Positions 1-64,000 of a DNA stretch of 64,000 bases are shown piece after piece. This DNA comes from Sphingobacterium sp. SGG-5. GTDB lineage: Bacteria; Bacteroidota; Bacteroidia; Sphingobacteriales; Sphingobacteriaceae. The DNA lies in assembly GCF_011043525.1 (NCBI RefSeq), contig NZ_JAAKGO010000003.1:372001-436000 (forward strand). The letters are read 5' to 3'. A program made the position numbers and the translations under genes. The stretch's first letter is position 1; the number at the start of each line of letters is the position of its first letter. Below the pieces are notes generated by a model that made no database searches, was not told where the DNA came from, and saw only the letters and a program-made list of their open reading frames with translations.

Positions 1-399
1 AGATATCCAATCGTTGGTGCGTCGTTATGGTGCTTCAATGATTATCGAAGCCAATATGCAAATACGCCAAAAAACGGTTATCGTCCATGGGGAATAGTAA
101 TGGCAGATAGAACAAAGAGAAAACTTTACGATTTTTTGAGAAACGAATTCTCGCCGGTGATCTGTAAAATAGATAATGCCTCAAGTGAATTGAATATAGA
201 GCTGGAAGTCAGAAATGTATTTCCCACGAAAATAATAGATGGATATTCTGTAAAATATCAAGATAATGTTTACCCATTGAAAAAAATGGTACCTGGTCAA
301 TCTACTGTACTAAAGTTAGGTAACTCTACGGATAAAAATGTATCTATCTATTTAATAGATCCGCTCGGGTTTGAGGTAGCTGAATGGAAGATCAATTAG
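1..399 (+). CDS. Glycoside hydrolase family 2 protein, C-terminal part (5' end outside window)
   Basis: The frame is open from the first base, so this is the last 132 residues of a longer gene; the ATG at 100 is internal. The stretch GASLWCFNDYRS near the start, followed by a P-x-N-G-Y-R-P-W-G sequence, matches the end of the GH2 TIM barrel, where the substrate pocket closes. The remaining ~95 residues look like the C-terminal beta-sandwich of secreted Bacteroidota GH2 enzymes (beta-galactosidase, beta-glucuronidase or similar). Catalytic glutamates are outside the window, so the substrate cannot be judged. It precedes the sialidase-like genes on the same strand and probably belongs to the same locus. 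Confidence 0.8.
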   Translation, partial: RYPIVGASLWCFNDYRSQYANTPKNGYRPWGIVMADRTKRKLYDFLRNEFSPVICKIDNASSELNIELEVRNVFPTKIIDGYSVKYQDNVYPLKKMVPGQSTVLKLGNSTDKNVSIYLIDPLGFEVAEWKIN

Positions 400-499
400 G
401 ATAGTATAGAGCATCACCTTACTGCAATATGGATACATCAGATGTTAGGTCTATGAATTGTGAACTTAAAGATTTCTCTTGTCAATAAAACAAAATGCA

Positions 500-2788
500 A
501 TGAAAGCAAATCTATTGATACTTACTATATTGCTGTTTATTTCTTGTTCGCATAAGATATTTAACGAGCTAAATGATTTAGAAGAGTCGGAGCAAAAAAG
601 TATATCGAAAGTACTCAACAATCAGTTTCCCGTCGTGCCCGGAACGGTAATTACACATTCTCCTAAATCGAGTAAAGCATATATCGGATCTCCATCCATA
701 GAAATATTGCCCAATGGAAATTATGTCGCCAGCCACGACATATTTGGAACAAGCGGTAGGGCGCACAAAACTGCGGTTTTTATATCTGAAGATCGAGGCA
801 ATACGTGGGTATTTGCTGATAGTGTAAATCTAGTAGGCGGTCAGTTATTCTATCACCAAGATGCACTTTATCTTCATGGGTTTGGTCATGGGGACATGTT
901 TATCACTAAATCGAACGATGGAGGACATACATGGGATCCGGTGGTGACCATCATGAACAAAACTTCGACAGTGAGATATCAACAGGCACCAACACCGTTT
1001 ATCGTGCACAACGGGCGTATTTGGCATGCTACCGAGGGCCTAGCGCCACCGTGGGGGTATGGATCGCAGCAGAGCTGCATAATAAGTGCTGATGTAAATG
1101 CCGATCTCATGAATCCATCCAGTTGGCGGAGGTCTAACGTAGTTCCGTTCAATCCGAGTTGGACAGAGGGAACTTCATTTATGGAAGGAAATATTGTATT
1201 GGCCCCGGACGATAGTTTAAAAATAATTTTAAGAGTAAATCCGGATGATAATATAGCAGCCGTCATTCCAGTTGCTAATGATGGTTTTACAATAGACGGT
1301 TCTTCGGTAAGCTTTATCAATTTTCCGGGAGCGAGGAAGAAATTCACGATTAGGTATGACGCTGTAACGGGCAAATATTGGTCGCTAACCAACTACATTC
1401 TGCCAGACTATGTTGGAGGAGATGTTGGGAGAACTCGGAATTCACAGGTACTTATATCTTCAACCGATGCGGTCAATTGGAGTATAAACGCTTTGGTGCT
1501 TTTTGTGGACGATACGGCCTTTCACGGATTTCAGTACCTGGATTGGCAATTTGATGGGGCAGACATTGTTGCAGTGTCAAGAACATCGTATGATGACGGG
1601 ATGGGCGGGGCAGCCAATCAGCATGATAGTAATTTTCTAACCTTTCATCGTTTCAGCAATTTCAGAACACGAACAACACCTACGGAATGGCAATATCTGC
1701 TTGATGATATTAGCGATTTTCCAATGGCCGATACTTCTTCTGCTTTTACACCTGGCAATTTGGTGGTTACCCGTTATGGCAACGGAACACACGATTATCC
1801 AACGACATCAAATGTTGCGGTAGAGGTATTTATAGACGAGTATACGCCCGAGGGAATACTGGACAGTAGCCGACCGTTGCCCACTGCGGCAAACGGATCT
1901 GTACAACCATATCGTTTTACAGGAAATAGTACGGCAAATACTGAAGCGTTATTGTCATTAAGTGCTAATAGGCAATATTTGGTGGCAGTTGGTTATAACG
2001 TGGCTCCTGGAGCTACGATTACGAGTAGCAATTCTCGTACAATTGCGGTAGTAACAGCAGACGGGAGCATCAATACCAGCACGATTACTAGTGGTAATAT
2101 AGGTACTCCGAGGAGTGCCATTATTGCTAACAACGGTGTGAACATATGGTTCGCAGGTTCGTCAACGGCTGCATTACGGTATAAGCTGTTTGGTAGTGGC
2201 GCAACCGAACATATTGATCTTATTACCTCAACCACCAATGGGAGGAGTCTTGCAATATATGATGAACAATTATATATGTCCACTTCGGCTGTTTCCGGAG
2301 GAGAACCGGCTAAACTGGGGCCAGTAGTCGGAGGTATTCCTTTAGGTATGCCTACCTCAGGAACGCCAGTTATAAACAATTTTTCTGGGTTGCCCGCCAA
2401 TTTTAATGCATCACAATTTATACTATTAGATAAAGATACCGATGGAGAATTTGATTTACTTTATTATGTCGATGAAACCAATCCCGGTAGCATTGTAAAA
2501 TATGCATATGATGGAGGCACTTGGATGGTGAAAGGATCGGTGAATGCAACGGCGCCGGCGACAACTCAAGGTATACGCTCTATTACAGGAAAAATGGTAG
2601 GAAATACTGCAGTGTTATATGCTGTAACCACTACGTTGGGAACATCATCGTTAATTAAAATGACGGATGCCAATGCCAGTAGCTCTATCATTAGTGCAAG
2701 CAACAATGCACCGGAAAATCTGGTTAGCGCCCCGGCAAAAACGCGTTTTAGATCGGTGTCTTTTACGCCAGGCACTGTAGGTATATAA
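500..2788 (+). CDS. Asp-box (sialidase-like) lipoprotein with extra C-terminal propeller-like domain
   Basis: The first ~390 residues form an Asp-box beta-propeller of the BNR/sialidase type; boxes SEDRGNTW (~96-103) and SNDGGHTW (~138-145) are visible. The ATG at 500 is preferred to a TTG at 479 because it begins a clean lipoprotein signal (FISC, Cys at ~16). Residues ~400-762 form a second domain rich in S/T/G/N with repeated beta-strand-like segments, of a kind found in secreted proteins, and no function can be assigned to it. The N-terminal domain is a paralogue of the next gene (shared HGFQY-DWQF and HDSNF-TFHR blocks). The FRIP motif of GH33 sialidases is missing at the expected place, so true sialidase activity is doubtful. 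A surface-exposed glycan hydrolase or binding protein is an inference. Confidence 0.65.
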   Translation: MKANLLILTILLFISCSHKIFNELNDLEESEQKSISKVLNNQFPVVPGTVITHSPKSSKAYIGSPSIEILPNGNYVASHDIFGTSGRAHKTAVFISEDRGNTWVFADSVNLVGGQLFYHQDALYLHGFGHGDMFITKSNDGGHTWDPVVTIMNKTSTVRYQQAPTPFIVHNGRIWHATEGLAPPWGYGSQQSCIISADVNADLMNPSSWRRSNVVPFNPSWTEGTSFMEGNIVLAPDDSLKIILRVNPDDNIAAVIPVANDGFTIDGSSVSFINFPGARKKFTIRYDAVTGKYWSLTNYILPDYVGGDVGRTRNSQVLISSTDAVNWSINALVLFVDDTAFHGFQYLDWQFDGADIVAVSRTSYDDGMGGAANQHDSNFLTFHRFSNFRTRTTPTEWQYLLDDISDFPMADTSSAFTPGNLVVTRYGNGTHDYPTTSNVAVEVFIDEYTPEGILDSSRPLPTAANGSVQPYRFTGNSTANTEALLSLSANRQYLVAVGYNVAPGATITSSNSRTIAVVTADGSINTSTITSGNIGTPRSAIIANNGVNIWFAGSSTAALRYKLFGSGATEHIDLITSTTNGRSLAIYDEQLYMSTSAVSGGEPAKLGPVVGGIPLGMPTSGTPVINNFSGLPANFNASQFILLDKDTDGEFDLLYYVDETNPGSIVKYAYDGGTWMVKGSVNATAPATTQGIRSITGKMVGNTAVLYAVTTTLGTSSLIKMTDANASSSIISASNNAPENLVSAPAKTRFRSVSFTPGTVGI

Positions 2789-2797
2789 TAGGGCCGT

Positions 2798-4015
2798 ATG
2801 AGTAGAAAATATAAAAAACAAAAAAAGATGATTAGATTAATGAAAACCCTTCGCATAATTAGTTTGCTAACAATGACTTGCTTCTTAAACATTGGACAAG
2901 TTGAAGCACAATTACCAACTTTAAAAGGTATCAGGGGTGTGGCGATAGCACATATTCCCGCATCGGAAAACTTGTTTATTGGATCCCCTTCCATATGTAT
3001 TTTACCTGATGGAACATATGTAGCTTCTCATGAAATATGTGGGCCAAAATCAAAAGCTACGACCTATGTTTTCCATTCTACGGACAAGGGCAAAAATTGG
3101 AAAAATGTGTCGGAAATAAGGGGGCAGGTCTGGTCTAATCTGTTTGTATATGAGCATGCATTATATATTGTAGGGACAAGTAGACCAAACGGGAGTCTTG
3201 TGATTAGGAAGTCCATCGATGGGGGTAAAACTTGGAGTACGCCTAAAGATCGATATCACGGTTTGATCAGGGAGGGGAAATACGGAGGAGCCCCCACACC
3301 TGTGGCTATCCATAATGGACGGTTGTGGAAGGCAATGGAATATGTGGAACCCGACATAAAAGCATGGGGGAAGCAATATAGTGCGCTTATGATGTCAGTA
3401 CCATTGGATTCAGATTTTTTAAATGCGGACAATTGGATATTAAGTAACGCGCTCAGGTATAATTCCAGCTATCTAAACGGAGAATTTGGCGGATGGCTGG
3501 AAGGAAATGCGGTGATATCTCCTTCGGGAGAAATAGTAAATGTCATCAGAACACACATTGGTAAAAAGGGCGGCACAGATCGGGCAGCAATAATCCGGAT
3601 TAGTGAAGATGGTAAAAAAGCGTCTTTTAATCCGGATGAAGGATTCGTGGAAATGCCAGGTGGATCCAAGAAATTTACCATTCGATACGATTCGGTTAGT
3701 AGTCTGTATTGGACTGTGTCCAATTATGTGCCTGAAAAGTATCGATCATTGGGGCGTCCATCGGAAATCAGAAATACATCTGCACTTTGTTTTTCAAAGG
3801 ATCTTCGGACGTGGACCGTGGCCAAGGTGATTCTCCAACATACAGATACAAAAAAACATGGATTTCAATATGTTGATTGGCAGTTTGAAGGAAATGACAT
3901 TATTATGGTAACTAGGACGGCATATGATGACGGTATAAGCGGAGCAAAAAGCTTTCATGATTCTAATTTTATGACTTTTCATAGGATCAAGAAATTTAGA
4001 AGAAATGTGAAGTAG
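2798..4015 (+). CDS. Secreted Asp-box (sialidase-like) protein
   Basis: This single-domain paralogue of the preceding gene starts 9 nt after it. Asp boxes such as SIDGGKTW and STDKGKNW show a BNR-type propeller. The conserved blocks IGSPSI, KFTIRYD, HGFQYVDWQF and HDSNFMTFHR are shared with its neighbour. A signal peptide ending VEA-Q is present and there is no lipobox, so it is probably periplasmic or secreted. The N-terminus is uncertain: ATG codons at 2828 and 2840 would give a more normal signal peptide than 2798. As in the neighbour, the GH33 FRIP motif is missing, so the enzyme class is open. Confidence 0.65.
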   Translation: MSRKYKKQKKMIRLMKTLRIISLLTMTCFLNIGQVEAQLPTLKGIRGVAIAHIPASENLFIGSPSICILPDGTYVASHEICGPKSKATTYVFHSTDKGKNWKNVSEIRGQVWSNLFVYEHALYIVGTSRPNGSLVIRKSIDGGKTWSTPKDRYHGLIREGKYGGAPTPVAIHNGRLWKAMEYVEPDIKAWGKQYSALMMSVPLDSDFLNADNWILSNALRYNSSYLNGEFGGWLEGNAVISPSGEIVNVIRTHIGKKGGTDRAAIIRISEDGKKASFNPDEGFVEMPGGSKKFTIRYDSVSSLYWTVSNYVPEKYRSLGRPSEIRNTSALCFSKDLRTWTVAKVILQHTDTKKHGFQYVDWQFEGNDIIMVTRTAYDDGISGAKSFHDSNFMTFHRIKKFRRNVK

Positions 4016-4088
4016 ATAGCAAGCGTAGGAAATTGTTAAAACAGTTACCATAGCTGTAGCAGAATAAAGAGATAAAAAAAATATAATT

Positions 4089-5486
4089 ATGATAAGAGGT
4101 TTCAGTAGTAAAAAAAGCCCAAAAAAGTGTGGGATTATTATAAACAGGATAGATATTCTTCAGTATACTGTATTGTGTTTGGTATTGTTAAATAGCTATA
4201 AGGGTACATTGGCAAAAGAATTTAATGGTAATTGGCAACAACAAAAGGAAGTTGTTCAAGAGTTTTACCGACGTGGAGGAATGCCAAACCTTATCAGTAA
4301 GGCGCTTTCAGGGAAAGCAATTACAATAGGATATATAGGAGGAAGTATTACCCACTCTCCTGAACGTTATCAGGAGCAGACAACTAACTATATTAAGAAT
4401 ATCTTTCCTAAAAGCGAGGTGACAGCTATTGTTGCAGGTGTACCCGGTACCGATGCCGATTTGGGCGCCTGTAGAATAAATGACCAACTCTTGGTGCACA
4501 ATCCGGATTTGATTTTCGTCGAATTTGCAGTGAATGGAGGTTTTGATGCAGGTGTAGAAGGTATCGTGAGGCAAATATGGAAAAACAACCCAAATACGGA
4601 TATATGCTTTATATACTGTGTAACAGCATCACAATTAAAATTTTATCAAAACGGAACTGCTACGCCCGGAATAAAACGGATGGAACAAATTGCCGATCAT
4701 TATCAAATCCCCTCAGTACATATGGGGCTTCGTCCCGCTAAATTAGTTTCAGAAGGTAAATTGATCAGAAAAGGAGATCCTGATAAGGAAGAAAAAAAAG
4801 TGTTTTCAAAAGACGGTACCCATCCATTGCGATATGGAGGAGATCTTTACGCAGAGAGCATAAACCGAGCAATGCAAATGATGGTTACATCTTTTGATCA
4901 ATTCGAAGGAAAACCCCATGTTTTGTCTGCGCCGCTGATTAAGAATAATTGGGATAAGGCGAAAATGTTAGATCCTCATGAAGCGGCTCAGTTTAGTAAT
5001 GCCTGGAAGAAAATAGTCCCATCCAATCATAAATTTTTTAAGACTCAGCCCTTTGCACAATGGTTTCCGTATATGTTACGAGCGGAAAACCCTGGAGATT
5101 CTTTTACGATAAAATTTAAAGGAAATATGATAGGCTTTTTTGACCTTGGAGGACCGGAAGTCGGTCAACTGGAGGTGTCGTTAAATGGAAAGCCAGTGCA
5201 ATTGAAGTTTGAAAGAGGGGGTAGGTATAGTGTGTCAGATCACGGAGAAAATGTATTGAATAGGTTTAATAAATACTGTAATAATCGCTACAGAGCACAA
5301 TATGTAGTTATTGAAACAGAAGAAGGAACACACACTGTAACATTTACAATTTCTAAGGATAAGGCAGATAAGAAAGATATTTTGAAAGATAACCCAGTAC
5401 ATATTGATAGAAACCCTGGGAAGTTTGACAGAACAGCAATCTATATAGGGAAAATATTGCTGAATGGAGAGTTGGTTAATTTTTGA
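4089..5486 (+). CDS. SGNH/GDSL-type hydrolase (putative glycan esterase)
   Basis: The SGNH-hydrolase blocks are in order: GGSIT (84-88, nucleophile Ser), VPGTDADLG (118-126, block II Gly), EFAVNGG (145-151, block III Asn) and DGTHP (~235-240, catalytic Asp and His). A hydrophobic segment at ~22-40 is the signal or membrane anchor. The C-terminal ~170 residues look like an added beta-sandwich. The family removes acyl groups from lipids or carbohydrates; here, next to sialidase-like and FAD genes, a carbohydrate O-acyl esterase is the best inference. The stop is 5 nt before the ATG of the next gene, which suggests co-transcription. Confidence 0.75.
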   Translation: MIRGFSSKKSPKKCGIIINRIDILQYTVLCLVLLNSYKGTLAKEFNGNWQQQKEVVQEFYRRGGMPNLISKALSGKAITIGYIGGSITHSPERYQEQTTNYIKNIFPKSEVTAIVAGVPGTDADLGACRINDQLLVHNPDLIFVEFAVNGGFDAGVEGIVRQIWKNNPNTDICFIYCVTASQLKFYQNGTATPGIKRMEQIADHYQIPSVHMGLRPAKLVSEGKLIRKGDPDKEEKKVFSKDGTHPLRYGGDLYAESINRAMQMMVTSFDQFEGKPHVLSAPLIKNNWDKAKMLDPHEAAQFSNAWKKIVPSNHKFFKTQPFAQWFPYMLRAENPGDSFTIKFKGNMIGFFDLGGPEVGQLEVSLNGKPVQLKFERGGRYSVSDHGENVLNRFNKYCNNRYRAQYVVIETEEGTHTVTFTISKDKADKKDILKDNPVHIDRNPGKFDRTAIYIGKILLNGELVNF

Positions 5487-5491
5487 GTGAA

Positions 5492-7876
5492 ATGATAAAA
5501 AAAGAATACGAAACGAGCAGATCCTTAAAAGCAGTAAGTTTAGATACCGAACTCGCCATCATAGGCGGCGGTCTATCGGGAGTGTGTACAGCAATCACTG
5601 CTGCACGCAAGGGAGTAAAAGTCGTGCTGGTGCAAGATAGGCCCGTATTGGGAGGTAATTCATCCAGTGAGGTGCGCCTGTGGATACTGGGTGCGACCTC
5701 CCATATGGGCAACAACAATAGATGGAGTCGTGAAGGAGGAGTGATCGATGAGATCTTGGTAGAAAATACATACAAGAACAAAGAGGGAAATCCGCTGATA
5801 TTTGATGTTATTCTATTGGATAAAGTGAAATCCGAACCCAATATCACGTTATTGTTGAATACCGCCGTATATGAAGTGCATAAATCGGAGGAAGATACCA
5901 TTGATTCGATAAAAGGGTTTTGCAGCCAAAACTCCATCGAATATACTATTCACGCACCCCTGTTCTGCGATGCTTCAGGCGATGGTATCGTTGGGTTTCT
6001 ATCCGGAGCAGCATTTCGCATGGGGGCGGAAAGTCAGGAAGAGTTTGGGGAGAAATTTGCGCCTAGCAAAGAGTACGGTGAACTCTTGGGACATAGTTTA
6101 TATTTCTACACCAAAGATACCGGACGTCCGGTGAAATACACGGCACCGTCCTTCGCGACAGATGTAACCACGGAAATTCCACGTTTTCGAAGCTTCAATG
6201 CCAAGGAGTACGGATGTAAGCTCTGGTGGCTGGAGTATGGCGGTCGATTGGACACAGTACACGATACAGAAGAGATCAAATGGGAGTTGTGGAAAGTCGC
6301 CTATGGTGCCTGGGACTATATCAAGAACTCGGGGCAATTCCCGGAAGCGGAAAACCTCACCCTCGAATGGGTAGGGACAATCCCTGGCAAGCGGGAGAGT
6401 CGCCGTTTTGAAGGTGATTACATCATGCGTCAACAGGATGTCGTGGAGCAACGGATACACGAAGATGCTGTTGCTTACGGGGGATGGTCTTTGGATTTGC
6501 ACCCGGCGGATGGTGTGTTCAGTGAGAAACCGGGCTGTAACCAGTGGCACGCTAAGGGTATTTATCAGATCCCTTTCCGTTCACTCTATAGCAAGAACAT
6601 CAAAAATCTTTTCCTTGCGGGAAGAATTATTAGTGCAACACACGTGGCATTTGCTTCGACGCGTGTCATGGCGACATCTGCCCACGTCGGACAGGCTATC
6701 GGTATGGCGGCCTATATCGCGAAAACGAAGGGAGCCGATCGTGTAGAAGCGTTGGTAGAGGTAAGTGAGGAGTTTGCTGGTAATCATACGCTACAGATCT
6801 CAGATCGCAATACGCAGGTCGCAATACGCAGGTCGCAATACCTAAATCCAAGAGAAATACTGGAAGAAGGTTTTATCCCCGACTTACAACGCGAACTGCT
6901 GAAAAAGGGACAACATATCCCGGGTCTTGAACTGCAAGATGATACAGATCTGGTTCAGCAAGCGGATATCATACCGTCCAGCGTGTTTGAATTGGAAGAG
7001 TTGCGGGCAGATTTGTTGAAGCCATTAGCTATTTCTACAGCGCAGATGCTGCCGTTGGAGAAAGGAAAAATACCTGCGTTGCGTGTGAAGGCACAAGCGG
7101 ATAGCGATACCGTGCTGCGTGTAGAATGGCGTGTCAGTGAGAAGATTGGCAACTACACACCGGATGTAGTCGTCGAGACACAAGCTATCCCGGTCAAAGC
7201 GGGGGAAAATGATATCCTTTTGGAGTGCTCTTCCCAGATGCCGGAACAGGCGTATGCCTTCGTAATGCTACACAAAAACGAGGCTATCAGTCTCTATCAT
7301 TCCGAACAGCGGATTACAGGCATTCTGTCTGTTTATAATCTGGTGAATAAAGCGGTGTCTAATTTCGGAAAACAAACACCGCCGGAAGACATCGGTGTAC
7401 ATGAATTTGAATTTTGGTGCCCACAACGGCGGCCTGAAGGCCATAATCTGGCGTTGCAAATCGAATCTCCTTTAACACCTTTCGGTGCCGATCAACTCAA
7501 AACAGGTGTTTTCCGCCCCACGACTGCACCGAATGCTTGGGTAGCCAGTCCGGATGATGTACAACCGCATGTCACTCTTCATTGGACCGAGCCAAAGACT
7601 ATTCGTCATATCGACTTATTCTTCGATACAGACTACGACCATCCGATGGAGAGCGTCCTCATGGGCCATCCGGAGGATGTGATGCCTTTTTGTGTCCGGA
7701 ACTATAAGATAGTCGATGCGGATAATCGGGTGGTTTTCGAGAAGATAGATAATTACCAGACGATCAATCATATTACATTAGAAGAGTCTGTCACGACGAA
7801 TACGCTGACGATTTTTGTTGAGCATCCTTCAGAAAATGTTCCCGCAGCTGTATTCGCTATCCGTTGTTATTCCTAA
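5492..7876 (+). CDS. FAD-dependent oxidoreductase (FAD_oxidored family) with C-terminal beta domain
   Basis: The N-terminal dinucleotide-binding fold is clear: GGGLSG, an acidic/basic strand end, then LGGNSSSEVR. A second FAD-contact region reads NLFLAGRIISATHVA (~370-385), typical of the FAD_oxidored family often found beside glycan-degradation genes. Residues ~500-794 form an added beta-rich region. The ATG at 5492 is chosen over a TTG at 5483 because it avoids overlap with the previous stop. No signal peptide is seen, so it is probably cytoplasmic, unlike the two other FAD enzymes in this window. The chemistry is unknown; oxidation of a sugar or uronate is an inference. An unusual 14-bp tandem repeat lies at 6805-6841. 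Confidence 0.8.
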   Translation: MIKKEYETSRSLKAVSLDTELAIIGGGLSGVCTAITAARKGVKVVLVQDRPVLGGNSSSEVRLWILGATSHMGNNNRWSREGGVIDEILVENTYKNKEGNPLIFDVILLDKVKSEPNITLLLNTAVYEVHKSEEDTIDSIKGFCSQNSIEYTIHAPLFCDASGDGIVGFLSGAAFRMGAESQEEFGEKFAPSKEYGELLGHSLYFYTKDTGRPVKYTAPSFATDVTTEIPRFRSFNAKEYGCKLWWLEYGGRLDTVHDTEEIKWELWKVAYGAWDYIKNSGQFPEAENLTLEWVGTIPGKRESRRFEGDYIMRQQDVVEQRIHEDAVAYGGWSLDLHPADGVFSEKPGCNQWHAKGIYQIPFRSLYSKNIKNLFLAGRIISATHVAFASTRVMATSAHVGQAIGMAAYIAKTKGADRVEALVEVSEEFAGNHTLQISDRNTQVAIRRSQYLNPREILEEGFIPDLQRELLKKGQHIPGLELQDDTDLVQQADIIPSSVFELEELRADLLKPLAISTAQMLPLEKGKIPALRVKAQADSDTVLRVEWRVSEKIGNYTPDVVVETQAIPVKAGENDILLECSSQMPEQAYAFVMLHKNEAISLYHSEQRITGILSVYNLVNKAVSNFGKQTPPEDIGVHEFEFWCPQRRPEGHNLALQIESPLTPFGADQLKTGVFRPTTAPNAWVASPDDVQPHVTLHWTEPKTIRHIDLFFDTDYDHPMESVLMGHPEDVMPFCVRNYKIVDADNRVVFEKIDNYQTINHITLEESVTTNTLTIFVEHPSENVPAAVFAIRCYS
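6805..6841 (+). repeat. 14-bp tandem repeat inside the FAD oxidoreductase gene
   Basis: The unit TCGCAATACGCAGG occurs at 6805-6818 and 6819-6832, followed by nine matching bases at 6833-6841 (2.6 copies). Because 14 is not a multiple of three, the copies are read in three different frames (R-N-T-Q, V-A-I-R, R-S-Q-Y). Gain or loss of one unit would shift the frame of the last third of the gene. Confidence 0.9.
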
Positions 7877-7888
7877 GTCCGATACGAT

Positions 7889-9553
7889 ATGACAGCATTA
7901 GATTATTGGGTAATTGCGATTTTTTCTATTGGAATATTGGTGGCAGGACTTTCCATGAGCGACAAAAAAGCCGACATGAAGTCTTATTTCGGAGCCAGTG
8001 GAGCTCTTCCCTGGTGGATGAGTGGCCTTTCCCTATATATGGGCTTCTTTTCGGCGGGTACTTTTGTCGTGTGGGGTGCCATCGCCTATGAGCAAGGTTG
8101 GGTAGCCGTGACCATTCAATGGACGATGGCTATTGCCGGTTTTTTGATCGGAAAATGGATTGCACCGCGATGGAGACAAACGGGAGTACTTACGGCAGCT
8201 GAGTTTTTGCAAGAGCGATTTGGTCCCAAGGTGCATAAGTTCTATACGTACGTATTCCTTTTCATGAGTTTCGCGTACAACGGTGCTTTTCTCTATCCGG
8301 TAGCGAAATTAGTGAATGTATCCACCGGCCTTTCCGCGGAATATGCCATCATATTGTTTGGCATTATGGCTGTATTGTATACGACGTCCGGCGGGTTGTG
8401 GGCAGTTATCGTCACCAATGTCTTGCAGTTTGTTGTGCTCACAGCGGCGGTACTGATCGTCGTACCCTTGGCTTTTGATCGGGTTGGAGGAGTAAGCACA
8501 TTTGTTCAGGATGCTCCGGAAGGTTTTTTCAACTTTACAGGAGGGGAGTACAGTCTTTGGTTTATGGTAGCCTTTGGCTTATACAATATGATTTTTATTG
8601 GAGGAAACTGGGCGTATGTGCAACGTTATACGAGTGTGCCGACAAAAAAGGATGCGAAAAAGGTAGGTTATACCTTTGGTTGGCTGTATCTGATCAGTCC
8701 GGTCATCTGGATGCTGCCGCCTATGTTGTACCGCTTTCTGAATGTGGATTTGGCAGGGATGGAGAATGAAGGGGCGTACCTGATGATGTGTAAAGAGGTG
8801 TTGCCACAAGGTATTATGGGATTGATGATCACGGGAATGATCTTCGCGACTACAGACTCGGTTAATGCCTCCTTGAATGTGTCTTCGGCTGTTTTTACCA
8901 ACGACGTCTATAAAAGATTATATCCTAATGCCAAGGAAAAGTCACTCATGTGGGTTGCTCGGCTGTCGACCCTGTTGTTTGGCGTGATTACGGTAGGTGT
9001 AGCCTTAATGGTACCGGCCATGGGCGGTATTGTCGAGGTGGTATTGAGTATAGGGGCGCTCACAGGTGTAGCCTTATACGGTCCGGGCATCTGGGCTTTG
9101 TTTTCTAAACGGCAGACAGCATTCTCTATATTATTTACCAGTATTGCCAGTTTGGCAATCAACCTGTTTTTTAAATTCCTTGCACCTTCGCTTTTGAATA
9201 TAACATTGGGCCGTATGGCGGAAACCGTTCTTGGTGTTTTCTTGCCTTTGGCGCTCTTGCTCTTTTTTGAGCTGTTCCATCGGAAAAAAGTAGAGGTCCT
9301 TGTGACTACCGAGTCAGATGGTTCCGAAAGCGAAACAACTCCGGCTGATATCGAGCTGGAAGCAGAGGCCTTAGCGGCGACCAATCAACAAAGCAAGATG
9401 GCTATACGTACCGTAGGCTATGCTTTGCTGGGAGTAGGTAGTATGATTTTTATCCTGGGATTGGTTTCTTCTATCGGAAGGATTTCGGTACTTTCGGTTT
9501 CGGGTGTTATTATCATTTTAGGGCTGCTGGCCGTTTACCGCTCGCGGAAATGA
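7889..9553 (+). CDS. Sodium:solute symporter family transporter
   Basis: At 554 residues with about 13 hydrophobic segments, this is an inner-membrane symporter of the SSS family. Segments include DYWVIAIFSIGILVAGL at the N-terminus and a YTTSGGLWAVIVTNVLQF stretch, a signature of the family. A charged loop at ~470-510 precedes two final helices. It begins 12 nt after the FAD oxidoreductase gene, so it is probably the last gene of that operon and imports a product of the locus. SSS members carry sugars, sialic acids, uronates, amino acids and others; the substrate cannot be read from the sequence. Confidence 0.85.
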   Translation: MTALDYWVIAIFSIGILVAGLSMSDKKADMKSYFGASGALPWWMSGLSLYMGFFSAGTFVVWGAIAYEQGWVAVTIQWTMAIAGFLIGKWIAPRWRQTGVLTAAEFLQERFGPKVHKFYTYVFLFMSFAYNGAFLYPVAKLVNVSTGLSAEYAIILFGIMAVLYTTSGGLWAVIVTNVLQFVVLTAAVLIVVPLAFDRVGGVSTFVQDAPEGFFNFTGGEYSLWFMVAFGLYNMIFIGGNWAYVQRYTSVPTKKDAKKVGYTFGWLYLISPVIWMLPPMLYRFLNVDLAGMENEGAYLMMCKEVLPQGIMGLMITGMIFATTDSVNASLNVSSAVFTNDVYKRLYPNAKEKSLMWVARLSTLLFGVITVGVALMVPAMGGIVEVVLSIGALTGVALYGPGIWALFSKRQTAFSILFTSIASLAINLFFKFLAPSLLNITLGRMAETVLGVFLPLALLLFFELFHRKKVEVLVTTESDGSESETTPADIELEAEALAATNQQSKMAIRTVGYALLGVGSMIFILGLVSSIGRISVLSVSGVIIILGLLAVYRSRK

Positions 9554-9562
9554 GTGGAAACA

Positions 9563-9603
9563 AGGGTATATATAGCCCTGATAAAACGTCCCATATGGAC
9601 GTT
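9563..9603 (+). terminator. Paired hairpins after the symporter gene (possible transcript end)
   Basis: Two small inverted repeats follow the stop: AGGG/CCCT around a TATATATA core (9563-9579), and AACGTCC (9585-9591) with GGACGTT (9597-9603) around a 5-base loop. Neither has a strong T-run, so a Rho-independent terminator is only possible, not shown. Confidence 0.35.
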
Positions 9604-9716
9604 CGTCGCATAAATTTAGCAATATTGATTTCTTTATATGAAATCTGTATTGCTTATTTTGTTTTGTATATTTCCTTATTTTATATTTTCATTTGAGAGA
9701 ACCGGCTTTTTAAAAT

Positions 9717-9792
9717 GGGTTAGGCGTTTTAGTCAAACGGCTTAGGCCATTTGGTCGATTCGCCTAAGCGATTTTAAAAATGGCTTAGGCGA
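9717..9792 (+). repeat. Four-copy phased intergenic repeat (G-C/G-T-T-A-G-G-C core)
   Basis: The core TTAGGC occurs at 9720, 9742 and 9785, and once inverted (GCCTAA) at 9762. Spacings are 22, 20 and 23 bp, about two helical turns each. The last two form a perfect 10-bp inverted repeat: TCGCCTAAGC at 9760-9769 and GCTTAGGCGA at 9783-9792. Flanking T-runs and A-runs are also partly repeated. The array fills part of a 640-bp gene-free stretch between the symporter and sigma-factor genes. It may be a protein-binding array or an extragenic palindrome; no known element was recognised. Confidence 0.7.
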
Positions 9793-9915
9793 TTTTTAAA
9801 ACGACCGCGGTCACTTTTTGCTGCCAAAAAGGAAGACTTCGCAAATAAGGCTAAAAATAAGCTGCTGAGGACATTTTTTATTTTTATGGTGTCCAAGCAC
9901 CACCGAGTGTATGTT

Positions 9916-9946
9916 TTTGGTTAACTTTTGGTTAATGCTATGTTTG
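9916..9946 (+). promoter_or_regulatory. Bacteroidota-type promoter upstream of the sigma-factor gene
   Basis: TTTG at 9916-9919 and TATGTTTG at 9939-9946 are separated by 19 bp, which fits the TTTG-N19-TAnnTTTG consensus of the Bacteroidota primary sigma factor. Transcription would start near 9952 and run ~245 nt before the sigma-factor start at 10196. The leader contains a small AAACTT/AAGTTT hairpin at about 10108-10123 and no recognised riboswitch. Otherwise 9800-10195 holds nothing that I can identify. Confidence 0.6.
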
Positions 9947-10195
9947 TAAAATGGACGTAAGCTTTTACGTATAAAATCATGCACGCATAATTTTTTTAAA
10001 TTTCTTTTGGGAGTTTTTCCTATCCCAATCGACTACTAAGTGAAGGGGAGTTATAAGCCATTAAACCTTATGCGTTAGAAGAATTTTTAGAGTTGTGAGT
10101 GTGGATAAACTTTTTTAAGTTTGTTAGAGCCGTTGTAAACCATAGGGGTGAGGTCTGTGATAAGCCAGGTAATACATAAACGTTTGGTTTTTTAA

Positions 10196-10786
10196 ATGAT
10201 GGAGTCGCAATATGCTTTATATACGTTAGAAGAACTTTGGCGCCGTATACAGGACGACGACAATAGGGCATTTGACGAACTCTACGCCAGAACCTGGAAA
10301 GATCTTTATATCCAAACCTATAGTAAGCTGAAAATAGAAGATCTGGCTAAGGACATTGTACAGGATGTGTTTATCGACATATGGAATAAACGATCGATCC
10401 GCGAATTACAAAATGTAAAGGCCTATCTTATGCAGGCCGTAAAATTCAAAGTGCTGGATGAATTCCGTAAGGCACGCCATGAATTTGTGGAGATAGATAA
10501 GTTTGTAGAAGAAATAAAGGCCAGCGATCTGGCCGATACAAGGGTGACCGATAATGAGTTTTTTGATGCATTGCACGATTGGATCGACACCTTACCCCGC
10601 AAAAGAAAAGAAATATTCCACCTGAAATATGAAGAAGGGTTATCTAATAAGGAGATTTCAATGCGATTGAATATTTCACAAAAAACCGTTCAAAATCAAG
10701 TTCTTAACTCATCCTCTGAGCTGCATAGGCTTCTTCGCCGGGCTCTTTTTATTTATTTATTATTTCAGATTGTTTTCTATCTGTGA
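10196..10786 (+). CDS. FecI-like ECF RNA polymerase sigma factor
   Basis: At 196 residues it has the two ECF domains. Region 2 (~20-90) contains DLAKDIVQDVFIDIWNKR; region 4 (~120-180) contains LPRKRKEIFHLKYEEGLS followed by a helix-turn-helix with SNKEIS and ISQKTVQNQV. A hydrophobic C-terminal tail is common in Bacteroidota FecI-like factors. Such factors normally lie directly before a FecR gene and a SusC gene. Here those are 3.4 kb downstream, separated by an opposite-strand copper/osmC block, and the pairing is inferred. The last 27 nt overlap the 3' end of osmC tail to tail. Confidence 0.9.
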   Translation: MMESQYALYTLEELWRRIQDDDNRAFDELYARTWKDLYIQTYSKLKIEDLAKDIVQDVFIDIWNKRSIRELQNVKAYLMQAVKFKVLDEFRKARHEFVEIDKFVEEIKASDLADTRVTDNEFFDALHDWIDTLPRKRKEIFHLKYEEGLSNKEISMRLNISQKTVQNQVLNSSSELHRLLRRALFIYLLFQIVFYL

Positions 10787-11167
10787 ATTAATTTCTATCG
10801 GATTGCTCAACATTTTATGTACCGGACAAGCGTTAGCTATAGCCAATAATCGTTTTTTTTGAGCATCGTCCAGATTACCGATAAATTCCAGTCTTCTATT
10901 AATGACAGTTTTATTCTCTTTTGGTAAAAAATATAGATCTATTTCGATTTTTACCTCCTGCAGATCCCACTCTTTGCGGTCGGCATACATTCGGAGGGTC
11001 GCGCTGGTACAAGCTGCTAATGAGGATGCCATCAGTTCTTTGGGCGAAAAACCCAAATCTTTTCCACCCATTTCTATCGGTTCGTCTGCAATAACAAGAT
11101 TGCCGGTAGGAGAGGTTATCTCGATTTTATACTTTTCCTTTTTGATGATTGATGATATTTTTGCCAT
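10760..11167 (-). CDS. OsmC family protein
   Basis: The protein has 135 residues from the ATG at 11165-11167. Upstream codons in frame (to 11254) give a Lys/Phe-rich extension not seen in the family, so the shorter form is chosen. The pattern PKELMASSLAACTSATLRM carries the first peroxidatic Cys of OsmC/Ohr proteins, and NACPVHKML carries the second. These proteins reduce organic hydroperoxides in the cytoplasm with two redox cysteines. It lies 98 nt downstream of the multicopper oxidase on the same strand and may be a stress gene carried in the same block. Confidence 0.85.
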   Translation of the reverse strand: MAKISSIIKKEKYKIEITSPTGNLVIADEPIEMGGKDLGFSPKELMASSLAACTSATLRMYADRKEWDLQEVKIEIDLYFLPKENKTVINRRLEFIGNLDDAQKKRLLAIANACPVHKMLSNPIEINSQIENNLK

Positions 11168-11265
11168 AGCAAGTTTTATTAATGTAACTACCTTCCGTTT
11201 CCTAAAATTACAAAATATATTGATGTGGTCTCTTGCCTGATCAAAACCCTTCAAACAGAAAACGA

Positions 11266-13539
11266 TCAGTAATTCAAAGACAATCCCACGCCAAATCCCA
11301 TATCACTGTCGTAATGTGCTCGGATACCTATATTTTTATTGATGACGTATTTTAGTCCACCCATGTATTCCCGATCGGTATTCACCATAAACCCCGCACG
11401 TAATCGCTTGGAAACCGGAATGTCTTCACGTATCAGCGACAAACGAACAAGGCCATCGTGATACACTTCTGCCTGAGCATTCACCAGCATGGGCAAGGTA
11501 TACATAAACCCTAAACTTATCGCGGCTCTACTGTCTTTTTCATTCTTTTGTCCGAATAAATTAGTTTCATGTTCATCCATGCCCATTTTGCGGTAATGCC
11601 AGTCAAAACCGATAAACGGCATGAACCATTGCATTCTCCCGATGTATCTTCCCAAATGGGTTTCCACTTCATAGCCATGCATATCGTTATACCCCAAACG
11701 CCATTCGGTGCCTAAGCTCCAACGGGCATTCTGCAACATGGCTTTCCCATCATTACCATTGGTTGCAAAATCATTTTCAATCATAAAATGGGGCATATTG
11801 CTTTCCATTTGCAGCATTTTATAGGCCATTGCTTTATCAGGTAAATAGGGGTTCTGATAGTCGCCCACTGCAAAAACCCGGTTCATACCCGCCATCATGT
11901 GGTAAAGGATATGGCAGTGAAAAAACCAATCGCCCTCTTCGTTTGCCAGAAATTCAATGGTGTCTGTTTCCATCGGCATAATATCCAACACATTTTTTAA
12001 TGGTGATTTTTCACCCTTGCCGTTGATTACCCTGAAATCAAAGCCATGTAAATGCATTGGATGCCGCATCATGGAATTGTTATATAGCGTGATACGTAAA
12101 ACTTCCCCTTTCTTGACGAATATCTTATCCGTTTCCGACATAACTTTATTGTCCATGCTCCACACATAACGATTCATATTCCCGGTAAGGGTAAATTTTA
12201 ATTCCTTCATAGGGGCTTCTTGGGGAAGTGACGTATTATAGGGCGATTCCAGCATAGCGTAGTTTAAGGTAACGATATCACCCATAGCATGGGCATCGTG
12301 CGAATTCGTGGTCGAACCGTGATCCATATTGTGGTGGCTGTGGTCCTGTTTTTCCTGATTTCCGTCACCGGTCATTTCTGGATACATCACCATGTTCATA
12401 TCCATTTGTTGCAGGCTCATACGCATCCCCATATCGTTCAGGTCGCCATTCATCTTCATCATATCGTTCATCATCTGCATGCCTTCAAAATATTTCAGCT
12501 TGGGAAGCGGTGAAATCAATTGTTTGATACCATGACCCACAAAATAGCTGGCAGACTGTGTGCGATCTTCGGTGGTGGTTAATAACTCATAGGAAACACC
12601 GTCATTGGGAATAGTTACCACAATATCGTAAGTTTCCGACACGGCAATAAGCAATCTGTCTACTTCCACAGGTTTCACATCATTCCCATCACTTGCCACA
12701 ACGGTCATTTTTCCGCCGGCATACCGAAGCCAGAAATAGGATGAAGCCCCACCGTTGGAAATTCGCAAACGAACCTTATCCCCGGCTTTTAACCTTTTTC
12801 CGTCAACAGCTTCCAAGACTGATGTATGAGCGCCGTTAATCAATATTTTATCATAATAAACATCACTGACATCCATGGCCAACATCCGCTTCCATTCATT
12901 GGTGAGCTTGGTTTTAAAGTGCCCTTCTTTAATGGCTTCTACATAAGATTGTGTTGCGTCTTTTTTGATGGCAGCCCAATCATTGGCATTGTGCAACATT
13001 CTGTTGATGTTGTCTGGATTCAGGTTCGTCCATTCGCTTATCATGAGCGGGACGGTAGGCAGGTCATCAATACCTTTTCTAAACGTTCCATCGTCGGTTC
13101 TTTTCTTCATAATGAAACTTCCATACATACCTATTTGCTCTTGCATACCCGAATGGCTATGATACCAATGTGTTCCGTGTTGGATAATCGGAAAACGGTA
13201 GGTATAGGTTGCACCCGGTTCAATAGGCTTTTGGGTTAGCCACGGTACGCCATCCTCTTTATTAGGCAGGAACACGCCGTGCCAATGCAACGAGGTGCTT
13301 TCTTTCAGTTGGTTATGCACCACAATTTCGGCGGTATCGCCTTGGGTGAAGGAAAGCGTAGGCATCGGTATCTGTCCGTTTACGGCGATGGCCCTTTTCT
13401 CTTTGCTCGCATAATTGACTATAGTGTCCTTTACATATAAATCGTATCGAACTACTTTTTGGGCAAATAAGGGGAAAGTTGCCAATAACAACAAGGCTAT
13501 CGGCAACAGTTTCTTCTGAAAAATGACGAGTATATCCAT
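11266..13539 (-). CDS. CopA-type multicopper oxidase fused to a CopB-like C-terminal domain
   Basis: The signal peptide (to ~26) is followed by cupredoxin domains with all copper-site motifs: LHWHG (84-88), WYHSHS (125-130), HPMHLHGFDF and HCHILYHMMAGM. The first three give type 2/3 ligands, and the last carries the type 1 Cys, His and Met. A Met- and His-rich stretch at ~355-425 (MNDMMKMNG, DHSHHNMDHG) is typical of CopA/PcoA. Residues ~600-757, after the oxidase, resemble the beta-barrel of CopB outer-membrane proteins (alternating strands ending in GVGLSLNY). The role is periplasmic oxidation and sequestration of Cu(I). It starts 2 nt after the HMA gene on the same strand. Confidence 0.85.
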   Translation of the reverse strand: MDILVIFQKKLLPIALLLLATFPLFAQKVVRYDLYVKDTIVNYASKEKRAIAVNGQIPMPTLSFTQGDTAEIVVHNQLKESTSLHWHGVFLPNKEDGVPWLTQKPIEPGATYTYRFPIIQHGTHWYHSHSGMQEQIGMYGSFIMKKRTDDGTFRKGIDDLPTVPLMISEWTNLNPDNINRMLHNANDWAAIKKDATQSYVEAIKEGHFKTKLTNEWKRMLAMDVSDVYYDKILINGAHTSVLEAVDGKRLKAGDKVRLRISNGGASSYFWLRYAGGKMTVVASDGNDVKPVEVDRLLIAVSETYDIVVTIPNDGVSYELLTTTEDRTQSASYFVGHGIKQLISPLPKLKYFEGMQMMNDMMKMNGDLNDMGMRMSLQQMDMNMVMYPEMTGDGNQEKQDHSHHNMDHGSTTNSHDAHAMGDIVTLNYAMLESPYNTSLPQEAPMKELKFTLTGNMNRYVWSMDNKVMSETDKIFVKKGEVLRITLYNNSMMRHPMHLHGFDFRVINGKGEKSPLKNVLDIMPMETDTIEFLANEEGDWFFHCHILYHMMAGMNRVFAVGDYQNPYLPDKAMAYKMLQMESNMPHFMIENDFATNGNDGKAMLQNARWSLGTEWRLGYNDMHGYEVETHLGRYIGRMQWFMPFIGFDWHYRKMGMDEHETNLFGQKNEKDSRAAISLGFMYTLPMLVNAQAEVYHDGLVRLSLIREDIPVSKRLRAGFMVNTDREYMGGLKYVINKNIGIRAHYDSDMGFGVGLSLNY

Positions 13540-13541
13540 TT

Positions 13542-13934
13542 TTAATTGATTTTCATATCCCTTTCCGGCTTTTCCTTTTTAGGAATGGGTTTCAATGCTC
13601 TTTCATATTGGCAGCATCCGGGGAGTTTTGCGTAAACATTATCCGGTGCTAAAAACTTTTCACTATCGTAACCCGCTAATGCAATGCGCTTTAGGATTTC
13701 ATTCACGTTGGTTTTCTTATTGTCATAGCTAAGCGTGGCCATTTTGGTGTCTTTGTTCCACTCTACAGTCACTGCATTTTTCACATTTCCCGCTTTCTCT
13801 ATTGTTTTTTTGCACATACCGCAATTGCCGTAAATTTTTATAGTTTCTGTTTTCGTGTTTTTGCTTTGTGCAAAGCTGTTTGCTGCTGATAGTAATACCG
13901 TGATTACCATTAATATTCTTGATATTGATTTCAT
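13542..13934 (-). CDS. Periplasmic heavy-metal-associated (HMA) domain protein
   Basis: A signal peptide (ends near SFAQS) precedes an HMA fold in which GNCGMCKKTIE gives the metal-binding CxxC. The short tail contains GCCQYER, which adds two Cys. HMA domains bind Cu(I) or similar ions, so a copper chaperone for the adjacent oxidase is the natural inference. It is the first gene of the opposite-strand block; the oxidase follows after 2 nt. A -7 element reading TAAATTTG on this strand lies at 13965-13972, but no good -33 element was found. Confidence 0.85.
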   Translation of the reverse strand: MKSISRILMVITVLLSAANSFAQSKNTKTETIKIYGNCGMCKKTIEKAGNVKNAVTVEWNKDTKMATLSYDNKKTNVNEILKRIALAGYDSEKFLAPDNVYAKLPGCCQYERALKPIPKKEKPERDMKIN

Positions 13935-13964
13935 CTGTTTATTTTTTGTTTTTCTTTAATACTA

Positions 13965-13972
13965 CAAATTTA
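13965..13972 (-). promoter_or_regulatory. Possible -7 element for the HMA/multicopper oxidase operon
   Basis: On the reverse strand the bases read TAAATTTG, an exact match to TAnnTTTG, about 30 nt upstream of the HMA start. No TTTG or TTG sits 19-21 bp further upstream, so the call is tentative. Confidence 0.35.
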
Positions 13973-14150
13973 GCTCCAATATCTTTTGCTATTGTTGTGT
14001 TATTTCTTGTTTGTTTTATAATATTTACGGGTATGCGTTCAAGGATTTGGTTAAGGTATTCGTGAGAGATCATGAAATTTTATTTTTTTTTGGGACTTAA
14101 CACGAGGCTGTACGACTTAGTAATAGAACACATTTATAAATCTGAAGTGT

Positions 14151-15293
14151 ATGTCTAATAGATTTCTAAAAAATAGATTTCGGTCTATTATCGATAAATA
14201 TCTGAAAGGAACATCTTCTGCCGAACAGCAGAATTTGGTGGACTACTTCTATGACTCCATTCCCGATGAAGATATTTCGGAGGTGAAACTCTCCGCGATC
14301 GAAAGAGATATGAAAGGCAGCATAGACCGAAGTATAAAAAAGGAGGACAGGCTAAAAAGACGGACGATGTATCTGAAAGTAGCATCCGCGGCTGTTGTTC
14401 TGATCGTTTCCTCTTTCTATATCTATAATAACCTTAATCAGAAATCAAACGTAGTCCCCCTTGAGGACATGCAGAGCAGTACAACGGAAATTAATACAGC
14501 ACCGGAAACACCTGTTTTCGTATTGGAAGATGGACAAAGTTATACCTTATTAGACAGTGCATTCGAAAGACTGTCCTCTAAGCTGATCGATGGAGAGCGC
14601 GTATTTATACTCCCGGATGATCTTCCGATAACAGACGATAGCCGACAAAAATTAAGTCAGATCAAGAATCCGACGGATAAAGTATTTGCTTTCCGCTTGC
14701 AGGATGGCACGACAGCTTGGCTGAATCCGAATTCTACCTTAGATATTCTTCCTGAAACAGACGGAAAACGTCTGGTCCGCATTGAAGGGACAGTGTTGTT
14801 TGATGTACAAAAGATTAAAGAAGAACAGGGATACAAACCTTTTGTCGTGAAGACAGCCTTACAGACGATAGAAGTTTTAGGAACCAAGTTCATTGTCAAT
14901 TCGGTGAATACATTGGAGGATGTTTTGTTATTGGAAGGAAAGGTACGGCTGACACACAATAAATATAAGACCGCTGTTGTCCTGAAACCGAATCAAAAGG
15001 CGTCGTTGAAAGAAGCCGAGGCGAACATATTAGTAACGAAATCTACCGATAACTATAAAATAGAAGCCTGGCATAAGGGACTCTTCCATTTTGAAAACGA
15101 AAAGATGGCAGACGTCATGGCCGAAATATCCCAGTGGTACGGGCAGACCGTTACGGTCGACCCGGCTATCAAAGATATACCTATTACCGGTATGATCAGT
15201 AGGTACAAACGTATCGAGGAAGTGTTAGAGCTCATCGAGCTAACCAATAACGTAAAATATCATAGGGAGGAAGGGAAGATATATGTGGAATAA
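14151..15293 (+). CDS. FecR family anti-sigma factor
   Basis: This is a 380-residue inner-membrane regulator. A cytoplasmic sigma-binding part (1-72) is followed by one transmembrane helix (~74-93), a FecR domain (~170-270, with the LPDG/LNP-like GTTAWLNPNSTL and EGTVLFDV pattern), and a C-terminal DUF4974-like domain (~305-379). In this family the periplasmic part senses the STN domain of a SusC/TonB receptor and controls a FecI-type sigma factor. The SusC gene follows 42 nt downstream and does have an STN domain. The matching sigma gene is inferred to be 10196-10786, on the other side of the copper block. Confidence 0.9.
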   Translation: MSNRFLKNRFRSIIDKYLKGTSSAEQQNLVDYFYDSIPDEDISEVKLSAIERDMKGSIDRSIKKEDRLKRRTMYLKVASAAVVLIVSSFYIYNNLNQKSNVVPLEDMQSSTTEINTAPETPVFVLEDGQSYTLLDSAFERLSSKLIDGERVFILPDDLPITDDSRQKLSQIKNPTDKVFAFRLQDGTTAWLNPNSTLDILPETDGKRLVRIEGTVLFDVQKIKEEQGYKPFVVKTALQTIEVLGTKFIVNSVNTLEDVLLLEGKVRLTHNKYKTAVVLKPNQKASLKEAEANILVTKSTDNYKIEAWHKGLFHFENEKMADVMAEISQWYGQTVTVDPAIKDIPITGMISRYKRIEEVLELIELTNNVKYHREEGKIYVE

Positions 15294-15335
15294 AACAGTA
15301 ACCATCATAAACAAAACGATCTAAAACGTAGTCAA

Positions 15336-18300
15336 ATGCGAAAAGTACAATGCATAGGAACAGCTCTATCGGGAGCTGTAGGGAGAGTTTTTTGCCTCTC
15401 ACTGCTGACATTTCTGCTTCATCTTCAGACGGTGTCAGCTCATCAACAAGTTATTTCAATATCATTTAATAACTTGACGATCAAGGAGGTATTCAAAGAG
15501 TTAAATCAGCGGACGGGACTTAAGTTTATCTACTCTCCGCTTGATCTGAACGACAGCAAAAAGGTGACCGGTACGTTTAAGAATGTGCCTTTGGAAAAGG
15601 TGATGGAGCGCGTCTTAGCCGACTTGAAGGTATCGTATACCATCCGTGATAATACCGTTATCATCAAAAAAGCACAACAGGAGCGGATTTTACAGGGGCG
15701 CGTCGTTGACGATAAGTCCATGCCCATCCAAGCCGTCGTTGTAAAAACAAACGCCTCCAATCAGACGGTAGCGACTGATGCAAACGGAAATTTTTCCATT
15801 CCGATTGATAATGGAGATACGGAGCTTGTATTCAGTATGTTGGGGTTTGGTAAGGAAACGGTAAAAATAGGTGTGAATACGGAATATACGGTACAGCTGA
15901 TACCGTCTGTTGAATCGCTGAATGAAATTGTGGTAGTCGGTTATGGCGTGCAAAAGCGTAGCGATATCACAGGAGCCATATCGTCGGTAACCACGGAGCA
16001 GATTAATAAGATGCCCACGACCAGTATTAATGAGATGTTGCGAGGAGCCGCACCGGGTGTGCAGGTGACGATGGGAAGTGCAGCGCCTGGTGGCAGTTCG
16101 AATATCTTGATCCGGGGCCGCAGGTCGCTCTCGGCGGGGAACGATCCATTGTATGTAGTCGATGGGGTGCCCATGGCCAGTATAGATGACATCAATGCGA
16201 ACGAAGTGGCGTCTATTGAGATCTTGAAAGATGCCTCGGCGCAGTCCATTTATGGAGCACGGGCAGCCAACGGTGTCATATTAGTGACGACGAAAAGAGG
16301 AATTTCGGGGGAAACGAAAGTAAGCGTCAACTCGTATGGTGGCGTGCAGAACCTCTATCGTAACTTTGAATTTTACGATGGGGAGCAATGGGCAGCTTAT
16401 CGAAAAGAGGCTTTCTACAATGCATATGGTTATTATAATGAAAGTGAGGCTTTTCGGGGCCTTATGCAGAAGGTATACCATTCCAAGGATTATGTGAATT
16501 GGGAAGATGTGATGCTTAGCCCTTCTTGGCAGAATAAAAACGATGTACTCATTCAATCGGGAAATGAAAAGACAAAGTATGCCCTGTCTTTAGGACATTT
16601 CTACCAAGATGGTATAGTCCCCTCATCGGATTTTAAACGATTCACCGGAAGATTGAACATAGACCAGAAACTGTCTGAAAAAATTACGTTGGGTTCGAAT
16701 ATCGCCTATACAAAGTCGTTTCGGACGATTGCCGACGGGACGTTTAGTTCATTTATTACCATGCCGCCGCTGGCGGAGGTATATAAGGATGACGGTTCGT
16801 TGCGGGAGGATGTCACCGAGGCCGGTGAGTCACACTATAACCCGTTATGGAACAATAGCAATGCAAAAAACGATAATATCACAGACCGGCTGAACTTCAA
16901 CTTTTTTGCCGATTGGAAGATAATAAACGGACTGTCCTATCGATTAAATACGAGTTTGAATACAAGGAAAGTGCAGGAAAACTCGTACTTGGGAATCAAC
17001 CATTTCACTGGTCGAGACAATGGAGGGAGGGCTACTTTGGGAGAGAGTACGTATACCGATTATTTGGTGGAGAATATCTTGAATTATACCAAAGATTTTG
17101 GCGTACACCATATTGATGGAACGGCTATGGCGAGTTTAAACGGTATTCAATGGAAACGTATCGCAAATACCGGATTTGGATTTCCAAACGATGACCTGTA
17201 TTATCATGCTATTGCTTCAGCGGATGAGTACGCCATTCCGGTATATGAATTTTCCGATCGGAAATTGTTGTCGTATTTGATGCGGGCACGCTACAACTAC
17301 GACAGCCGCTACTTGCTTACGGCAGCGATACGTGTCGATGGTTCTTCGGTTTTCGGTGCGAATAATAAGTACGGTTATTTCCCGTCGGTAGCTTTTGCAT
17401 GGCGTGCAAAACAAGAGGCGTTTCTGAAAGATGTCGGTTTTCTATCGGATCTGAAACTGCGATTGAGCTATGGTCAGGTGGGAAACCAGGCAATCAGTCC
17501 GTATACGACATTGGGTCTGGCGACCAGATATCTGACCGAATTTGGCGAAGAAAGTGCCATCGGCTATCTGCCGAATACAGAATTGACTAATCCGAACCTC
17601 AAATGGGAAACGTCAACTTCGACAAACATTGGTTTGGATTACGGCTTTTTCAAGGGCCGGGTTACCGGAGCATTGGAACTATACGATACGCAGACGACTG
17701 ATCTTTTGGTCGAGCGCTCATTACCTACAACCTCCGGGTATGTCTCCCAGTTGATTAATCTGGGTCATGTGCAAAATCGGGGTGTCGAGCTTGCAATTAA
17801 TACGATTGCAATTGATAGAAATGAGTTTACCTGGAATGTAGGGGTAAACTTTACGGCAAACAGGAACAAAGTCAAAAAAATCGATGGTAAATTGGATGAA
17901 GAAGGAAATCCAGCGAACGACTTGAACAACAACTGGTTTATCGGCGAGTCAATGAATGTGTATTATGATTATCATTTCGATGGCATCTGGCAGTTGGACG
18001 ATGATATTGCTAATTCGCATATGCCTGCAGCTACGCCCGGTAGTATCCGCGTGCGGGACATCAGTGGGGATAATGTCATCTCGGTAGACGACCGGGAAAT
18101 CATTCATAGAGACCCAAAGTTCATCACTTCTTTTATTACGAGTTTTGATTACAAAAATTTTAACCTTTCTCTAGATGTCTATTATTTAGCGGGAGGATAT
18201 CTGTATAATTCTTATCTCACGTCATTTGGTAATGGTGGAGATTTGACAGGGAAAAGAAATGGGCTGCGTCGAAATTATTGGACGACTAATAATCCGTCCA

Positions 18301-18575
18301 ATGAGGCACCAGCACCAAATTTTATACAGCCACCTGCGTATTTGAGTTCATTAGGCTATGAAAAGGCAGACTATGTCCGGTTGCGGAATATATCGTTAGG
18401 TTATACGTTTCCGGCAAACGCCGTGAAGGGGATCGGTGTGGAGAAGCTACGCTTGTTTACCACCATGAGTAATGTGTGGACATGGACGGAAGTACAGGGG
18501 TACGGGCCCGAACAAAATCCAGGTGCTTATCCTGAGCCTAGAACATGGTTATTCGGATTAAATTTTTCATTTTAA
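15336..18575 (+). CDS. SusC/RagA-type TonB-dependent outer-membrane receptor with STN domain
   Basis: The protein has 1079 residues. A signal peptide to ~35 is followed by an STN signalling domain (~38-105), a carboxypeptidase-regulatory-like domain (~112-190), a plug domain starting at the NEIVVVGYG motif, and the beta-barrel, ending in a terminal Phe (GLNFSF). SusC proteins import oligosaccharides across the outer membrane using TonB energy. The STN domain shows regulation through FecR and an ECF sigma factor, whose FecR gene is directly upstream. The SusD gene starts 10 nt downstream. Confidence 0.95.
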   Translation: MRKVQCIGTALSGAVGRVFCLSLLTFLLHLQTVSAHQQVISISFNNLTIKEVFKELNQRTGLKFIYSPLDLNDSKKVTGTFKNVPLEKVMERVLADLKVSYTIRDNTVIIKKAQQERILQGRVVDDKSMPIQAVVVKTNASNQTVATDANGNFSIPIDNGDTELVFSMLGFGKETVKIGVNTEYTVQLIPSVESLNEIVVVGYGVQKRSDITGAISSVTTEQINKMPTTSINEMLRGAAPGVQVTMGSAAPGGSSNILIRGRRSLSAGNDPLYVVDGVPMASIDDINANEVASIEILKDASAQSIYGARAANGVILVTTKRGISGETKVSVNSYGGVQNLYRNFEFYDGEQWAAYRKEAFYNAYGYYNESEAFRGLMQKVYHSKDYVNWEDVMLSPSWQNKNDVLIQSGNEKTKYALSLGHFYQDGIVPSSDFKRFTGRLNIDQKLSEKITLGSNIAYTKSFRTIADGTFSSFITMPPLAEVYKDDGSLREDVTEAGESHYNPLWNNSNAKNDNITDRLNFNFFADWKIINGLSYRLNTSLNTRKVQENSYLGINHFTGRDNGGRATLGESTYTDYLVENILNYTKDFGVHHIDGTAMASLNGIQWKRIANTGFGFPNDDLYYHAIASADEYAIPVYEFSDRKLLSYLMRARYNYDSRYLLTAAIRVDGSSVFGANNKYGYFPSVAFAWRAKQEAFLKDVGFLSDLKLRLSYGQVGNQAISPYTTLGLATRYLTEFGEESAIGYLPNTELTNPNLKWETSTSTNIGLDYGFFKGRVTGALELYDTQTTDLLVERSLPTTSGYVSQLINLGHVQNRGVELAINTIAIDRNEFTWNVGVNFTANRNKVKKIDGKLDEEGNPANDLNNNWFIGESMNVYYDYHFDGIWQLDDDIANSHMPAATPGSIRVRDISGDNVISVDDREIIHRDPKFITSFITSFDYKNFNLSLDVYYLAGGYLYNSYLTSFGNGGDLTGKRNGLRRNYWTTNNPSNEAPAPNFIQPPAYLSSLGYEKADYVRLRNISLGYTFPANAVKGIGVEKLRLFTTMSNVWTWTEVQGYGPEQNPGAYPEPRTWLFGLNFSF

Positions 18576-18585
18576 TAGACGAACA

Positions 18586-20178
18586 ATGAAAAGGAACATA
18601 TTTTATATTTTATCAATACTACTGCTATTCACTTCCTGTACCAAATGGCTGGATGAAGAAAATAGAACGAAATATTCATCGGATTATATTTACAGTACAG
18701 AGGGCGGTCTAAAGTTGGCCGTAAATGCAGTCTACACTTTGCTTCGTAATTATGCGAGTGATACCGAAAATGCAACCATCTTTGCTTTGGAAAGGGGCAC
18801 TGATTTGGCCGTGACCAATGGCGGAACGGGTAACTACTTCGGTACTTATGATCCCAATTTCCTGAAACCTTCTTCTTCTCAGGTTGCATTTATGTGGAAA
18901 ACGATGTATGGTGTCATCGGAAAGGCGAATGAGATTATTCATGCCGGCGAGCAGCTTCCGGATACGGACGCTTTAAGGGCTACTATCGCAGAAGCCCGAT
19001 GCTTTCGGGCGCATGCCTACTTTATACTATATCGGACTTACGACAGGATCTGGTTGAATACGGAACCTACGAGCTGGCAAAATGTCGACGATCCCAAAAC
19101 ATATCGGGCAGCGAGCACAGCGGAGGTGTTTGATCTGTTGTATCAGGACTTGGATTATGCGATCGAAAATTTGGACTGGCAATCGGAAGAGCCTGGACGG
19201 TTTAATCAGGCCACTGCTCGCCATATCAAAGCCATGGCTGCTTTATGGATAAAAGATTGGGATGAAGCATTGGAGCAGGTCGATGAGATCGATAAGTCCG
19301 GATATTATGGATTGGTGGATCTGGATGATGTGTTCCAAGGTGCAGACCTCAATCATAAGGAGGCTCTGATGGTGCAGCAATGGAGCAGAAATCCAAGTGG
19401 CAACTTATCGACGGGTACGCCTTTAGGTAATTATTTCGCGGCTTATTTCATAGCCCCTTATCGGCAGGAAATTGGAGGGACGGCAGAATATGCCTGTAGC
19501 TATGAAAATTGGGGATATACCTATGGACGATGTCTGCCAAGCCCCTATCTATTCTCTTTATATGACCAAAGCAAGGATAAGAGATATCATTCGTATTATA
19601 TCCACCGGTATAAAAATACAACGGACCAAGCCATCCCATATGGATCAGTCACGGTTCAGCCTGGCGATTATTTCCCTCTGTATAAAAACGGGACGCTGAA
19701 TCGATTAGTTTATCCGGGCAGCACGAAGCTGGGCGATATATGGACACGTAGTAATCCCGCAGAAACCAGAAGCTATAAAGACTTTATCTTATACAGGTTA
19801 GCGGAGACGTACATTATCGGTGCTGAAGCTGCATTGATGAATGGTGATCAGACTTTAGCGAAGAAATATTTCAACGAAACTTGGGAGAGGGCAGGGAACG
19901 ATAAATTTACCGGTACGTTGACTATCAAAGATATCATTGATGAACAAGCGCGCGAATTGGCCTTTGAAGGGCACAATGAGCGGTGGTATTTCCTAAAGCG
20001 ATTGGGTATTCTCATTCCACAGGTTAAAAATTATGCCGGCCATCCAGAGATAGCCAGTTCGCTGGGCGGAAGGACCAACCTTCCTGCTAATCCGCACTTT
20101 ATACGCTGGCCAATCCCCGAAACGGAGATTATCAATATGGGACCGGAGAATTTTGCACAAAACCCAGGATATAATTAG
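18586..20178 (+). CDS. SusD/RagB-type nutrient-binding outer-membrane lipoprotein
   Basis: This 530-residue lipoprotein has a lipobox ending in TSC (Cys18). It has the helical TPR-like scaffold of SusD, and the family's C-terminal ending with the PIPETE and QNPGY motifs. It forms the lid of the SusC channel and captures the glycan. The position 10 nt after SusC and the STN-type SusC confirm one transcription unit. The stop TAG is the start of a tandem repeat at 20176-20213. Confidence 0.95.
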   Translation: MKRNIFYILSILLLFTSCTKWLDEENRTKYSSDYIYSTEGGLKLAVNAVYTLLRNYASDTENATIFALERGTDLAVTNGGTGNYFGTYDPNFLKPSSSQVAFMWKTMYGVIGKANEIIHAGEQLPDTDALRATIAEARCFRAHAYFILYRTYDRIWLNTEPTSWQNVDDPKTYRAASTAEVFDLLYQDLDYAIENLDWQSEEPGRFNQATARHIKAMAALWIKDWDEALEQVDEIDKSGYYGLVDLDDVFQGADLNHKEALMVQQWSRNPSGNLSTGTPLGNYFAAYFIAPYRQEIGGTAEYACSYENWGYTYGRCLPSPYLFSLYDQSKDKRYHSYYIHRYKNTTDQAIPYGSVTVQPGDYFPLYKNGTLNRLVYPGSTKLGDIWTRSNPAETRSYKDFILYRLAETYIIGAEAALMNGDQTLAKKYFNETWERAGNDKFTGTLTIKDIIDEQARELAFEGHNERWYFLKRLGILIPQVKNYAGHPEIASSLGGRTNLPANPHFIRWPIPETEIINMGPENFAQNPGYN

Positions 20179-20213
20179 TATTAAGTACTTAGTATTAAGT
20201 ATTAAGTATTAAG
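20176..20213 (+). repeat. TATTAAG tandem repeat after susD
   Basis: The 7-mer TATTAAG occurs at 20179-20185 and then three times head to tail at 20193-20213, within a larger TAGTATTAAGTA-type pattern that includes the susD stop codon. Short arrays of this kind occur in Bacteroidota intergenic DNA. No function is seen. Confidence 0.8.
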
Positions 20214-20266
20214 ATAGAGATAAAATCGTATTAAAGCGTATTTAAAAACTAAAATTGAGATAGAAA

Positions 20267-21934
20267 ATGAGAAAAATAGCAACGGTATTGGTGTTGGTGT
20301 GGATAACGATATGTAGTAGTAATAGTCAGGTATTGGCGTCCAATAAGGAAAGCGTTTTTGATATCTGTGTTTATGGAGAAACTGCCTCGGGCGTTATTGC
20401 GGCCGTTCAGGCAGCACGTATGGGTAAAAGTGTCGTGTTGATTTCTAAAAACAAGCATGTTGGTGGATTGGCTACATCGGGTCTTACTGCAACCGATATG
20501 AATAGAAATGATATGGTCGGCGGTCTTGCCCGCGAGTTTTACCAACGGGTGTATGATTATTACCTTAATCCGTCGGTGTGGCGTAATGAAAACCGGGAGG
20601 TTTTTTTCGAAAGGGCTTTCAAGCGGACATACCGCGGTAAGAACGATGAAAGGCGTATGCAGTGGGTTTATGAATCGAAAGTGGCCGAACAGATTATGCT
20701 GGATATGCTTAAAGAAGCAGGAGCAGAGCTCTGGACAAACGAGCGCCTGGATCTGAATAAAGGGGTGAGGAAAAATGGAAGAGAAATCGCGCAGATATTT
20801 TTAGAGAGTGGGAAAACGGTGCGCGCTAGAGTATTTATCGATGCGTCTTATGAAGGAGATTTATTAGCGAAGGCCGGGATTTCTTATACAGTTGGCCGGG
20901 AGTCGAATGATACGTATGGTGAAACATTCAACGGATATCGGGTAAACTTTACCAATGGAACGGATTTAACAGCTATCGACCCTTACGTGATACCGGGCGA
21001 TAAAAGTTCGGGCTTGCTGCCTTATATCGATACCAACCTCCCGATCAAACAAGGGCAGGCTGACAAAAGGGTACAGGCATACTGCTATAGGGTGACGTTG
21101 ACCGATGATCCAACCAATCGAGTGAAAATACAAAAGCCGAAGAACTACAACCCATTATGGTATGAAGTACTAGTACGACGTATTCAGTCGAATCCGGATT
21201 TGACGCTGCAGAAGATTATTACGTTGACACCTATGCCTAACCGTAAGACGGACACCAATCATCTGGACTTCTTTGGTGCGAGTTATGATTATGCGGAAGC
21301 GGATTATAAGCAGCGGAAAGAAATTGAGCAATTGCATCGAGATTATGCGTTGGGTATGCTGTGGCTATTGGAGCATGATACCCGTATTCCGCAACATATG
21401 CGGGAAGAGATGAAAGATTGGGGCCTGGCGAAAGACGAGTTTAAGGAAACAGGTAATTTCCCACACCATATTTACGTTCGGGAAGCGAGACGAATGATTG
21501 GTGAGTATGTGATGGTAGAGAAGAACGTGACCAAGAAAAATAGAGAGGGTGTATCTCATCCGATAGGTGTAGGTTCTTATGCTCTGGATTGCCATTATGT
21601 GTCGAAGGTGTTGGATGAAAATGGAAAATTACGGTATGAGGGAACCATCTTTGAACCGATTACGCCCTATTCCATCAGTTATTATTCCCTTACACCGAAA
21701 AGAGAAGAGTGTACGAATCTGTTGGTGCCGGTCTGCTTGTCGGCTTCACACGTGGCGATCAGTTCGCTGCGGATGGAGCCGGTCTATATGGTGTTAGGCC
21801 AATCTGCAGCCGTAGCGGCCTCCATGGCGATCGATGCAAGACAGTCTGTTCAGGATATTTCCTATGATCTGCTTCAGCAAGAGTTGCTCGATTTGGATCA
21901 GATTATTATACCCGGTAATACTAAACCCCATTAG
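20267..21934 (+). CDS. Exported FAD-dependent oxidoreductase (FAD_oxidored family)
   Basis: At 555 residues, it has a signal peptide (~1-25). The dinucleotide-binding start reads DICVYGETASGVIAAVQAA, with Glu in place of the usual second Gly, and is followed by HVGGLATSGL. The C-terminal FAD block VPVCLSASHVAISSLRMEP is shared with the paralogue at 24520. Proteins of this family near glycan genes are often labelled xanthan lyase, but no lyase residues are seen. A periplasmic flavoenzyme oxidising or dehydrating a sugar is an inference. It sits 88 nt after susD and 2 nt before the next gene. Confidence 0.8.
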   Translation: MRKIATVLVLVWITICSSNSQVLASNKESVFDICVYGETASGVIAAVQAARMGKSVVLISKNKHVGGLATSGLTATDMNRNDMVGGLAREFYQRVYDYYLNPSVWRNENREVFFERAFKRTYRGKNDERRMQWVYESKVAEQIMLDMLKEAGAELWTNERLDLNKGVRKNGREIAQIFLESGKTVRARVFIDASYEGDLLAKAGISYTVGRESNDTYGETFNGYRVNFTNGTDLTAIDPYVIPGDKSSGLLPYIDTNLPIKQGQADKRVQAYCYRVTLTDDPTNRVKIQKPKNYNPLWYEVLVRRIQSNPDLTLQKIITLTPMPNRKTDTNHLDFFGASYDYAEADYKQRKEIEQLHRDYALGMLWLLEHDTRIPQHMREEMKDWGLAKDEFKETGNFPHHIYVREARRMIGEYVMVEKNVTKKNREGVSHPIGVGSYALDCHYVSKVLDENGKLRYEGTIFEPITPYSISYYSLTPKREECTNLLVPVCLSASHVAISSLRMEPVYMVLGQSAAVAASMAIDARQSVQDISYDLLQQELLDLDQIIIPGNTKPH

Positions 21935-21936
21935 TG

Positions 21937-23298
21937 ATGAAATATTTAGCAATACATCTAAGGACTACTGCATTTTCTGTATTGATTATGCTGTTGTGTA
22001 GTTGTACAGACCGCTACGACTACCCCATACCTCCGGCTTCTTTTGAAGAAACCGTGCTTCCGCCACCGGCGAAGGTAACGCTCTCGAAAGAGAGTGGCGA
22101 ATGGAAAATGTTTGTGGACGGCGAAGAGTTTTATGTAAAAGGAGCCTGTACAAATGGTTTCTATGGTATGCCTGCTGAATTCGGTGCTACCGCGATAAGG
22201 ACGTATGGCGTTAGTGATGATAGCCGCAGAATATTGGACGAAGCTTATGAAGCCGGTTTGTATGTCAATTTTGGATTGTATATGAAGCGGGAGGCAGACG
22301 GTTTTGATTATGATAATGAAGAAGCGGTTGCCCAGCAGCTGGAAGATATGAAAAATGCTGTGGTCAGATTTAAAGATCACCCGGCATTGTTGTGCTGGTC
22401 TATCGGTAATGAGGCCGAAGCGAGCTATACGAATACCAAGCTCTGGACTGCCATTAATGAGGTCGCGAAATTTATTCATGAGGTGGATCCCAATCACCCC
22501 ACAACAGTCGCCCTGTCTAATTCCGATCCCGTCAAAATCCAGCATATCATGAATCTGGCGCCGGAGATCGATATTTTGTCTATCAATATGTATGCGCCTG
22601 CATTGCCCAATGTGCTATCGAATGTACAGTCAGCAGGGTGGGAGAAACCTTATATGATTACAGAATTCGGGCCGAGGGGTACTTGGCAGATGGCTCCGGA
22701 ACCGGATAGAGTACTGGATTGGGGCGGATTGGTTGAACAGACCAGCACCGAAAAGGCAGCCATCTATTTGCAGTCTTATCAAGATCATATTCTGGGGAAT
22801 AAGCCGAATGGTTGTATCGGTTCTTTTGTCTTCATATGGGGGTATCAGACCCATGGCGAAGTATTGATGTGGTATGGACTTCTTGACAAAAAAGGATATA
22901 CCTTCCCGGCAGTCGATGCGATGCAATATGGATGGACGGGAGCATACCCGGCTAATCGGGCACCCGTTGTGGAAGATAGGGATGATATTTTAATGAATGG
23001 GAAGCGGGCTGAAGAAAACATCAAGGTGGAGAAGAATTCTGATAATACGGCTTCTGTTGTTGCCACCGACCCCGATGGTGACCCATTGACCTACGATTGG
23101 ATGATTATGAAAGAAGGGACATCTAGTCCGGACGGAAGTCTCCCGCCTCCGATGGAGGGGTTGATAACCGATAATACATCGGCAACGATTTCTTTTAAAG
23201 CACCATCCGCTACGGGAGGGTATCGACTCATTGTGTTTGTGCGGGACGATGCCAATAAGAAAGTAGCAAGTGGTGTTATTCCGTTTTACGTCAATTAA
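21937..23298 (+). CDS. GH2-type TIM-barrel lipoprotein with Ig-like C-terminus
   Basis: The ATG at 21937 directly follows the previous stop. A lipobox ends at Cys23. Residues ~50-310 form a (beta/alpha)8 barrel of the GH2/clan A type, with both catalytic Glu positions present: E159 in SIGNEAE (acid/base) and E243 in YMITEFGPRG (nucleophile). The N-terminal sugar-binding and Ig domains of full GH2 enzymes are missing. Residues ~345-454 form an Ig- or cadherin-like domain with VVATDPDGDPLTYDW. A surface-attached glycosidase or mannanase/glucuronidase-like enzyme is likely; the substrate is unknown. Confidence 0.75.
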   Translation: MKYLAIHLRTTAFSVLIMLLCSCTDRYDYPIPPASFEETVLPPPAKVTLSKESGEWKMFVDGEEFYVKGACTNGFYGMPAEFGATAIRTYGVSDDSRRILDEAYEAGLYVNFGLYMKREADGFDYDNEEAVAQQLEDMKNAVVRFKDHPALLCWSIGNEAEASYTNTKLWTAINEVAKFIHEVDPNHPTTVALSNSDPVKIQHIMNLAPEIDILSINMYAPALPNVLSNVQSAGWEKPYMITEFGPRGTWQMAPEPDRVLDWGGLVEQTSTEKAAIYLQSYQDHILGNKPNGCIGSFVFIWGYQTHGEVLMWYGLLDKKGYTFPAVDAMQYGWTGAYPANRAPVVEDRDDILMNGKRAEENIKVEKNSDNTASVVATDPDGDPLTYDWMIMKEGTSSPDGSLPPPMEGLITDNTSATISFKAPSATGGYRLIVFVRDDANKKVASGVIPFYVN

Positions 23299-23305
23299 AT
23301 AAGTT

Positions 23306-24520
23306 ATGAAGAGCGCATTAACAAAATTATATGTACTCATCTTCTTACTGGCTCTAGGCGCCTGTAAAAAAGATGAAGGAGAATTGCAACTTCCGAATGG
23401 ATTTGCCGTGGATGTCACACAAAACGTCACGATCCCCTATGCGGTAACCTCAAAGGACGAGATCGTATTTGACCTGACGATAAGTGCTAAAGCTGAAGCA
23501 CAGATTCAGGAAGCTATATTACGTCTTGACGAAGTAGACTTAGAGACGGCATCGGTCACGGCGAACGAGATAAATCTGAATTATACCTATGCGGTAACAG
23601 CAGCAGATGTCGGAAGGAGCTTAATATTCCGGTTGACCATAATAGATGCCGAAGGTACGGCGGTAGATAAGGATTTTACGATATATGTACAATCTGCTCC
23701 TGCTGATGTCCAGGTAAGCATTCCGGCAGAAGCACCGAATGAAGTGAAAGATAACGAAGAGGTCGCGTTTACAGTGTCGGTGACGTCCGAGAACGAAATC
23801 AGGTATATCAAAACATTGTTGGATCAAACGGAATTAACGGATTTAACAAAGGAGACCTTTGATGACCCTAACGCTGACGAATACGACTTTTTCTATCAGC
23901 CGACAGTAGCTGATGCAGACAAAACATTGTCTTTTACGATTGAAGTCATGGACGTTTTGGGTAATATTCATCGACAGCCGTATTCCTTGTTCGTCGAGCG
24001 ATCCGTGGAAGCTGATTTTGTGGCATACTATGATGTGCACCTCGGAGCACAGAAGTCGACAGGTCCAGGACCATTTTTCAATGCTTCTACAGGTGAGGTA
24101 TATGTGACAGCAGGTTCAGCTGCAAAATCGGCTGATATTGACTTAGCTACATTTTTCAGTGGGTCTACTACGGCTTATAATCTGACTTCTCCTACATTTG
24201 GCAACACCATCAATATTATTTATACCCCAGCAGCCATCGGAGAAGATGCGATGGAAAACTGGTCAGTACGCAATCAGACGTTAATTAAGAAAATAACGCT
24301 AACGCGTGGAGAATTTGATATGCTGGCTTCTGCGGCTGAAATAGAGGCTTTGTATACGGGTTCGAGTGTGGCAGAGAGCGAGACCTCGGGTGGACTGGCA
24401 AATGGACATGTTATCGTCTTTAAAACGGCAGCTGGAAAATACGGCGTATTGTATGTGGTTGATAGGTCGGCTAATGCCAATACCGGCTATCTCAAGGTAG
24501 ATGTTAAGATGCAGAAATAA
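23306..24520 (+). CDS. Ig-like-domain lipoprotein, possible surface glycan-binding protein
   Basis: The N-terminal lipobox ends in LGAC (Cys20) and is followed by at least two Ig/PKD-like domains (~30-130 and ~135-230), each of 90-100 residues rich in beta strands. The C-terminal ~170 residues form a further beta-rich unit with no family I recognise. Genes in this position, downstream of SusD, often encode surface glycan-binding proteins; that role is inferred. The stop TAA overlaps the start of the next gene (TAATG), which shows translational coupling. Confidence 0.6.
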   Translation: MKSALTKLYVLIFLLALGACKKDEGELQLPNGFAVDVTQNVTIPYAVTSKDEIVFDLTISAKAEAQIQEAILRLDEVDLETASVTANEINLNYTYAVTAADVGRSLIFRLTIIDAEGTAVDKDFTIYVQSAPADVQVSIPAEAPNEVKDNEEVAFTVSVTSENEIRYIKTLLDQTELTDLTKETFDDPNADEYDFFYQPTVADADKTLSFTIEVMDVLGNIHRQPYSLFVERSVEADFVAYYDVHLGAQKSTGPGPFFNASTGEVYVTAGSAAKSADIDLATFFSGSTTAYNLTSPTFGNTINIIYTPAAIGEDAMENWSVRNQTLIKKITLTRGEFDMLASAAEIEALYTGSSVAESETSGGLANGHVIVFKTAAGKYGVLYVVDRSANANTGYLKVDVKMQK

Positions 24521-26517
24521 TGAGACAGATTAAGATATTCCTTCTTTTATTAGGTGTGATACCCTCGCTCGTACTCGGGGGAACACAAGACGAAATGTCG
24601 GTAGATATCTGTATTTACGGTGGTTCTTCTGCAGGTATCGTAGTGGCATATACAGCCAGCAAAGCCGGAAAGACTGTTGTTGTCATTGAACCTGGTGCGC
24701 GCGTGGGAGGTTTGAGCTCGGGAGGTTTGGGAATGACCGATATCGGGAACAAATATGTCGTCACTGGCCTGGCATTGGATTTTTACCGTAAGCTGGGTAC
24801 ACATTATGGCAATTTGGAGAATTGGATTTTTGAACCGAAGGTAGCCTTATCTGTCTTCGAAGAATATATTCAAGACGCCAATATTCATGTGATATATAAT
24901 AGACAGTTGGTCGATGTGAAAAAGGAGGGACGTCATATTCAGGAAATCACCGTGACTAACCTTGAGGAACAGCATAGCCCGAAGCTACGCGTGAAAGCTA
25001 AGATGTTCATGGACTGTACCTATGAAGGGGATCTTCTTGCGCAGGCAGGTGTGCGTTATACGGTGGGCCGGGAAGACAATAGTGTATATAATGAAACGCT
25101 GAGTGGTGTACAATTCCTAAAAGGACATCAGTTACCAGATGGGATCGATCCTTATAAAATTAAAGGAGATCCGTCGAGCGGTCTGCTTTGGGGTATCAGC
25201 AACGAAACGCTAAAGCCGAACGGTACAGGAGATAAAAAAGTACAGGCCTATAATTACCGAATCGCATTGACGAATAATCCGGCCAACAGGATACCTATTA
25301 CGCAGCCGGACAACTACGATCGGGAGCGATACCAATTATTGGTGCGTCAGAAAGAAATCCAACCTTGGAAAGGTCTGAATGATGTTTTTATCTGGAGTCT
25401 AATGCCCAATAATAAAACGGATATCAACAATCGTAACGGCATGTCGACGGATATGATCGGTGCCAATTGGGAATACCCGGAAGCCGATTATCACAAAAGA
25501 AAACAGATTATAAAAGCACACGAGGATTACACGAAGGGATTATTGTATTTCGTCGGTAATGATCCGGCTGTGCCGGAGTTTATCCGAAAGCAGATGAAAG
25601 AATGGGGATATCCGAAGGACGAGTACCTGGACAATAATCACTGGTCGCCACAGCTTTATATCCGTGAAGCCAGAAGGATGGTAAGTGATGTCGTTATGAC
25701 ACAACATCATTGTCAGGGTCGGGAAGTTGTAGACGACGGAGTTGCCTATGCTGCCTACACCATGGACTCCCATAACTGCGATCGGTTGGTGGTGAATGGT
25801 AGGGTTAAAAATGAAGGGAATGTTGAAGTTGGTGGATTTCCACCATTTCCGATTTCCTATCGGGCTATCGTGCCTAAGCGGACGGAAGTAAGTAATCTCT
25901 TGGTGCCGGTGTGTCTTTCGGCATCACATATTGCCTTTGGTTCTATCCGGATGGAGCCTGTATTTATGGTACTGGCTCAATCTGCAGCGGTAGCTGCCTG
26001 TATTGCTATCGATCAGAATATTGCCGTACAGGATGTCCATGCGGAGGCTATAAAAGCAATTCTTAAGGCTAACCCGAAGGCTGATTTTCGTAAGCCTGAT
26101 GTGCTGAGCATGGTTTCTAATACGGATGATGTCGAAATGGAGGGGGCGTGGAATAGTGTCAAGTTAAAGGGCTATGGTCCATATCATGTTGAAAATAAGT
26201 CCGCAGGAGGAGCGGAGTATGTGAAGTTCAAGTTGAATAAAGCGGCGCTGTCGGGAAAATATACGGCATATTACTATTATCCGCGTACAATTGATGGTGC
26301 AGAGACTGTGCAACTGACAGTTTTTGACGGAAAAGAAGCAAAACCGATAACGGTCAACTTAAAAGATGTGAAAATAATGGGACAAACATCGAGTACTTGG
26401 GTAGAAATTGGTACATTTATTTTTAACTTTGGCGCAGGCGCTCATGTAAAAGTAGCAGCGGATCCGGCGGGAAAGACTGTCGCAGCCAACGCTATATTGC
26501 TTGTGCCTCGTGACTAA
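24520..26517 (+). CDS. Exported FAD-dependent oxidoreductase with golvesin-like C-terminal domain
   Basis: At 665 residues, it has a signal peptide (~1-22). The FAD fold starts with DICIYGGSSAGIVVAY, then VGGLSSGGLG, and ends with VPVCLSASHIAFGSIRMEP. The last ~130 residues contain WVEIGTFIFNFGAG, which matches the golvesin-like carbohydrate-associated domain pattern. It is a paralogue of 20267-21934. The C-terminal domain suggests glycan or cell-wall contact. It overlaps the previous gene by one base and is followed after 20 nt by cstA. Substrate and acceptor are unknown. Confidence 0.8.
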   Translation: MRQIKIFLLLLGVIPSLVLGGTQDEMSVDICIYGGSSAGIVVAYTASKAGKTVVVIEPGARVGGLSSGGLGMTDIGNKYVVTGLALDFYRKLGTHYGNLENWIFEPKVALSVFEEYIQDANIHVIYNRQLVDVKKEGRHIQEITVTNLEEQHSPKLRVKAKMFMDCTYEGDLLAQAGVRYTVGREDNSVYNETLSGVQFLKGHQLPDGIDPYKIKGDPSSGLLWGISNETLKPNGTGDKKVQAYNYRIALTNNPANRIPITQPDNYDRERYQLLVRQKEIQPWKGLNDVFIWSLMPNNKTDINNRNGMSTDMIGANWEYPEADYHKRKQIIKAHEDYTKGLLYFVGNDPAVPEFIRKQMKEWGYPKDEYLDNNHWSPQLYIREARRMVSDVVMTQHHCQGREVVDDGVAYAAYTMDSHNCDRLVVNGRVKNEGNVEVGGFPPFPISYRAIVPKRTEVSNLLVPVCLSASHIAFGSIRMEPVFMVLAQSAAVAACIAIDQNIAVQDVHAEAIKAILKANPKADFRKPDVLSMVSNTDDVEMEGAWNSVKLKGYGPYHVENKSAGGAEYVKFKLNKAALSGKYTAYYYYPRTIDGAETVQLTVFDGKEAKPITVNLKDVKIMGQTSSTWVEIGTFIFNFGAGAHVKVAADPAGKTVAANAILLVPRD

Positions 26518-26537
26518 TCATCTTTTTTTAAACTTAT

Positions 26538-28379
26538 ATGGAATTTTTAAACGGTATTAATGCCCTTACTTTAGTTTTTGTAGCGCTCTTGGTTTTTGCC
26601 ATTGCTTATCGGTTTTATGGCATATTTATGGCCAACAAGGTGTTGCGGTTAAACGCGAAACATGTTACACCTGCTATCGAATTTGCTGACGGCAAAGATT
26701 ACGTAGCGACCAATAAAAATGTACTTTTTGGCCATCACTTTGCAGCTATAGCTGCGGCAGGGCCCTTAGTAGGACCTGTATTGGCGGCACAGTTTGGCTA
26801 TCTTCCGGGTGCTTTGTGGATATTAATTGGCTGTGTGTTAGGTGGAGGAGTGCACGATATGGTCGTACTCTTTGCATCGGTAAGACATAAAGGGGAAAGT
26901 TTGGCAACTATAGCGCGTAAAGAGATCGGAAAAGGAACGGGTCTTATCGCAGGGTTAGCTATTTTGTTTATCCTTGTTCTGACCTTAGCCGGGCTTTCCT
27001 TAGCCTGTATCAGTGCGATGCACGAAGCGTCTTGGTCTTTATTTACGGTTATTGCCACCATGCCTATCGCTATTCTGATGGGCTTGATTATGCGTTATCG
27101 GAAAGATAGTGTGACTTTGGCAAGTATCATTGGCGGTATTCTCCTTATTGCGGCTATTGTTGGAGGCCATGGTTTGATGCAGGTCGAAGCCATCAGTAAC
27201 TTGTTTCACTGGCGGATAGAAACGATCTCTGTAGCCATTGCAGCATATGGCTTTTTAGCATCTGTACTACCGGTTTGGTTTTTGTTGGTTCCGCGTGATT
27301 ATCTGTCGACTTATCTTAAAATAGGTACGATATTGATGTTGGCAATAGGTGTTATTTTTGTGCATCCGACGTTGGAAATGCCGGCACTGACGTCATTTAT
27401 ACATGGTGGGGGACCCATCATCGGCGGCCCGGTCTTACCTTTCATCTTTATCGTCATTGCCTGTGGTGCGATTTCGGGCTTCCATGCGATAATTGCTACG
27501 GGTACCACACCTAAGATGCTGACCAATGAACGTGAGATACTTTTTGTAGGCTATGGTGCTATGTTGGTGGAAGGATTTGTTGCTCTGATGGCCCTTATTG
27601 CAGCATGTACGTTGGTTCCGGGCGATTATTTTGCGATCAATACGCCAAAGGAAATGTATGACTCCTTTATTGCGCAGCATCCTCATCTGTTGCCAGTGGA
27701 TCTGGATCATTTTAGTGAAATGATCGGTGTGGACCTGCATGGCAGAACAGGAGGGGCAGTGTCGTTGGCTGTAGGTATGGCACATATTTTCAACAAGATA
27801 CCTTTCATGGATGACGTGATGGCCTATTGGTACAATTTTGCGATCATGTTTGAAGCAGTTTTCATTTTGACCGCGATAGATGCCGGTACACGTGTTGGTC
27901 GGTTTTTCTTACAGGAAATGTTAGGCAGTGCTATTCCGAAGTTTAATGACAAAAATTGGATACCCGGTATTATTATCAGTAGCCTTATTTTTACCTTTTC
28001 CTGGGGATATTTAGTCTATACGGGAAATGTAAGCAGTATATGGCCTTTATTCGGTATTAGTAACCAGCTGCTTGCAGCCTGTGGCTTGATCGTTTGTACA
28101 ACGATGCTGATCCGTATGAACCGAAGGAAATATGCCTTGTGTTCTGCTATTCCGGGCGTGTTTATGGCGATTATTACGTTTTGGGCGGGTTATGAGCAGG
28201 TGATGGATATCTATCTGCCACAGGAACAGTATCTGTTGGCCTTTTTAGCAGTTCTCGCTATGGTGTTGATGGCAGCGGTGTTCGTAAATACGTTTAGAAG
28301 ATGGTATTATCTGCTCCAGATAAAAGCCGATAAAGTGGATGAGTATGGTGAGACAGTGAAAGAGCTGGTCGAACGATAA
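26538..28379 (+). CDS. cstA: Carbon starvation protein CstA family transporter
   Basis: This 613-residue inner-membrane protein has about 16-18 hydrophobic helices. The blocks HHFAAIAAAGPLVGPVLAAQ, GGVHDMVVLFASVRHKG and SGFHAIIATGTTPKM are characteristic of CstA/BtsT. Members take up peptides or pyruvate. It is the last gene of the run that begins at SusC and ends in a clear terminator at 28385. It may carry a small product of the pathway, such as pyruvate; that is an inference from its place. Confidence 0.9.
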   Translation: MEFLNGINALTLVFVALLVFAIAYRFYGIFMANKVLRLNAKHVTPAIEFADGKDYVATNKNVLFGHHFAAIAAAGPLVGPVLAAQFGYLPGALWILIGCVLGGGVHDMVVLFASVRHKGESLATIARKEIGKGTGLIAGLAILFILVLTLAGLSLACISAMHEASWSLFTVIATMPIAILMGLIMRYRKDSVTLASIIGGILLIAAIVGGHGLMQVEAISNLFHWRIETISVAIAAYGFLASVLPVWFLLVPRDYLSTYLKIGTILMLAIGVIFVHPTLEMPALTSFIHGGGPIIGGPVLPFIFIVIACGAISGFHAIIATGTTPKMLTNEREILFVGYGAMLVEGFVALMALIAACTLVPGDYFAINTPKEMYDSFIAQHPHLLPVDLDHFSEMIGVDLHGRTGGAVSLAVGMAHIFNKIPFMDDVMAYWYNFAIMFEAVFILTAIDAGTRVGRFFLQEMLGSAIPKFNDKNWIPGIIISSLIFTFSWGYLVYTGNVSSIWPLFGISNQLLAACGLIVCTTMLIRMNRRKYALCSAIPGVFMAIITFWAGYEQVMDIYLPQEQYLLAFLAVLAMVLMAAVFVNTFRRWYYLLQIKADKVDEYGETVKELVER

Positions 28380-28384
28380 AAAAG

Positions 28385-28426
28385 GAAGGGCAAACTTACT
28401 TATGCATGTTTGCCCTTCTTTTTTAT
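28385..28426 (+). terminator. Rho-independent terminator after cstA
   Basis: GAAGGGCAAAC (28385-28395) pairs with GTTTGCCCTTC (28408-28418) around a 12-base loop, followed by a T-run. It lies between convergent cstA and accA and may serve both. Confidence 0.9.
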
Positions 28427-28441
28427 TGATGTATCTTTTTC

Positions 28442-29395
28442 TTATTCGTTTACGACACCCATTTTGCTGAACTTTTCGATGCGCTCACTGACTAAAGTGT
28501 TGACATCTTTGGCTCTTAGATAGGTTAGATCTTGTAAGATCTGACTTTTTACATTTTGCCCGGCGATGGCCGGATTTTGATGTGCACCACCCAATGGCTC
28601 AGGAATAATTCCGTCAATAAGACCATTGGAAAGCATATCATTGGCTGTAAGCTTGAGTGCTTCGGCAGCACGCTCTTTATGATCCCAGCTTCGCCATAGA
28701 ATTGATGAACACGATTCTGGCGAAATGACGGAATACCAGGTATTCTCCATCATATACACCCGGTCACCGACACCTATTCCTAACGCACCACCTGAAGCAC
28801 CTTCTCCGATAACGATACAGATGATCGGAACTTGGAGTACGGACATTTCCAGAAGATTACGGGCGATGGCTTCGCCCTGGCCTCTTTCTTCTGCTTCAAG
28901 CCCGGGGTATGCACCCATCGTATCGATTAACGTGACGACTGGTTTATTGAATTTTTCGGCCATTTTCATCAGGCGGAGTGCCTTGCGGTAGCCTTCTGGA
29001 TTGGCCATTCCGAAATTCCGAAATTGGCGCTCTTTGGTATTTTTACCCTTTTGATGGCCGATGACCATGACCGATTGTCCACCAATCGATGCAAATCCAC
29101 CCACAATAGCTTTATCGTCACGAACCGTACGGTCGCCGTGCAGCTCTACAAATTCATCACAGATCATCTCGATATAATCAAATGTCTGTGGTCTGTCCGG
29201 GTGTCGGGACATTTGTACTTTTTGCCAACCTGTGAGGTTCTGATACACCTCTACCTTCGTTTGCTCCAATTTCTTTTCCAGCTCGCGCAAAGTTGCACCC
29301 ATATCCACCTTGGTTTTCTCAGCAACCTGATTGACCTTCTCTATCTGTGTTTGCAAATCTGCAATGGGTTTTTCAAAATCAAATGTTGTTTCCAT
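28442..29395 (-). CDS. accA: Acetyl-CoA carboxylase carboxyltransferase subunit alpha
   Basis: The ATG at 29393-29395 gives a 317-residue protein, the normal AccA length, and the family's start [11 protein letters not shown]. An in-frame 38-residue upstream extension has no match to the family. Motifs include HRPERPQT-like [26 protein letters not shown] and [16 protein letters not shown]. It transfers the carboxyl group from biotin to acetyl-CoA in fatty-acid synthesis, as a complex with AccD. The leader contains a small hairpin, GGCTCA/TGAGCC, at 29403-29418. It is a housekeeping gene lying inside the glycan locus. Confidence 0.95.
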
Positions 29396-29532
29396 ATAAA
29401 CAGGGCTCACTTTTGAGCCAGCTAAGTTAACGTATTTTTGGTGGAAAATATAACGACGTGTAATATTTTCTTTGCAAGAAGCCTGTTCTGATGAATGTTT
29501 AATATGCATTTGTTATCTTCATAATCTCGAAT

Positions 29533-31746
29533 ATGACGTGTTCCTTTATAACATATTTTATGAAATTTACGCTAACCCTTATTGTCCTCTTTGGGATGAT
29601 TTCCGTGCCTTCTTACAGTTATAGCTTATCTCCTGAAATTTTTGATACGATATTGCGGCGGATACATCTGGAACAATTAGATCAAGTGACAGATGTGGCA
29701 GCACTGGATAAGGCGGTCAGCCAAAACTTGTCCGAGCTGGATACAGAAAATGGGCGATGGAAAGGGGTTGACTATTTCGATCATAAGCGTATTAATCCCA
29801 GTTGGCAACCGATACTTGAAAAAATGCGAAAGCTGACGGTGGCGTACTCGCATCCGCAGAGTCGGTATTATGGTGACCCCACGCTGTGGAAAGCCATCAA
29901 CCAAAGTCTGTCCTATTTTTCGAATCACGATCCTATTCCTTATTGTGACAACTGGTTTCAACAAGGGATTACAAGACCCCAGAAACTGGCACTCAGTATG
30001 ATTAATATGGAATTTGGACATCATCCCTTAGACGAGACCGTTCGAAAAAGTACCTTGGATGTTATTTGTAGGGACACTGCGGTAACCAGTAACGGGCGGA
30101 ACAACCCGATGCACAAATATAATTTTGGTGCGAATAAAGCCGAGATTGCTATGGGATGGATTTATATAGGTGCGTTGACAAAAAATCGCACCATGCTTGA
30201 AATAGGTGTCCGTGAAGTGTTTGCACCGATTTCTTATACAACAGGTGAAGGTATACAGCATGACCTGTCCTACGACATGCACTACGGTTATTTGTATAAT
30301 GGCGCATACGGTATTGTTTTTGTCAATAGTGTCGTCAAATCGGCCAATTACCTTTATGAGACACCTTATGCACTTCACGGGGCGCAGCTTGATTTATTTC
30401 GAAAGTTTGTTCTTGAATCTATATTCGGGGTTATGCGAGGCCCCTGGATGGATTGGAATGTGCTGGGTAGAGGCATATCCCGCACGAATGCCACACGAAT
30501 GAACCTCAATAAACTCCTTCGTGCGTTACAACGTATTGATCCCAAAGCAGCGGGTTCGTATGAAATTATACGTCAACGTATGACCGGTGAGGTGCAGTTG
30601 TCGCATGCGGTACAACCTTTACATCGTGTCTATTGGAGTACCGATTTTACGGTTCATCGCCGACCGTCGTATTATTTGTCCATCCATGCCGTCTCCAGCA
30701 GAAACCATGCGCAGGAAATCGGAAATATGGAGAACCTACGCGGTTATTGGGGTGCGCAGGGAACGGTCAATCTGCTGTTAAAGGGTGATGAATATGATAA
30801 TATCTTTCCGGTATGGGACTGGGCAAAGCTCCCCGGGAGTACGCTGCCTGACACGGTTCCTATGCTGGAGAATAAAGCGCCGGGCGAAGGGGACAGGTGG
30901 GGTACAGATGCTTTTTCCGGCGGCGTTTCGGATTCCTTGTATGGGGTGTCGGCGTATGTTGTCCATGAGGATTTAAATACCTCTTCGAAAAAATCGTGGT
31001 TTATGTTTGATGAGGAGACCGTCTGCCTCGGTGCAGGTATCCGCTCGACACTACCCTACAGGGTCAGTACGACGGTGAATCAGTGTATCTATGACGACGA
31101 GGGTATATTTATCGGAGGGTCAAAAAAACAGATGCATGTCCACAAAAATATGCACAAGGTTTATGACAACGATTTAAACTGGCTAATCCATGGGGGTGTA
31201 GCTTATCTGTTTCCGCATCAAGGTGTCGCCGAATTAAAAGTCGACGAGAGGAAAAGTGATTGGTCGACGATAAGGGGCGGAGATAAGTCTTACAAGAGGG
31301 TTGAAAATAAATCGGTCTTCCAATTAACGCTGGAGCACGGCGAGAAGCCGTTTGATGCATCCTATGCTTATATTATAGTGCCTGACATACATACAGCAGA
31401 GGCGTTGCAAAAATATCGTATTAAAAACAATATCTCGATTAGGATGAACACGGACAAGCTCCAGGCCGTCTTTCATCGTAACCTGAAGATATGGCAGATG
31501 GTGTTTTATGAAAAAGATATTCCTTATATCGACAAACAGTTGCACGTATCGACCGATATTCCTGCAATCGTCATGATTAAGAAATTATCCAAAGATAACT
31601 ACCAACTGCACGTAGCCGATCCGACGCAGCAATACAACCGTATTCATATTACGGTAAGCATAGACAGAGGTCTATCCCAAGTATATGCGGTAGACCTTCC
31701 GGCAAAACCCTATGCTGGTCAAACTGTGGCTATCGATCTTAAATAG
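29533..31746 (+). CDS. Polysaccharide lyase family 8 (chondroitin/hyaluronate/xanthan lyase type)
   Basis: The protein has 737 residues, the usual PL8 length, with a signal peptide best read from M10 (29560). An alpha/alpha-toroid N-terminal domain carries the catalytic set: FGANKAE (Asn), DLSYDMHYGYLYNGAYG (His and Tyr), LGRGISR (Arg) and GNMENLRGYWGAQG (Glu). Beta-sandwich domains follow. PL8 enzymes cleave uronic-acid-containing chains by beta-elimination; the exact substrate cannot be read here. It is next to the glycan locus but transcribed after a divergent accA. The 3' end has a second, degraded copy at about 35462. Confidence 0.9.
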   Translation: MTCSFITYFMKFTLTLIVLFGMISVPSYSYSLSPEIFDTILRRIHLEQLDQVTDVAALDKAVSQNLSELDTENGRWKGVDYFDHKRINPSWQPILEKMRKLTVAYSHPQSRYYGDPTLWKAINQSLSYFSNHDPIPYCDNWFQQGITRPQKLALSMINMEFGHHPLDETVRKSTLDVICRDTAVTSNGRNNPMHKYNFGANKAEIAMGWIYIGALTKNRTMLEIGVREVFAPISYTTGEGIQHDLSYDMHYGYLYNGAYGIVFVNSVVKSANYLYETPYALHGAQLDLFRKFVLESIFGVMRGPWMDWNVLGRGISRTNATRMNLNKLLRALQRIDPKAAGSYEIIRQRMTGEVQLSHAVQPLHRVYWSTDFTVHRRPSYYLSIHAVSSRNHAQEIGNMENLRGYWGAQGTVNLLLKGDEYDNIFPVWDWAKLPGSTLPDTVPMLENKAPGEGDRWGTDAFSGGVSDSLYGVSAYVVHEDLNTSSKKSWFMFDEETVCLGAGIRSTLPYRVSTTVNQCIYDDEGIFIGGSKKQMHVHKNMHKVYDNDLNWLIHGGVAYLFPHQGVAELKVDERKSDWSTIRGGDKSYKRVENKSVFQLTLEHGEKPFDASYAYIIVPDIHTAEALQKYRIKNNISIRMNTDKLQAVFHRNLKIWQMVFYEKDIPYIDKQLHVSTDIPAIVMIKKLSKDNYQLHVADPTQQYNRIHITVSIDRGLSQVYAVDLPAKPYAGQTVAIDLK

Positions 31747-31753
31747 CTTGTTT

Positions 31754-33031
31754 TCAAGCGATAATTTGAAAATATGGATTCATCTTATCGGTTTTCCAAT
31801 ACAGATTCCCTTTATGAGCTAAAGCGATAGTTTGAGCCATTCGGGCTACTGCTTCCGCAGAACAATTTGCATTTACCAATATAATATCAGCCTCATCGCC
31901 TGCTTTAGGCCATTGCTGAACGCCCGTATCATCTAAAGGAACAAGGTTTTTTGTTGCAAACTTCAGTGTTCTTGACAACTCGAATTCGGTTTCCCAACCG
32001 TACAATTCGGCAATCAGGTTGGCTTTTTGAAGCATATTTCCCGTCCCGAAAGTACTCCAGTAATCCTGTATATTGTCATTTCCAATCAATACTTCAACAC
32101 CGTGTTTTACCAGTGTAGGAATCGGCATGGCCATTTTATTTCTGAAAGGAATAGAGGATACGATTCCCACTTTGGCTTCGGCTAATTTCTCTGCAATTTC
32201 CTGTTCTTCTTTCGTTGAAAGCTGTGCCAATGCAAAAGCATGACTTACATAAGTTTTGCCTTGCAGTTGTGGGTTTTTTAAAGTTTGCCCGATTAAATAT
32301 TCGATGGTGCGTATACCTTCTTTTCCACCATCATGCAGATGGATATCAATTCCTTTTTGGTTATCTATTGCCAGCTGAACCGTAAAATCAATGGTTTTTT
32401 CAATGTTTTTATCAATGCTGTAAGGATCCAATCCCCCCACAAAGGCTACACAGTCCAATTGAGCAGCATCTTTCATCAGGGGGGGCGAATCGGTATAATA
32501 TAAGCCGTGTTGCGGGAATGCAACCAATTCTGCGCGGAACGTTTCCTTTTTGTTTTCCAATGCTTTTTCCAGGTTTTCTAGCGAGCGAAGTCCAGAAGTC
32601 GTATCGACATTAAAATGTGTTCGCGCAAAAGTCGTCCCATAATTTAACAATAGGTCAATCAATTGCTCTGCACGCTCTACCGAAGTTTTTAATAACTCAG
32701 GAATGATTTCTTGTTCATAGGCAATCATATCCTCCACAGTTCTGCGTTTTGGTGAAAGCGCCTGCCAAGGTAGGCCATACAAGGTTTTATCCAGATGCAC
32801 ATGCATATCCCTGAAAGCAGGTAACATCAACAAGCCTTTTGCGTCGATAGCATCGGCTGATTGCGGATTATTTGCACTTACCTTTGCGATTTTTCCGTCT
32901 TTGATTTCAACGCAAAACAAATCGGCTTTCGTTCCTGTAACTCCGGTTTCATCTTCGATAAAGCCTGTTTCCAGTCGCACGTTTTTTAAGGTGTAATGAC
33001 CTTTTACAGGTGCTGAATAATTATTTTGCAT
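31754..33031 (-). CDS. Amidohydrolase family protein (cytosine-deaminase-like), cytoplasmic
   Basis: At 425 residues, this metal-dependent hydrolase has MHVHLDKT (His77 and His79), then DIHLHDGG, YVSHAFAL and GNDNIQDYW in the usual order for the cytosine-deaminase branch of amidohydrolases. There is no signal peptide. It is a close paralogue of the next gene upstream (33082-34428). The order araC, paralogue, this gene on the reverse strand suggests an operon. The substrate is unknown: cyclic amides, N-acyl compounds and deaminase substrates are all possible. Its 3' end converges with the PL8 stop, 7 nt away, and a relic of both ends lies at 35462-35577. Confidence 0.8.
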   Translation of the reverse strand: MQNNYSAPVKGHYTLKNVRLETGFIEDETGVTGTKADLFCVEIKDGKIAKVSANNPQSADAIDAKGLLMLPAFRDMHVHLDKTLYGLPWQALSPKRRTVEDMIAYEQEIIPELLKTSVERAEQLIDLLLNYGTTFARTHFNVDTTSGLRSLENLEKALENKKETFRAELVAFPQHGLYYTDSPPLMKDAAQLDCVAFVGGLDPYSIDKNIEKTIDFTVQLAIDNQKGIDIHLHDGGKEGIRTIEYLIGQTLKNPQLQGKTYVSHAFALAQLSTKEEQEIAEKLAEAKVGIVSSIPFRNKMAMPIPTLVKHGVEVLIGNDNIQDYWSTFGTGNMLQKANLIAELYGWETEFELSRTLKFATKNLVPLDDTGVQQWPKAGDEADIILVNANCSAEAVARMAQTIALAHKGNLYWKTDKMNPYFQIIA

Positions 33032-33081
33032 CGGATTTTATAGTTTAATGATAGCTGCATTTTCTTTATCTATTCGTAACA

Positions 33082-34428
33082 TTAATAAACCACTTTCCCT
33101 TTGTAAATCAACGAACGAACGGGTGACATTCTTGAAACCGCTTCTGCAGAACAACTTGCTTCAACCAATACGAAATTGGCATCGTCACCGTTTTTTGGCC
33201 ATTGCTGAACACCTTTGTCATCCAAAGGAATGGGGCCTGCTGTTGCAAGTTTTAATAGTCTGGATAAGCCAAATTCAGAGGTATGTCCGTATAATTGTGC
33301 TGCCAGATTTGCTTTTTGCAAAACGCTTCCGGTTCCCATTGTACTCCAATAATCTACAATACTGTCATTTCCCGTCATCACATTTACACCATGTTGTAAC
33401 AAAGTTGGAATCGGCATAATTAATCTACCAAACGGTATAGTGGAAACAATGCCGATTTGAGCAGCAGCCAGCCGTTCTGCAAAGGCTTCTTGTTGTGACT
33501 GGCTTAAAGTTGCCAGCGCAAATGAATGACTGACAAATGTTTTACCTTTTAATACAGGATTCTCGTTTACTTTTTTGATTAAATAATCAATGGTATCATG
33601 ACCTGATTTTCCTGATTCATGCAGGTGGATATCGATCCCTTTATCGTGATCCAATGCCAGCTGAACAGTTGTATCCATTGTCCTTTCAATTGAGCCGTCC
33701 ACATTGGTAGGATCCAGGGCACCGATGAAATCAATGTTCATTGTTGCCGCTTCTTTCATGTAGGGAAGCGAATCGGTGTAATATAAGCCATGTTGCGGAA
33801 AGGCAACGAGTTCGGCACCGAAGCTGTCTTTTTTATTGGCTAAAGCAATCTCTAAGTTTTTCAGCGAATCCAATTTAGATGTTGGTTCGATATTAACGTG
33901 GCTTCGAGCGAATCCTGTTCCATAGGATTGTAGCAATTCGATTAGTTTTTCGGCTTTGTACGTTGAGTTTTTCAGCATGTCCGGTAGCGTCCTTTGCTCC
34001 AGTTCAATCATGCCTTTGATTCCGCCCGAGCGACGTACAGCTCGCCACTTATCGGCGTACAAAGTCTTGTCCAAATGGATATGCATATCTCTAAACGATG
34101 GCAGCATCAATAATCCTTTGGCATCAATGGCATCTGATAGCGGTTGATTGGGACGTATCTGTTTGATTTTTCCATCAGCTACCTCAATGGTAAATAGCTC
34201 TGTTTTTGTACCGATAATTTCCTCTCCGTCATATTCAAATCCTGTTTCCAAACGGACATTTTTCAGCGTGTAGGATATGGAACTTTCTATTTTCTTCATT
34301 TCGTTTTCAAGTGCTGGCTTCTGCCTGCTGTCCATGGAAGAGAGCATTCCGGGCGATAGTGAAAATCCGGCTACACCCCATGCAGATTTCTTTAGAAATT
34401 TTTTTCTTGATAGGTGATGATTACTCAT
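33082..34428 (-). CDS. Amidohydrolase family protein with Tat-like signal peptide
   Basis: The 448 residues begin with SRKKFLKKSAWGVAGF, an Arg-Lys variant of the Tat motif (normally Arg-Arg), so export to the periplasm is likely but not certain. The catalytic blocks mirror those of 31754-33031: MHIHLDKT, DIHLHESG, FVSHSFAL and GNDSIVDYW. The C-terminus is shorter and ends at GKVVY. Two paralogues at different cell locations suggest a two-step use of one substrate. It starts 73 nt after araC, which it follows on the same strand. Confidence 0.8.
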   Translation of the reverse strand: MSNHHLSRKKFLKKSAWGVAGFSLSPGMLSSMDSRQKPALENEMKKIESSISYTLKNVRLETGFEYDGEEIIGTKTELFTIEVADGKIKQIRPNQPLSDAIDAKGLLMLPSFRDMHIHLDKTLYADKWRAVRRSGGIKGMIELEQRTLPDMLKNSTYKAEKLIELLQSYGTGFARSHVNIEPTSKLDSLKNLEIALANKKDSFGAELVAFPQHGLYYTDSLPYMKEAATMNIDFIGALDPTNVDGSIERTMDTTVQLALDHDKGIDIHLHESGKSGHDTIDYLIKKVNENPVLKGKTFVSHSFALATLSQSQQEAFAERLAAAQIGIVSTIPFGRLIMPIPTLLQHGVNVMTGNDSIVDYWSTMGTGSVLQKANLAAQLYGHTSEFGLSRLLKLATAGPIPLDDKGVQQWPKNGDDANFVLVEASCSAEAVSRMSPVRSLIYKGKVVY

Positions 34429-34501
34429 ATGCTTTTGTTCTATAAATACTTATAGATACAAAGTACGTGATAAAAAAACGGACATGCTGTTGTAAAAACA
34501 A

Positions 34502-35380
34502 CTAATGCTTGTAAGATTTATCTTTTTTACGAAATTCGGTAGGCGTTATACCAGTCTGTGCTTTAAAAAAGTTGGAAAAATAAGCGTGGTCGGAAAAGCC
34601 CAGCTCATAGGCGGTTTCCTTTATAGTCAGATTACCGCTTTGCAGCAATCTCTTGGCTTCAATAGTTACTCTTTGATGAATAAGTTGATTGGCAGATACT
34701 TTTAGATCTTTTTTACATAATACATTGAGATAATTGGCAGAGATATGTAGTTTTTCCGCATAAAATGAAACCGATTTCTGCTCTTTATAAAATTCATCGA
34801 TCAGCATATTAAACCTTGCCAGTCTTGGGTTAGACTGATATACCTTAAATTCATTGAAAAGATTTGCAGCCTGTTTACTGACTGTAGCAGCAATAACAGC
34901 TGCGCGTGCATGGATTAGATCGATCAGGGAATCAGGTGCTTTCAGTTCTTCCTTAATCGCTGTAAATTCATGTTTGAGCATTGAAAAAGCATGATCTGTC
35001 AGTTTGATGACCGGATTGTTTTGATAATTGGTAAAGGAGAATCGAAAGTATGGAGCAAATTGCTCAAAAAAAGTCCGCTCGACCATGAGTTGATAGCCGA
35101 TGGTTCCTGCATGGATATTCCATTTGTGCATTTGTCCCGGAAACAGAACATGTACTTCACGGTCTCTTATGATATAATCTTGCGAATCAATATTATGTGC
35201 GCCCGAAGCCCGGTCAAAGAGAATGATTACAAAAAAATCGTGCTTGTGGGATTCATCGATATGTCTTTCTCCATCCAATTTGTTGAACAAGATTTCTGTA
35301 CGACCTTCCAACTGTCCTTTTCGGAACTCCTGGATACTCATAATGGGGACGGAATCATATGATAGAGGTATCTGCATCAT
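34502..35380 (-). CDS. AraC family transcriptional regulator
   Basis: At 292 residues, it has an N-terminal cupin-like ligand domain (~25-110, with HVLFPGQMHKW) and C-terminal double helix-turn-helix (~195-290). The HTH contains YLNVLCKKDLK and AYELGFSDHAYFSNFFK, the family signature. It lies directly upstream of the two amidohydrolase genes on the same strand and is the likely activator of them. A -7 element, TACATTTG, lies at 35394-35401 on the same strand, 14 nt before the start. Confidence 0.9.
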   Translation of the reverse strand: MMQIPLSYDSVPIMSIQEFRKGQLEGRTEILFNKLDGERHIDESHKHDFFVIILFDRASGAHNIDSQDYIIRDREVHVLFPGQMHKWNIHAGTIGYQLMVERTFFEQFAPYFRFSFTNYQNNPVIKLTDHAFSMLKHEFTAIKEELKAPDSLIDLIHARAAVIAATVSKQAANLFNEFKVYQSNPRLARFNMLIDEFYKEQKSVSFYAEKLHISANYLNVLCKKDLKVSANQLIHQRVTIEAKRLLQSGNLTIKETAYELGFSDHAYFSNFFKAQTGITPTEFRKKDKSYKH

Positions 35381-35393
35381 AATATTTATAATA

Positions 35394-35401
35394 CAAATGT
35401 A
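35394..35401 (-). promoter_or_regulatory. -7 element upstream of araC
   Basis: The reverse strand reads TACATTTG, an exact TAnnTTTG match, just before the araC start. No -33 TTTG was found at 19-21 bp, so the promoter is tentative. Confidence 0.4.
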
Positions 35402-35461
35402 TGGTTTAAACTATTTGTATTATATTTTTTTTAGTTTTTCCCAACTCTTTCGTGCTAATAG

Positions 35462-35577
35462 AAAATACGGTTGGCCAAACGGTAACTATTGATCTTAAAT
35501 AGCTTGTTTTCAGGTTATAACTTGGAAATACGGATTTAAAAGAGTATATTTGGGAATACCCCCTTAAAAGAGCTCCA
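35462..35577. pseudogene. Relic of a PL8-amidohydrolase convergent gene junction
   Basis: The plus strand at 35473-35502 encodes G-Q-T-V-T-I-D-L-K-stop, matching the last residues of the PL8 protein (GQTVAIDLK, 31717-31746). The minus strand at 35513-35539 encodes N-P-Y-F-Q-V-I-T-stop, matching the amidohydrolase end NPYFQIIA. The 64-nt core (35473-35536) matches 31717-31780 with about 12 differences. Weaker similarity with indels continues to about 35577. Both genes are gone except for these ends. Confidence 0.8.
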
Positions 35578-35634
35578 ATTTCTTTACGGAAGTGATATAT
35601 ACGCTTATTTTAAGGCGCGTCTTTTGGATTTATT

Positions 35635-35928
35635 ATGGAAAAATTTGTTATTGTTAATTATCCCGCAAGCCGGGCGACGTCGTTGAAAGTAAATTATAGT
35701 ATTCAGCTTAGTGGAAAACTACAGACGATAGAGTGTCATGTAGATGACAAACAGCCGCTCCCAAAGTGGTTGCAGCTCCACAGGTTTAATTTTGTATCAC
35801 TCAAAAGTCAAAATACGTATAGCCTCTTGTTTGAGGAAAGTAAATACAACAAGAATTTGGATACCCTTTTGTTTATGGACGAGGTCTATGCATCGATTAT
35901 GGAGCAGCGGAATTTTCAGGTTGCTTAA
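35635..35928 (+). CDS. Hypothetical protein, 97 residues
   Basis: I do not recognise this protein. It has no signal peptide or membrane segment and a mixed, soluble-type composition (start MEKFVIVNYPASRATS). It has a canonical ATG and lies 59 nt upstream of the topoisomerase gene on the same strand. The pair may be co-transcribed; no -7 element was found near its start. Confidence 0.5.
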   Translation: MEKFVIVNYPASRATSLKVNYSIQLSGKLQTIECHVDDKQPLPKWLQLHRFNFVSLKSQNTYSLLFEESKYNKNLDTLLFMDEVYASIMEQRNFQVA

Positions 35929-35987
35929 TGCTATGTCGTTGCTCAAACTATTTTATCCGTCCTTTGTTGTTGCCATAAATATAAATT

Positions 35988-37034
35988 ATGGTGAACACGG
36001 CCGAAATTATAGCGGATAGTCATTTAGTCTATGTGAGTCCCGAAAAAGGCGGGATTTATCGGAAGGGTACGCCTGGAAAATTTAATTACGAGGATGACAA
36101 GGGAAATAACATAACCGCTGAATCCGAACTCGAACGTATCCAATCACTTGTATTACCTCCAGCTTGGAAAAATGTGTGGATTTCTCCCAAAAGAAATGGC
36201 TATTTACAGGCTGTCGGAATTGATGCAGCAGGCCGAAAGCAGTACCGTTATCACCCCGATTGGGTAAAACGACGTTCTCAAGAAAAATATTTTAGGTTAC
36301 TGGAGTTTGGCCAAGCATTGCCGAGTGCGCGAAAACAAGTGGAAAAGGATTTGCGGCGAAGAGAACTAGATGAAAGAAAGGTGCTTGCTATCTGTGTCAA
36401 GGTCTTGCAGGAGACATTAATTCGAATTGGAAGTTCAGCTTATGAAAAAATCTACAATAGCTATGGACTCAGCACATTAAAAGACAAACACTTTAAAGAG
36501 AAAGACAAGGCAGCTTACCTATGCTTTGTAGGGAAGAAAGGCGTAAAACAGGAGGTAAAGTTAACCGATAAACGACTAACCAGACTCGTTAAAAAATGCA
36601 AGGATATCCCCGGTCAGGAACTGTTCCAGTTCTATACCGAGGAAAACGAAAGAAGAGCGATAGAATCAGGCATGATTAATCAATACATTCGTGAAATTAC
36701 CAACGATGATTTTACGGCAAAAGACTTTCGGACTTGGGGTGGAACTTTAGAAGCTATGCGGCAATTAGCAATCTGCACGAAAGAAAATCCGGAAATGTCG
36801 GCAAAGAAATTGGTTGTTGAGGCCTTAGATTGTGTAGCCGCTAAATTGGGGAACACACGCGCGGTTTGTAAGAGCGCTTATGTATACCCGATTTTACTGG
36901 AAGCTTTTGAGGATGGCAATTTACAGCGTTATTTAAAGCGGATTGCGATTACAGAGAAAGATGAAAAGAAAGCGCTGAGAAATGATGAGGCGGTATTAAT
37001 TCAATTCTTAAAGGCGGTGAAAAGAAAAAAGTAA
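35988..37034 (+). CDS. DNA topoisomerase IB (poxvirus-type)
   Basis: At 348 residues, this is a small type IB enzyme. The N-terminal domain contains PPAWKNVWISP and HPDWVKRR. The catalytic domain has ITNDDFTAKDFRTWGGT and, near the end, GNTRAVCKSAYVYP with the active-site Tyr298. Type IB enzymes relax supercoils of both signs through a 3'-phosphotyrosine link; bacterial versions are accessory and of uncertain role. A hairpin follows directly after the stop. Confidence 0.9.
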   Translation: MVNTAEIIADSHLVYVSPEKGGIYRKGTPGKFNYEDDKGNNITAESELERIQSLVLPPAWKNVWISPKRNGYLQAVGIDAAGRKQYRYHPDWVKRRSQEKYFRLLEFGQALPSARKQVEKDLRRRELDERKVLAICVKVLQETLIRIGSSAYEKIYNSYGLSTLKDKHFKEKDKAAYLCFVGKKGVKQEVKLTDKRLTRLVKKCKDIPGQELFQFYTEENERRAIESGMINQYIREITNDDFTAKDFRTWGGTLEAMRQLAICTKENPEMSAKKLVVEALDCVAAKLGNTRAVCKSAYVYPILLEAFEDGNLQRYLKRIAITEKDEKKALRNDEAVLIQFLKAVKRKK

Positions 37035-37064
37035 AGCCCAATCTTCCGATTGAGCTTTTGTTTT
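37034..37064 (+). terminator. Rho-independent terminator after topoisomerase gene
   Basis: AAGCCCAATC (37034-37043) pairs with GATTGAGCTT (37048-37057) around TTCC with one C-A mismatch, followed by TTGTTTTG. It immediately follows the stop codon. Confidence 0.75.
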
Positions 37065-37153
37065 GTGATCCCGCTGGGATTGGTTCAGCCCCGCAGTCCC
37101 GCATTCAACCTTAAACCTTCTTCGATTCGAACCCTTGGGTTCTCATCCCAGCC
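37064..37153 (-). pseudogene. Fragmented tRNA 3'-half relic next to tRNA-Lys
   Basis: The 18-base sequence TGTGATCCCGCTGGGATT at 37064-37081 is identical to the 3' end of the tRNA-Lys at 37191-37208. The T-loop sequence GATTCGAACCC reappears at 37124-37134, about 42 bp later, as if a tRNA 3' half had been interrupted at GATT. The surrounding bases do not form a full tRNA. It is probably a degraded tRNA copy or an old integration scar. Confidence 0.5.
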
Positions 37154-37155
37154 AA

Positions 37156-37187
37156 CAAAAAAAGCAACCCTTTTGGAAGTTGCTTTT
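37156..37187 (-). terminator. Terminator of the tRNA-Lys transcript
   Basis: On the reverse strand AAGCAAC (37079-type arm at 37085 to 37079 of the window's 371xx block, i.e. 37185-37179) pairs with GTTGCTT (37168-37162) and is followed by seven Ts. It lies just beyond the 3' end of the tRNA. Confidence 0.8.
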
Positions 37188-37192
37188 ATTTG

Positions 37193-37265
37193 TGATCCCG
37201 CTGGGATTCGAACCCAGGACCCATACATTAAAAGTGTATTGCTCTACCAGCTGAGCTACGGAATC
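37193..37265 (-). tRNA. tRNA-Lys (anticodon TTT)
   Basis: The reverse strand folds as a tRNA of 73 nt. The acceptor stem GATTCCG pairs with CGGGATC (one T-G pair), with discriminator A and no encoded CCA (the next bases are CA). The D arm AGCTCAGCTGGTAGAGC, the anticodon loop CTTTTAA in a TACA/TGTA stem, and the T arm CTGGGTTCGAATCCCAG are all regular. The anticodon TTT reads Lys. A promoter (37306-37337) and terminator (37156-37187) are visible. Confidence 0.95.
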
Positions 37266-37305
37266 TTAATTCTTAAACGAATTACCTTCGTCGTTTGAAG
37301 TGCTG

Positions 37306-37337
37306 CAAAGGTAGAAAAAACAGGCATTCATGCCAAA
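37306..37337 (-). promoter_or_regulatory. Promoter of tRNA-Lys
   Basis: On the reverse strand, TTTG (37334-37337) and TACCTTTG (37306-37313) are separated by 20 bp, an excellent fit to the Bacteroidota consensus. Transcription would start about 35 nt before the tRNA. Confidence 0.75.
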
Positions 37338-37395
37338 TCTTTCTACATATATTTTTATCCCTTGGCAATAACTCTTTGTCTTTCAGTTTAGAAAA

Positions 37396-38259
37396 CTAAT
37401 AATTTTGTTTGGCCGCTATCATACGATCCGCACCGGAGATATCTTTGAATAAAGTAACTTGATGAAATCCTTTCTTTTTCAACAGCTCTACCGTCTCCCG
37501 ACCGAGATATTGGTTGATCTCAAAATATAGGCATCCATCCGGTTTGAGATGAGTTAATGCGAAATCGGCAATATAATCGTAGAAAAGGAGAGGAGCCTCT
37601 TCGGGGACAAATAAAGCCTGTGCCGGTTCAAAATCGAGGACATTCGAATGCATGCCGGACTTTTCTTGGGGGGTGATATAAGGCGGATTACTGACGATGA
37701 TGTCAAACAGTTGGTTCGGATCAAATATTACATCCCACTCCAAGATGTCACCGAGAATGAAGTGAATATGCTGTTGGAATTCTTTTGCATTGATTTTGGC
37801 GACGGCTAACGCTTCGGGTGAAACATCCATCGCCCAAACATGTGCCTGGTGCATTTTTTTAGCAAGCGTCAATGCGATACATCCACTACCCGTACCGATG
37901 TCTATCACATGCATGTCGCTTCTCCCTTGATGGTTTTCCAAAATAAGGTGCACCAGCTCTTCTGTTTCAGATCGCGGAATTAAAGTGTATTCAGAGACGC
38001 GAAAGGTCAAGCCATAAAAATGAGCTTCTCCCAAAATCTGCTGAATAGGCTGGCCGGTCGTCAGTTTTTCCAAAATATGGAGCATTCTCGTAGCAATAGC
38101 GTCGTCGGCCGCTTCATTTTTGAAAAGACTGTAGTTCGTAAAAGACAGCGCCGCAATTTTTTCTAAGGCGATATGAAATAATGCTTTTGCTTCTTCCGCC
38201 GGATACAAATTCGCAAGCCCTTTTTGATAATGTTCTGCGATATCAGCAAATGTCATCAT
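37396..38259 (-). CDS. prmC: Peptide chain release factor N(5)-glutamine methyltransferase
   Basis: The SAM-binding motif VIDIGTGSGCIAL and the catalytic NPPYI (in IIVSNPPYITP) identify PrmC, which methylates the GGQ glutamine of release factors. The N-terminal helical domain (1-75) is present. The ATG at 38259 is chosen: an upstream GTG (38265) overlaps a TAAGTTTG -7 element on this strand, leaving 5 nt to the ATG. It is divergent from ribD. Confidence 0.9.
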   Translation of the reverse strand: MMTFADIAEHYQKGLANLYPAEEAKALFHIALEKIAALSFTNYSLFKNEAADDAIATRMLHILEKLTTGQPIQQILGEAHFYGLTFRVSEYTLIPRSETEELVHLILENHQGRSDMHVIDIGTGSGCIALTLAKKMHQAHVWAMDVSPEALAVAKINAKEFQQHIHFILGDILEWDVIFDPNQLFDIIVSNPPYITPQEKSGMHSNVLDFEPAQALFVPEEAPLLFYDYIADFALTHLKPDGCLYFEINQYLGRETVELLKKKGFHQVTLFKDISGADRMIAAKQNY

Positions 38260-38453
38260 GTCCACAAACTTACAATATTCTCGCGGCTGTTTAACTATTT
38301 ATTTCTTAAGTTTTCCTCTACAAATTAAGCTTTCAAAGGTAGAGGAGAGAACGATCAATTCTTTTTATATGAATTGAACCACATTGCATATAAAAATAAT
38401 TACTCATAGACTGTTTATGCTAAAAGGCATTCGTGAATGCAAAGCATTTTCTC

Positions 38454-38461
38454 TAAGTTTG
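38454..38461 (+). promoter_or_regulatory. -7 element directly before ribD
   Basis: TAAGTTTG is followed by 4 nt and then the GTG start of ribD, so transcription would start at or next to the start codon. A TAAGTTTG also precedes the divergent prmC gene by 5 nt on the other strand. No clear -33 element was found for either. Confidence 0.5.
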
Positions 38462-38465
38462 TCGA

Positions 38466-39521
38466 GTGAATCACGATCAATATATGCAACGGTGCCTCGA
38501 TCTTGCCCTGTTAGGTCAAAGTACAGTGAGCCCCAATCCTATGGTTGGTGCAGTGATCGTTTTGGACGATGAGGTGCTCGGAGAGGGGCTTACTTCTCCC
38601 TATGGAGGTCCTCACGCAGAGGTAAATGCCATACAGGATGTATTGCGTCGTTATGGTGAAATGGAAGGAAAGGCATTGTTAACGAAAGCTACGGTGTATG
38701 TGTCATTAGAGCCCTGTGCCCATTACGGGAAAACCCCTCCCTGTGCCGATATGCTGGTATCTATGGGGGTGCAGAAAGTTGTGATAGGCTGTCTGGATAC
38801 CTTTGCCAAAGTAAATGGTCTCGGGATTCAGAAATTAAAAGAAGGGAGTGTCGATGTCGTCGTCGGCATATTGGAAGAAGCGTGCCGTGATATAAACCGC
38901 AGGTTTTTTACCCGAATCAAGCAGCAAAGACCTTACGTGATCTTGAAATGGGCGGAAACGGGCGATGGTTATTTTGCTTCCAGCCAACCCGAGCAAAGAT
39001 GGATTACCAACAAAGCAAGTAAGCAATTGGTCCACAAGTGGAGAAGTGAAGAAGATGCAATCCTGATCGGAAAGAATACGGCGATAATAGATAATCCGGC
39101 ATTGACGACCCGCATGTGGAATGGAAAGTCACCGAAGCGCATATTGATTGATAAAAACCTCGAAGTGTCTGCCGATCATGCCATTTTTGCACAGGATGGT
39201 GTAGATGTATTCGTATTCAATGCGTTAAAAGACGAAGGACAAAATCATATCCGATATATTGCATTGGAAAATTTTGATCTCTACCTCCCGCAGACTATTC
39301 TCTATCAACTTTACCTGATGGACATCCAATCACTTATTGTGGAGGGAGGTGCGAAGACGTTACAATTATTTATCGATGCAGGCTTATGGGACGAAGCCCG
39401 GGTCTTTACTACACAAGCAGAATGGGGTGTCGGATTACGCGCACCTGTTTTGACCTCGAGAAAGTTGAAAAAAAAGGAAAAGGTATCTTCTGATATTTTA
39501 CATACATATACCAAAATATAA
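38466..39521 (+). CDS. ribD: Bifunctional riboflavin biosynthesis deaminase/reductase
   Basis: The deaminase domain (1-~145) has GGPHAEVNA and EPCAHYGKTPPC, the zinc ligands. The reductase domain (~150-351) starts RPYVILKWAETGDG and contains LIVEGGAKTL. It deaminates the pyrimidine and reduces the ribose in riboflavin synthesis. The GTG at 38466 is taken as the start because the resulting MNHDQYMQRCLDLA matches the usual RibD N-terminus; the next ATG would remove part of the first helix. Confidence 0.95.
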   Translation: MNHDQYMQRCLDLALLGQSTVSPNPMVGAVIVLDDEVLGEGLTSPYGGPHAEVNAIQDVLRRYGEMEGKALLTKATVYVSLEPCAHYGKTPPCADMLVSMGVQKVVIGCLDTFAKVNGLGIQKLKEGSVDVVVGILEEACRDINRRFFTRIKQQRPYVILKWAETGDGYFASSQPEQRWITNKASKQLVHKWRSEEDAILIGKNTAIIDNPALTTRMWNGKSPKRILIDKNLEVSADHAIFAQDGVDVFVFNALKDEGQNHIRYIALENFDLYLPQTILYQLYLMDIQSLIVEGGAKTLQLFIDAGLWDEARVFTTQAEWGVGLRAPVLTSRKLKKKEKVSSDILHTYTKI

Positions 39522-39572
39522 CCTTGTTAGTTAATTTTGTTTCTCTATTTTATTAACTTATGATTTAATTCA

Positions 39573-39580
39573 TATCTTTG
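39573..39580 (+). promoter_or_regulatory. -7 element directly before the DUF2851 gene
   Basis: TATCTTTG followed by 4 nt and the GTG start. The mRNA may be leaderless. No -33 TTTG was found. Confidence 0.45.
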
Positions 39581-39584
39581 TGAT

Positions 39585-40877
39585 GTGATTATTCCAGAAG
39601 TATTATTGCATTTCATCTGGCAATACCGATTATTTAATCAGTTCGATATAACGACTGTATGCGGCACTCCTGTGCGTATCATCGATCCTGGGCAATATAA
39701 TAACAATGCTGGCCCAGACTTCGAATTTGCGAAGGTGCAGATCGGCGATACATTATGGTCGGGACATGTGGAAATCCATACCCGGGCAAAGGCATGGAGG
39801 CAACATAAACATCATCTGGATAATCGATATAATAGTACGATTTTACATGTTGTTTGGGAATACGATGCCGAAGCGATACGTCGTGACGGCACTATTCTTC
39901 CCACAGTAGAGCTTCGAGGCCGTGTACAGGAAGCAGTGATAGTGAGGTACGCCAATCTCATGAACAATATGGCGCAGATACCTTGTGAAAATCAAGCATG
40001 GGGTAAGGTAAGCGATATTTCGTTGGCATTGTGGAGGGAGAGAATGCTTATTGAGCGTTTGGAACGTAAAGGTGAGCGCGTAAAGAAATTGCTTTCGACG
40101 GGAGCAGGGCACTGGCAAAGTACGCTGATAACGTTACTTGGCCGCGCATTTGGTATGCAGGTAAATGCTCATGCATTTGAAACATTGACAAAGCAGCTCG
40201 ATCTGACCCTGCTTTTGAAATATCGAGCAGAACCCACAAAGTTGGCGGCGCTGCTGTTCGGTGTTTCGGGATTATTACCGTCTACTTCGGAAGTGTCTGA
40301 TTCGTATACCGCATTATTGAACAAGGAGTTTCGTTATTTGCGGCAGCTTCACCACCTGACAAGTATGTCAGAGGTATCTTGGAAATTTCATCGGATGCGC
40401 CCATATAACTTCCCGACTTTTCGATTAGCGCAGTTTGCCGCGTTGTGTGCACATGAAATGTATTGGTTTGATAAAATCCGAGAGATTGAAAATGTGAAAG
40501 ATATCATGCATCTGTTGAAAGGAGTCCAACCGGATAGCTATTGGCAAAATCATTTTCGATTTGGCGCGATGACGGCACCCCATCCGGTACGTTTCAGTGA
40601 TAGGTTCATAGCTCATCTTTTTGTCAACTGTTTTGCTCCTGCATTATTCCATTATGGTGTGGTGTTAGATGATGAATCGTGTAGACACAAAGCTATAAGT
40701 TGGCTATTGCAGCTGCCTGAAGAAAGAAATGCCATAACAAAGACCTTTGAAAGATTAGGATGGCAGAATGAAAATGCTGCGGACTCACAAGCTCTTCTTC
40801 ATCTCAAAAAGGAGTATTGTGACCGGCGTGAATGTTTATCGTGTGCGGTGGGACATGCGATCTTGAAAAGAGGCTAG
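39585..40877 (+). CDS. DUF2851 family protein
   Basis: At 430 residues, this is a conserved Bacteroidota protein of unknown function. The N-terminal segment with NNNAGPDFEFAKVQIG and GHVEIHTRAKAW matches the family. The C-terminus carries three Cys in CDRRECLSCAVG, possibly a metal site. There is no signal peptide. The GTG start is the only one that fits the family's N-terminus. Its stop overlaps the 3' end of the ankyrin gene by 4 nt, tail to tail. Confidence 0.85.
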   Translation: MIIPEVLLHFIWQYRLFNQFDITTVCGTPVRIIDPGQYNNNAGPDFEFAKVQIGDTLWSGHVEIHTRAKAWRQHKHHLDNRYNSTILHVVWEYDAEAIRRDGTILPTVELRGRVQEAVIVRYANLMNNMAQIPCENQAWGKVSDISLALWRERMLIERLERKGERVKKLLSTGAGHWQSTLITLLGRAFGMQVNAHAFETLTKQLDLTLLLKYRAEPTKLAALLFGVSGLLPSTSEVSDSYTALLNKEFRYLRQLHHLTSMSEVSWKFHRMRPYNFPTFRLAQFAALCAHEMYWFDKIREIENVKDIMHLLKGVQPDSYWQNHFRFGAMTAPHPVRFSDRFIAHLFVNCFAPALFHYGVVLDDESCRHKAISWLLQLPEERNAITKTFERLGWQNENAADSQALLHLKKEYCDRRECLSCAVGHAILKRG

Positions 40878-41527
40878 CCTACTTTTAATATCTCGGCAAT
40901 TTCGTGAAAGCCTTTTTCTGCTGCTAGGTCTGAAGCACTGGCACCGAACTCGGTAATAGCCGAAACATCTGCTCCTTGCTCAAGCAGTAGAATAATCATA
41001 TCTATATTGCCATGCTGCGCCGCCAGATGTAGCGGTGTGATGCGACCATTTTGTACAACATTGACCTGAGCACCACCCTCCAGAAGCATTTTGCTGATGT
41101 TACTATTATTATTACTTAATGCTGCGTGCAAAGGAAAAGAATTATAGCCGTTTTGGGAGCTGATGTTTGGGTCGGCATGATGCAGGAGCAGAAGTCGTAC
41201 AATATCCTCCCGATTAAAATGTGCAGCTATACCAAGTGGTGTGAACCCATGCGGGGATACCTCATTGACGATGTCAGGCTGTTGTTCAATCATGTTCTGC
41301 ACCTGCTGGGTAAGACCCGTCGCACAAGCTTCATGGATCGTGATCGTCTTGATATATTTAAGTAAGACTTGAATAATCTGCTGTTTGTGGTAATAACATG
41401 CCAGTAATAAAGGGGAAATATCATGGCTGGTATTCTGGTGTACTAAATCGGGATCCTTACACAATAGCAATTCCAGGTCTTGAAAATTGCCCGTCTCGAT
41501 ATATTCCTCTAAAACCGTCAAGCTCAT
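40874..41527 (-). CDS. Ankyrin repeat protein
   Basis: The 217 residues form about six ankyrin repeats, seen in TPLGIAAHFNREDIVRLLL, FPLHAALSNNNSNISKMLL and TPLHLAAQHGNIDMIILLL. There is no signal peptide, so it is cytoplasmic and probably a protein-protein adaptor; no partner is indicated. It is convergent with the DUF2851 gene. Confidence 0.85.
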   Translation of the reverse strand: MSLTVLEEYIETGNFQDLELLLCKDPDLVHQNTSHDISPLLLACYYHKQQIIQVLLKYIKTITIHEACATGLTQQVQNMIEQQPDIVNEVSPHGFTPLGIAAHFNREDIVRLLLLHHADPNISSQNGYNSFPLHAALSNNNSNISKMLLEGGAQVNVVQNGRITPLHLAAQHGNIDMIILLLEQGADVSAITEFGASASDLAAEKGFHEIAEILKVG

Positions 41528-41742
41528 GGATGTGTATTCTTAAATTTGTATGTTCGAATTAAAGAAAAATTTGTCTAATGCGTGTGAAATGTTAGTAAAT
41601 ATGCCTGTTGTTAATTATTTTACGCGCCGTACGGCGGATTAAATGTTTAACAAAATGTTTAACCGATAGCGAGGGAGTTAATTGTTTTGTAGTATTTCTA
41701 CTACAAAAATTACTTATTAGGCACAGCTAATTTGACAATCCC

Positions 41743-41772
41743 TTGAAAACCAAAATATTGTTTGTACATTTG
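41743..41772 (+). promoter_or_regulatory. Promoter of a small RNA or ubiX leader
   Basis: TTG (41743-41745) and TACATTTG (41765-41772) are separated by 19 bp, a full match to the Bacteroidota consensus. It lies in a 332-bp gap between genes. The region 41528-41740 shows no gene or structure that I can identify. Confidence 0.65.
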
Positions 41773-41777
41773 TAAAA

Positions 41778-41847
41778 GCCCTCCCCAAGGGCATGTTTTT
41801 CATAGGTAGATGTAGGGTCGAATAAGTCTTATTCGGCCCTTTTTTAT
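41778..41847 (+). ncRNA. Candidate small RNA or attenuator upstream of ubiX
   Basis: Downstream of the promoter lie a 5' hairpin, GCCCT/AGGGC, and a strong terminator at 41815-41847. The terminator arms are GGGTCGAATAA and TTATTCGGCCC around GTC, then T6. The ~70-nt transcript has no ORF. It is either an independent RNA or an attenuated leader of ubiX; a -7 element overlaps the terminator T-run, so ubiX may also be started separately. Confidence 0.5.
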
Positions 41848-41855
41848 TATTTTTG
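41848..41855 (+). promoter_or_regulatory. -7 element directly before ubiX
   Basis: TATTTTTG is followed by 4 nt and the ATG of ubiX. It overlaps the T-run of the preceding terminator. No -33 element was found. Confidence 0.4.
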
Positions 41856-41859
41856 CTGT

Positions 41860-42429
41860 ATGAGGAAGAAAATTGTCATTGCGATCACGGGGGCTTCGGG
41901 TTCTATTTATGCCAAAGTGCTATTGGATAAACTGGCAAACTTAAGTGAACAAATAGAGGAGGTGGGCGTGGTGATGTCGGACAACGCCAAAGATGTCTGG
42001 CGGTTCGAACTTCAGGATGATAGTTATCAAACTTATCCTTTTACATTTTATGCGAAGAATGATTTTATGGCGCCTTTCGCTTCCGGTTCGGCAAACTTTG
42101 ATACGATGATCGTATGTCCGTGTTCCATGGGCACGTTGGCGCGTATTGCCCAAGGTATATCTTCTGATTTGACAACCCGCGCGGCTGATGTCATGTTGAA
42201 AGAACGACGAAGGTTGATTTTGGTCACACGCGAAACACCGTTAAACCTCATTCATATCCAGAATATGTCGACAGCAACCCAAGCAGGGGCAGTGATATGC
42301 CCCGCGAGTCCTTCATTTTATAGTCAGCCGGCTAGTATGGAAGAAATGGCAGCGACGGTGGTCGACCGTATACTGGATTTGGCTGGCCTTCATGTAAAAT
42401 CCTACAGATGGGGTGGGACAACAAATTAA
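41860..42429 (+). CDS. ubiX: UbiX family flavin prenyltransferase
   Basis: At 189 residues the protein has the UbiX fold, with AITGASGSIYAKVLL for FMN binding, a CPCSMGTLARIAQG block, and LILVTRETPLNLIH. UbiX attaches a dimethylallyl unit to FMN to make the cofactor of UbiD decarboxylases, of which none is in this window. It follows a candidate attenuator or small RNA and is not obviously in an operon with pyrC. Confidence 0.95.
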   Translation: MRKKIVIAITGASGSIYAKVLLDKLANLSEQIEEVGVVMSDNAKDVWRFELQDDSYQTYPFTFYAKNDFMAPFASGSANFDTMIVCPCSMGTLARIAQGISSDLTTRAADVMLKERRRLILVTRETPLNLIHIQNMSTATQAGAVICPASPSFYSQPASMEEMAATVVDRILDLAGLHVKSYRWGGTTN

Positions 42430-42465
42430 GCATATTTAATATATAACAAATTTGCAAGCTTTTCG

Positions 42466-42557
42466 TACATTTGTTTCTTAATGAAGCTATCAACATACTT
42501 TATGTTATACAAAGAAATTACAGTAGGGCTATACTAACGTATGCCCTTTTTGTTTAT
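42466..42557 (+). ncRNA. Candidate attenuator leader upstream of the dihydroorotase gene
   Basis: A -7 element, TACATTTG, lies at 42466-42473 (no clear -33 match). About 60 nt later, after a small AACATA/TATGTT hairpin, AGGGC-ATA pairs with TAT-GCCCT at about 42525-42549, followed by T5. The layout resembles the unit before ubiX. Termination before pyrC (42606) is possible. Confidence 0.4.
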
Positions 42558-42605
42558 ATGACGATCAATCAGTTAATGACAATATTATTCTTTATAATCT
42601 GACAC

Positions 42606-43874
42606 ATGAGCTCAATCTTAATTACTTCCGCCACGCTAATACATGCTTCTCATAAGCTCCATCGGCAAGCTGTTGACATTTTGATAAAAAATGGGGTAAT
42701 TGCAGATATAAGTAAGAAAATAAAAAATGGGGATAAGGGTGCACAAGTAATTGATGCTAAAGGTGCAGTTGTATGTCCAGGATTTTTCGATCTGAATGTG
42801 AATATCGGTGAACCCGGTTATGAGACGAAAGAAGATCTACAAACGGGTACTGCAGCAGCACAAGCTGGGGGATTTACAGGTATTGCCGTCCATCCCAATA
42901 CAAACCCACCTTTGCACAGCCGATCGGAAGTGTCCTTATTAGTCAATGCGGCTAAAGGAAATTTAGTGGATGTATATCCCGTTGGTACCATAAGCAAAAA
43001 ACGGGAAGGGAAAGAATTGGCCGAATTGTATGATATGAAACAGAGTGGTGCTATTGCTTTTTCAGATGGCACCCACAGCATGCAGCAAGCCGGGCTGATG
43101 GGAAGAGCATTGCGGTATGCGAAAGGTTTTGATGGGTTGATCATCTCTTTCGCCCAGGATGAATCAATTGCCGAGGGTAATCAGATTAATGAAGGGATCG
43201 TGAGTACCTATTTGGGTATGAAAGGTATACCTAATCTGGCGGAATCTTTGATGGTTTCAAGAGATTTGTACCTGGCCGAATATAATGAAGCATCCATACA
43301 CTTTACAACTATTTCTACAGCGGAGTCATTAGAACTGATAAAAAGGGCCAAAGTAAAGGGGTTGAAAGTGACCTGCGATGTAGCGGCACACCATTTGTTG
43401 TTCTCGGATGAGGATTTAGAAGGTTTTGATTCCAACTATAAGGTAAGTCCGCCGCTGCGGACAAAGCGTGATAGCAAAGCGTTGTTGAAAGGAATCCGGG
43501 ATGGTGTTGTGGATGCCGTAGTATCACAACATACACCTCACGAGATAGAATTTAAAAATGTAGAGTTTCATATCGCTAAACCGGGTATAACAGGTTTGCA
43601 GACTGTTTTGCCGATGTTGTTAAAAGCTGGTCTTTCCGAAGAACAAATCGTCGATAAATTGGCTATACATCCAAGGGAGATTGTCGGATTACAGGTGCCG
43701 ACTTTCGAAATCGGCGAGAAGGCTAATTTGGTCGTCTTTAATACTGAGGAGAAATGGACATTGAATAAACAGTCCAATAAATCTAAAGGTCAAAATAACC
43801 CCTTGTTTAATCAAGAGTTGACTGGCAAGGTAGTTTTGGTTTATAATAATAACAGGCTTAATATCAATCAATAA
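42606..43874 (+). CDS. pyrC: Dihydroorotase homologue lacking catalytic metal ligands
   Basis: The sequence is a full-length (422 residues) dihydroorotase, but the metal sites are altered. The HxH motif reads DLNVNIGEPG (Asn-x-Asn). The HCED-type site is SFAQDE. The catalytic Asp in the ATDHAPH motif is replaced, giving SQHTPH. Other parts (VAAHHLL, GITGLQTVLP, NNPLF) are conserved. It is probably non-catalytic and may have a structural role, as known for inactive DHOase partners of aspartate transcarbamoylase. It starts 5 nt before the next small gene's unit and may be co-transcribed. Confidence 0.85.
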   Translation: MSSILITSATLIHASHKLHRQAVDILIKNGVIADISKKIKNGDKGAQVIDAKGAVVCPGFFDLNVNIGEPGYETKEDLQTGTAAAQAGGFTGIAVHPNTNPPLHSRSEVSLLVNAAKGNLVDVYPVGTISKKREGKELAELYDMKQSGAIAFSDGTHSMQQAGLMGRALRYAKGFDGLIISFAQDESIAEGNQINEGIVSTYLGMKGIPNLAESLMVSRDLYLAEYNEASIHFTTISTAESLELIKRAKVKGLKVTCDVAAHHLLFSDEDLEGFDSNYKVSPPLRTKRDSKALLKGIRDGVVDAVVSQHTPHEIEFKNVEFHIAKPGITGLQTVLPMLLKAGLSEEQIVDKLAIHPREIVGLQVPTFEIGEKANLVVFNTEEKWTLNKQSNKSKGQNNPLFNQELTGKVVLVYNNNRLNINQ

Positions 43875-43878
43875 TATT

Positions 43879-44547
43879 ATGGATGTTAAAGTAAAAAATG
43901 CAATATATGCGGCAGTAAGCACATATGCAGCTTTCGAGGGGCAAGAAAAAGAAGACTTTTTATCTGAGCTATATGCGGTATTTGATAGTGAAGTTTCTTT
44001 TTTGGATAAGGTCGCACAGTTTGATCGTATATTTGATGACTATCCTCGATTTGAAGAATTGAGAGAAATCAGTTTCGACTTACTCATGATAAACTTCTTC
44101 GCGGAAGATGTACAGAAACTCGAAGAGGACTATTTGGAGTCGGAAGAATGGGAAAGTATCGAAGAGGAGACGTTAGATAGAGGTACAGAGCTACTGAATG
44201 TGTTTTTGTATCTTAAAGAATGCCGCGATGAAGATGTGCAACCGTCTTTGGATGATTATCTAAAAGAATTCTTACTGGTGGAAGAGGATGAATTTCAGGA
44301 TGAGTATACAATTTATGAAAAAGTCATTTCCAATCAGATATTGGTAGAAAGTGATTTTTCGGAAATAGCGAAGGTGGCGAAATCTCTTCCGGCTGATGAT
44401 GAGCTTTATGAGCTATTCTATCCTTTGATTAGTTTTTTCTACGAACCCCATCCTCAAGATGCTCAGATCGATGAATATGCAAGTTTTGCTACAAATAAAT
44501 CTTTTCAAACTGCTGTATACAAGCTGATTGTAAATTTTAATGCATAA
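43879..44547 (+). CDS. Acidic hypothetical protein, 222 residues
   Basis: I do not recognise a family. The protein is very rich in Glu and Asp (EDYLESEEWESIEEETLD), predicted mostly helical, without a signal peptide or membrane segment. It starts 4 nt after pyrC and 6 nt before the DUF4199 gene, so it is part of one operon. Its function is unknown. Confidence 0.7.
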   Translation: MDVKVKNAIYAAVSTYAAFEGQEKEDFLSELYAVFDSEVSFLDKVAQFDRIFDDYPRFEELREISFDLLMINFFAEDVQKLEEDYLESEEWESIEEETLDRGTELLNVFLYLKECRDEDVQPSLDDYLKEFLLVEEDEFQDEYTIYEKVISNQILVESDFSEIAKVAKSLPADDELYELFYPLISFFYEPHPQDAQIDEYASFATNKSFQTAVYKLIVNFNA

Positions 44548-44553
44548 TAACTT

Positions 44554-45132
44554 ATGACGACTGAATTAAGCAAAAGCGAAAAAAGAGACGGATTGATTTA
44601 CGGAGCCGTCGCTGGAGTCCTATCTGTCGCATTGTCTATTGTAGCACTATATTACACCCGTTCGGCCGATAGCTATTCGAGTCTTTTTATGGTAAGTACG
44701 CTATTGAAAATAGTCGGATCGATCGTTATTCCGGTTCTGTTTGTTTATCTTCTTAGTCGAAAGTACGGTGTGTTATGGAGCTTCAGCCATGCCTTAAAAA
44801 GTATCTATATATTTTTGGCTTGTAGTATTATCGTGGGTTCTTTGGGGATTACTATATTCCAGAAAAATGTGGATAAGATGGTGGTGGAGGAAAGCTATCA
44901 CAACCTGATGAATTTGAAGATTATCGATATGGAAGGTAAAGGTGCATCGGAAGAGGAGATAGACGAACAGTTGGAAGTTATCGAATTGGATAAAGAGTTT
45001 GCACTGAGCGATTTCTCCTTCCGAAATACGGTTGCACCGATTTTCATCAGTCTATTAATGAACTTTCTGTTTGCTTTAATTTTAGCGTTGTTGTTTCGTA
45101 CCTCGGCTTCTCCAAAAGCCGTCAATAATTAA
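44554..45132 (+). CDS. DUF4199 membrane protein
   Basis: The 192 residues contain four hydrophobic helices (e.g. GLIYGAVAGVLSVALSIVAL and TVAPIFISLLMNFLFALILA) and a charged loop in the middle with acidic repeats. The layout fits DUF4199, a Bacteroidota inner-membrane family of unknown function, often next to a glycosyltransferase as here. It is probably co-transcribed with its neighbours. Confidence 0.8.
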   Translation: MTTELSKSEKRDGLIYGAVAGVLSVALSIVALYYTRSADSYSSLFMVSTLLKIVGSIVIPVLFVYLLSRKYGVLWSFSHALKSIYIFLACSIIVGSLGITIFQKNVDKMVVEESYHNLMNLKIIDMEGKGASEEEIDEQLEVIELDKEFALSDFSFRNTVAPIFISLLMNFLFALILALLFRTSASPKAVNN

Positions 45133-45146
45133 TATTTTTACACCAC

Positions 45147-46097
45147 ATGGATATTTCGGTTGTCATACCTTTATATAATGAAGAAGAATCTCTGCCGGAG
45201 TTGACTTCTTGGATTCGTCGTGTCATGGACCAACATAACTTCACGTATGAAATTATATTGGTGGATGACGGGAGTAACGATCGTTCGTGGCCGGTGATAC
45301 AACAACTGAAGAAGGAACAGGAGCAACTGTCGGCTATTAAATTTAGACGCAATTATGGGAAATCCGCCGCACTGAATGTCGGATTTGTTGCGGCGCAGGG
45401 AGATGTGGTCATTACGATGGATGCGGATCTTCAGGACAGCCCTGATGAAATTCCGGAGTTATACAATCGGATAAAAAATCAAGGAGCCGATCTGGTGTCG
45501 GGATGGAAACAAAAGCGTTACGACCCTTTAACGAAAACGGTCCCTACAAAACTATTTAATGCCGTAACCCGTAAAATGTCGGGCATACACAATTTACACG
45601 ATTTCAATTGCGGACTAAAGGCCTATAGAAAAGAGGTTGTCAAGAGTATAGAGGTCTATGGTGAAATGCATCGTTATATTCCGGTACTTGCAAAATGGGC
45701 AGGTTTTAGGAATATTCAAGAGCAGGTTGTTCAACATTATCCACGAAAATATGGAACAACTAAGTTTGGCGCTGGGCGGTTCATTAAAGGCTTTTTGGAT
45801 TTGCTTTCGATCTTTTTCGTGGGGAAATTTGGTAAGCGACCCATGCATTTTTTTGGCACCATAGGCGTTATCAGTTTTTTGATCGGTCTCTTTATCACGA
45901 TATATCTAATTGGCGATAAACTGGTAAGTATCGCTGCAGGTACAGATTATCGCAATGTAACCGATCAGCCTATGTTTTATCTTGCCCTTGTCGCTGTTAT
46001 CATCGGTACACAGCTTTTTCTGACCGGGTTTATTGCGGAATTGGTCTCCAGAAACGGCACAGAAAGAAATAACTATCAGATAGAACAAGTTATATAG
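45147..46097 (+). CDS. Glycosyltransferase family 2, DPM1/GtrB type
   Basis: The 316 residues start with VVIPLYNEEESLPEL and contain the metal-binding ITMDADLQDSP (DxD), followed by a conserved DFNCGLKAYR. Two transmembrane helices follow at ~235-305. This matches transferases that move a sugar onto polyprenyl phosphate at the inner membrane. It follows the DUF4199 gene by 14 nt and precedes a GT4 gene by 4 nt. The sugar and role are not known. Confidence 0.9.
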   Translation: MDISVVIPLYNEEESLPELTSWIRRVMDQHNFTYEIILVDDGSNDRSWPVIQQLKKEQEQLSAIKFRRNYGKSAALNVGFVAAQGDVVITMDADLQDSPDEIPELYNRIKNQGADLVSGWKQKRYDPLTKTVPTKLFNAVTRKMSGIHNLHDFNCGLKAYRKEVVKSIEVYGEMHRYIPVLAKWAGFRNIQEQVVQHYPRKYGTTKFGAGRFIKGFLDLLSIFFVGKFGKRPMHFFGTIGVISFLIGLFITIYLIGDKLVSIAAGTDYRNVTDQPMFYLALVAVIIGTQLFLTGFIAELVSRNGTERNNYQIEQVI

Positions 46098-46101
46098 CTT
46101 T

Positions 46102-47247
46102 ATGCGAATAGTTATCCTTGGTTCAGCTCATCCTCTTCGTGGTGGTGGAATTGCATCATTTAACGAACGGTTGGCTTATGCACTGCAAGAGCAAGGCCAT
46201 CAAGTCGATATCTATTCCTTTTCGTTACAGTATCCCCATGTTTTATTTCCCGGTAAATCGCAGTATACCGAAGAACCGGCTCCGGTAGGATTGTCTATTT
46301 TTTCGAAGGTCAATTCGATTAACCCATTCAATTGGATAAAAGTTGGACGAGAGTTGAAAAAGGCGGAATATGATCTCTTGATCGTACGGTACTGGATGCC
46401 GTTCTTTGCGTTGTGTTTGGGAACTATCCAGCGCATTGTACATAAAAATAAAAAGACAAAGATTGTCTGTATTGCGGATAATATCGTTCCGCACGAGAGG
46501 AGGTGGGGAGATATAAATCTGACCCGATACTTCCTTCACGCAGTAGATGGATGTATAACCATGAGCAAAGCGGTATTGGAGAACTTAAAGCAGATTGCTC
46601 CGGGTATGCCGGCACGGTGTACACCACATCCATTGTATGATAATTATGGAGAAAAACTGGAAAAATCTGAAGCCAGGACATTATTAAACCTCTCGCCGGA
46701 TGAAAAAATAATCTTATTTTTTGGGTTTATCCGTCGATATAAAGGGCTCGATCTTTTGTTGGAGGCTATGCACGATCCTCGGCTCAGGGATATGAGGGTT
46801 AGACTTTTAGTGGTAGGGGAGTATTATGACCGCGCAGCCCACTATCAAGCCATAATCGATAAGTACGAATTGCAATCCCAGATAATTCTGCAAACTGATT
46901 TTGTTCCCAATGATAAGGTAGCGCAGTATTTTAGTGCGTCGGATTGTGTTGTCTTGCCGTACCGATCTGCAACCCAGTCGGGTATCACACAGGTGGCCTA
47001 TCATTTTTCTTTACCGATGATTGCCACTAATGTAGGCGGATTGCCAGAAATTGTAAAAGACGGTGTTGTGGGCTTTGTGGTTGAACCCGACCCGCGAATG
47101 ATAGCAGATGCGTTAGTTCGTTTCTACGATGAGAAGCGGGAGCAGGATTTTGTCCGTCATATCGAAGCTGAAAAGCGGAAATACAATTGGACGACGTTTG
47201 TCAACGAAATTTTTAGTATTGTTAACGATAAAAATAGTGGAGGTTAA
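46102..47247 (+). CDS. Glycosyltransferase family 4
   Basis: At 381 residues, it has a Rossmann-like donor domain with EKIILFFGFIRRYKGLDLLL and the family's C-terminal region SATQSGITQVAYHFSLPMIA (where the E-x7-E motif is replaced at its first position). GT-B fold, cytoplasmic. It probably adds sugars to a lipid-linked glycan with the preceding GT2. The next gene starts 3 nt downstream. Confidence 0.85.
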   Translation: MRIVILGSAHPLRGGGIASFNERLAYALQEQGHQVDIYSFSLQYPHVLFPGKSQYTEEPAPVGLSIFSKVNSINPFNWIKVGRELKKAEYDLLIVRYWMPFFALCLGTIQRIVHKNKKTKIVCIADNIVPHERRWGDINLTRYFLHAVDGCITMSKAVLENLKQIAPGMPARCTPHPLYDNYGEKLEKSEARTLLNLSPDEKIILFFGFIRRYKGLDLLLEAMHDPRLRDMRVRLLVVGEYYDRAAHYQAIIDKYELQSQIILQTDFVPNDKVAQYFSASDCVVLPYRSATQSGITQVAYHFSLPMIATNVGGLPEIVKDGVVGFVVEPDPRMIADALVRFYDEKREQDFVRHIEAEKRKYNWTTFVNEIFSIVNDKNSGG

Positions 47248-47249
47248 TA

Positions 47250-47516
47250 TTGATATCAATTTCACAATATAACTTAGACAAAATAGAAGCCCTGGTGGAA
47301 AATATAGGTTACAAGATTCGTTATGAAAAAGGTAACTTTAGAACCGGAGCATGCGTATTGCAGCATACAAAGGTGATTGTTGTGAATAAATTTTCCACCT
47401 TGGAGATCAAGATCAATTCACTGATCCAGTTGATTCGGGAGTTTGAAATCAACATAAAGGATTTGGACGAAAAACAAGGACAATTTTATAAATCGTTATT
47501 GAAAGAGGAAAGGTAA
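47250..47516 (+). CDS. Hypothetical protein, 88 residues
   Basis: No family is recognised. The only start in the frame is TTG at 47250, 3 nt after the GT4 stop. The composition is soluble and mixed, with helical heptads in the last third. It sits in the GT4-metallo-hydrolase operon, followed by another TTG-start gene after 4 nt. Confidence 0.6.
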   Translation: MISISQYNLDKIEALVENIGYKIRYEKGNFRTGACVLQHTKVIVVNKFSTLEIKINSLIQLIREFEINIKDLDEKQGQFYKSLLKEER

Positions 47517-47520
47517 TGTT

Positions 47521-48288
47521 TTGAGAATTCGATTTTTAGGAACGGGAACATCACAGGGCGTACCGGTGATCGCATGTTCATGCGAAGTCTGTCTATCGAA
47601 AGACAAGCACGACAAGCGTTTGCGGGCGTCCATCATGATTGAGTTGGAGAATAAAAATATTGTGATTGATACCGGCCCCGATTTTCGTTACCAGATGTTG
47701 CGGGAAGGGATAGATCATCTTGATGCTATTCTGATGACCCACTCCCATAAAGATCATATCGCGGGACTAGATGATGTACGGGCATTTAATTACGCCCAGC
47801 AACAGCCGCTTCCAATTTTTGCCAATGCAGATACTTTGGAAGCTTTAGAACGTGAATTTTATTATGCTTTCTCAGCCGTAAAATATCCCGGAGTACCGCA
47901 ACTTGATCTTATTGAAATACAGGCATTACATTCCTTTCAATTGTTCGACGAGGAAATTGTACCATTCGACGTGCTCCACTATAAGATGCCCGTTCTGGGC
48001 TTTAGGATCGGGAAATTTGCTTATATTACCGATGCCAAGACCGTGCCTCAAGATTCCTTGGAAGCATTGGAAGGTGTTGAAGTACTGGTCGTGAACGCTT
48101 TACAGGAAGCACCTCATATCTCTCATTTTACCTTAGAAGAAGCTTTGCGGTTTATCGAACGTGTCGGTCCAAGGACTGCTTATTTGACACACATCAGTCA
48201 TCGATTCGGTACACACGAATATATTCAATCCAAGTTGCCGGAAGGCGTTTTTGTAGCATATGACCAGCTACAGATAGGAATTACTTAA
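47521..48288 (+). CDS. MBL-fold metallo-hydrolase (PhnP-like)
   Basis: The metallo-beta-lactamase motif THSHKDHIAG is present, as are GTGTSQGVP near the start and TDAKT and THISH later. A Cys cluster (CSCEVC) near residue 20 is typical of the PhnP-like branch, giving a structural zinc site. The start is TTG at 47521 and the frame has no upstream ATG. The substrate is probably a small phosphodiester; that is a family-based inference. 4 nt after the preceding gene. Confidence 0.85.
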   Translation: MRIRFLGTGTSQGVPVIACSCEVCLSKDKHDKRLRASIMIELENKNIVIDTGPDFRYQMLREGIDHLDAILMTHSHKDHIAGLDDVRAFNYAQQQPLPIFANADTLEALEREFYYAFSAVKYPGVPQLDLIEIQALHSFQLFDEEIVPFDVLHYKMPVLGFRIGKFAYITDAKTVPQDSLEALEGVEVLVVNALQEAPHISHFTLEEALRFIERVGPRTAYLTHISHRFGTHEYIQSKLPEGVFVAYDQLQIGIT

Positions 48289-48384
48289 AGTCGTTGCTTT
48301 TTTTTAAAAACCTTTTCCCGTTCTTTTTGTTCTATTTAACAAAGGATGTATAAAACAAATAGTATAAACTAAAAATTAAAGGTT

Positions 48385-48537
48385 ATGGGAAACATACTTT
48401 ATTTAATTGCAGTCATTTTAGTAATTATATGGGCAATTAGTTTCTTGGGAGGATATGCTACAGGAGGTATTATCCATATTCTTTTGGTTATTGCCGTTAT
48501 TGTGGTGCTATTGCGCATCATACGTGGCAATGCCTAA
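48385..48537 (+). CDS. Small lmo0937-type membrane protein
   Basis: The 50-residue product begins MGNILYLIAVILVIIWAISF and has two hydrophobic helices separated by a Gly-rich turn (LGGYATGG). It matches the pattern of lmo0937/DUF5670-type small membrane proteins, whose role is unknown, though many are stress-linked. Its last 4 nt overlap the ispD stop tail to tail. Confidence 0.75.
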   Translation: MGNILYLIAVILVIIWAISFLGGYATGGIIHILLVIAVIVVLLRIIRGNA

Positions 48538-49232
48538 CAGGGGCTGTTCAGATACATTTGGGCTATAATAAAATCTTCGGGATAAGTAATCTTAAGGTTT
48601 CTGTGATTACTTTCCAGAATGTAGATATTATAGCCCATTTGTTCGACTACACTGGCTTCATCCGTAAAATGAGGCTGCTGTTCCTGCTCAAAAGCACGCA
48701 TTAAGATCTCCGCAGGAAATGTCTGCGGTGTCTGTATCAGCCAAACATCATTTCTGTCTACCGTCTGAGAAGAAAGAGGTGTACCTATCCGTACCGAGTT
48801 GACACTTTTCACACCTAACACATTTCCCTCTCCCTGATGACAGCGATCAAAAGATTGTTGGATCAGACGTGGCTCGACTAAAGGGCGTGCTGCATCATGT
48901 ACTGCAATCGCGGTATGGTCGGTCAATAGATTCGCATATTGCTCCTTGATATAATTTAATCCATTTTTTACACTCTCAAATCGTGTTGGGCCACCAGCTA
49001 CGAGCTCATGTGCGATATGAAAATCGTATTCCTTACATTGCTCTTCCCACAGGGATATCATTTCTGGATGTATGACGACGATGATTTTGTCTGCACTTTC
49101 CCCAAAAGCTGTTATCGTATGCATCAATACCGGACGATCGTTTAATACATGGTATTGTTTGGGTAAGGATGACTCGATTCGATGACCTCGACCACCCGCC
49201 GCTATAACCACGATATTATGAAGCATATTCAT
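48534..49232 (-). CDS. ispD: 2-C-methyl-D-erythritol 4-phosphate cytidylyltransferase
   Basis: At 232 residues, this is the MEP-pathway enzyme that adds CMP to methylerythritol phosphate. The nucleotide-binding AAGGRGHRIESSLPKQY is clear and VHDAARPLV and TDEASVVE are conserved. The start may be the ATG at 49232 or 49226. It follows queA on the same strand, separated by a repeat element. Confidence 0.95.
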   Translation of the reverse strand: MNMLHNIVVIAAGGRGHRIESSLPKQYHVLNDRPVLMHTITAFGESADKIIVVIHPEMISLWEEQCKEYDFHIAHELVAGGPTRFESVKNGLNYIKEQYANLLTDHTAIAVHDAARPLVEPRLIQQSFDRCHQGEGNVLGVKSVNSVRIGTPLSSQTVDRNDVWLIQTPQTFPAEILMRAFEQEQQPHFTDEASVVEQMGYNIYILESNHRNLKITYPEDFIIAQMYLNSPC

Positions 49233-49254
49233 GTGCGTTGAATAGTTGGCCTTA

Positions 49255-49372
49255 CCGTCATTTCGAACGATCCCGAGTATCGGGAAAGGAGAAATCTAAA
49301 GACATGAATGCGTTAATTTGAAAAACGCAGATTATCACGTCGCTAAGGCTCCTCATAATGACGCGTTTTTCA
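49255..49372. repeat. Intergenic palindromic repeat element between queA and ispD
   Basis: The ends CGTCATT (49256-49262) and AATGACG (49357-49363) are inverted. Inside, TGAAAAACGC (49319-49328) pairs with GCGTTTTTCA (49363-49372), and CCCGA/TCGGG forms a small stem near 49272-49284. The start CCGTCATTTCGAACGA resembles a repeat family frequent between genes in Sphingobacteriales. The inner stem could serve as a terminator for queA. Confidence 0.6.
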
Positions 49373-49374
49373 GA

Positions 49375-50424
<1,050 letters not shown>

Positions 50425-50480
50425 TTTGCTGTCCGTATTAAATTTGCTCCATCAAGCATGATTCCTGCTAAAAAAGAATA

Positions 50481-50488
50481 CAAAGGTA
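50481..50488 (-). promoter_or_regulatory. -7 element upstream of queA
   Basis: The reverse strand reads TACCTTTG. No TTG was found 19-21 bp upstream. The rest of 50490-50716 (AT-rich) shows no clear feature apart from a probable promoter region for the GH31 operon. Confidence 0.45.
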
Positions 50489-50716
50489 CATATTTTTCTG
50501 AAAAATATGCCTATTCTTCAAGACTTATTCACTACCCATCTGTATGGAGGTGACTTTATAAAAAACCGAGATAGCGAGGGGTATATCTTGGAGACTATAT
50601 ATACTATTGGAAAAAGTTTTAAATGAATTTTAAACAGGCTGTAATTTTTAACAAAATTAATCGTATTTTAAAACCAGCTAAACTTGCTAAGTTATTTTTA
50701 TGCATAAAATGTTGTT

Positions 50717-53170
50717 ATGGGGGATACAAAAAAAGAAGAATTTGCGATAGACCTGATCGACCAGGAATCGTTGGAGGAGATGCATCATGTCAATAATCCT
50801 GTATTGGATTTGCCAAAAATTGAGAAAAAATACCTTCGTGCAGTATCGGGATATGTAAAGGAAGCCAACAGCTACATCTTTACCGATGGAAAAGCCCGTG
50901 TAGAAGTCAAGGTTGTCACGGATGAGATTATTCGGGTAAGGCTGGCCCCCCAGGGCGCCTTCTTAGAAGATTTTTCTTATGCGGTAGTGGATATCGAGGA
51001 ACATGCAAACGCACATCATATCGTTGAAGATGAATTGAGCTATCATGTTGTGACTGCTGCTGTGACTTGTAGTATCCGAAAAAAGAATTTTATCGTTTCA
51101 TTTGGAGATCACGAAGGTAAAACGGTGAATGCCGATTATGCGCCTATGCATTGGGAGGAGAATCCGGATTTTGGGGGCTACTATGTCTACTGTACAAAGC
51201 ATGCTCCCGAAGACGAAGTGTTTTTTGGAGGTGGTGACAAGGCCTCAAATCTAAATTTAAGGGGTAGAAGAATAACGAATTGGAATTCGGACACCTATTC
51301 CTTTGCGTTCAATCAGGATCCGCTCTACAAAACGGTACCTTTTTATCTGGGAGTCACACAGGGCGAAGCTTATGGTATTTTCTTTGACAATACCTTCAAG
51401 ACGTTTTTTGATTTTGCGGCTGAGTATCCCGATCAGACTAGTTTTTGGTCGGAGGGAGGAGAACTGCAATATTACTACATACAAGGGCCGAAGTTGATGG
51501 ATGTGGTTAAGCGATACCATACCTTGACCGGAACCCATTACATGCCGCCATTATGGGCCTTAGGTTATCACCAATGCCGCTGGAGCTACTATCCCGAAAA
51601 TAAAGTCCGGCAGGTGGCAGCAGAATTCAGAAAGCGGGATATCCCTTGTGATGCCATCTATTTAGATATTGACTATATGGACGGCTATCGCTGTTTTACC
51701 TGGAATAAACACTATTTTCCGGATCCCAAGAAGATGATAAGCGATCTGACAGCCAATGGGTTCAAAACGGTTGTGATGATTGATCCGGGAATCAAGGTGG
51801 ATGAAGATTATTGGGTATTTAAAGAGGGACATGACAACCGCTATTTTTGTAGAAGGGGGGACGACTACTTTATGGAGGGGTTTGTCTGGCCGGGAAGATG
51901 TCAGTTTCCGGATTACACCAATCCGAAAGTGCGCGAGTGGTGGGGAACCTTATATAAGGGGCTAGTGGAAGATGGCGTCGCCGGCTTTTGGAACGATATG
52001 AATGAGCCCGCCGTATTCGGACGGGGCACATTTCCCGATGATGTACGTCACCACTTTGATGGTTACCGAGGTTCACATCGTAAGGCACACAACATCTATG
52101 GGATGCAGATGGTCCGCGCGACATATGATGGTTTGCGCAAACTCTACCAGAATAAACGTCCGTTTACGATCACACGGGCAGCATATGCGGGGACACAACG
52201 TTACTCGTCGGTATGGACAGGCGATAATGTGGCCACCTGGGAGCATCTGCGCATAGGGCTATTGCAGCTTCAACGGCTTTCGGTATCGGGACTATCGTTT
52301 TGCGGCACGGATATCGGTGGCTTTACCGGAAATCCGGACGGCGAGCTGTATACCCGATGGATGCAGTTTGGTGTATTTTCACCCTTTATGCGTGTACATT
52401 CTGCAGGCGATACGCGCGATCGTGAACCCTGGTCTTTTGGCCCCGAGTGGGAAGCGATATGTAAGAAATTCATCGAGATACGGTACAAACTTCTGCCTTA
52501 TATATATGCGGTATTCTGGCAACAACACAAATATGGGCTGCCGATCTTAAGACCGGTGTCCTTGTTAGAGCAACATATTTATAAAAACCTACTGCGCGAG
52601 GAAGAGTTTGCTTTTGGCGACAACCTGTTGGTGTCTCCGGTTATTAATCCGGGGGAGACCTCCAAGATTGTCTATCTCCCGGAAGGGAAGTGGTACTATT
52701 ATTTTTCGAATCAGGTATTTTCGGGAGGTCAGGAGATCAGTATACCGACGCCCTTGGATGAGATGCCATTGTTTGTAAAAGGTGGAACAGTCCTGCCTGA
52801 GTATCCGGTCATGCAATATACCAACGAAAAGAAAATTGAAGCTTTGAAGTTGCTGGTGTATTTCGACGAGGGAGAACATCACAGTTATGGCTATACCGAT
52901 CACGGTGATACCTTTGCCTTTGAGCAGAATATCTATCTGGAAAGACATTTCATCCAGATCGGAACGTCCACTTCCCTGACGGTGTTACAGCAAAGAGAGG
53001 GGCTGTTTACCGAACGGTACGATGATTATAAACTGTATTTTGTCGGACTACCTTTTCAGCCCGACCGTGTTATCGTAGACGGTATTCAGGTGCCGCTGCT
53101 TGATGATGCGGCGACCAACGAAAAGTACGTTGTCGTGGACAATGATTTTAAGAAACTTGTGCTGCAATAA
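50717..53170 (+). CDS. GH31 family alpha-glucosidase
   Basis: The 817 residues contain the GH31 barrel with the nucleophile D427 in WNDMNEP and the acid/base region HSAGDTRDREPW (~560-572). An N-terminal beta domain (~30-250) and a C-terminal DUF5110-like region are present. There is no signal peptide, so it is cytoplasmic. As first gene of the glycogen operon (glgB 16 nt downstream), it may release glucose from branched oligosaccharides or glycogen. Confidence 0.95.
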   Translation: MGDTKKEEFAIDLIDQESLEEMHHVNNPVLDLPKIEKKYLRAVSGYVKEANSYIFTDGKARVEVKVVTDEIIRVRLAPQGAFLEDFSYAVVDIEEHANAHHIVEDELSYHVVTAAVTCSIRKKNFIVSFGDHEGKTVNADYAPMHWEENPDFGGYYVYCTKHAPEDEVFFGGGDKASNLNLRGRRITNWNSDTYSFAFNQDPLYKTVPFYLGVTQGEAYGIFFDNTFKTFFDFAAEYPDQTSFWSEGGELQYYYIQGPKLMDVVKRYHTLTGTHYMPPLWALGYHQCRWSYYPENKVRQVAAEFRKRDIPCDAIYLDIDYMDGYRCFTWNKHYFPDPKKMISDLTANGFKTVVMIDPGIKVDEDYWVFKEGHDNRYFCRRGDDYFMEGFVWPGRCQFPDYTNPKVREWWGTLYKGLVEDGVAGFWNDMNEPAVFGRGTFPDDVRHHFDGYRGSHRKAHNIYGMQMVRATYDGLRKLYQNKRPFTITRAAYAGTQRYSSVWTGDNVATWEHLRIGLLQLQRLSVSGLSFCGTDIGGFTGNPDGELYTRWMQFGVFSPFMRVHSAGDTRDREPWSFGPEWEAICKKFIEIRYKLLPYIYAVFWQQHKYGLPILRPVSLLEQHIYKNLLREEEFAFGDNLLVSPVINPGETSKIVYLPEGKWYYYFSNQVFSGGQEISIPTPLDEMPLFVKGGTVLPEYPVMQYTNEKKIEALKLLVYFDEGEHHSYGYTDHGDTFAFEQNIYLERHFIQIGTSTSLTVLQQREGLFTERYDDYKLYFVGLPFQPDRVIVDGIQVPLLDDAATNEKYVVVDNDFKKLVLQ

Positions 53171-53186
53171 ACTATAGAAGGTAATT

Positions 53187-55097
53187 ATGGAAAAGACCGT
53201 TGAAGCATTTTCGTTATGGACAGATTTTGATGTTAATCTGTTCCGCGCAGGGCAGCATTTTCGTCTGTACCAAAAATTGGGGTCGCAGACTGTCTCTATT
53301 GAGGGGCGAGAAGGCGTTTATTTCGCCGTCTGGGCGCCCAATGCACAGTCGGTGTCGGTCATCGGGAACTTCAACGGTTGGAATCCCTATAATCATCAGC
53401 TTCTTGTGCGCTGGGATGAAAGCGGTATCTGGGAAGGGGTCATATTTGATATCGGGATAGGTGAGGTCTATAAATACCACATCGTCACGCAACGTGGCGA
53501 AAGGCTGGAAAAAAGTGATCCCTTTGCGACGCTCGTAGAGTTACCACCCAAAACCGCTTCCATCGTTAGCACGACCTGGTATGAATGGAAGGATGAGCAG
53601 TGGATGTCAGACAGGGAGGAGCGGAACCGACTGGACAGGCCTTTTGCCGTGTATGAACTGCATATCGGCTCCTGGATGCGTGATCCGGCTCATCCCAATC
53701 GGTTTTTAAGCTATCGCGAAATAGCAGATAGGCTGGTGCCTTATGTGCGGGAGATGGGCTTTACACATGTGGAATTTATGCCCTTGATGGAGCATCCTTA
53801 TTATCCGTCGTGGGGCTATCAGGTAACCGGTTTTTTTGCGGCGAGTTCCCGCTATGGTGCGCCGCAGGACTTGATGTATCTGATCGATCAGCTGCATGAA
53901 AGTGGGATAGGTGTAATTATGGATTGGGTGCCGGCACATTTTCCCGGCGACGCGCACGGTCTATGGCAATTTGATGGGACCGCGTTGTATGAACATGAAG
54001 ATCCGAAGAAAGGATTTCATCCGGATTGGAAATCGTATATATTTAATTACGGACGAAATGAAGTGCGTTCTTTTTTAATCAGTAACGCTTTATTCTGGCT
54101 GGATAGGTATCATATTGATGGCCTGCGGGTTGACGCTGTGGCCTCCATGCTTTATTTAGATTATTCCCGAAAAGAGGGTGAATGGGTGCCGAATGCTTTT
54201 GGCGGACGTGAAAATCTGGAAGCGGTACATTTTATTAAAGAATTTAACGAAGCGGTCTATCATCATTTTCCAGATGTACAGACCATTGCTGAAGAATCGA
54301 CTTCATGGCCGGGAGTAAGCAAGCCCACGTACGATAATGGGCTTGGATTTGGGATGAAATGGATGATGGGCTGGATGCACGATACACTTGCCTATTTTGC
54401 CGAGGATCCCATTAACCGGACCTATCATCACGACAAACTGACGTTTGCTACCGTGTATGCCTATCACGAACATTTTATGCTCCCGCTGTCGCATGATGAG
54501 GTGGTATACGGCAAACGGCCATTGATTTACAAAATGCCGGGCGACGAATGGCAACAGTTTGCCAATCTTAGAGCATTATACCTGTACATGTATACGTTCT
54601 CCGGTACCAAATTGCTGTTTATGGGGGGCGAATTTGCACAGACAACCGAATGGAATGTCAACCAGTCTTTGGATTGGCACCTGTTGGAATATGCGCCCCA
54701 CCGCGGTATGCAAGAATGTGTGAAACGGTTAAATGCAATGTATCGAAGCGAACCGGCGCTGTACGAAAAGAGCTTTAGTCCATCGGGATTTGAGTGGGTG
54801 GAATATGGCGATCGGCAAAATTCGGTGTTTGCCTATCTCCGAAAAGGGCACGATCGGGATAATGATCTCGTGGTGATCTTGAATTTGACCCCCGTGATCC
54901 GTAGAAATTATAGGATAGGTGTGCCTGCGGTTGGAGAATGGAAAATCCTGTTTAATTCCGATGACCTGGATTTATATGGCTCTGGAATGATTGTTGAACA
55001 GCCTACAACGAATCCCGTCCCTTGGATGGGCATGCCTTGTTCGATCGCAGTAGATTTACCGCCGTTAGGTGGTTTAGTGTTTAAGTTAGCCAAATAG
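53187..55097 (+). CDS. glgB: 1,4-alpha-glucan branching enzyme
   Basis: The 636 residues have a CBM48 domain (~25-115), then the GH13 barrel. The catalytic regions are DGLRVDAVASML (nucleophile Asp), TIAEEST (acid/base Glu) and LPLSHDEVV. A C-terminal beta domain completes it. It makes alpha-1,6 branches in glycogen. It lies between GH31 and glgA, with glgA 3 nt downstream. Confidence 0.95.
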   Translation: MEKTVEAFSLWTDFDVNLFRAGQHFRLYQKLGSQTVSIEGREGVYFAVWAPNAQSVSVIGNFNGWNPYNHQLLVRWDESGIWEGVIFDIGIGEVYKYHIVTQRGERLEKSDPFATLVELPPKTASIVSTTWYEWKDEQWMSDREERNRLDRPFAVYELHIGSWMRDPAHPNRFLSYREIADRLVPYVREMGFTHVEFMPLMEHPYYPSWGYQVTGFFAASSRYGAPQDLMYLIDQLHESGIGVIMDWVPAHFPGDAHGLWQFDGTALYEHEDPKKGFHPDWKSYIFNYGRNEVRSFLISNALFWLDRYHIDGLRVDAVASMLYLDYSRKEGEWVPNAFGGRENLEAVHFIKEFNEAVYHHFPDVQTIAEESTSWPGVSKPTYDNGLGFGMKWMMGWMHDTLAYFAEDPINRTYHHDKLTFATVYAYHEHFMLPLSHDEVVYGKRPLIYKMPGDEWQQFANLRALYLYMYTFSGTKLLFMGGEFAQTTEWNVNQSLDWHLLEYAPHRGMQECVKRLNAMYRSEPALYEKSFSPSGFEWVEYGDRQNSVFAYLRKGHDRDNDLVVILNLTPVIRRNYRIGVPAVGEWKILFNSDDLDLYGSGMIVEQPTTNPVPWMGMPCSIAVDLPPLGGLVFKLAK

Positions 55098-55100
55098 TTT

Positions 55101-56519
55101 ATGCAAGTATTACATCTTAGTGTCGAGTGTTTTCCGGTAGCCAAGGTGGGTGGCCTGGCCGATGTAGTGGGTTCCTTGCCCAAATACCAACGCCACTTGG
55201 GTATAGATGCCGCCGTTGTGATGCCTTGGTATGATACACCCTTTGTGCGTGAAAATGAATGGGATAAAGTGGCGGAGGGTTCATTCTACCAAGGGTCGGA
55301 ACCGCTGAACTATATTGTTTTTAAAGAACGTGTAGATAAGTTGGGGTTCCCCTTGTACCTGATTAAGATACCTGGCAAACTGGATCGTCCGGAAGTCTAT
55401 TGTTATGCCGATGAGGCCGAGCAGTGGATTGCTTTTCAGCATGCGTTTTTGCGGTGGATAAAATATGATCGCACAGCACCGGATATTATCCACTGTCACG
55501 ATCATCACGTAGGACTTATTCCATTCCTAATCCGATATGCAAATGAATTTAACAGTCTGAAAGACATAAAAACGGTGTTTACCGTGCATAACGGGCAATA
55601 TCAAGGTTGGATGGGATGGAACAAATCGATTATACTTCCCGCATTTGACACCTGGAGATGGGGATTGCTGGATTGGGACGGTATGATTAATCCCTTGGCG
55701 ACAGCTATTAAATGTTGTGACGCCTATACGACGGTATCCGAAGGTTATTTGGAGGAGTTGTATGTGGAAGCCAATGGCCTTCAGCATTTATTCCGCGATG
55801 AATCGGCGAAATCAAGAGGTATCGTCAATGGAATAGACGTTAGCTATTGGAATCCGGCTACGGATCCGCTGATCCCGGCTACCTATTCTTTGCCGACAGC
55901 TGCACAAGGGAAGCAGGAAAATAAGAAAAAGCTATGTGCACAATATGGATTGAGTGAGCAGCTGCCTCTACTTTCCTTTATCGGTCGGTTTGCACTGGAA
56001 AAAGGAGCCGATTGTCTCAGTAAAATAATACGCAATTTGCTTTCGCAAAATATGGCTGAAATTACTATATTTATATTGGGCTCGGGTGATCCGCAGATCG
56101 AGGACGAGTTAGCGGATTTAAAAGCGGAATTTCCGAAGCATATGGGGCTCTTTGTCGGATATAATGAAGCACTGGCCCATCAGGTATATGCCGCATCGGA
56201 TATGTTGCTGATGCCTTCCCGGGTAGAGCCTTGCGGATTAAATCAGCTGTATGCCTTAAAGTATGGTACGATACCTATTGTAAGGGGTATCGGTGGATTG
56301 CAAGATACCGTCAAGGATGTTTCGGAGGATGGTGGATATGGTTTTGTATTTGCGCAGTTAGGAGGGAATGATGCCGAGGAGGCTGTAGAACGTGCTTTAG
56401 AGCAGTATAAGACGGAGAAGGATTGGGAAGTCCTTCGATCACGTGCCATGTCACTGGATTTTTCTTGGGATAAATCAGCACAGAAGTATAAAGATTTGTA
56501 TGACCAATTAATAAATTGA
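55101..56519 (+). CDS. glgA: Glycogen synthase (GT5)
   Basis: The 472 residues show the GT5 pattern: KVGGLADVVGSLP (ADP-glucose binding), CHDHHVGLIP, TVHNGQYQG and the C-terminal MPSRVEPCGLNQLYA. It extends alpha-1,4 chains from ADP-glucose. It is co-transcribed with glgB (3 nt upstream) and glgC (start 3 nt downstream). Confidence 0.95.
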   Translation: MQVLHLSVECFPVAKVGGLADVVGSLPKYQRHLGIDAAVVMPWYDTPFVRENEWDKVAEGSFYQGSEPLNYIVFKERVDKLGFPLYLIKIPGKLDRPEVYCYADEAEQWIAFQHAFLRWIKYDRTAPDIIHCHDHHVGLIPFLIRYANEFNSLKDIKTVFTVHNGQYQGWMGWNKSIILPAFDTWRWGLLDWDGMINPLATAIKCCDAYTTVSEGYLEELYVEANGLQHLFRDESAKSRGIVNGIDVSYWNPATDPLIPATYSLPTAAQGKQENKKKLCAQYGLSEQLPLLSFIGRFALEKGADCLSKIIRNLLSQNMAEITIFILGSGDPQIEDELADLKAEFPKHMGLFVGYNEALAHQVYAASDMLLMPSRVEPCGLNQLYALKYGTIPIVRGIGGLQDTVKDVSEDGGYGFVFAQLGGNDAEEAVERALEQYKTEKDWEVLRSRAMSLDFSWDKSAQKYKDLYDQLIN

Positions 56520-56521
56520 TT

Positions 56522-57793
56522 ATGTTGCATAAAGTTGTTTCTATCGTATTAGGAGGAGGAAGGGGAACCAGATTATATCCGTTGACCGATCAGCGTTCAA
56601 AGCCGGCTGTTCCCATCGCAGGAAAGTACAGGTTGGTGGATATTCCGATATCGAACTGTCTGAACTCGAATTACAATAAGATTTTTGTACTGACGCAGTA
56701 CAATTCAGCGTCGCTGAACAAACATATTAAAAACACCTACAACTTCAGTATTTTTAGTAAGGGGTTTGTCGATATCCTTGCCGCCGAACAGACCAATGAG
56801 GGGGATAGATGGTTTGAGGGAACGGCAGATGCCGTACGGAGGACGCAAAAAAACATGATCAGTGTAGATTATGATTATGTGTTGGTATTATCTGGAGATC
56901 AGCTTTATCAGATGGATTATTCCGCTCTTGTCGATTTCCATGTAAAGCATGGAGGTGAGATTACGATTGGGACCATCCCGGTCACGGCGAAGGAGGCCGG
57001 AGGGTTTGGGATATTGAAGTCCGACGAGCACAATGAGATCACATCTTTTATAGAGAAACCTAAGGCTGATGTATTGCCAGAATGGACTTCCAATGTATCC
57101 GAAGATCTGGAAAAGCAGGGAAGAAATTATTTGGCTTCTATGGGAATATATGTGTTTTCCAAGAATGTGTTGCGAAGACTGCTGACGGAGGATCCGGGAA
57201 TGGATTTTGGAAAGGAAATTATTCCTAATGCGATTGGTAAGCTTAAGGTACTCAGTTACCCCTTTGACGGTTACTGGACCGATATTGGTACAATCAGTTC
57301 TTTTTTTGACGCGAATATACAACTAACCGATAATATACCTTCTTTTAACTTGTTTGGTGATCCTGTCTTTACGCGACCGCGCATGCTTCCGCCATCCAAA
57401 ATATCGGGCACGACTCTCAACAATGCGATTGTAGCCGATGGATGTATTGTTCTGGCGGATAAAATAGAGCGGTCGGTGATTGGAGTCCGTTCTCGGATTG
57501 GCCGTGGTACAGTGATCAAGATGACGTATATGATGGGTTCTGATTATTACGAAGACTTGAATGAGGTCGTGGAATTGATTAATACCCAGCAACCGCCACC
57601 GATAGGCGTCGGCGAACGCTGTTATATTGAAAAGGCTATTCTGGATAAGGATTGTCGTATTGGAAATGATGTCCGTATAACCGGGGGAGATCATCTGGAA
57701 GATGGAGATCATAAGGAGTATACGGTGCGTGATGGAATAGTGGTCATCAAGAAGAATGCGGTTATTCCAAATGGAATGACTATCGGATGTTAA
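56522..57793 (+). CDS. glgC: Glucose-1-phosphate adenylyltransferase
   Basis: The 423 residues have the nucleotidyltransferase start GGGRGTRLYPLTDQRSKPAV and a C-terminal left-handed beta-helix (~290-423). The ATG at 56522 is chosen; a TTG at 56516 would overlap the glgA stop. It makes ADP-glucose, the first step of glycogen synthesis, and is probably allosterically controlled. Confidence 0.95.
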   Translation: MLHKVVSIVLGGGRGTRLYPLTDQRSKPAVPIAGKYRLVDIPISNCLNSNYNKIFVLTQYNSASLNKHIKNTYNFSIFSKGFVDILAAEQTNEGDRWFEGTADAVRRTQKNMISVDYDYVLVLSGDQLYQMDYSALVDFHVKHGGEITIGTIPVTAKEAGGFGILKSDEHNEITSFIEKPKADVLPEWTSNVSEDLEKQGRNYLASMGIYVFSKNVLRRLLTEDPGMDFGKEIIPNAIGKLKVLSYPFDGYWTDIGTISSFFDANIQLTDNIPSFNLFGDPVFTRPRMLPPSKISGTTLNNAIVADGCIVLADKIERSVIGVRSRIGRGTVIKMTYMMGSDYYEDLNEVVELINTQQPPPIGVGERCYIEKAILDKDCRIGNDVRITGGDHLEDGDHKEYTVRDGIVVIKKNAVIPNGMTIGC

Positions 57794-57818
57794 TTTTTTT
57801 TGCCGTTACTTTGCAATT

Positions 57819-58313
57819 ATGCTTAAAATTTTAAATATCATTTTGGTGACTGTCTTGTTTGTATCCTGTAATAAGGCAACAATTGATTTAAGGGGCTTTG
57901 AGCCTTCGGAAAATAGTAACAGTAATAATAGCGGTAATACGGGTAATAATAGCGCTTTATTGGGAAAGTGGAAGCTTGATAAAGTGACGGAGGAAGGTAA
58001 AACAGAAGAACCTGAAGAAGATTCGGACGGTACTGAGATCTTTATTGAATTTTTCTCGAATGGGAAGGTGAGAAAGACATTCATCTTTATGGACGAAGAT
58101 AACAAGCCGATGGAACCTATGATCGGTGAAGGTACTTACAAACTTTCTGGTGATAAAAAGACATTAACTATTGACGATGAAGATGGTGAGGAGGTTGTTG
58201 AGATTACTTCGCTAACATCAACATCGTTAATTTATCGATCGTGGGTTTCCATTTCAGTTGTAGGTGGGGATAGTAATGGATATTGGACTTCTATGCATTA
58301 TGTAAGAGTGTAA
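57819..58313 (+). CDS. Lipocalin-like lipoprotein
   Basis: The 164 residues have a lipobox (VSCN, Cys17), an Asn/Ser/Gly linker, then a lipocalin-like beta-barrel with GKWKLDKVTEE and GTYKLSGDKKTL. A TTACTTTG sequence close to a -7 element lies 5 nt before the ATG. The function is unknown. It is not clearly linked to its neighbours. Confidence 0.75.
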   Translation: MLKILNIILVTVLFVSCNKATIDLRGFEPSENSNSNNSGNTGNNSALLGKWKLDKVTEEGKTEEPEEDSDGTEIFIEFFSNGKVRKTFIFMDEDNKPMEPMIGEGTYKLSGDKKTLTIDDEDGEEVVEITSLTSTSLIYRSWVSISVVGGDSNGYWTSMHYVRV

Positions 58314-58439
58314 TAATTCGGCGTCGAGAGCAATTTGTAAAAAGATATTATGATGAATTTTTGAGACTAAATGAGGAAATACATTGTGCCTTTACAGCCA
58401 TCTTTGTAAAGACCCATTAATTTACTCTTAATTAGCTGT

Positions 58440-60302
58440 ATGAACCGAAAGACTCTTTTTTGTAAAGCAATTGTACTTATAACGCTATTTTTTGTTTCGA
58501 TTTCAGGTTTGTTCTCTCAAGAACAATGGCACATTGTACCGGGTAAGATCACGTCGCCCTGGGCGGAGAAAGTTAATCCGAAGAATCCCTTGCCCGAATA
58601 TCCAAGACCGCAGTTAGTCCGTGAAAACTGGCAGAACCTGAACGGCATTTGGCAATATGCGATCCGTCCGGGAAAACTGGGTACCATACCGGCATCCGTG
58701 GATGGCGATATATTAGTGCCTTATCCGGTTGAATCTGCCTTATCCGGTGTGGGTAAAGCCGTCGGTAAAGAAAATACATTGTGGTATAAGAAAAACATTA
58801 CCGTTGATAAAGCTTTGCAGGGTAAAGAAGTCCTTTTACATTTCGGAGCGGTAGATTGGCTGACGGAGGTCTATGTAAATGGTACGAAGGTAGGATCCCA
58901 TGCAGGTGGTTTTGATCCATTTTCGTTTAATATCACCCCATTTCTCAAAAAAGGTGCGCTCCAAGAAATCGTTATTGGTGTTTGGGATCCCACGAACGAA
59001 GGACCACAACCCAATGGAAAGCAGGTGGTCAGCCCCGAGGGAATTTGGTATACACCGGTTACCGGCATTTGGCAGACCGTTTGGTTAGAAGGGGTAGCAA
59101 AAACACATATCGTATCGACGAAACATACCCCGGATCTGGATCATAATTCCTTGACAATAGACACAAAGGTTTCCAATGTCCAGGAAGGAGACCAAGTGCG
59201 TATCGCGGCTTATAAACGTGGCGAATTGGTCGGTGAAGTATGGGCTATTCCTAACAAAAAGTCGCTATTGGAGATTGATAATCCGATACATTGGTCGCCC
59301 GAAAATCCCTTTTTGTACGATCTGACATTCGAAATCTTGCGAAAAGGAAAGGTGATCGATAAAGTTTCCTCGTATTTTGCATTTCGGAAGATTTCTATGG
59401 AAAAGGACGGCAATGGTATTCAGCGTATGCTGTTAAACAATACCTTTGTTTTCCAATATGGACCGCTGGATCAAGGCTGGTGGCCTGACGGGTTATACAC
59501 CGCACCTACAGACGAAGCGTTGTTATTTGATATCCAGAAGACCAAAGAGATGGGCTTCAATATGATACGTAAACATATCAAAGTAGAGCCAGCACGTTGG
59601 TATTACCACTGCGATCGATTGGGGCTTTTGGTTTGGCAGGATATGCCGAGCGGTGATCTCGGAGGAAACAAATGGGATATGCGTCCCGGACTTACCCGAG
59701 GTCAGATGCACGATAAGGAGCGTTCCGCCGAGTCCGAAGCGATCTTTCGCAAGGAATGGAAAGCGATAATTGACGCCTTATATAACTTTCCATCTATTGT
59801 GATATGGGTGCCTTTTAATGAAGCCTGGGGACAATTCAAAACGGTAGAAATTACCGAATGGACGGAGCAGTATGATCCTACACGATTGGTCAACAGTGCC
59901 AGTGGCGGTAATTTCTTCCCAACGGGGCATATCCTCGATATTCACAACTATCCGGATGCGATCATGCCCCGACCGGAGTTGTTCGGTGCCAAACAGATAC
60001 TGGCATTGGGTGAATTTGGTGGATTAGGATTGCCGATCGAAGGACATACCTGGCAGGAGAAAGATAACTGGGGATACCAGAGTTTTAAAAATAAAGAGGA
60101 ACTGAAAGAACGCTATGACCGGTTGATGTCCGATTTGAACCGGCTTATTCCACTAGGGCTCTCTGCGGCGGTGTACACGCAAACTACCGATGTGGAAATC
60201 GAGACAAACGGATTGATGACCTATGATCGAAAGGTCATAAAAATCCCGGAGAATGAATTGCATGAGATGCATCAAAAGTTGTATCAACATAAGATAAAAT
60301 AA
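58440..60302 (+). CDS. Secreted glycoside hydrolase family 2 enzyme
   Basis: The 620 residues have a signal peptide to ~26, a GH2 sugar-binding domain (~55-220), an Ig-like middle domain, and a barrel with E461 in VPFNEAWGQ (acid/base) and E525 in ALGEFGGLG (nucleophile). It may be a beta-galactosidase, glucuronidase or similar; the substrate cannot be read. It is the only gene of its direction between the glycogen operon and the two-component system. A terminator follows. Confidence 0.9.
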   Translation: MNRKTLFCKAIVLITLFFVSISGLFSQEQWHIVPGKITSPWAEKVNPKNPLPEYPRPQLVRENWQNLNGIWQYAIRPGKLGTIPASVDGDILVPYPVESALSGVGKAVGKENTLWYKKNITVDKALQGKEVLLHFGAVDWLTEVYVNGTKVGSHAGGFDPFSFNITPFLKKGALQEIVIGVWDPTNEGPQPNGKQVVSPEGIWYTPVTGIWQTVWLEGVAKTHIVSTKHTPDLDHNSLTIDTKVSNVQEGDQVRIAAYKRGELVGEVWAIPNKKSLLEIDNPIHWSPENPFLYDLTFEILRKGKVIDKVSSYFAFRKISMEKDGNGIQRMLLNNTFVFQYGPLDQGWWPDGLYTAPTDEALLFDIQKTKEMGFNMIRKHIKVEPARWYYHCDRLGLLVWQDMPSGDLGGNKWDMRPGLTRGQMHDKERSAESEAIFRKEWKAIIDALYNFPSIVIWVPFNEAWGQFKTVEITEWTEQYDPTRLVNSASGGNFFPTGHILDIHNYPDAIMPRPELFGAKQILALGEFGGLGLPIEGHTWQEKDNWGYQSFKNKEELKERYDRLMSDLNRLIPLGLSAAVYTQTTDVEIETNGLMTYDRKVIKIPENELHEMHQKLYQHKIK

Positions 60303-60307
60303 TAATG

Positions 60308-60335
60308 GGGGGCTGGAAAGCCCCCTTCTTATTTA
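60308..60335 (+). terminator. Rho-independent terminator after the GH2 gene
   Basis: GGGGGCT (60308-60314) pairs with AGCCCCC (60319-60325) around GGAA, followed by TTCTTATTTATTTTT. It lies between convergent genes. Confidence 0.85.
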
Positions 60336-61132
60336 TTTTTACTCTTTTGCTGTTCTATATATTCACTCGGCGTTATTCCAAATTGCTTTTGAAAGTTTCG
60401 GCCAAAGTGCGTCTGCGAATTATACCCGACCATATAAGCAATTTCGAAAATTTTGTACTGTCCTAAAGATAAAAGTTCTGCCGCCTTCTTTAACCTCGAA
60501 ATATTAATCAGGTCATTGGGTGTGAGGTCTGAAATGGCTTTTATCTTTCGGTATAAAGTTGGTCGGCTCATATACATCATCTGGGCCAGTTTTTCGACAT
60601 CCAATTCGGGATCGGCGATATGTTCTTGTATCAATTGATTCAACTTTTCAAGAAAGATCTCATCCGCTTTGTTGTGTGCCATCGTATTGATATGCGCCAG
60701 CGGTGAGCTGACGAAAAACTCCCGGACTTTATTTCTATTTGCCAGTAAACTATGTATCTGCGCTTGCAGGTGAGCGACGGAAAAAGGTTTCTCTATATAG
60801 GCATCAGCACCCTCTTCGAGCCCTTTTATTTTGGATTGTAACGTATTCTTCGCCGTGAGCAGAATGATTGGAATATGACTGAATTCGACATCAGATTTAA
60901 TAATCCGACAAAGCTCAAAACCGTCCATGATCGGCATCATGACATCACTGATTATGAGTTGTACCGTATGTTGAGCTAGTAGATCCAGTATTTCCTGGCC
61001 ATTAATAGCCTTTAAGGTCGTGTAGCTTTCGCTCAGATCATCGGCAATAAAATCCAATATCTCCAGGTGGTCATCCGCAATGATCAAGGTCGGTTTGCCT
61101 GTCTCGTTTTCTTTATCATTTTTCACGTTCAT
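60329..61132 (-). CDS. Response regulator with AraC-type DNA-binding domain
   Basis: The 267 residues contain a receiver domain (~14-128) with phospho-acceptor Asp in LIISDVMMPIMDG and Lys in LLTAKNT. A C-terminal double helix-turn-helix (~165-262) contains MSRPTLYRKIKAIS and GYNSQTHFGRNFQKQFG. It is the output half of a hybrid-type system; in most Bacteroidota it is fused to the kinase. Here the ATG overlaps the kinase 3' end by 17 nt in another frame. Confidence 0.9.
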   Translation of the reverse strand: MNVKNDKENETGKPTLIIADDHLEILDFIADDLSESYTTLKAINGQEILDLLAQHTVQLIISDVMMPIMDGFELCRIIKSDVEFSHIPIILLTAKNTLQSKIKGLEEGADAYIEKPFSVAHLQAQIHSLLANRNKVREFFVSSPLAHINTMAHNKADEIFLEKLNQLIQEHIADPELDVEKLAQMMYMSRPTLYRKIKAISDLTPNDLINISRLKKAAELLSLGQYKIFEIAYMVGYNSQTHFGRNFQKQFGITPSEYIEQQKSKNK

Positions 61133-64000
61133 TATCGGTCTGCATTTGTGGTAATATAAGAATAAATGTGTTCAGATTATCGTCGGTAAACTGTAATTCA
61201 AGAGAACCGTTCAACAGTTCAGCCATCGATCGGGATAGTGCCAGCCCTATACCTGTTCCTTGTTTATGGATGCCTTCTTTCATGCGATAGAAGGGTTCAA
61301 AAATTTTCTCACGCATTTCCTTGGGGATAAGAGGGCCATCATTTACCACCCTAATCTTAATCTGTGCCGATGTGGCAAGGCTGTCGTATTCCAGATATAC
61401 GCGGACAAAGCTATGGCAATATTTAATTGCATTGTCCATCAAATTGGTGATAATCTTCACAAATGCTTCGCTATCCATATCGGCATAGATATGTTCTTGC
61501 GGTACATGAAGTGATAATTGTACTTTTTTCTTCTCTGCCGATAGACGGAAGCTGCTGTACGTCTCGCTTAACAAATCGGTAATGTCAACTTTTTTGAACG
61601 ATAAGCTAAAGCCATTTGCTTCTACTTTTCGAAAATCCAATAACTGTCCTGAAAGTGTGATCAGTCGTTCGGTATTCCGTTCAATCAGCTCCAGGTTTCG
61701 CTTCACCGCCGGGGTAGCATTGATCATTTGGATAACTTTTTCCAACGGTGCTTTGATGAGCGTAAGTGGCGTGCGTATCTCATGGACAATGAGCGTAAAA
61801 AAATCAATCTTCGCTTGGTAGAGCGTCTTTTCACGTTGGTGTTTTATCGTATCCAGACGCCGTCTGTTGCGTTCCTTGATCTTTCTATCATAGCTGTTTA
61901 TGCTATAGTAAATTATCGCGACAACCAGCGCGAAGTAAAATAAATAAGCGGCAGTACTCGCCCAGAAAGGCGGAGAAATCTCGATATATAATTTTGTTTC
62001 TTTACCTTTAAACGATCCCTTCGAGTCCACGACATTGACTATAAAGGTGTATTTACCCGGTGCCATATTCGTAAAATAAACCTTTCGGTTCTTTTTTAGG
62101 CGTACCCATTCCTTATCAAGGCCCTCCATTTTATACGCGTACTCCGTCATGGTAGGCGAGGTAAAGCTCAACGCCGCAAAGTCTATACTGAAAGTCGATT
62201 GGTTGTATTTCAACTTGATCGTTTTCGTAAAGATGATGGAAGAGCGAAGCGGCGAATCCTCGGTTCCGATACGAAGTTCCTGATTGTGCACCTGAAATCC
62301 TGTGATATAGACTGGTGCCTGATAATCCGTCTCCCTATAATTTCTTGGATCAAAGCGTATCAGCCCTTTGACACTCCCGAAGTACAAGTTGCCCGACTCA
62401 TCTTTGTAAGACGAATTGTAATTAAACTGATCGCTTAGTAACCCGTTCGCTCTCGTAAATACCTTCATGTCGTTGCTCTCCGGATCCAGGCGGACAAGTC
62501 CTTTCGATGTCGATATCCATAGGATACCGGCATTATCTTCCATGAAGGAAAGGATAAGATTACTGGGAAGACCATTATGCTTGTCAAAACGGGTAAAACT
62601 TGTACTTTTCGTATTGAATTTACATAGTCCACCTTCAGTCGCAATCCATATTTGATTTTTGCTATCTTGAAATATACGGTTGACACGATTACTGCTGATA
62701 CTATTGAAATTTGTTGGGTCGTGCGTGAGGCGTCCTTTCTTTTTTGTAGAAGGGTTGAAGTAAAACAGCCCATCCCGCCACGTTCCCACCCAGATCGTAC
62801 CTTCGTTATCTTCAAATAATGTCGTATAAAAAATGTAATTAGGTACATCCGACGATCGACTGAAAGATCTGGTGACTGGATTATAGCTATATAAACCCCG
62901 CCCCGTTGCCAAGAGTATATTGCCTCTTTTCGTTTTTAAAATGTTGAAAATGAAATTATTGCCCAGAGCCCCTCTTGTGTCGTCCGCATTGTAATGCTGA
63001 AACACTTTCCCCGTTGGAATATCCAATAAATCCAACCCATGCTCAAATGTACCGATCCAAAGTGTATCCCCTGTGGCGAGTAGTCCATGAATATTGCTAT
63101 GTGCGATCGAACCGGCTTGTCTACTAGGTTTGAAGTTGGTAAACGAAGTTGTTTTCGGATCGAATCGATTCAGTCCGCCGTCTTCTGTACCTACCCATAT
63201 CTTACCATATTTATCGGCGACAATTTCTCTTACCGCATACCCCGATATCGCATTTGGAATGTCCTTCGGAAAGAATTTTTCAAAAAATGTATTGGTTTTC
63301 GAATAATAATTGATTCCACCAAAATAGGTGCCAACCCAAATTGCGCCCTCCTGATCCTTACAGAAGGTATATACAGCGTTATCTGCCAAGGACCAAGGGT
63401 CATCTTTTTCCCGGGTAAGGAAGGTATGTATGTCGGTCTGCATATCGTAGACGACAATTCCAGATTCCGTCGCAAACCAATATTCCTGATCCTTATGATG
63501 AATGATGTCCCTGACAAATATGGCTTCGTTTTTATTATCCCGGGATAATAGGCTTTTACAGCTATGACTTATAAGATCGAAGAGCTTTATACCATGTTTT
63601 CTCGTTCCGAGAATAAATTGGTTACCTGATGTATAGTATATTTTCTCGATCCAGTGGTCGACGCTGGGAAGTGCATCTTCAAAAATCGGATAGCTCGTGA
63701 ATTTTTCCGTATGGCGATTGTACTGCAACAGTTGGCCATGGGTTGTACTTAGCCATACTTCCTGTGCATTGTTGGTAAAACAAAACGCGCTGACATTGAT
63801 TTTATGGCTTACCTGTACGATACTGTCTGTTTTCGTCTTATATTGATAGAGAACAAGGTCGCTGATAAACCAGATATCACCCGTATGATCTTCCCGGATA
63901 TCCAATATTTCATCAACAATGGAAGCATGCAGCAAACGAAATTGTTCGAAAGCCGGATCGAAAATATAGATACCCTGATCTGTACCTACCCATATTTTGC
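61116..64000 (-). CDS. Two-component sensor kinase with propeller and Y_Y_Y domains (5' end outside window)
   Basis: The frame is open to the last base of the window; the first visible residues are KIWVGTDQGIYIFDP. About 960 residues are seen. Repeated propeller units such as IWVGTEDGGLNRFDP and IWIATEGGLCKFN form the periplasmic sensor. A Y_Y_Y domain, one transmembrane helix (AAYLFYFALVVAIIYYSI), HisKA with FTLIVHEIRTPLTLIKAP, and an HATPase with NLMDNAIKYC and GTGIGLALS follow. It likely senses a glycan breakdown product. It ends 17 nt inside the response regulator gene. Confidence 0.95.
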   Translation of the reverse strand, partial: KIWVGTDQGIYIFDPAFEQFRLLHASIVDEILDIREDHTGDIWFISDLVLYQYKTKTDSIVQVSHKINVSAFCFTNNAQEVWLSTTHGQLLQYNRHTEKFTSYPIFEDALPSVDHWIEKIYYTSGNQFILGTRKHGIKLFDLISHSCKSLLSRDNKNEAIFVRDIIHHKDQEYWFATESGIVVYDMQTDIHTFLTREKDDPWSLADNAVYTFCKDQEGAIWVGTYFGGINYYSKTNTFFEKFFPKDIPNAISGYAVREIVADKYGKIWVGTEDGGLNRFDPKTTSFTNFKPSRQAGSIAHSNIHGLLATGDTLWIGTFEHGLDLLDIPTGKVFQHYNADDTRGALGNNFIFNILKTKRGNILLATGRGLYSYNPVTRSFSRSSDVPNYIFYTTLFEDNEGTIWVGTWRDGLFYFNPSTKKKGRLTHDPTNFNSISSNRVNRIFQDSKNQIWIATEGGLCKFNTKSTSFTRFDKHNGLPSNLILSFMEDNAGILWISTSKGLVRLDPESNDMKVFTRANGLLSDQFNYNSSYKDESGNLYFGSVKGLIRFDPRNYRETDYQAPVYITGFQVHNQELRIGTEDSPLRSSIIFTKTIKLKYNQSTFSIDFAALSFTSPTMTEYAYKMEGLDKEWVRLKKNRKVYFTNMAPGKYTFIVNVVDSKGSFKGKETKLYIEISPPFWASTAAYLFYFALVVAIIYYSINSYDRKIKERNRRRLDTIKHQREKTLYQAKIDFFTLIVHEIRTPLTLIKAPLEKVIQMINATPAVKRNLELIERNTERLITLSGQLLDFRKVEANGFSLSFKKVDITDLLSETYSSFRLSAEKKKVQLSLHVPQEHIYADMDSEAFVKIITNLMDNAIKYCHSFVRVYLEYDSLATSAQIKIRVVNDGPLIPKEMREKIFEPFYRMKEGIHKQGTGIGLALSRSMAELLNGSLELQFTDDNLNTFILILPQMQTDNEREK

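Follow-up and report, generated by a model that had tools for sequence, protein, structure and literature searches.

A 65-base stretch beside an araC gene most likely marks the site at which an amidohydrolase operon of three genes was inserted. The window analysed here is a stretch of 64,000 nucleotides from a Sphingobacterium genome of 4.11 Mb in 53 contigs. In it, a complete araC-amhB-amhA operon lies exactly between two copies of the 3' end of a polysaccharide lyase family 8 (PL8) gene, so that the cargo is bounded by direct repeats. One copy, M1 (31716-31780, + strand), is in place at the end of the intact lyase gene, and the other, M2 (35472-35536, + strand), is an orphan upstream of araC. 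We consider it about two-thirds probable that this arrangement, a 3.7-kb operon between two diverged PL8 3' ends, was left by insertion or replacement at the PL8 gene end.

A direct repeat of the PL8 gene end

The intact PL8 gene (29533-31746, + strand) is chondroitinase-AC-like. It has the Pfam domains Lyase_8, Lyase_8_N and Lyase_8_C, and it scores 501 bits against the NCBIfam model chondaseAC, below the cut-off of 1000. The operon follows on the - strand, with amhA at 31754-33031, the second amidohydrolase amhB at 33082-34428, and araC, the AraC-family regulator that heads it (HTH_18), at 34502-35380. Both amhA and amhB match Amidohydro_3, and both score above the cut-off of the NCBIfam amidohydrolase model PRK06846.1. 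M1 comprises the end of the PL8 gene, with its stop codon at 31744-31746, and the next 34 bp, which on the opposite strand serve as codons for the last 8 residues of amhA. M2 comprises the final 10 codons of a PL8 gene (GQTVTIDLK*) and 34 bp of 3' flank.

M1 and M2 form an ungapped direct repeat of 65 bp in which 54/65 positions are identical (11 mismatches, 83%; no indels). A search against the whole genome gives the match an E-value of 4.5e-12 and finds no third copy; having only these two copies in the genome rules out a dispersed repeat. The local alignment score is 75, while 200 comparisons with Markov-shuffled sequence reach a maximum of 45, with a mean of 30. The longest identical run is 22 bp, and a run of that length has a probability of 0.08 by chance. 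The sequence-only reading had matched a relic of about 115 bp to the junction at 31717-31810, with weaker similarity continuing past the core. The repeat itself is real, and its extent is corrected to 35472-35536. Anchored extension scores 0 beyond either edge, which rules out homology reaching ~115 bp, and in the 90-bp flanks the best local match is no better than that between random pairs of segments from the window (P = 0.89 on the right, 0.36 on the left). The edges are sharp on both sides, with no gradual decay into pseudogene remains. In a genus-wide DNA search, the relic region finds only short matches outside its own genome, of 42 bits or less, and the other loci examined hold no convincing match to the repeat.

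The repeat might be a functional element kept at two places, for example a terminator, instead of a relic. A hairpin in M1 directly past the PL8 stop (GCTTG-TTTT-CAAGC) speaks for such an element; against it, neither copy is called as a terminator-like site, M2 has a different fold without significance (z -1.4), only two copies occur in the genome, and M2 stands upstream of the genes on either side, a position that suggests no obvious terminator role. We hardly credit this explanation.

The left half of the repeat carries a lyase C-terminus. In the + frame both copies finish GQTV[A/T]IDLK*, and a related C-terminal motif, DLPxKxYAGQTV, ends nine PL8 orthologues of 51-58% identity in Sphingobacterium and Pedobacter, with GQTV in five, GKTV in one and GQSK in three. 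Because this motif is common to PL8 orthologues, we read M2 as a true PL8 C-terminus cut in mid-motif, and it is supported that another PL8 3' end, a diverged one, lies upstream of araC. In the PL8 frame the copies differ at five positions, of which four are third positions and silent; there is one amino-acid change where 3.5 are expected (P 0.01-0.03). It thus seems that the two ends were coding while they diverged and that M2 became an orphan afterwards. Their divergence of 17% is somewhat below that of accA from the nearest sampled species (21%).

These differences bear on two simpler origins of M2. The first is local copying of the 65 bp, for instance in a rearrangement that brought the operon, after which M2 would have drifted neutrally, as non-coding DNA, to 17%. 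Such copying takes the fewest steps, and M2 has no visible function. Neutral drift, however, predicts neither the absence of indels nor the distribution of changes over codon positions, with 8/11 at third positions and none at second positions (P 0.009 and 0.012), and we find local copying very improbable. The second is a simple recent form of the tandem duplication that had been proposed for this locus, which does not fit copies that are 17% apart and whose PL8-frame changes are mostly silent, as in sequences that diverged while coding. M2 resembles the remnant of a tandem gene-block duplication in being a second gene-end copy, in the same orientation, beside the parent locus. It differs from such a remnant in covering only 65 bp, in its 17% coding-type divergence, in having no amidohydrolase body, and in that no second PL8 gene stands there in relatives. 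A lost second PL8 gene in tandem is one possible route to M2, not a needed one.

No close relative of the lyase, and none above 59% identity, appears among 94 genomes of the genus, 401 genomes of the family and a scan of GTDB r220, and we find no donor whose PL8 end is close. The only other PL8 relative in the genome (G000:C50:277724-279787, locus L002) is 32% identical and belongs to an open frame 1651 codons long, which may encode a multidomain enzyme.

The amidohydrolase end of the repeat

On the - strand, M1 encodes the last 8 residues of amhA, NPYFQIIA*, and the counterpart in M2 reads NPYFQVIT*. The opposite-strand gene ends described earlier, the PL8 tail and this frame, are both readable. 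The closer amhA orthologues stop 2 to 13 residues past a conserved tryptophan, with tails that are mutually unrelated and none of which resembles NPYFQIIA. The amhA orthologue of another Sphingobacterium genome, G020 (locus L096, 8116-9432), reads through into an unrelated tail of ~25 residues at the point where WKK ends the protein in sister genomes, which indicates that the 3' end of amhA changes freely. We had considered the uniqueness of the amhA tail as an argument for a joint; it is weakened by the unrelated tails of up to 13 residues in orthologues, and the case therefore rests on where homology ends, not on the length of the tail. The closest amh operon is that of a Pedobacter genome, G315, whose amhA is 76% identical. 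DNA homology to it starts at window position 31784, 3 bp past the end of M1 at 31780. As M1 ends 3 bp before this conserved sequence begins, and as the 8-codon end is a hypervariable tail, the relic contains no recognisable amidohydrolase sequence. The earlier proposal of a second PL8-amidohydrolase-araC block is not supported, the relic stopping 3 bp short of the homology to the Pedobacter orthologue.

In an amended version of that proposal, a diverged second PL8-amhA junction once stood on the right side of araC. It would stem from a tandem duplication of old date or from a xenologous cluster of the same kind, and two deletions would have spared only the convergent gene ends. The main evidence left for it is the conservation of the amhA frame, in which M1 and M2 differ by 2 amino-acid changes, compared with an expectation of 4.2 (P 0.03 if transition bias is absent, 0.09 if it is strong). 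Together with the PL8 frame this gives two conservatively changed frames, each the best kept of the six in its half of the repeat, PL8 on the left and amhA on the right. By these comparisons the conservative change of both frames is weakly significant. The amended version needs two independent deletions, each ending ~30 bp from the stop codons, and one of them would have to stop within 4 bp of the point where conserved amhA sequence begins. In addition, PL8-amh adjacency occurs in no other genome examined and the nearest relatives have neither gene. We judge a lost second junction to be unlikely.

The operon at other loci

The araC-amhB-amhA operon is found, compact, in four other Sphingobacterium genomes (G020 among them) and in four other members of the family, including G315. 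It keeps araC in the same place and amhB beside amhA, and no locus examined has a PL8 gene beside it. Conversely, none of the PL8 orthologues examined has amh genes nearby. The two amidohydrolases share ~60% identity and have separate sets of orthologues, which makes the pair old. The suggestion that a duplication at this locus explains the paired amidohydrolases is also not supported, since the gene order is conserved at PL8-free loci in Sphingobacterium and Pedobacter. PL8, amhA and amhB are all absent from the seven nearest relatives (among them G063 and G001). A search with amhA gives no match on viral contigs, and all of its matches on plasmids are below 60%. The GC3 of the three operon genes is 0.37-0.38, compared with 0.48 for PL8 and 0.434 +/- 0.047 for the other open reading frames of the window; this contrast is suggestive only, the values being within ~1.4 sd of the window genes.

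The surroundings are themselves rearranged. The stretch 28442-38265 is flanked by accA (left) and prmC (right). Of the 11 relatives searched, 10 have these two genes on separate contigs, and in the eleventh, G049, 138 kb lie between them, which makes this a rearranged, accessory stretch on a rearrangement breakpoint. With accA and prmC apart, none of the 11 relatives offers a readable empty site, and no sampled relative has a PL8 gene there. The locus holds no tyrosine recombinase; the genome has three, the nearest ~220 kb away.

Three other features lie in this stretch. Just upstream of araC, at 35387-35424, the genome search returned a self-inverted match, an imperfect palindrome (AATACAAAT...ATTTGTATT) that is possibly a regulator site. 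Between M2 and top1B, a 97-aa open reading frame (35635-35928, + strand) encodes a conserved small protein. Of the 94 genomes of the genus, 23 have a match to it, the window's own genome being one of them and G063 reaching 59%; it has no Pfam match above cut-off and no NCBIfam match. Between top1B and prmC, ~125 bp at 37189-37314 are 94% identical to two places within 20 kb in the relative G001 (locus L090, 896-1020 and 14701-14822), and to judge from these copies the sequence is a dispersed intergenic repeat family.

A proposed joint at the lyase gene end

In our preferred explanation, the lineage would have acquired the operon, which became joined to the PL8 gene end by recombination with a second, diverged PL8 3' end, and the interval 31781-35471, holding the complete operon (- strand) and the region upstream of araC, would be the inserted unit. 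Leftward, similarity would stop at 35472 because M2 was cut there and the operon's far end joined to it; rightward, it would stop at 31780 because the operon, with amhA at its edge, cut M1. In reading through the joint into the PL8 flank, amhA would have produced the apparent amidohydrolase codons of the relic. With an operon between two PL8 3' ends, one arrangement accounts for the left and the right edge of the repeat together, and for this reason we prefer it to a duplicated junction. The evidence that favours it comprises the PL8 C-terminus cut within its motif, the sharp edges, the start of homology at 31784 and the hypervariable amhA tails; the completeness of the operon, with the same gene order at PL8-free loci, and nearest relatives without PL8 and amh; and the GC3 contrast and the four silent differences of five in the PL8 frame. 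Against it stand the conservative change in the amhA frame, as expected of a real second amhA end, the lack of an empty site in any relative, of a tyrosine recombinase at the locus and of a close PL8 donor.

Three routes could lead to this joint. In route (a), a circle carrying the operon and a PL8 3' end would integrate at the resident PL8 end, either through RecA or through a site-specific recombinase supplied in trans, and the displaced gene end would be M2. In route (b), a foreign segment with PL8 and the operon would replace the resident PL8 gene, the left joint being homologous and the other illegitimate, 10 codons short of the old gene's end. In route (c), the operon would displace the body of a tandem PL8 paralogue. 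We place route (a) slightly ahead of (b) and (c). A more specific version, in which a compact 3.7-kb catabolic operon without a recombinase of its own inserted site-specifically at the PL8 3' end, bringing its own copy of the gene end and leaving the lyase intact, seems to us distinctly improbable.

Parts of this history have known counterparts. There are genomic islands or cis-mobilizable elements that a repeat of a gene 3' end borders and that have no integration module (PMC3146451). Like the present operon, the ssrA islands of Dehalococcoides described there have cargo between an intact gene 3' end and its direct repeat, and their integration genes can be missing. A cis-mobilizable element need not have a recombinase inside it or nearby. 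The locus differs from these islands in its target, a protein-coding lyase gene, in the small size of the unit, only 3.7 kb, and in the 17% divergence of its repeats despite an identical core of 22 bp; it also shows no tyrosine recombinase and no empty site. Foreign DNA is also known to be joined through homology at just one of its ends (PMC3240628). In this homology-facilitated illegitimate recombination, one homologous and one illegitimate joint would leave a stub of the replaced gene, as M2 could be; it is a process and not a family.

M2 is an ordinary small genome scar and no proof of a whole-block duplication. Its wider importance is small. It offers a caution for the reading of relics, in that coding ends on opposite strands can come from a gene that reads through a recombination joint. 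The history of the locus is corrected: the amidohydrolase pair belongs to an operon that is old and moves as one piece, and its arrival beside the lyase gene is most likely what the scar marks.
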